Source: Baffinella frigidus (taxonomy: Eukaryota; Cryptophyceae; Cryptomonadales; Baffinellaceae). Taken from it: 24,130 nt of DNA. Positions 1-24,130 of this stretch are shown piece after piece. The stretch covers positions 414,989-439,118 of the forward strand of contig MU646416.1 of the NCBI GenBank assembly GCA_026770585.1. Direction: 5' to 3'. The position numbers were made by a program, and so were the translations under genes. The notes beneath the pieces were generated by a model. The model ran no database searches. It was not told where the DNA came from and saw only the letters and a program-made list of their open reading frames with translations. Numbering within the stretch: position 1 is the stretch's first letter; every line of letters starts with the position of its first letter.

Positions 1-94
1 CGTAAGTCCTGCCCGGGCTGCGTTCCTTCTTCAGGACTACCGTCCACGCGACGGCATCAACACACTCACCAACCCGCGGGAATGATGCACACAC

Positions 95-992
95 CTGTAT
101 AGAGAAGCAGCGCCAGGATCTCTTCTTTCCGAAGCCCAGCCTTCTGCGCCAAGTCGTCCAGCAGGAGGTCCTCGATCCATCGCACTCGCCGCTTGCCCTC
201 CGACACCCGCCTCCCCTCCGCCTCGTCTGTCACCACCCGCCACTCCGCCGCCGCCGTCGTCGTCGTGTCGTAGTTGCCCGGCGAGAAGGCCACCTTCGAG
301 TCCCCGCTCGTGCAGTGCTCCCGCTTCATCGCCTCCATGAGGCGCGGGTCAGGCAGGCCAATCGCCTCCACCAGGCCCTTGCTGAAATCATCGAGCTTGC
401 CGTACACTGCCGTCCTGAGCTCCACCTCCCCTCCCTGCGCGAACTTGGCGTTCCCCTGCCCCCCGCTCTTGTCCCCGTCTCCCCACCCCCTCGCCTCCCG
501 CAGCGTCTCTTGCTGCAGCCTCAGCAACTTCTCGACCTCCGCCGCCACGCTCGTCCTGCAGAAGTGCCGCAGCTCCTCTCCGTTCATGCCCTCCAGGTGC
601 GCCAGCGGCTGCTCCGGCGAACCCCCGGGAAGAAGCTCCGCCACGGCCCGAGCCACGTTGAACCCCGAAAGCGCCTGCTCCTTGCGCGTCACCTCCAACT
701 CCCTCGCGATCCCGGCATCAAACTGATCTAGTGTCATCGAGTCCTCGAACAGCGCCTCCGCCCGCAGCCCGAACTCCACGTACATCTCGCTGAGCAGGCC
801 GCTCGCCTTGGACAACTCCTTCTTGTCGACCGTGCCGTCCTTGTTCTGGTCCATCTGGTCAAACAGCTCCCGCAGCTTGGCACGGAGCTCCTTCGTGGTA
901 TCCCAGCTTCCACCAGCTTTCGCCGCTGCCCCACGCACTGTCGGTGCCGATGCTGCCGGGGCAAGCGCCGCGTTGGACTGCCCGCAGCCCAT
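95..992 (-). CDS. EF-hand protein with N-terminal acylation motif, 3' end missing (spliced out of window); possible ADP-ribosyltransferase-like C-terminal domain
   Basis: Seen: an open frame starting at ATG 990-992 in a strong context (G at -3 and +4), giving MGCGQS at the N terminus. An in-frame ATG at 1047-1049 would bury this motif, so I chose the inner start. Known: Gly2 followed by Cys3 is the classic N-myristoylation/palmitoylation signal, so the product is probably membrane-anchored. Residues about 42-53 (DQNKDGTVDKKE) form a complete 12-residue EF-hand loop, expected to bind calcium; I see only one. A helical Arg/Lys/Glu-rich region follows. The frame would stop at 66-68, but TATACAG/GTGTGTGC at 95/94 is a good splice donor and falls inside LLLYTG. 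Inference: this resembles the start of the Y-T-G-x-x-Y/F...N motif of arginine ADP-ribosyltransferase-like proteins, the rest lying on the next exon beyond position 1. Gene reality is likely; the ART assignment is weak. Confidence 0.7.
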
Positions 993-1364
993 CGCAGCTT
1001 GGTGAGAAGCAGTAGGTACGCCGAAGTTTGCCTGCGGAGAATCGTGCACCTAAGCCCTGCCCCCCTGCGCGTCACCCGTGGCATCAGTGCACCCTTGCGA
1101 CCGGGCAAGGCATGCTCGCATCCTGTGCCCTTTAGGTTCGCCTTTGCCCCCTCGATCCCCTCGGGGATCACACGCAGCCCTTGGCAGGGGCAAGTTGGGG
1201 GGCCTGACGCAGCGAGGTGCATCCTCTCCCTGTTCGCGGGCGGCGAACCTGGTGCGGCGGGACGCTGGGACGCAGGGAAGCCGGAGGCGCGGCGGACCGA
1301 CGCGCGGACTGACAGGTGGACGTGGTATTCCTAAGTAACAGTTCCTTGGAGGAATTTGCCCCTT
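993..1364. other. 5' flank of the EF-hand gene, no recognisable element
   Basis: GC-rich sequence upstream of the minus-strand EF-hand gene. It should hold its 5' UTR and promoter, but I see no convincing TATA box, initiator or other motif. Short open frames on both strands here have no recognisable domain and read as chance ORFs in GC-rich DNA. Confidence 0.4.
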
Positions 1365-1409
1365 CTTGTTGATGGTCAAATTTCAAATTTGAATTTGACC
1401 ATCAACAAG
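1365..1409. repeat. Perfect 17-bp-arm hairpin
   Basis: CTTGTTGATGGTCAAAT is followed by an 11-nt centre that is itself nearly palindromic (TCAAATTTGA), then the exact reverse complement of the first arm. A third, direct partial copy (TTGATGGTCAA) follows at 1410-1420. It lies immediately before a larger foldback element. Confidence 0.8.
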
Positions 1410-1430
1410 TTGATGGTCAATTAGACGAAG

Positions 1431-1625
1431 GAGCGTTTGCGGTAATTGTTGTCCGTTTTGGACGTGCGGTTTTCTGGTTTTCCGGTTTTCATTTGCCCCC
1501 CCCCCGATTCATTTGTACCAGAGAAGTGTCCATTAAAAACATTCAACGACCTTTACAACATTTTAAAAAACCGTAAAACCGGAAAACCGTAAATTCAAAA
1601 CGGACAACAATTACCGCAAACGCTC
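1431..1625. mobile_element. Foldback / MITE-like element with 30-bp perfect terminal inverted repeats
   Basis: The first 30 bases (from GAGCGTTTGCGGTAATTG) are the exact reverse complement of the last 30 (1596-1625). Imperfect pairing continues inward, because both arms carry the GGTTTTCCGGTTTT series. Total length is 195 bp with no coding capacity, and a C9-10 run sits near the centre. I do not see a convincing target-site duplication, so the transposition mechanism is unassigned. Confidence 0.75.
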
Positions 1626-1670
1626 TACTATCCTGTCTAATAAAAACGAAATAACGAAATAACCTACCTT

Positions 1671-2356
1671 TATCCCCTCTTCACGAGCCTCTGCACTGGA
1701 GAGCTAAATGCGATCCGAAAGCAAAAATGCTTTCTCTGCAGTCCTTTCTACGGAAGGGCGTGTCGTTGGGCTATGTTGGGCGAAATTAAAACCTAAAGGA
1801 CCTAAAGGACGGAAGGGCGTCCCACCCCAATAGAGCCACCCTGTATCCCCTCTTCACGAGCCTCTGCACTGGAGAGCGAAACGCGATCCGAAAGCAAAAA
1901 TGCTTTCTCTGCAGTCCTTTCTACGGAAGGGCGTGTCGTTGGCATATGTTGGGAAAAATTAAAACCTAAAGGACCTAAAGGACGGGGACCTAAAGGTCGT
2001 GTCGTTAAAGGGCATATGTTGGGAGAAATTAAAACCTCAAGGACCTAAAGGACTACGATAAAGGACCTAAAGGGCCTCTGCACTGGGAGCTAAACGCGAT
2101 CCGAAAGCAAAAATGCTTTCTCTGCAGATCCCTTCCACGGGACGGCGTGTTGTTGGCATATGTTGGGCGAAATTAAAACCTGAAGGACCCAAAACAAAAT
2201 GCTTTTTCTGCAGATCTTTTCCACGGAAAGGCGTGTCGTCGGGCCATGTTGGGAGAAATCAAAACCCAAAGGACCTAAAAGTCCTTTCTACGGAAGGGCG
2301 TGTCGTTGGCGTATGTTGGGAGCATTTAAAACCTAAAGGACCTCAAGGATCTTAAA
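1671..2356 (+). repeat. Cluster of five full or partial copies of a SINE-like element with ACCTAAAGG tail
   Basis: A full unit runs TATCCCCTCTTCACGAGCC, then CTGCACTGGAGAG, GCGATCCGAAAGC, TGCTTTCTCTGCAG, ACGGAAGGGCGTGTCGTTGG, ATATGTTGGG, AAATTAAAACC, and ends in tandem ACCTAAAGG copies. Copies: 1671-1811 and 1844-1985 (full), 1986-2065 (3' part), 2074-2190 (lacks the first block), 2196-2280 and 2281-2356 (5'-truncated). Short body, 5' truncation and a simple-repeat tail are typical of SINEs. No clear A/B box was found, so the pol III origin is unproven. Two hairpins can form in the body: GAAAGCA/TGCTTTC and CCTTTC/GGAAGG. Confidence 0.75.
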
Positions 2357-2434
2357 GGCTGACTTGGGTTCGGTGTGTGTGTGAGCATGGGAGCGGTGTC
2401 GCATACCTTCACTCCCCCCAAGAAAACCACCCTC

Positions 2435-2596
2435 TATCCCCTCTTCACTGTTAAGAGGGGATAGACATTCACCAGCCTCTGCCTGGAGAGCTCAACGCGA
2501 TCCGAAAGCAAAAATGCTTTCTCTGCAGATCTTTTCTACGGAAAGGCGTGTCTTTGGGCCATGTTGGGAGCATTCAAAACCTCAAGGACCTAAAAA
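2435..2596 (+). repeat. SINE-like element copy, preceded by an 11-bp perfect hairpin
   Basis: Same family as the upstream cluster. The leading TATCCCCTCTT is here followed 7 nt later by its exact reverse complement (2435-2463), giving a perfect 11-bp stem. The body then runs from 2472 to CCTCAAGGACCTAAAA. The second hairpin stem reads CTTTTC/GGAAAG instead of CCTTTC/GGAAGG, a two-sided change that keeps pairing. Confidence 0.7.
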
Positions 2597-2736
2597 ATGT
2601 GGATTCCTTTAGCCGGTTTCTGCCGCGAAAGGATCCTCTGTACAGGGGGGCTTGATGTCATCCGAAAGGAAGCATGGCCTTTCTACAGAACAAGGTCCGG
2701 TGTCCGCCTATGTTGGGAGCTCGAAGAACCTGTCAA
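2597..2736 (+). repeat. Diverged subfamily of the SINE-like element
   Basis: The order of blocks is the same but the sequence is shifted: GATCCTCTGTACAGGGGGG, CATCCGAAAGGAAGCATGG, TTTCTACAGAAC, GGTGTCCGCCTATGTTGGG, AGCTCGAAGAACC. The same subfamily recurs at 3541-3625, 5663-5750 and 8095-8183, so this is a second, older or separate family branch. Confidence 0.6.
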
Positions 2737-2940
2737 GGTGTCAATCTCGAAAGTTGACACCTGCTGAGCTTGGAGTTCCCCGCTAGGCTGGGAACTCCGA
2801 GTCCAGTGCAAATGGCTCCAATTGCTCCCCCTGTGGGCGAAACGGCTGGGGAGGTTTCGGCCCCAAATTTCGGCGGATCCGTTTTAGGATCTGCAGCTCC
2901 AATGTTCTGGTCCGGTGACACGCGGTCAGGCCGTCACCGG
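2737..2940. repeat. Three short perfect stem-loops in 200 bp
   Basis: Stem arms are GGTGTCAA/TTGACACC (2737-2761), GGAGTTCCC/GGGAACTCC (about 2771-2799) and CCGGTGAC/GTCACCGG (2912-2940). Each is perfectly paired with a loop of 9-13 nt. No reading frame of substance or known element accounts for them. Confidence 0.6.
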
Positions 2941-3335
2941 ATGCGTCAGTGAAGTCCACAAGCCCCCTGTATCGCTATCTTCAGTCTCATGGCCGCGCGC
3001 CAGCGCTCTTGCCGCAGCCAGCCCCGCGGCGGAGGCTGGCGCGCCTGTTGTTTCAGCCAGCTGGACATGTTTGGATTCTCTGCATTGGCCAGCGCTGCTT
3101 GCCTTAAAGCCCTGCCACCTTCGGGGCGCTGCCATGCTGGAATCCCGACCCTCCAGCTGATCCTGATCTGTCTTTCCAGCTGCATGCACAGTCTCTTGAG
3201 CAGCGGCGACGAGCCGCTGCACCACGTTGGAAGGACTGTAGCAAGCTGACAGCAGGCTAGTGGAGAGTTGGCCACTTATGAAATCCACTAGCTTGACAGA
3301 ACCTAAAGGACCTAAAAGGGCCAGAATCCCCTTGA
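2941..3335. other. Unassigned GC-rich stretch, no convincing gene
   Basis: Overlapping open frames occur on both strands (up to 149 codons on the minus strand), but none shows a recognisable domain. The longest runs straight through a SINE-tail motif at 3300-3318 (ACCTAAAGGACCTAAAAGG). A short pyrimidine-rich stretch plus CAG at about 3170-3180 could be a splice acceptor on the plus strand, but I cannot build a gene around it. Confidence 0.3.
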
Positions 3336-3337
3336 CG

Positions 3338-3426
3338 TTGCTGACTTCCGTACATTGGGGGAAACCTCTACACACCCACCTGTCTCTCTCTTAATTTTGC
3401 TGACTTTCGTACATTTGGGGAAACCT
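3338..3426 (+). repeat. Direct repeat of about 30 bp, two copies
   Basis: TTGCTGACTTCCGTACATT followed by GGGGGAAACCT at 3338-3367 recurs at 3397-3426 with two or three substitutions. The spacer is pyrimidine-rich (CTGTCTCTCTCTTAATT). Confidence 0.7.
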
Positions 3427-3540
3427 GGACATTTGCTAGGTTTTGACATGTGAGGTATCTGTGGTTGGAGCTCTTTTAGAGCTTAACGATGGGATACCAT
3501 GGGCGAGTATGGGATTCTTTTGTACATCTTCACACACCCG

Positions 3541-3625
3541 ATGAGGATGCCCTTTAGCTGGTTTCTGGTGCGATCCTCTGCACCGGGGGGCCTGACTGTG
3601 ATTCGAAAGAAAGCATGGGTTTTCA
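3541..3625 (+). repeat. Partial copy of the diverged SINE-like subfamily
   Basis: The blocks GCGATCCTCTGCACCGGGGG, CCTGACTGTGATTCGAAAG and AAAGCATGG match the subfamily copy at 2597-2736. The 3' half (TATGTTGGG and the ACCTAAAGG tail) is missing. Confidence 0.55.
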
Positions 3626-3701
3626 CTAAATTGCACAAGCAAAAAAGGAGCCCCTAAGGGGTCGACGTTCCCCAAAAAGAGTAAAGCACCACAGTGCTTT
3701 G

Positions 3702-4125
3702 ACACCCTAAACCATGAACCCTGAATCCTGAACCCTGAACCCTAAACCCTAAACCCTAAACACTGAACCCTAAACCCTGAACCCTAGACCCTAAAACCTG
3801 AACCCTAAACCCTAACCTCCAGACCCTAAACCCTAGACCCTACCCCCTACACCATAAATCCTAAACCCTAAACCCTAAACCCAAACCCTTAACCCTAAAC
3901 CCTAAACCCTAAACCCTAAACCCTAAACCCTGAACCCTGAACCCTGAACCCTAAACCCTAATCCCAAACCCCTAAACCCTGAACCCTCGGACCTAAACCC
4001 TAAACCCTAAACCCTAAGCCCTCAACCCTAAACCCCAAACCCTAAACCCTAAACCCTAAACCCCAAACCCTAAACCCTAAACCCTGAACCGTAAATCCTG
4101 AACCTTAAATCGTGAACCGTAACTT
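3702..4125 (+). repeat. Interstitial telomere-like tract (CCCTAAA and variants)
   Basis: About 420 bp of heptamers: CCCTAAA is the main form, with CCCTGAA, CCCTAGA and some 6- or 8-base slips. CCCTAAA is the C-rich strand of the plant/alveolate/algal telomere repeat TTTAGGG. The decay toward both ends and the sequence on both sides show an internal tract and not a chromosome end. Confidence 0.9.
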
Positions 4126-4214
4126 TGGGATGGTGGCTTGATGTATCCCCTACCAAACATATATATCCCATCTGTGTCTGGGGTGACTGCGTCGGAGTTC
4201 CCCACTCAGTTGGG

Positions 4215-4295
4215 GCTTTCTCTGCAGTCCTTTTTACGGAAGGGCGTGTCGTTGGCATATGTTGGGCGAAATTAAAACCTAAAGGACCTAAAGGA
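4215..4295 (+). repeat. 5'-truncated SINE-like element copy
   Basis: Begins at GCTTTCTCTGCAG and runs through ACGGAAGGGCGTGTCGTTGG, ATATGTTGGG and AAATTAAAACC to two ACCTAAAGG tail units. It lies just after the telomere-like tract. The truncation point is the same hairpin arm at which the copies at 2196 and 7369 begin. Confidence 0.75.
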
Positions 4296-4469
4296 TCCCC
4301 AGCCTACCCACATCTCCAATACCAGAGCCGGCACCCTCCCGGGGCTCTGCAGTACATGCAGGTCTATCACTTTGACCCTACCGATGCCGAGGGACCGGGG
4401 TGTGCACTTGACTCTCATTCCGCCTGACACATGGCCTGCAAATTCTGGTCGAGATAAAAAGTCGTTACG

Positions 4470-4582
4470 GGGGTACCTCGCTCATAACAAAGCGTCCAGC
4501 CCCTAAGACCACCATAGGACCCTAGGCGTGGTCCTACTGTAGGGTCCTAGGGGGTGGCGGTTTCTTATGAGCGAGGTACCCC
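4470..4582. mobile_element. TIR element with GGGGTACCTCGCTCATAA ends, copy 1
   Basis: 18-bp perfect terminal inverted repeats (4470-4487 and 4565-4582) enclose a core with nested CCTAGGACC / GGTCCTAGG palindromic units. At 113 bp with no coding capacity it behaves like a MITE. Two related copies follow at once. No target duplication is obvious. Confidence 0.7.
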
Positions 4583-4806
4583 TGTACCCACTCAAGCCGC
4601 GCACGAGCACACACGAGAGATTGTTGCCACAAGCAGCATTGTGGTTCTTAAGCTCACGAGCTGGGCAACGATTCACTACATCATCTCCTAAATGGCCAGT
4701 AGGCTCATCCACCCTACGATAGGGCCCTAGGACCGGCCTAGGGCTTCCACGGGCGATTATTCGCCCGTTGGGCACTTAGGGGATATTCTTATGAGCGAGG
4801 TACCCC
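4583..4806. mobile_element. Related TIR element, copy 2 (only the right terminus is clear)
   Basis: Ends in TTATGAGCGAGGTACCCC (4789-4806), identical to the right terminus of copy 1. Its core carries the same CCTACGATAGGGCCCTAGGAC-type sequence and a CGGGCGA/TCGCCCG stem. A left terminus is not visible, so it is either truncated or was joined to copy 1 by recombination. Confidence 0.5.
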
Positions 4807-4915
4807 TGTTCCTCGCTCATAAAGAGCCACGCCCCACACTAGGACCAACGTAGGGTCCTAGGTATTGGCCTGCAGTAGGGCCCGGGAGGGTGCGCCTTCT
4901 TGTGAGCGAAGTACC
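4807..4915. mobile_element. Related TIR element, copy 3 (diverged)
   Basis: Left end is CCTCGCTCATAAAGAG and right end CTTGTGAGCGAAGTACCC. The termini pair with a few mismatches, and the core repeats ACTAGGACC and GGGTCCTAGG. With copies 1 and 2 it makes a small tandem array. Confidence 0.6.
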
Positions 4916-4962
4916 CTTGCACGGTCTTGAAAGGAGAGCGAGGAGAGACGTGTGGGCAAGCG

Positions 4963-5395
4963 GCCCTTACCCCTACACCCTACACCCTACACCCAAAACT
5001 CTAAACTCTAAACCCTAAACCCTGAACCCTAAACCCTAAATCTCGACTCGAAACCTTAAACCCTTTACTCCTCATCCCTGAACCCTCCACCCCAAACCCT
5101 AAACCCTACGCCTTGAGCCCTAAACCCTAAACAATAAACCCTAAACAATAAACCCTACACCCAAAACCCTCAACCCTACACCCTCAACCCTCAACCCTCA
5201 ACCCTAAATCCTAAACCCTAAACCTTAAACCCTAAACCCCAAAGCCTATCCCCTAAACCCTACACTCTAGACCTTAAACTTCAAACCCTCAACCACACAC
5301 CCTATACCCTTCACCCTACACCCTAAACCCTAAACCCTAAACCTGAAACCCGAAACCCTCGAGCCCCAAACCCAGAACCCTAAACAGGGGCGCAG
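4963..5395 (+). repeat. Interstitial telomere-like tract
   Basis: About 430 bp of degenerate heptamers (CCCTAAA, CCCTACA, CCCTCAA, CCTTAAA). It is more decayed than the tract at 3.7 kb and ends at CAGGGGCGCAGGACGGAG. A very similar junction (GGGGGCCCAGGACGGAG) is found beside another tract at 9893-9910. Confidence 0.88.
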
Positions 5396-5662
5396 GACGG
5401 AGAGAACCCGTTCGAGAAACCATTTTGCCAGCCCCTGAAAGCAGGCAGAGACCACACCACAGTCTGTGAAAAACACGTGTATTGATACAGCATTACACGC
5501 TGGGAGGGGCGCTAGTAAGCCCTGAGTCTCAGGCGATAGTCGGCGCGGCTCCAGGCAGGGTAGTGCAAGCTCTTGACTACACCAGCTGCTGCTGGACTGC
5601 AGCAGGTGTGGTCGAGAGGTTGCGCGAAGAGGGTTCTTGCGAGTAGAGGAGCGCAGGAGGTT
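5396..5662. other. Unassigned stretch with one long hairpin
   Basis: No gene recognised. At 5575-5613 a 39-nt sequence folds into two stacked stems, GACTACACC/GGTGTGGTC (one G-T pair) and TGCTGC/GCAGCA, around a short loop. A minus-strand frame of 116 codons crosses the region, but it partly encodes telomere-like sequence and is probably not a gene. Confidence 0.35.
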
Positions 5663-5750
5663 GGCCTTGAAAGGAAGCATGGTCTTTCTACAGAACCAGT
5701 TCCGGTGTCCGCCTATGTTGGGAGCTCGAAGAACCTAAAGGACCTAAAGG
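5663..5750 (+). repeat. Copy of the diverged SINE-like subfamily
   Basis: The blocks CTTGAAAGGAAGCATGGTC, TTTCTACAGAACCAG, CCGGTGTCCGCC, TATGTTGGGAGCTCGAAG and AACCTAAAGGACCTAAAGG give a complete 3' end with two tail units. Confidence 0.7.
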
Positions 5751-5955
5751 TTTGGCGGTCGCTCCGCGAAGGAGAGGAGCTTGTAGGTGCATTTGGACTG
5801 CACCTGTGGTGGGTCCGATTTTCAGGACCAATCGTAACAGTTTTGTGCAGTTCATCTGTCCGGCACGTACCGCATCGCGCAGGAAAGGTCAAGGAGGAAG
5901 AAAAAGAGGTCAGAGTGTGGTGCTACCTGGCCACCTGGGCGTTCGTTCTTGCCAC

Positions 5956-6893
5956 TCAGCCCACGAAGAACGCAAAACCAGCGATGAAAAACCAGATGAG
6001 TTCCAGTTGGTGAATCCCATCGCTCCACCCCGGCGCTTGCAGCCCCCAGGCGAAGAGAAAACAGATGGCGAGCAGCGCGAAGTTTTCCTGGTAGACGGGG
6101 TTCTTTGCCGCGGAGATTTTGTACGAAGCAAACTCCATAAAAGCACGCATTGCGATTTCCCAGCACTTCCCCACACAGTTTTTTCTCCTGTCCAGGTCCT
6201 CTAGCTCTTGCCATTTCTTGGCCAGGTTCGGGTCCCTGAAAAATTCGCGCGCAGGATACGCCAGAACGAAAAGCCAACTGATCCAGGCCAAGAAGCAAGG
6301 GAGGCACTTGAAGTGATCCTTGCCGCAGGAGTCGTAGTCGATTCCATCGAATGCACTGTCGCGGGGTCGCAGGAGTCGCAGGCGTATCATTTGATTGCAA
6401 TCGTTCGAATGCAATATTGCCCACACCAAGAACCACATGGGCAGCAACACCGTTGGGACCACCTGTGATAGGGGGAAGCACTCAGTATGAAATCTTGGGG
6501 ACCCCCAAATCATTCCCAACCCCCTCTCGCAACAATCTCTGGGTCGAGGAAGGACATGTATTTACCAGGGCTGCCCTCAGCCAAGGAGGAGCATCCCCCC
6601 ATCCCCCTCGAAGTGCCATGAACGGTGCGATCGCTGGGCGCGAGAACGTGCTCCGAAGCCCGGACCTGGTCCACCATCATTTGGCGTTCAGCGTCTTCCA
6701 CCACAATTGGTTCCCTGTGCCAACTTTGTCCTGCGAAGACATGCTGGTCAGGAAAGGACCTCGTCGGGAGGGAGTGCTGGATCGGCTGGGGCTTGAGCAG
6801 CGGGACCGCGGAGCTCGCTGGCAGATGAATCGCATCGATGAGGACATTGGTAGACAAGATCAGCAGGGGAGCGAGCGAAGAAGGCGCCCTCAT
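5956..6893 (-). CDS. Tentative two-exon gene for a four-pass membrane protein of unknown function
   Basis: Seen: a minus-strand frame (stop at 5956-5958) encodes four hydrophobic segments in about 168 residues: VVPTVLLPMWFLVWAI, CLPCFLAWISWLFVLAYPA, FALLAICFLFAWG and LIWFFIAGFAFFVG. Charged loops lie between them, and a Cys cluster (DSCGKDHFKCLPC) precedes the second. A good acceptor (CCCCCTATCACAG) ends at 6463, so the upstream part of that frame is probably intron. Before it, ATG at 6891-6893 (A at -3) opens a 120-codon frame with an N-terminal hydrophobic run (LAPLLILSTNVLI) like a signal sequence. A donor at 6533 (ATT/GTTGCG) joins the two in phase with a 71-nt intron, predicting 288 residues. 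The donor is weak, so the exons may belong to different models. I do not recognise the family. It is surrounded by repeats and may be an isolated or decaying gene. Confidence 0.35.
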
Positions 6894-7087
6894 TTTGTTG
6901 CAGAGGATTTCTTGCTCGATGTTGACAAGCAGCAAAAAAAAAAAGGAAATCGAAAGTTGTTTGGTGGTGGTCTTGTTCGCAGAGCCTCGAAGGTCCTAAA
7001 CGTATCGAATTCCCTTGCTCCGTTGGGTGAACCACACATTAAACAATCCCCTCTCTCCAATACCATCTCTTCATCAGGTGCTACGCC

Positions 7088-7261
7088 GCGCCACCAGCCC
7101 TCCGAGGTGGCTCAAATAGTGCTCTGGAACTATTTTTCAAAAGTTGATTTTCAAGCTATGTGTTAACTTTTTAGCTGTGGAGGTCGGATCCGACCTCCAG
7201 AGCTTGAACTCTAAAAGGGTTCCAGGGCACTATTTGAGCCACTTCGGAGGGCTAGTGGCGC
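7088..7261. mobile_element. TIR element nested in a dispersed repeat
   Basis: Terminal inverted repeats of about 43 bp with 3 mismatches: GCGCCACCAGCCCTCCGAGG at the left and its mirror CTTCGGAGGGCTAGTGGCGC at the right, both continuing through GGCTCAAATAGTGC and CTGGAAC. The centre holds a 22-bp perfect palindrome (7178-7199, around GGTCGGATCCGACC). No coding capacity. Confidence 0.7.
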
Positions 7262-7333
7262 GCCCCCGCCAACCCCGCCAGGGCACTATTTGAGCCACTT
7301 CGGAGGGCTAGTGGCGCGCCCCCGCCAACCCCG
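7219..7333 (+). repeat. Tandem duplication of the right end of the TIR element
   Basis: The roughly 57-bp segment from CCAGGGCACTATTTGAGCC through GGGCTAGTGGCGCGCCCC to GCCAACCCCG is present twice head to tail (from 7221 and from 7278) with no visible difference, so it is a recent duplication spanning the right TIR and adjacent host sequence. Confidence 0.8.
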
Positions 7334-7368
7334 CGGCACCCGCTCGCTGCTCCGCTACGGCCATGCGC

Positions 7369-7451
7369 ATGCTTTTTCTGCAGATCCCTTCTACGGAACG
7401 GCGTGTCGTTGGCATATGTTGGGCGAAATTAAAACCTAAAGGACCTAAAGG
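7369..7451 (+). repeat. 5'-truncated SINE-like element copy
   Basis: Begins at ATGCTTTTTCTGCAG and runs through TACGGAACGGCGTGTCGTTG, ATATGTTGGGCGAAATT and AAAACC to two ACCTAAAGG tail units. It lies directly against the end of the dispersed repeat. Confidence 0.75.
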
Positions 7452-7483
7452 GCAAAGCCAAAACACATCATACAATTCGACTA

Positions 7484-7640
7484 TACTCTCTTTCTGCTCC
7501 GCTAGAGAAACCTTTGTTCATTCCAACACGGCCGCCATGTAGGCACCCGCACAGAGGCTACAACCAAGCGCCACGCGGGACGCGACCTCCTCGCGATCAG
7601 CGCGTGTTTATTTCAAGACACGAAATAAAAAGGGGTGGCT
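7484..7640 (+). repeat. Second dispersed repeat block, copy 1
   Basis: Shares TCTGCTCCGCTAGA, AATTCCA/ATTCCAACACGGC, ACAGAGGCTA and AAGCGCCACGCGGGACGC, plus a GTGTTYNNNNTAAG-like end, with 8857-9003. A TTTATTTC/GAAATAAA stem-loop follows at 7604-7629. This block follows the first dispersed repeat by about 540 bp, as copy 2 does by about 560 bp. Confidence 0.55.
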
Positions 7641-8094
7641 AGACCTAAATGGGTCGGCCGGAGCTCAGACGCAGATGATCTTGTATCTTTCAGTGGATAT
7701 CAATTTCCAAGTGAGGTGTGAGGATTAGGCGATGTGAGTGTACTACAAAGCACCAAAGCGCCTTATTTTGTTCAATGCCACACTGGCGAACTTTGTACCG
7801 GCAGATATCCATTATAAAATAGATATATGGAGCCGTGGGCGTTTGACCACCAAAGGGCCTCCCTGACAGAACTGTATGAACCGCGCCAGACCCGACCAGA
7901 CCGCTCATCAGTAAAACTTGCGCGCCGAGGACTCCCACCGGAACGCGCTTTCGGTCCTTTAGGTTCTGTGAGCCTCGGTCGGTCAGGTGGCGAGCCTCGG
8001 TCATGGACCAGGTCGCGAGCCTCTAGTTGAGTGATGTGAACGGTCAATGAACTCAGGTTTGGTCTCAGCTCGTGTTGCCCCAGGGCCTTGTCAT
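7641..8094. other. Unassigned stretch, no gene recognised
   Basis: Mixed-composition sequence. Open frames on both strands (up to 114 codons) have no domain I know. A short direct repeat GAGCCTCGGTC occurs at about 7971-7995, and CGGTCCTTTAGGTTCTGTG at 7950-7970 is a reverse-strand relic of the SINE tail. Confidence 0.35.
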
Positions 8095-8183
8095 AGGTTC
8101 TTCGAGCTCCCAACATAGGCGGACACTGGAACTTATCTGCAGAAAAGCCCTGCTTCCTTTCGGATCACATCAGGCCCCCGGTG
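8095..8183 (-). repeat. Diverged SINE-like subfamily copy, inverted
   Basis: The reverse strand reads GGGGGCCTGATGTGATCCG, AAAGGAAGCAGGGC, TCTGCAG, CCAGTGTCCGCC, TATGTTGGGAGCTCGAAG and AACC. This is the only copy of the family in the minus orientation in this window, and its ACCTAAAGG tail has decayed. Confidence 0.65.
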
Positions 8184-8299
8184 CTAGGCGGACACAGCCA
8201 TCCAATTCCTCCGTGTCGGTATCAACCCATGCCTTTTTGTAGGGGGTGTCCTGGTGGACCACTCCTTGAGGAGGAGATTTCCATGAAATGTAAGGTCGG

Positions 8300-8493
8300 T
8301 ACAAAAACAAAAACAAAATCGAAAGTTGTTGACTTTGGTGGTCTTGTTCTGTCTAACGCACCCAGCCCCCTTGCTCCGTTGGATGCACACATGTTAAACC
8401 AGACCCTCTCTCCAATACCATCTCTTCGCCAGGCGCTACGCCACGCGGCCAACCCCGGCGACCAAGCTCACCGCTCCGCTACGGTCAAGCGCT
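8300..8493 (+). repeat. Dispersed long repeat, second copy (without the TIR insertion)
   Basis: Aligns block by block with 6945-7366. Here GGCGCTACGCCACGCGG runs directly into CCAACCCCGG, so this copy approximates the pre-insertion state of the TIR element at 7088-7261. Confidence 0.65.
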
Positions 8494-8496
8494 AAG

Positions 8497-8856
8497 TTAG
8501 AAATAATTCAAGTCAACTCTACTAAAAATCTCTAGCCCGCTCTGTCCATCTAAGCGTTTTAAAACGAAACTGGGTTTAATAGTCAGCTTTTGCACGAAAT
8601 ATGTCAACTTTGGGTCTAAAATGATTTCAATCCTTTGCCATATCCCCCTGAGGTTGTGGGGATTGGAGCCGTCGGTCTTGGAATCCAAGATCGGTTACAG
8701 GATAGGGTGGGGTAGGACCTTCCAATAGCTACCACGCCAGAGAGATCGAAAAGTTCGCTTTTGACATCATTCAGGGGAAAGCCCTTGAATTCTTAAGTCA
8801 ACGACGTCAGATCTGGCGTGGATACGAAGTCAGGTTCCCTCGGTCAATCTGGCGTG
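8497..8856. other. AT-richer stretch with a short inverted repeat
   Basis: No gene seen. CCACGCCAGA at 8730-8739 is mirrored by TCTGGCGTGG at 8811-8820, and TCTGGCGTG occurs again at about 8848. The stretch lies between the two blocks of the long dispersed repeat, in the place where the first copy carries a SINE-like insertion, so it may be the variable middle of a larger element. Confidence 0.4.
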
Positions 8857-9003
8857 TTATGCTCTCTCTGCTCCGCTAGAAAAACTTTCTTAATTCCATG
8901 ACGGCGCAATGTGTGCACAAGAACAGAGGCTAGATCTACGGCAAAGCGCCACGCGGGACGCTGCGCCGCGACCTTCCCGCGGGTGACACGTGTTCGCACT
9001 AAG
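8857..9003 (+). repeat. Second dispersed repeat block, copy 2
   Basis: Matches 7484-7612 in TCTGCTCCGCTAGA, AATTCCA, ACAGAGGCTAGA, AAAGCGCCACGCGGGACGC and GACACGTGTTCGCACTAAG, with many substitutions between. It is probably the far end of one longer repeat whose near end is at 8300. Confidence 0.5.
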
Positions 9004-9074
9004 CAGGGTTGGGTCAGGCTTTAGGTTTGGCCAAAAATCAGCGTCAGCGGGGAAGAGCCACCAGGTTTCCCACT

Positions 9075-9285
9075 TCAACTCTCAACCCTTGATCCCACAA
9101 CCCCTGATCCCTCAACCCTCAACCCTAAACCCTGAAGCTTTAGCGCTAAACCCTGAACCTTGAACCTGGAACCCTACACCCTGAACCCTAAACCCCAAAC
9201 CCTAAACCGCAAACCGCAAACCGCAAACCGCGACCCGCAACCCCCAAATAATCAACCCTAAACCCTAAACCCTAAACCCTAAGCC

Positions 9286-9338
<53 letters not shown>

Positions 9339-9570
9339 ACCCTAAACCCTAAACCCTAACCCCGAACTCCTAAACCCTGAAAACCTCAACCCTCAACAGT
9401 AAAATCTAAAATCTTCTAAAATCTACACCCCAAACCCTAAAACCCAAACCCTTAACCCTAATCCCTTACCTCTAAACCCCATCGCCTGAACCGTAAAGAA
9501 CCCTCATCCGAAACCCGAAACCTGAAACCCAAAACCCTTGTGCGGTAGCAGCCTTGATACCCAAAACCCT
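9075..9570 (+). repeat. Interstitial telomere-like tract
   Basis: CCCTAAA alternates with blocks of homogenised variants: CCCTCAA repeated about nine times near 9285-9345, and AACCGC-type units at 9205-9240. Blocks of identical variants point to local tandem expansion after degeneration. The left junction is GAAGAGCCACCAGGTTTCCC, nearly repeated at the junction of the tract at 9.95 kb. Confidence 0.9.
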
Positions 9571-9744
9571 CAACCCTAACCCTGAAACAGTCAAGATTCC
9601 GAAACAGAAAAGATTTCGAAATGCCTGTTTGGAGTTTCGGGTTTGGGGTTTGGGTTTAGGTCTGTAGGTTGAGAGAGGAAAGGGTGAGGAACTCTTTGGG
9701 AAGACGTGCTAAGAAAATGGGTCCGGAACCCATTTCCTCGCAAC
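9571..9744. other. Spacer between telomere-like tracts with a short inverted block
   Basis: At 9635-9668 the heptamers run in the opposite sense (GGGTTTGGGGTTTGGG), unlike all neighbouring tracts. A hairpin AAATGGGT/ACCCATTT with a CCGGA loop lies at 9715-9735. No gene seen. Confidence 0.5.
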
Positions 9745-9836
9745 CCTCATCACTCAACCCTCGAGCCTCAACCAAATAACCTGAACCTTCAACCCTAAAC
9801 CCTAATACCTCAACCCTTCACCCTATATCCTCAACC

Positions 9837-9889
<53 letters not shown>

Positions 9890-9902
9890 ACGGGGGCCCA
9901 GG
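9745..9902 (+). repeat. Interstitial telomere-like tract, mainly CCCTCAA
   Basis: About 150 bp, the last part an almost pure run of CCCTCAA. It stops sharply at GGGGGCCCAGGACGGAG. Confidence 0.85.
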
Positions 9903-9924
9903 ACGGAGCGAATGCCTGCTCCGA

Positions 9925-10318
9925 AGAAGAGCCCCCAGGTTTCCCCCTCAACCACAAACCCTAAACTCTAAACCCTAAACCCTGAAGCCTGAACCACAAA
10001 CCCTATACCCTGGGTCCCCAAACCCCATAACCCCTGAACGACAAACCCTCAAGTCAAAAACCCAAACACCAACGCCTAAATCCTAAACAACCCTCACCCA
10101 AACCCCGAAACCCTGAACCCCAACCCCAAACCCAACCCCCAAAACCCTGAACTCTGAACCCTGAACCCTGAACCCTGAAGCCTGAAGCCTGAAGCCTGAA
10201 GCCTGAAGCCTGAACTCTAAACCCTCAACTCTAAACCCTAAACTCCACCCTCAACCTTCAACCCTCAATCCTCAAACCTCAACCCTCAACCCTCAACCCT
10301 CAACCTCAACAACCTCAT
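9925..10318 (+). repeat. Interstitial telomere-like tract with GCCTGAA subarray
   Basis: Begins after GAAGAGCCCCCAGGTTTCCC. It contains CCCTAAA, CCCTGAA and CCCTCAA forms and a six-copy run of (AA)GCCTG at about 10165-10215. It is the last tract in this orientation before the large minus-strand gene. Confidence 0.87.
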
Positions 10319-10872
10319 CCCTGCCCAGCCCTGTTCTCACCACCGACTTCGCAGGGGGCTACTACACGTCCAAATCGAGGGGGCGAGCAGCAGTCCATTG
10401 TTGCCACGATGGGCATGTAGGAGGGTGAGGCTACGGTAGCATCGTTTGTTGATCGCATGCATGTAGCACGACCACGGAAAGCGCAGGCTCGGGGCAGGGA
10501 GAGGCGTGCAGGCAGGATTCGGAGAGCCCCGAGTACCCCCGAGGGGTATGTAGGTGGCCATGCTGGGGCTGGATGCAGACTACCGGTGATGATTAAAATC
10601 CCCAAAGCTCAACTGTCTCAATTAGATCCAATAGCGCAGGATCCACTGCCATGAGGGTTTCCCAGGATCCAAAAATGTACACGAGAACCAAAGTGCGCAA
10701 TCTCAAGCCGGACTTGTTCCGCCGCGGAGCCCAGGAATTCCTGCAGTGAGGTTCGTGCCACGATAAAATACTTCATTGAAATGGAGGCGGCGACAGAAAC
10801 GCAACCGGGTCTGAGACGTGAACCGACGCGTGCCCTTTTTCGCGAGCAACCCCTGCACGAAAGGAGGCAGAG
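10319..10872. other. 3' flank of the giant gene with a dispersed repeat copy
   Basis: This holds the 3' UTR and downstream sequence of the minus-strand gene ending at 10873. Around 10455-10680 it matches an internal stretch of that gene's intron at 16090-16310 (shared ACCACGGAAAG, GGGGC, GGCAGGA, CCCGAGTAC and GGGGCTGGAT). No reliable polyadenylation signal identified, and small open frames here show no domain. Confidence 0.5.
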
Positions 10873-10968
10873 CTAGGACATGTGGACCCACTCGCGCGCG
10901 ACCTCGCGCTGGATCGCCCGGCCAAACTCGACGGCTTGGTCCTGATCCGCGCAGTTCGACAGGTCCAC
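10873..10968 (-). CDS. Giant gene, last exon: end of the vWA domain
   Basis: Begins after CTGCTCCGCAG and encodes 31 residues starting VDLSNCADQDQAVEFGRAI, then TAG at 10873-10875. The preceding exon ends in phase 0 (EVAK) and this one opens in phase 0. The amphipathic helical sequence suits the last helix of a vWA fold. Confidence 0.8.
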   Translation of the reverse strand: MDLSNCADQDQAVEFGRAIQREVAREWVHMS

Positions 10969-12448
10969 CTGCGGAGCAGAGGCACGTTACAGGGGTGTCT
11001 CGAACTCAAGAACCCGCACCACCCAGGACCACCGAAGCGACTTTGGTGTTGGCGTGCAGTGGGGTCCAAGGAGGGAGGGGGACGTCTGCGTGAGCTACTG
11101 AACATTTCAGGGAGAGGCGCAGCAGAAACGCGCCCTCAGGTGCATCATGCTGGGGAACGACTCATTCTGCAGCAACGCAGCAGACTCATGTCCCATCCCG
11201 CACGCACGCGCCTATTCTAGAAATTACACACGGTGGAACCATAACCCCTCTCCGCCCGACCCTCCCTCGCCCGAGAGTTCTGACTTAGAAATAGGCCTGC
11301 ACCGATTCCCAACATGAGGTGATCGGGCGAGGAAGGGCTCCGATCCTGTGGTCGAGGGAGGGAGGGGACCGACCTTAGCAACCTCGAAGCCATGCGTGTC
11401 TCTGAGCCGCTGGTTGATGACGTCGAGCATGGACTCCGTGTGCGGCGTGACAACAATGAACTTGACCGAGACCTCCAGCCCCATCGTCAGCTTCGCAATC
11501 TGCTCTTCCGGCTTGTCCCCCTTTGGATCGCCTTCCGGAAAGTTATCCGGCAACTGATGGTAATCGTTGCCGTGGCACGGCATGTCAGCGATGATGAAGA
11601 GGTGCCGGTTCTGCGCGCCCCAGCCGAGCGACAGCGCCGCGCGCAGCCCTCCGCACAGGTCCTCTGGCACGTCACAAGTGCGGCCGGAGACGGGCTTCTG
11701 AGACCTGACCATAGATCTGAGCACGGATAAGTCCTTGGTGAAGGGGCACACTTTGACGTCATCCTCGTCGTATTTCAGGCCGGTGGAATCGTAGTCGCGG
11801 TAAGCAACGAAGGCCATGCGCAGCTCGACGTTGCCTCCCCTTCCTTGGAGGCCCTCTGCGATAGTCATCACCTGGTGCGGCGTGTGCAGAATTTGAGGTT
11901 TACGTCAGGTTTGAGGGTTGAAGGTTGAAGGCTTGTGAGGTTCAAGGCTTGTGGTGTAGTGTTACACAATGTAGGGTTTGGGGCTTGGTGGTGCGTAGTT
12001 AAGAGCCCAGGGCCCTGGGTTTAGGGATATAAGACGGGAGTTTCGCCTTTAAGCCTGGGCATCATTGCGTTGGTTTTGTGTGCGGGGGTTGAAGCTCGCA
12101 TGCAGAAAGACCACCATGCAATCGTTCAACCGTTCAATCATGACCTGGTCCTGGCACGCGTCGATGTGGCGCGCCATGCTCCCCGAGCAGTCCATGACGA
12201 AGCAGATGTCGTCCGACGCGGACGTCTCTGCCTCCGGCTCCTGAGGGGTTAGGGTTCAGGGTTTAGGTTTCAGTGTGCAGTGTGCAGTGTGCAGTGTGCA
12301 GGGTTCAGGGTTTATGGTTTATGGTTTAGGGGTCAGGGTTCAGGGTTCAGGGTTCAGGGTTCAGGGTTCAGGGTGCAGGGTTCAGGGTTTATGGTTTAGG
12401 GGTCAGGGTTCAGGGTTCAGGATGCAGGGTTCAGGGGGTTCAGGGGGT

Positions 12449-12488
<40 letters not shown>

Positions 12489-12792
12489 TGTGAGGATTGA
12501 GGATTGAGGGTTGAGGGTTGAGGGTTGAGGGGTCGGGGTCTAGGGTTCAGGGTGCAGGGCTGAGGGTTGAGGGTTGAGGGTTGAGGGTGCAGGGTGCAGG
12601 GTGCAGGGTGCAGGGTTCAGGGTGCAGGGTTCAGGGTTCAGGGGTCAGGATTCAGGGTTCAGGGTTCAGGGTTCAGGGTTCAGGGTTGAGGGTTGAGAGT
12701 TGAGGGTTGAGAGTTGAGGGTTTAGAGTTGAGGGCTGAGGGTGGAGGGTTGAGGGTTGAGGGTTGAGGGTTTAGGGTGGAGGGTTTAGGGTG

Positions 12793-12836
<44 letters not shown>

Positions 12837-15800
12837 TGGTTGAGGGCTGAGGGTTGAGGGTTGAGGTTTGAGGGTTGTGGTTTGAGGTGTGAGGGTTCAG
12901 GGTCCAGGGTCCAGGGTTGAGGATGTACCGGGTGCGCAGCTTCGTTGAATCGCCGCGCTGCCTCCTCCCATTGCTTTTGATCGGTCGCTTCACACGCCTG
13001 GAAAGAGGTAGAGGTGTGCGTCAGAGCGGAGCCTGCACGATCGGACCCCCAATTTGTCTCCGCAGGCTAGTTACCCCAAGGGGGAGGGAGAGAGGAGGGG
13101 TGAGAGAGAGNNNNNNNNNNNNNNNNNNNNNNNNNNNNNNNNNNNNNNNNNNNNNNNNNNNNNNNNNNNNNNNNGAGGAAGACGAGAGAGGATGGAGGAG
13201 AGAGAGAGAGGGTGAGGACGGGGCTGGAGGGACGCGGGCAGAGAGAGGGTAGGGGTTGCCGCGTTCATGTCCTGCTCAACCAGAACCTTCGTGGTGGTGC
13301 GTACCACTCGGAACACTACGGGGAACATGCTAAAGTTAATCATTGGATTGTTTCTAAGGAAACACGCCAAAGGTCATCAATTCTGGTCACGTTATGTCCA
13401 AATATTCCGGGCAAGACGTGCTTCGCAGCCTCCCGAGTGGCATGGGGGCCGTTTTGGTAGTAGTAAAGGTCTCTCATATTTTCGGCGACTCCTGGTGTAG
13501 ATCACGCCTGCGTCGGGCGTGCTGATCCAGCCAAGACGCTACAGGACCACAGCGAAGCGTTGCGCCTAGTCTTATCCGGGGAAACCTATTTTTCTTTCAT
13601 TTGATGGCAATCAAAATGACTACACAGATTCTTTTATATTACTAATAAGAACGAATTGTGTAGCAATTTTCGTTGCCATCAAATGGAAGAAAAATAGGTT
13701 TCCCCGGATAAAGTCAATGGAAGGAAGGGTCCAGGTCCAGGGTCCAGGGTTGAGGTGTCCAGGGTCCAGGGTTATCCAGGGTCCAGGTTCGCTGTGGTCC
13801 TGTAGCTACAGGACCACAGCGAAGCGTTGCGCCTAGTCAATGGAAGGAAGGGGCGGAGCGCGCCTGGAGGGTCGCGTTGTGCCTCGCCATGACTTTCTCG
13901 TGCGCAGCGTCCATCTGCGCCATCCGCTTCTCGTGCGTCGCCGCCCTGTCCGCACGTGTCACCACTCGACGCTAGAAATGTGACTGTTTCAAAACAGGGA
14001 TTCTTTTACAAGTGGAGAGGGGGGAAAGATGTAGTAATTTTCACACATGTAGGGTTGTTTGGCACGTTCCTGGGGGAATTTCCCCAGGGACGTGACCCAG
14101 CCCGCCCGTGCCTGGTGCTAAATTTAACAACCCCACAATTAAAATAGTCCCATTTCTAGCCTCGAGTGGCAGCTGTAGGGCCGAGCTGACTCGCCACGTT
14201 GCTTGTCCGGGGAGCTGAACAAAACTTCCACGACACTTGACTGTTCAGAGGTTTCCCCGGTACTGAACCTGCCCGGTTTAGCTACCTTCCCGGTATAAAA
14301 CCTGCACGGTTCAGTCAACAGCCGCACAGAGGGCTCTCAGCTGCAACTGCACTCGGACAGGTTTGATCGTGCTGTGATCGTTAAGAGGATCCAAGTCAAT
14401 GGCGAGAGGTTCGGGTTCGGGGTGCACCTGCACTGCGCCAGGTACGCGTCCCACGGAAGGTTCTGCGCCGACCACAGCCTCTCAGACGCACCCAGCGGCT
14501 CGAGGTCGTCTTCGAAGATGATCTGGATACGCTTCAGGTTCAGGGCTCTGGGATAGGGGTTCGGGTCTGAGGGTTCGGTAGAGGGGACGCCGCACCAGAG
14601 TTTGTGTTGAGGGTTAAGGGTTTGGGGTTTGGGGTTTAGGGTGCAGGGTTTAGGGTTTAGGGTTTAGGGTGCAGGGTTTAGGGTTTATGGTTTATGGTTT
14701 GGGGTTTGGGGTTTGGGGTTTGGAGTTTGGGGTTTAGGGTTTGGGGTTTAGGGTTTAGGGTTTAGGGTTCAGGGTTTGGGCTTCAGTGTTCATGGTTCAG
14801 GGTTCAGGGTTCAGGGTTTAGGGTTTAGGGTTTAGGGTTTAGGGTTTAGGGTTCAGGGTTCAGGGTTCAGGGTTTAGGATTCAGGGTTTAGGTTTAAGGG
14901 GTTGGGGTTTAGGTTTCAGGGTTTAGGTGTAAGGGGTTGGGGTTTAGGTTTCAGGGTTTGGGGTTTGGGGTTTGGGGTTTGAGGTTTGGGGTTTGGGGTT
15001 TGAGGTTTGGGGTTTGGGGTTTAGGGTTTAGAGGTCTGTGGACCTTGCGCGCGGAGCCTGGGTAATCCTCGCGGCACGTGCGTCCCAAGATCTGCTTCTC
15101 CTCGGAGTCGTCTTCCGGGAAGAACGTGATGATCACGTGCGCTCCTGCGAGTCAGGGACAGCAGGTTATGAACACCCCACCATCTGTTGCAGCGGTGGGA
15201 ACCGTTGATTCGTGGTCCACGGATTAGACCGCGCAGAGGTCAGTGGGCATCTGGGGAGTTCAACGCTTCACGTGAAGCGTTGCCTCGCTTGAATCCATGT
15301 AGCCGTGCGAGTGCGGGCCGACGTTGATAGGATAATGGACTACAAATGGCGTAGTTAGGCCTACGGCATTGCCTAGGACCTCCTATTGTAGGCCAAAATC
15401 CTAGGACTTTTTGGTCATAGGAGCCCTACAGCCTACGGTAGGCAATTCCGTAGGCCTAACTACCCCATTTTTAGTCTGTTAGCCTGTGAACGTGCAGCCA
15501 CAGAGCAGAGACGGGGAAGAGAGGCACCTCCGTCCTTGACGAGGCCTGGATCGTCGCACTTGAAGTCCGTCCCGCGGCCGTAGGCCCTGTGCGCGCATCC
15601 AGCATTAAAGAATGGCCCGAACCTGGGGCCCACACTCACAACCCCTGCGCCGAATCCGAGCTGCCAAACCCCTGCATATCCATGGCGCTAATGGATCAAA
15701 TTGCGCTTCGGCGAAAAGAGTGCAGCTCACAGCTAAGCCCAGCGGGACGCGTCGGACTTGGCGCTGAACCCGCCAGGTTTCGTACCGGGAAGGAGACACA

Positions 15801-18800
15801 CCTTGTCATGAGGGTGATGGTGTACGGTCGGATGGCCTTGATCACCACATTGTTGCGCTTCCCGTTGTCAAGTTCGTCCGTGAGGAGCTGCGGCGCGGCG
15901 TATCTGACAGGGGGGAAGCACCGTTTATCGACAGAACGAGGTGGAGTTAGAATCCATCCGGAAAATGCTCGTATGCGCGGCCGACACGGGGTACAGTAAG
16001 AGGCACAATACGTAGCATCTGCGGCGCTGACGCTGGTTGCTTGGCAATAAATTATCGATCTCTCTCGACAGAAAGGCACCGTGCAGTGCTCACATAGCAA
16101 GACCACGGAAAGATCAGGTTCAGGGCGGGGCGAGCCGTGAGGGCAGGAGCCCGAGTACATCAGGGGGGCATGTGAGAGAAAGACTGCCCGTCACCTAGGG
16201 CAGCAGCCGGTCGATGGCGTCCAAATGCAGGGGCTGGATTTAGAGGAGAGTCCCAGAGTCCCCCGAACGAGTGTTGACTGCACCATGCAGGGTTTCAACC
16301 AGGACCCTACATTCAACCGAGAAGGCTTAGAAAGCAGAATCCTCGACCAAAGAGATCCTGCCAGGTTCAAGGGCAGGGAAGGCGGTCAAAACGAGCACAC
16401 ACACCATCAAAGAGGCTCTTTCGAGTTTGGGAAGGGGGGCTCGAAGAAACCTGGGAAAGTCGACGCCGCCGTATCGATGAAGCTCGTAGTTGTAATCTTG
16501 GAGTCCTTTCAAGTCGGCGAACACCATCAGAACCGCCCTCCCCTCCTTGACAGCTTCCGCCATCTCGTCCTTGAGCGCTAGGAAGTAGTCATCCCGAGTC
16601 CCCCTCACGACCTTGGTCTCCTTCTTCTCGCCTCTGTCGGCGTTGAGCGACTTCTTTCCGAAGAACGTGCTTGGAAGGAAGGTGCGCCGCTCGAAGAAGT
16701 ACTCCTTGAGCAGCGCGTCCTGCTTCTCCGTGAGACAGTCGAGCGTCCCCGTCATTCCGAGCGCAAAGGCATAGAGGCGCGGGATCTCCGAGTAGGACAG
16801 CGCGCCGCAGACCGGAAGCACCCCGATCTTGCTCGAGGACTGCCCCGCTTCCCGGAATGTGGCGGGGGGAAACTTCCCCCGGTCGCACTCGTAGAAGTAG
16901 GTGAAGGCGGTGACGTAGCCGTACGAGAGCTTCTCGGTGGGGACGTGCGTCCTGGGGTCCGTGTACACGATGGTGCCGCGCGCCGCGTCGAGGGTGTACG
17001 CGTCCTCGCCCGACCTGAAGCGAGGCGCTCTGCCGGCAGGGAACTGCGAGACGCTGTCGAGGATCCTGTAGAGCTCGGCCTCGAGCAGAAAGGCAAGGTT
17101 CGGGAACTTGCTCAGGAGCTGTTTCGTGAGCATGTGCTCGCGCAGCACAGCCACGCTCTGCTTCGACTTGCTCAGGCTGCCGCGGCGCTGCCACACGTGC
17201 AAGAGCAGGTTGTACCCAGTAACGGAGCCCCCGTCGGCATCATGCAGGAGCTCACTCGGGAGATATGGCTGGCCGTAGAACGCATCGCTGAAGAACACGT
17301 CTACTTCGTCAAGGAGAAGGACCTTGCGCCGAATCGGTGCTGGAGCCGGAGGGCTCACGACGAGGTTCTTGACAGCCGAAACAAGGCTGTTCAGTGCGTT
17401 GTCTCCGCGGCGGGGCGCGGCGGTATTCCCGCGCAGGAACTGGACGAACTTTTCGCGGATGTTGGGCACATCGGCCCCGCTCTTCAGTATGCTGCTCGAC
17501 AGGCCGTCAAAGTCGGAGTAGGTAACAAAATGCTCGACCCCGAAAAACTGGAAGAGCTGCTTGAATTCTTGGTAGTCGCGCTCAGAGAGGTAGCTGCTGT
17601 AGCACACGACATCGACTGAGAAGCCGAGGAGAGAGAGAAGCACCGCCGTGAAACCCAACGCCACCGACTTTCCCTCCCCGGTGTTGATCTGGATCAGGTG
17701 GTTTCCAAGCGCCGCCTCGTCGAGTCCCATCAGCCGACACACCCCGAGGACCTGCGTGTTGTGCGGCTGCAGCACGCTCTTCCTTTCCTGAAAGTCCCCC
17801 TTCCCGAGGCACGAGAGGTACGTCCACGCGCTCGCGACCAGAGCAAACAGCTGCCCAAACACCAGACAGTGCTGGTTCAGCTCTTCGACGTGCGGAGCCA
17901 GCTTTTTGACGAGGTGTGCCACTCTCTTGCGGAGCGCGTCCTCAGAGTAGTCCTTGAGCCCGTGGACGATTTTGTCCACCTCTGCACTGTACACCTCGTC
18001 ATATGCGCCGAAGACAGTGACGAGGTTGTCGTTGGAGGGACGCGTCGGCATGCACTTCATCTTCTCGAGCGCCGTCGGGAACGTGACGCCGCCAGCCTTG
18101 GCGTTGAACTGCTCAGTCCTGAACGTCTTAAACGCCGGGAACATCGCCAGGATGCCGTTCGCCGCACTCGCCACGCTCGCGTTGCTGTCCTCCGACTTCA
18201 GCTTGATCGCAATGCCCACAAGGTGCTGGCTCTTGCTCTCCATCTGGTTCAGCAGGCCGGTCTCCATCCACTTCTGGTACTGGTCGGTCACTCCCAACTC
18301 CACGGCCACCGCGTACCCCTTGATCAGCATCCTCGCCACCGTCTCTTCCGCACCCGTGGTCATCCCATCAGCACGAGCAATCTCCAACATCTCCTTAGCT
18401 TGAGCCACACACTTCCTGATAGCGCTATCTGCCATCTGTATAAGGTCGTGCATTGCAGCCTCCATCTCGCCAGGGAAACGCTTCTCAAGCAGAGGTGTCA
18501 GCCGCACGAAGTCTTGCACAGCCGTGAAGACCAGGAAAGTTGGGTGCTCAACGCCGCTCTGCAACTCGTCGCCAGCTTGCTTCAGCAGAAAACTGACATG
18601 CCGCGTCGTCTTCGTCTGAATGTTGATGATGTCCAGCGCGACCCAGCCCTCAAGCGCCGGCTTCATCACGCACAGCGTCTCGAGATTCGACAGCAGCTTC
18701 GCGTAGTTCTTAGCTTCGATCAGGTTCTGGATTTCCGAGTCACTCTGCAGCTCGTTGACGCGCGACTTCACCCTGGCCAGCACGTCCACCAGCACGGAAC

Positions 18801-21800
18801 TCCCCTCCCCCACGTGCGTTTGTAGCGCCGTGAGACACCCCACGAGAGCGTCGATGTCGCGCAGGAACTGCTTGTCGTCGAGGATGGCATCGATCCGCTT
18901 CCTGATCGCCTCACGCACAGCCACAACAAAGCAGCTCCGCAGCTCCTCGAGAACGAGGCGCTCTTGCTCTGCCACATCCTGCCTGCGAGCATCCCACCGC
19001 GCCTGCGCTTCCACGCGATGCCCCTCCAAGCCACGGAGAGCATCGTAAAGAGCGTGCTTGTCCTCCATGTACTCTTCCTGCGAGGCAAGCTCCGTCGACA
19101 TGTTAACCCCTTCCCCCAGCTTCAAGCCCCCCCAGTCAATCTTCGCTAGCTTGCCGACCCTGAACTCCTCCAAAAGGCGTTTCTGCTCCGCAACGTGGTG
19201 TTCCACGAGGCGGTCCATGTCATCCTCCTCCGCCTGCGCCCGCTCTCGCTCAGCCACCGTGTGGCAGCCCCGCAGCTCCTCGAGAACGAGGCGCTCTTGC
19301 TCTGCCACATCCTGCCTGCGAGCATCCCATCGCGTCTGCGCTTCCACGCGATGCCCCTCCAAGCCACGGAGATCGGTGTCAAGAGCTTCCTTGGCATCCA
19401 TGTACTCTTTCTGCGAAGCGAGCTCCGCCGACATGTCGACCCCTCCCCCCAGCTCCAAGCGCCCCTCGTCGATCCGCGCCTGAAAGCCGGCCCTGAACTC
19501 CTCCAGCAAGCGTTTCAGCTCCGCAACGTGGTGCTCCACGAGACGGCCCATGTCATCCTCATCCGCCTGCAACTGCTTTTGCTGCGCCTTACTGGCAGCC
19601 ACAACAAAGCAGCGCTGCAGCTCCTCGAGAACGAGGCCCTCCTGTTTTGCCACATCCTGCCTGCGAGCATCCCACCGCGTCTGCGCTTCCACGCGATGGC
19701 CTTCCAAGCCACGGAGAGCATTGTAAAGAGCGTGCTTGTCCTCCATGTACTCTTCCTGCGAGGCAAGCTCCGTCGACATGTTAACCCCTTCCCCCAGCTT
19801 CAAGCCCCCCCCGTCAATCTTCTCAAGCTCGCCGACCCTGAACTCCTCCAGCAAGCTTCCCAGCGCGCCAACGTGGTGTTCCACGAGGCGGTCGATCGAG
19901 TCCTCCACCAGCAGAGCCTCATCTCGCTGGAGCACTGCAAGCATGTCCGGCGCTTGCGGCATCAACATCACGGCCTCCAGCTTGTTCCACAGCGCGCCCA
20001 TGTCGCCAAACGCGCGCAGCCGGTCCTCGACGTTGAGCCCGCAGGCCTCCTCCTTGAGCAGCGCAAGCAGGTTCCCGCCAAGCCACTGCTTGAAGGCCGC
20101 GTGCTGCGCCCTGATCTCCGACGCCGTTTGAGTCATCAGGCGCATTTCTTTCAGCTCGAGGACGCAGCCGCCGACAACCTGCCGGTACTCCCCCTGGACC
20201 ATGAGGCGGCACTGCTCCACGACCGACTGCAAGTGGTCGTCGAAAATGTAACGCGGCTCTGCGGCGCGGCTCTGCACAAGGTCCTGAAGAGTGTTGAGAA
20301 ACTCCAGCATCGTTGTCCTGGAAGGCTCCGGCGCGAAGCGAAGCTCGCCGTCGTCATCCGGCATGTACTCGAAGAGGAGCCCCTGCTGCTCCATCATTTC
20401 CTGCTGCACACAGACGCTGACCTCAGCCGTGAACTGCGGGAGGATCTCGTCGAAACCGACCATGATCTGGACTTTCTCACGACTCTGCGCCTGCGACTCC
20501 AAGTCGCGAACGAGTTTCGCGAGGCCAGTCAAGAAACTTGCGTCGGAATAGATGCTCCCCACCATCGCTTCCGGCAAAGCCTGCGCCCGCTGGAGAAGAG
20601 AGAGGCTGTCCCGGATCTTGCCACGACGGTCCTGCGAAAAAAAGTTCTTGTTCTCATGCACCACCCTGTCCCAGCTGCCCAGGACCGTTTGGACGGTGGC
20701 AAGGATCCCATCGAAGCACTGCGTCAGCGTCTCATGCTGAATGACCTTGAGCGACTGGCAAACGTCGAACAGCGTTTCCGCCTCGGAGAAATCCCCTCCG
20801 CGCATGCTGGCGGCAATCTGACGCGAAGCGAACTCAGCTAAGTTGCGCACGAACAACTGATCTTCGGCTTTCAGCGGAGTCCCAAACGCAGCCTGCCCCT
20901 GCCTCATCGCCTCCAATTGCATCAAACGAAACATAAGCTCCTCCCCGCCGACCGTGTTTTGGAAGCGTCCTGTCGGATCGAAGTCCAGAACGTGCTCTTG
21001 AAACCCGGCGATGGAAATTCCGTGTTCTCCGAAAGCTTTCGCTACGTTCTTCACGAGCGTCGGAAGCGCCCAGTTGCCGCTGGACTTGGTGACGCAGAAG
21101 ACCACGCTCGGCAAACACGCCACCAGATTCTCTTTGTCGACAAAGAGTTGCTCCATCACTTTGACGGTTTCGCGCACGCCATCCCCACGACCAGAACGAA
21201 TGGATGAGGCGTCCACGACAACCACCACGACCAGCCCCCCTGCCTGCGAGGTAGCGAGGAGCTTGCAGAGGTTCACGGCGTTGGCGATGTTGACCTCCGA
21301 ACCCTTGGTGTCGCCGAACCCCGGCGCATCCCACACGACCGCGTCTTCCGAGCCGATGTCAATCGGGCGCAGCACCGCCGTCATGGATTCGGACCCGTGG
21401 CCGATTTCCGTGACAGGCTCCCGGGGCCCGCCCTCGGCGGGCGTTTGCACGCGCAGCGCATTCCGGTCCAGGTCATCTTTGTCCGCCTCCTCCTGGGTGA
21501 GCATCACGATGCTGCACCCGGCGAGCGAGTTGACGAGCGTGCTCTTGCCGCTGCCCGTCACCCCGAGCACCACAACCTGCCGCTTGTTCGCATCCCCCTC
21601 CCCGGTCGCCGCGCCCCGCTCAACATACTCCAAGATCTTCTTCGCGCTGATCAGGATGTCGGCGTCCGGCCCCGAGAGAGTGTCCCCGACGCGGATCTCA
21701 ACTTCCACGGCTGACGCGAGGGCAGATGCGAGGGCGGCAGCGAGGTCAGGCGATTCGCTACGCTGCGTGTCGCCCGCCGCGTCGGAGCTCAGCGAGGCAG

Positions 21801-23433
21801 GCGCCTGATGCTGCGTTGCACCGAGAGCCGTCGCACGCTCAGGATGTTCCATACTGTCCCCAGACGGCGGCGGCTGGTCGCTCTCGGAGACGCCCACTGC
21901 AGGAACCCCCCCCCCCTCCAGTGCAGTCGAGTTGTCCGGCACTCCCGCGTCTCCCACCCCACCGACCTGCTCCGACCCAAACGCTGCCACCTCCACCCCC
22001 ACCCTCTGCTCTTGCTCGACCATGAGCTGCCCGGCCTCCTCTTCGCTCGCAGGCCTCGAGATCTCCTCCCACCCCGACGAACCCCCAGTATCCTCACCGG
22101 CCGGGGAGCCCTGCGGGACAGCAGAGCGTGCGCCCCCTCCCTCTCGCTCAACGACGACGGGCGTCTCATCATCACCCTCGACGTCCGCAGGCGTGGCGCC
22201 ATCCTTCGCCAGCGGCTGGGCGTGCTGGAAGAAGCTGCCCCCACCCCCTCCCGTCGAGAACAAGGAGCTTCCTGCACCGCACAGGCTCGCGGACGGCGCG
22301 ACGGAGGAAGGCTGCGCCGGAGTCATGAAGGTCTCCTCGATTTGGTCCGGCTGCCGGAGCTGGTCGCCGCGGCCTTGAACTTGCAGACGCGGAGTCGCAT
22401 CGACCAGAACGTCGATCTGAGGCAGGGACGCAGATTAGTTGAAGTCGGCATCCAGCCAATCAGGACACGAGGTCCGTGCAGGGCAGGACTCGCATTCCCG
22501 ATGCTTGCACCCCAAAGTCTGTGCAATTGTGCATGCAACAGTCGAGTACACCGAGGGCTCTCATCGAGAATCGACGTACCGAAACCCTCCTACGCAACCA
22601 TACAACGCAACCTATGTGCTCCGGCCTCACCTCGCTGGAGAAAGCGTGCTCTCCTTGCCCGAGCTGTGCGGGCGCATCCTCCTGACCGGCGGAGCCAGCC
22701 GCTACCTCCAAGGACCTCCGAGGAGAATGCAGTGCCGGCGACGGATCGGCGGCGTTGCTCTCCTCCCGTCGCGCCGGCACCCGCACACCTTCCTGGTCTT
22801 GTTCCGAGCTGCTCTGCGAAACGCGCGAGACGCAAGGCTCCGCCGCACCCTCGATCCCTTGGTCGTGATCCGCTTCGAAATCGACGGAGCTGCACGCAGA
22901 TGTCCTCCGATCATGCGGGACGGGCGCGCCATCGATCCCGAGGTTCGAGGAGGACACGGAGACGTCATCGTCATCTGGTTCATCCTCTCCCGTGAGATCG
23001 ATCACGGCAGCGTCGAAGCCAGCGCGTGCCTCAGTGGCGGCGGGTGTCTCGTCGCCACCCTCAATCTCCTCCGCAGGCGTCTTGCCATCCTGGGCGTGCG
23101 CGGGCACGCTCTCCCCACCCCCTCCCGTCGCAAACAAGGAGCCCCCCCCGCCTTCACCCGTCGCACCCGTCGCACTCGTCGCGCTCGTCGCTGCGAGAAA
23201 CGGGGGCAGGGAGGAGGCAGCACTCGAGGCAGCGGGCGACCACACCGACGACGAGGCGGAGGAAGGCCGCGGCGGAGTCATCAGGATTTCATCGAAGTCC
23301 GGCCGCCGGATCGGGCTCTCGCGGAAGCCTTGAGCTTGCACCAGCGAGTTGGCCTCCTCGACCCACAGGTGGATCTGCGCCAGGGATGCACATCAGTTCG
23401 GGACGGCGCCCTCTATCTCTCTCTCTTAACATC

Positions 23434-23464
<31 letters not shown>

Positions 23465-24049
23465 CAGCTATTCAGTAAGGAAACGAGTTCTAAACTGCAG
23501 ACACAGACCGCAACACCGTAGAATTTGCAGGAAGGCACTCGCATTCTCCTCGCAGGCATCGTGAAATTTCGGGCAATTGCACAGCCAGCAATCAGACCTA
23601 GGGCGCTCAGCACCAAACACTAAACACGCCCCAACGTCCTCCTACACAACCCCGCAACGCACGCCACGTGCCCCGCCTGGAGAAGGCTGTGTCGGGAGAA
23701 GGCTTGAGGGGTGAGATACCTGTTTGGAGAAGGATCGCTGCCCGAGACCCGCGGGCGAATCCTCCTGAGCGCCATCCTCGGCGGCGAATCCGGCTCCCTC
23801 CGTAACGATCTCCTCAACGAAAGGCTGCTTGACTGGGGAGCAGGTACGCAGAGCCTCCTTGAGCCGCGCGTTTTCCTCCTTGACTTTCTCCACCTCCCGC
23901 GCGTTGTCGTCCTGGGCGTCCTTGAGCCGTTGGATCTCTTCGTGCGCGATGCTCAGGTTGGCTTTGATCTCAGCGATCTCGCGGGTCGCCTTCTGGAGGT
24001 GCTCGTCCAGCTCTTCTGTCTCCTGGGCTGTCTGCTCGAGCTCCTCCTC
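10873..24049 (-). CDS. Giant multidomain gene: coiled coil / AIG1-like GTPase / coiled-coil repeats / SecA-type ATPase / vWA domain (12 exons seen, 5' end off window)
   Basis: Exons (minus strand, 5' to 3'): 24049-23720, 23374-22631, 22416-16451, 15903-15802, 15586-15528, 15144-15044, 14522-14428, 13945-13864, 12997-12929, 12240-12145, 11871-11374, 10968-10873. Phases match at every junction, for 8,238 nt or 2,745 residues plus TAG. Product numbering: coiled coil 1-85; linkers to about 590; GTPase about 635-870 (P-loop 643-651); helical region with triplicated repeat about 1196-1530; SecA motor about 1900-2466 (GEGKS 1938, DEVD 2061, MTGT 2246, GRGTD 2384, GRTCRE 2421); coiled coil to 2516; vWA 2517-2745 (DCSGS 2533). 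All introns are GT-AG except one GC-AG. Known: SecA motors thread polypeptides; AIG1/TOC GTPases act at membranes; vWA domains bind partners through a metal ion. Inference: a cytoplasmic or membrane-linked remodelling machine. No signal or transmembrane segment was noticed. Function unknown. Confidence 0.85.
11374..11871 (-). CDS. Giant gene, exon 11: core of the vWA domain
   Basis: 166 codons between CCGCACCAG/GTGATG and GCTAAG/GTCGGT. Family signatures are clear: ELRMAFVAYRDYD, CDVPEDLCGGLRAAL and LFIIADMPCHGNDYH. These match the vWA type found in alpha-kinase VwkA-like proteins of protists (RVAFVGYRD, EDxxGGL, IADAPCHG). The frame runs on past the donor to a stop at 11224, but that tail (GEGGSGGEGLW) is intronic in character. 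Confidence 0.93.
12145..12240 (-). CDS. Giant gene, exon 10: MIDAS strand of the vWA domain
   Basis: 32 codons, phase 0 at both ends, beginning EPEAETSASDD and containing ICFVMDCSGSMARHID. D-x-S-x-S is the metal-ion-dependent adhesion site at the start of every functional vWA fold. The acceptor (CCCTAACCCCTCAG) is made of telomere-like sequence. The donor is CAG/GTCATG. Confidence 0.92.
12241..12928 (-). repeat. Intron composed almost wholly of telomere-like heptamers
   Basis: 688-nt intron between exons 9 and 10. On the plus strand it is TTCAGGG, TTGAGGG, TTTAGGG and GTGCAGG in homogenised blocks, so the transcript carries the C-rich form. The repeat reaches to within a few bases of both splice sites, and its last unit supplies the pyrimidine tract and AG of the acceptor. 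The CTAAC within CCCTAAC could serve as a branch site. Confidence 0.88.
12929..12997 (-). CDS. Giant gene, exon 9: short coiled-coil linker
   Basis: 23 codons reading ACEATDQKQWEEAARRFNEA then AHP. It is flanked by a good acceptor (CTACCTCTTTCCAG) and a donor CCG/GTACAT, phase 0 at both ends. The charged helical sequence continues the coiled coil of exon 8. Confidence 0.75.
13078..13250 (+). repeat. GA-rich microsatellite with a 64-base gap (13111-13174)
   Basis: Almost pure GA-rich sequence (GGGAGGGAGAGAGG, GAGAGAGAGAG) on both sides of 64 Ns. The gap is likely an assembly failure in the repeat, and its true length is unknown. In the gene's sense strand it is CT-rich. Confidence 0.9.
13572..13711. 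mobile_element. 140-bp MITE with 39-bp TIRs and AGTC target-site duplication
   Basis: Terminal inverted repeats start TTATCCGGGGAAACCTATTT and pair over 39 bp with one mismatch. The core is AT-rich and non-coding. AGTC lies directly at both borders (13568-13571 and 13712-13715) but only once in the paralogous empty site at 13835-13838, which proves insertion with a 4-bp duplication. The source transposase family is not identifiable here. Confidence 0.93.
13788..13823. repeat. 36-bp perfect palindrome
   Basis: TTCGCTGTGGTCCTGTAG is followed with no spacer by its exact reverse complement. The right half is the start of the second duplicated copy, so the duplication breakpoint lies at the palindrome centre. 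Confidence 0.92.
13864..13945 (-). CDS. Giant gene, exon 8: coiled coil with an internal repeat
   Basis: Encodes a completed Arg then AATHEKRMAQMDAAHEKVMA and RHNATLQ, two 11-residue turns of the same helix (HEKRMAQMDAA / HEKVMARHNAT). The acceptor GTGCGGACAG/G was chosen because it alone fits the phase-2 end of exon 7; the more pyrimidine-rich TTTCTAG at 13972 would break the frame. The donor is CAG/GCGCGC, because no GT occurs before the in-frame stop except an earlier GAGAAA/GTCATG. Confidence 0.62.
14252..14310 (-). repeat. Short direct repeat, related to an inverted copy at 15758-15793
   Basis: TTCCCCGGTACTGAACCTG and TTCCCGGTATAAAACCTG stand 36 bp apart, and the opposite strand at 15758-15793 reads TTCCCGGTACGAAACCTGG. 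This is a small dispersed repeat in two introns of the giant gene. Confidence 0.55.
14428..14522 (-). CDS. Giant gene, exon 7: end of the SecA-type second helicase lobe
   Basis: 31 codons plus 2 nt, beginning IIFEDDLEPLGASERLW after CGTATCCAG, with donor TGCAG/GTGCAC. In SecA the segment after motif VI reads F-x-S-L-E-D-D-L, and here IIFEDDL is at the same place. Confidence 0.87.
14588..15034 (-). repeat. Telomere-like tract filling most of an intron
   Basis: About 445 bp of TTTAGGG, TTTGGGG and TTCAGGG on the plus strand (C-rich in the transcript), inside the 521-nt intron 14523-15043. It is the best-preserved TTTAGGG tract of the window. Confidence 0.9.
15044..15144 (-). CDS. Giant gene, exon 6: SecA motif VI
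   Basis: Opens with 2 nt completing Gly, then AHVIITFFPEDDSEEKQILG and RTCREDYPGSARK. This is the SecA-type series GG-hHVI...E...Q-I-x-G-R-x-x-R-x-x-x-P-G-S. Canonical SecA has RQG where this has RED, so the arginine is kept and the following Gln is lost. Acceptor CTCGCAG; donor AAG/GTCCAC. Confidence 0.92.
15338..15476. mobile_element. 139-bp MITE-like TIR element inside an intron
   Basis: Termini GACTACAAATGGCGTAGTTA and GGCCTACGGCATTGCCTA are mirrored at the right end with 3 mismatches over about 37 bp. The core has CCTAGGAC units. It lies in the 383-nt intron between exons 5 and 6. No clear target duplication was found. Confidence 0.8.
15528..15586 (-). CDS. Giant gene, exon 5: SecA motif V (GRGTD)
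   Basis: Only 59 nt: 1 nt, 19 codons (AYGRGTDFKCDDPGLVKDG), 1 nt. GRGTD is the hallmark motif V of SecA (AGRGTDI). Phases 2 and 1 fit both neighbours exactly, which is strong support for so short an exon. Confidence 0.93.
15802..15903 (-). CDS. Giant gene, exon 4: start of the SecA-type second helicase lobe
   Basis: Reads (R)YAAPQLLTDELDNGKRN then NVVIKAIRPYTITLMT, between CCCCTGTCAG and ACAAG/GTGTGT. This is equivalent to the SecA segment leading to TIATNMAGRGTD. Phase 2 in and phase 2 out match exons 3 and 5. Confidence 0.92.
15904..16450 (-). other. 547-nt intron carrying a dispersed repeat shared with the gene's 3' flank
   Basis: Donor CCCAG/GTTTCT, acceptor CCTGTCAG. About 16090-16310 is related to 10455-10680 downstream of the gene. 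The open frame of exon 3 runs on into this intron to a stop at 16327, which would truncate the SecA fold in mid-lobe. Confidence 0.75.
16451..22416 (-). CDS. Giant gene, exon 3: GTPase, coiled-coil repeats and SecA DEAD motor
   Basis: 5,966 nt, 1,988 codons plus 2 nt, starting ATCGACGTT after CCCTGCCTCAG. In order: Ser/Gly/acidic linker; GTPase with P-loop GVTGSGKST (21564-21538), switch DAPGFGDTKG, and TKSSGN where the TKxD motif is expected; a large helical region; three coiled-coil repeats (19905-18905); more helices; then a SecA DEAD motor with INTGEGKS (17679 region), DEVD (17310-17299) and MTGT (16755-16744), ending in VLMVFADLKGLQDYNYELHR. The nucleotide-binding lobe resembles SecA_DEAD. 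The stretch between DEVD and MTGT is about 185 residues, shorter than the bacterial preprotein cross-linking region. The ATG at 22324-22326 is internal, since the frame is open and homologous to exon 2 upstream of it. Confidence 0.95.
18905..19905 (-). repeat. Three tandem coiled-coil repeats (105-116 codons each) within exon 3
   Basis: Units 19905-19557, 19556-19221 and 19220-18905 each contain RLVEHHV, LLEEFR, GEGVNMSTELASQ or variant, EYM-K-AL, LRGLEGHRVEAQTRWDARRQ and LVLEELR. They are near-identical in DNA over long blocks. All three keep frame, so they are functional protein repeats of recent origin. Confidence 0.93.
22417..22630 (-). other. 214-nt intron, paralogous to the upstream intron
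   Basis: GTGAGG donor and CCTGCCTCAG acceptor. It shares GTGCGTTG/GGTTGCGTAGGAGG-type sequence, GAATGCGAGT and CTGC near its middle with the intron at 23375-23719. Confidence 0.7.
22631..23374 (-). CDS. Giant gene, exon 2: disordered linker with SUMO-interaction-like motif
   Basis: 248 codons, phase 0 at both ends, starting IHLWVEEANSLVQAQG. It is low-complexity Ser/Ala/Gly, then acidic. DAAVIDLTGEDEPDDDD (about 23014-22964) is a textbook SUMO-interacting motif: hydrophobic core VIDLT next to an acidic stretch. The beginning (LMTPPRPSS, SLFATGGGG, HAQDGKTPAEEIEGGDETP) is a diverged copy of the beginning of exon 3. Ends HAFSSE with a consensus donor GAG/GTGAGG. Confidence 0.87.
23375..23719 (-). 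other. 345-nt intron with a TA microsatellite
   Basis: Donor CAG/GTATCT, acceptor CCCTGGCGCAG. A TATATATATATA run lies at 23431-23463, near the 3' end of the intron. The rest is related to the next intron downstream. Confidence 0.75.
23720..24049 (-). CDS. Giant gene, exon 1 of those visible: coiled coil
   Basis: 110 codons after CGTGCACAG. Long heptad-rich helix (EEELEQTAQETEELDEHLQK, later EVEKVKEENARLKEALR), then a linker PFVEEIVTEGAG and EDSPAGLGQRSFSKQ at the donor. That last piece is paralogous to the end of exon 2 (EDAPAQLGQGEHAFSSE). No start codon is visible in frame, so the gene continues to the right. Confidence 0.87.
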
Positions 24050-24130
24050 CTGTGCACGGCACCAACCGTGTCAGAGTAAGAAGGAAAGAGAGAGCGAGAG
24101 AGAGAGCGAGAGAGAGAGCGAGAGAGAGAG
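24050..24130 (+). repeat. Intron with a GAGAGAGAGC microsatellite at the window edge
   Basis: Regular 10-base units GAGAGAGAGC/GAGAGAGAGA from 24084 to the edge. In the gene's sense strand this is a long pyrimidine tract upstream of the acceptor at 24050. Confidence 0.85.

Follow-up and report, generated by a model that had tools for sequence, protein, structure and literature searches.

SecA is known as the motor that drives export in bacteria and plastids, and GTPases of the GIMAP and Toc types self-assemble, or are recruited to a membrane or partner, upon GTP binding. In the accessible part of PMC5603524, SecA-N68, which is devoid of the helical domains, does not catalyze translocation and retains ATPase activity, peptide binding and binding to SecYEG. 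Eukaryotic genes with secA domains were already reported in 2013, including long proteins from insects, Tetrahymena and other eukaryotes, with exchange with intracellular bacteria (PMC3639933, accessible part). vWA and SecA-like domains also appear, in other systems, in the accessible part of PMC8195603. For a protein joining a GTPase, a SecA-type core and a vWA domain, no functional description was found in the open-licence literature, in agreement with the initial annotation of the locus presented here.

Gene model and transcript evidence

Based on the sequence of the window (the whole stretch of DNA analyzed, 24,130 nucleotides), the gene was modeled as 12 minus-strand exons which join in phase to encode 2,745 residues (Table 1). 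The acceptor is AG in all 11 introns and the donor GT in ten of them; the intron that follows exon 13864-13945 has a GC donor. A single 5,966-base exon encodes the GTPase together with most of the SecA core; within it, an open frame check placed both the GTPase P-loop and the SecA_DEAD match. The eight motifs that had been proposed to lie in one transcription direction on in-phase exons all fall within one joined minus-strand frame. The start codon lies upstream of the window, where the adjoining 9,882 bases are all N; since the C114 stretch beyond the window is all N, the comparison of upstream exons is blind there. The exons 24049-23720 and 23374-22631 are predicted, without transcript support, and residues 1-1200 as a query gave two distant matches and no same-species transcript among the 7,990 scored candidates, those sharing most words. 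No Rfam family or tRNA was found in the window, and no plasmid match for window positions 20000-22000.

The 3' part of the model is matched by P0001, a JGI protein derived from an intron-free contig of 3,875 nt, in which nine introns of the model are absent. P0001 corresponds to joined residues 1493-2745 (window 19014-10873), with 1,251 of 1,253 positions identical, two mismatches and no gap. Given that it spans the SecA and vWA parts without a gap, these are, at the sequence level, very likely on one transcript. In the same genome, contig C301 carries exon-by-exon homologues in the same order and strand (64% identity to the large exon over a 1,950-column alignment), which, together with the P0001 match, argues that the exon model is not a product of chance. 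This paralogue keeps the GTPase-SecA-vWA order, with the SecA tail and the start of the vWA domain in one exon. That GTPase-SecA and vWA are two neighboring genes joined by mistake would be in line with a further paralogue, C362, in which a stop codon precedes any clear vWA. However, P0001 crosses the junction, continuing past 16.3 kb, near which a transcript of two separate genes was expected to end; C301 has both sides of the junction in one exon, and single-ORF relatives keep the order. The two-gene reading, extremely improbable, was rejected on account of P0001 and C301, and for SecA-vWA it is refuted if P0001 represents a transcript. The single polypeptide of the initial annotation is thus upheld by the in-phase exons, by P0001 and by the exon shared by GTPase and SecA_DEAD.

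Table 1. Features of the giant gene within the window (all on the minus strand)
Feature	Residues	Window positions	Strand	Basis or remark
Predicted upstream exon, coiled coil, start codon not reached	1-110	23720..24049	-	in phase, AG/GT borders
Predicted upstream exon, low complexity	111-358	22631..23374	-	in phase; 19-residue end kept in paralogue C362
Large exon: GTPase, long helical region, SecA NBD1, PPXD-like insert, first half of NBD2		16451..22416	-	one open frame; C301 likeness; P0001 from 19014
AIG1/GIMAP/Toc-like GTPase domain	635-839	20974..21588	-	local HMM E 3e-67 (trained on own family); fold search
GTPase P-loop GVTGSGKST	643	21564-21538	-	joined frame
Mostly helical region, ~1,065 residues		17779..20973	-	structure prediction, low confidence in its middle
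SecA NBD1	1905-2078	17257..17778	-	Pfam SecA_DEAD (partly overlaps), local HMM
Walker A TGEGKS	1937	17682-17665	-	joined frame
DEVD	2061	17310-17299	-	joined frame
Family-specific insert (MID) at PPXD position	2095-2207	16870..17208	-	local HMM; SecA structures align over range including MID
SecA NBD2, five exons: 16451-16776, 15802-15903, 15528-15586, 15044-15144, 14499-14522		14499..16776	-	local HMM; spliced in P0001
MTGT	2246	16755-16744	-	joined frame
GRGTD	2384	15579-15565	-	joined frame
GRTCRE	2421	15085-15068	-	joined frame
End of NBD2 and linker helix: exons 14428-14522, 13864-13945 (GC donor), 12929-12997		12929..14522	-	predicted model; splices agree with P0001
Exon with MIDAS start of vWA		12145..12240	-	continuous with preceding exon in paralogue C301
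MIDAS DCSGSM	2533	12192-12175	-	joined frame
vWA core exon		11374..11871	-	local HMM E 2.8e-56; integrin- and CMG2-like fold
ADMPCHG	2643	11589-11569	-	joined frame
Last exon, TAG end		10873..10968	-	84% identical in C301; last residues of P0001

Domains of the giant protein

A SecA-type ATPase core, as initially annotated, was recovered by Pfam SecA_DEAD (57.6-58.5 bits for the giant protein and P0001, cut-off 24.6), by the Walker A, DEVD and NBD2 arginine motifs and by structure alignment; P-loop_SecA gave 13.4 of 27 bits. The ATPase motifs are present in 159-165 of 165 family members. PF01043 (PPXD) was not matched, and SecA structures align over the range of the insert that occupies the PPXD position. 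For SecA_SW (wing and scaffold) and SecA_PP_bind, P0001 had no match at E<=10 in a scan that did recover both in P0061 and whose HMMER filters drop most matches above E ~0.1; SEC-C had no match in P0001. A whole-genome search for SecA_SW, whose control was positive in 10 of 14 genomes, found none, and since it missed even the C54 locus, split by introns, it is not usable as evidence. NBD2 and vWA are 83 residues apart, with a predicted 42-residue helix (residues 2458-2499) between them that may be a scaffold remnant. Considering that the region of the wing and two-helix finger is unrecognizable, with the vWA in its place, a canonical threading role of the giant protein is unlikely. The label of a protein-threading motor is not supported, in view of the missing SecA_SW and SecA_PP_bind matches, the short spacing and the SecA-N68 precedent; a Sec-linked role is conceivable because SecA-N68 still binds SecYEG (PMC5603524, accessible part).

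The vWA domain with its MIDAS could be confirmed, since the DxSxS motif (DCSGSM) and the vWA fold were both present (motif search, fold search, local HMM). The local HMM detected vWA in 145 of 165 family members, a count that is partly circular on the first 62 matches, as the local HMMs were trained on these and the window protein; the outcome in which the vWA part is always separate did not occur. Pfam VWA is present in six of the 20 members without a local match (P0003, P0004, P0038, P0040, P0042, P0045), the other 14 being P0009 (307 residues past NBD2) and 13 ending at most 119 residues from NBD2, some of which are perhaps cut off. With C362 stopping before a vWA and these 20 members lacking the local match, vWA docking may not be universal.

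The GTPase appears AIG1/GIMAP-like by predicted fold, GIMAP7 being the best Foldseek match of its model and a Toc34-like GTPase fold also appearing in the search. Of the domain search suggested at the outset, SecA_DEAD was found above the cut-off and vWA by the local HMM; AIG1 fell below it in the giant protein (13.0 bits, cut-off 27), and the relative P0007 reached 24.3 of 27 bits. GTP binding by the domain is predicted. Its G4 reads TKSS. Of the 131 GTPase-bearing members, 30 have a [TNSV]KxD pattern and 119 have TK, while the G1 and DxPG patterns are present in 102 and 120, respectively. As G4 is degenerate in many members, some GTPase domains of the family may be inactive. The helical region contains an internal tandem repeat (18918-19893, ~2.9 copies), and dN/dS within it reaches 0.83 (0.69-1.01) against C301 (NG86 with bootstrap).

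Family distribution and plastid SecA

Among the matches listed, 116 of the 179 database proteins examined, many of them metagenomic, have the GTPase-SecA-vWA order, as do 4 of the 56 bacterial loci examined (Legionellales, other Gammaproteobacteria and Chlamydiae MAGs); the second protein search contributed the best 120 of its 375 matches, 117 of them new. A search for this order in other protists had been proposed in the initial annotation; ciliates, a green alga, rotifers and Hydra have it, as do a few bacterial genomes. The bacterial carriers likely live in host cells, and the idea of a purely eukaryotic machine does not hold, since bacterial loci have the order too. A missing vWA or GTPase in L023-L025 says little, because these lie at contig ends. 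The Hexamita relative has no GTPase match; Hydra, rotifers and Hexamita belong to lineages without plastids. Copies are many in some lineages, with varied extra domains; P0099 has a GBP domain, and Cymbomonas entries are named "chloroplast protein-trans...". Three loci on viral contigs have SecA-like NBDs, with no GTPase, MID or vWA match. For the tree (344 columns, SH-like support only, root chosen at P0060, P0061 and L075), sequences without both NBDs were dropped first, then 128 of 225 were used, the 97 dropped all coming from the second search; C301, C362, C291, C54 and the published genes of PMC3639933 were left out.

The statement that SecA is typical of bacteria and plastids has to be corrected: eukaryotic secA-domain genes are described in the accessible part of PMC3639933, and the genome carries separate plastid-type SecA exons at C54:595.7-603.4 kb. 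Plastid SecA as the identity of the giant protein was rejected, given the separate locus and the lack of SecA_SW, SecA_PP_bind and SEC-C in P0001. The leader of the C54 SecA contains "...TQCAAFQAP...", which we take to be a mark of a red-type secondary plastid and which suggests one.

Possible functions and comparison with known systems

We tentatively favor, as a possible reading, a GTP-regulated machine whose vWA and SecA clamp would hold client proteins, which it would remodel by ATP hydrolysis, not by membrane threading. It is based on the domain order, the splicing observed between 19014 and 10873, the preserved ATPase and MIDAS motifs, recurrence in several eukaryotes and a few bacterial MAGs, and the lack of SecA wing-scaffold, cross-linking and SEC-C matches; the folds and the long helix from motor to vWA are predicted. 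GTP binding would cause the protein to self-assemble or bring it to a membrane or partner, the MIDAS would grip a client as the Rea1-MIDAS does, and NBD1/NBD2 cycling, relayed by the helix behind NBD2, would pull the docked client. Many copies, varied extra domains and presence in bacteria related to intracellular lineages are circumstantial pointers to a setting in cell-autonomous defence or host-microbe interaction.

An internal-membrane protein translocase (plastid-associated or ER), with an AIG1/Toc-like GTPase receptor and a SecA motor threading proteins, could draw on the SecA core, the Toc34-like fold, the plastid-type SecA of the organism and the SecYEG binding of SecA-N68 (accessible part of PMC5603524). 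It is nevertheless improbable, as SecA_SW is not matched, the spacing between NBD2 and vWA was judged too short for wing and finger, and relatives occur in plastid-free Hydra, rotifers and Hexamita, the last without a GTPase match. Unlikely as well is a giant scaffold like the very large inducible or GIMAP-type GTPases, with SecA as a signaling switch, vWA for adhesion and no mechanical work. In its favor are the GIMAP7 match, the GBP domain in P0099 and the long helical region; against it, the ATPase motifs are kept and G4 is degenerate, which makes the ATPase look like the better preserved of the two engines. Broader than the remodeling machine favored here, and on the unlikely side, is a so far functionally uncharacterized class of GTP-gated SecA-type remodeling machines over many eukaryotes, with a SecA-like core of the kind in host-cell bacteria, a MIDAS head in place of the translocation finger, a role in cell-autonomous defence and repeated bacterial capture. 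Should a SecA variant that lacks recognizable threading parts and is tied to GTPase and docking modules work in eukaryotic cells, this would be a new use of the motor and a candidate system for defence or host-microbe interaction, and automatic names such as those in Cymbomonas may then mislead. The family is open to testing in laboratory ciliates and Hydra.

In comparison with the SecA preprotein translocase, the giant protein shares NBD1/NBD2 with TGEGKS, DEVD, MTGT, GRGTD and GRTCR and an insert at the PPXD position, but differs in the unmatched SecA_SW, SecA_PP_bind and SEC-C, in the vWA behind NBD2 and in the GTPase and ~1,000 residues ahead of the motor. With AIG1/GIMAP and Toc34 GTPases it has in common GVTGSGKST and DAPG and, tentatively, the predicted fold, and it departs from them in its AIG1 score below the cut-off, its G4 and its fusion to a motor. 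The proteins of PMC3639933 and their Wolbachia/Amoebophilus relatives are likewise long secA-domain proteins of eukaryotes and intracellular bacteria; compared by description alone, their family differs in that GTPase or vWA is unmentioned in the accessible part of that source. Rea1/Mdn1, from partial sources, has an AAA+ motor instead of a SecA core, and the likeness implies no homology: both are giant proteins that combine a motor with a client-docking MIDAS domain, placed in Rea1 on a flexible tail.

Gene structure and repeats

The assembly holding the window (C114:414989-439118) comprises 382 Mb in 1,364 contigs. The exons of the GTPase-SecA-vWA gene join in phase into a model of 2,745 residues ending at TAG, with introns of 214-866 bases, one of which has a GC donor. 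An exon of 5,966 bases, open over its full length, holds the GTPase P-loop together with the first SecA motifs. Since the 9,882 bases fetched upstream of the window all read N, the 5' end of the gene is not visible. The database protein P0001, from a 3,875-nt JGI contig, corresponds to residues 1493-2745 of the model, gap-free and with two substitutions; as nine introns are missing from this contig, whose type the record does not give, P0001 appears to be the product of a spliced transcript. It extends from the helical region (between GTPase and NBD1) to the last residue, and the GTPase, lying outside it, is tied to this part of the protein by the large exon common to both. A protein search with the N-terminal part of the model gave no transcript support for model exons 1 and 2.

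Repeats and a neighbouring reading frame were also recorded (see table). The ORF downstream of the gene has an EF-hand match and an internal methionine reading MGCGQSN, which we take to be a myristoylation motif; its product is possibly a myristoylated calcium-binding protein.

Coordinates of the gene and of accompanying features in the window
Feature	Position	Strand	Description
GTPase-SecA-vWA gene	24049-10873	-	12 exons
Tandem repeat	18918-19893		~333 bases, 2.9 copies; within coding helical region
Intron	14523-15043		41 CCCTAAA-like 7-mers
Intron	12241-12928		52 CCCTAAA-like 7-mers
Intronic inverted repeat	13572-13711		arms 55 nt, 91% complementary, 30 nt spacing; looks like a small inverted-repeat element
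Telomere-like 7-base array	9075-10305		outside gene
Telomere-like 7-base array	4971-5385		outside gene
Telomere-like 7-base array	3704-4109		outside gene
ORF downstream of gene	66-1049	-	EF-hand match

Paralogues and selection

Related loci were found on three other contigs of the assembly. C301 has the same exons, order and strand as the window gene, starting at the large exon, with 64% identity over a 1,950-column alignment. There, a single exon codes for the SecA tail and the MIDAS, while its window counterpart is interrupted by the intron with 52 CCCTAAA-like 7-mers, which suggests that this intron may have been gained within a telomere-like array. C362 encodes GTPase and SecA, with a stop codon shortly past the SecA tail, and no HMM match to vWA was found in the readable 7.1 kb past this stop, the next 2.8 kb being N. 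A weak 42% match to P0001 residues 992-1091 beyond the SecA tail, with two stops inside, could represent a decayed vWA start. At the C291 locus, the exons coding for vWA come after those for NBD2, all on one strand, and 5.7 kb of N lie upstream. The locus on a further contig, C54, is a plastid-type SecA.

Estimated by NG86 against C301 and C362, respectively, dN/dS was 0.48 and 0.51 for the GTPase, 0.83 and 0.55 for the helical region, 0.38 and 0.32 for NBD1, 0.47 and 0.42 for the PPXD-like insert (MID), and 0.37 and 0.33 for the NBD2 part; for vWA it was 0.54 (C301 comparison only). Only one bootstrap range, that of the helical region in the C301 comparison (0.69-1.01), did not stay below 1. 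Evolution is fast in the helical part and constrained in the motors.

Distribution and phylogeny of the family

Members were sought in two protein searches, which yielded 62 and 375 matches; 179 proteins, many without organism label, were examined. By local HMMs, the full order GTPase-NBD1-MID-NBD2-vWA was present in 19/62 proteins of the first search, a partly circular count as the models were trained on this set, and in 97/117 of the second, the remaining 20 having no GTPase match. The other proteins from the first search lacked a local match to vWA (15), GTPase (10) or both (5), or had NBD1-NBD2 only (12) or vWA only (1). The full order occurs in Adineta, Hydra, Tetrahymena, Brachionus, Blepharisma and Cymbomonas; entries from Hexamita, Symbiodinium and Reticulomyxa have SecA and vWA with no GTPase match. 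One species may hold many copies: among the 120 listed of the 375 matches, 15 belong to Adineta steineri and four to Hydra vulgaris.

Scanning bacterial and archaeal genomes yielded 56 loci, nine with the MID insert, eight of these also with the GTPase and four with vWA (L026, L028, L029, L030). The record titles of the nine name Legionellales, Gammaproteobacteria, Chlamydiae, Actinomycetota and Margulisiibacteriota MAGs; among the loci that lack MID are ones from Rickettsiales, Amoebophilaceae, Cardinium and Legionella. Genes flanking L027, L028 and L030 match rne, kdsB, himA, acnA, a Bcr/CflA transporter, nhaA, dnaQ and a SpoVR-family gene, and L026 is flanked by one bacterial flavoprotein gene, so these four copies are embedded among bacterial genes. 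Binning errors are possible at the other five. The database protein P0067 also carries a Gammaproteobacteria MAG label; it has a U-box domain (residues 11-82) N-terminal to the GTPase.

In a FastTree phylogeny (128 sequences, 344 columns), with two database proteins and one scan locus (P0060, P0061, L075) chosen as root, MID-bearing sequences form a single clade (support 0.965), which groups (1.0) with giant SecA-like proteins mostly from Legionellales-type bacteria. Further bacterial giant SecA-like proteins lie between the root and this grouping. Bacterial copies occupy more than one position inside the MID clade, some of them at weakly supported nodes. This topology fits several transfers, whose direction is inferred.

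Possible function and known systems

A targeted search of open-licence literature brought up no paper describing the GTPase-SecA-vWA order or what it does; a 2013 publication (PMC3639933) covers eukaryotic secA-domain genes and how these were transferred to Wolbachia and Amoebophilus. The protein may perform a GTP-regulated cycle of docking and remodelling. More tentatively than this cycle, the copy number, varied extra domains and bacterial copies point to a defence setting. Rea1 binds assembly factors via its MIDAS domain and dislodges them (PMC6624252). SecA-N68, which is without the helical C-terminal domains, is described in PMC5603524 as unable to catalyse translocation while retaining ATPase activity and peptide and SecYEG binding; the GTPase-SecA-vWA protein is alike, but with a vWA added.
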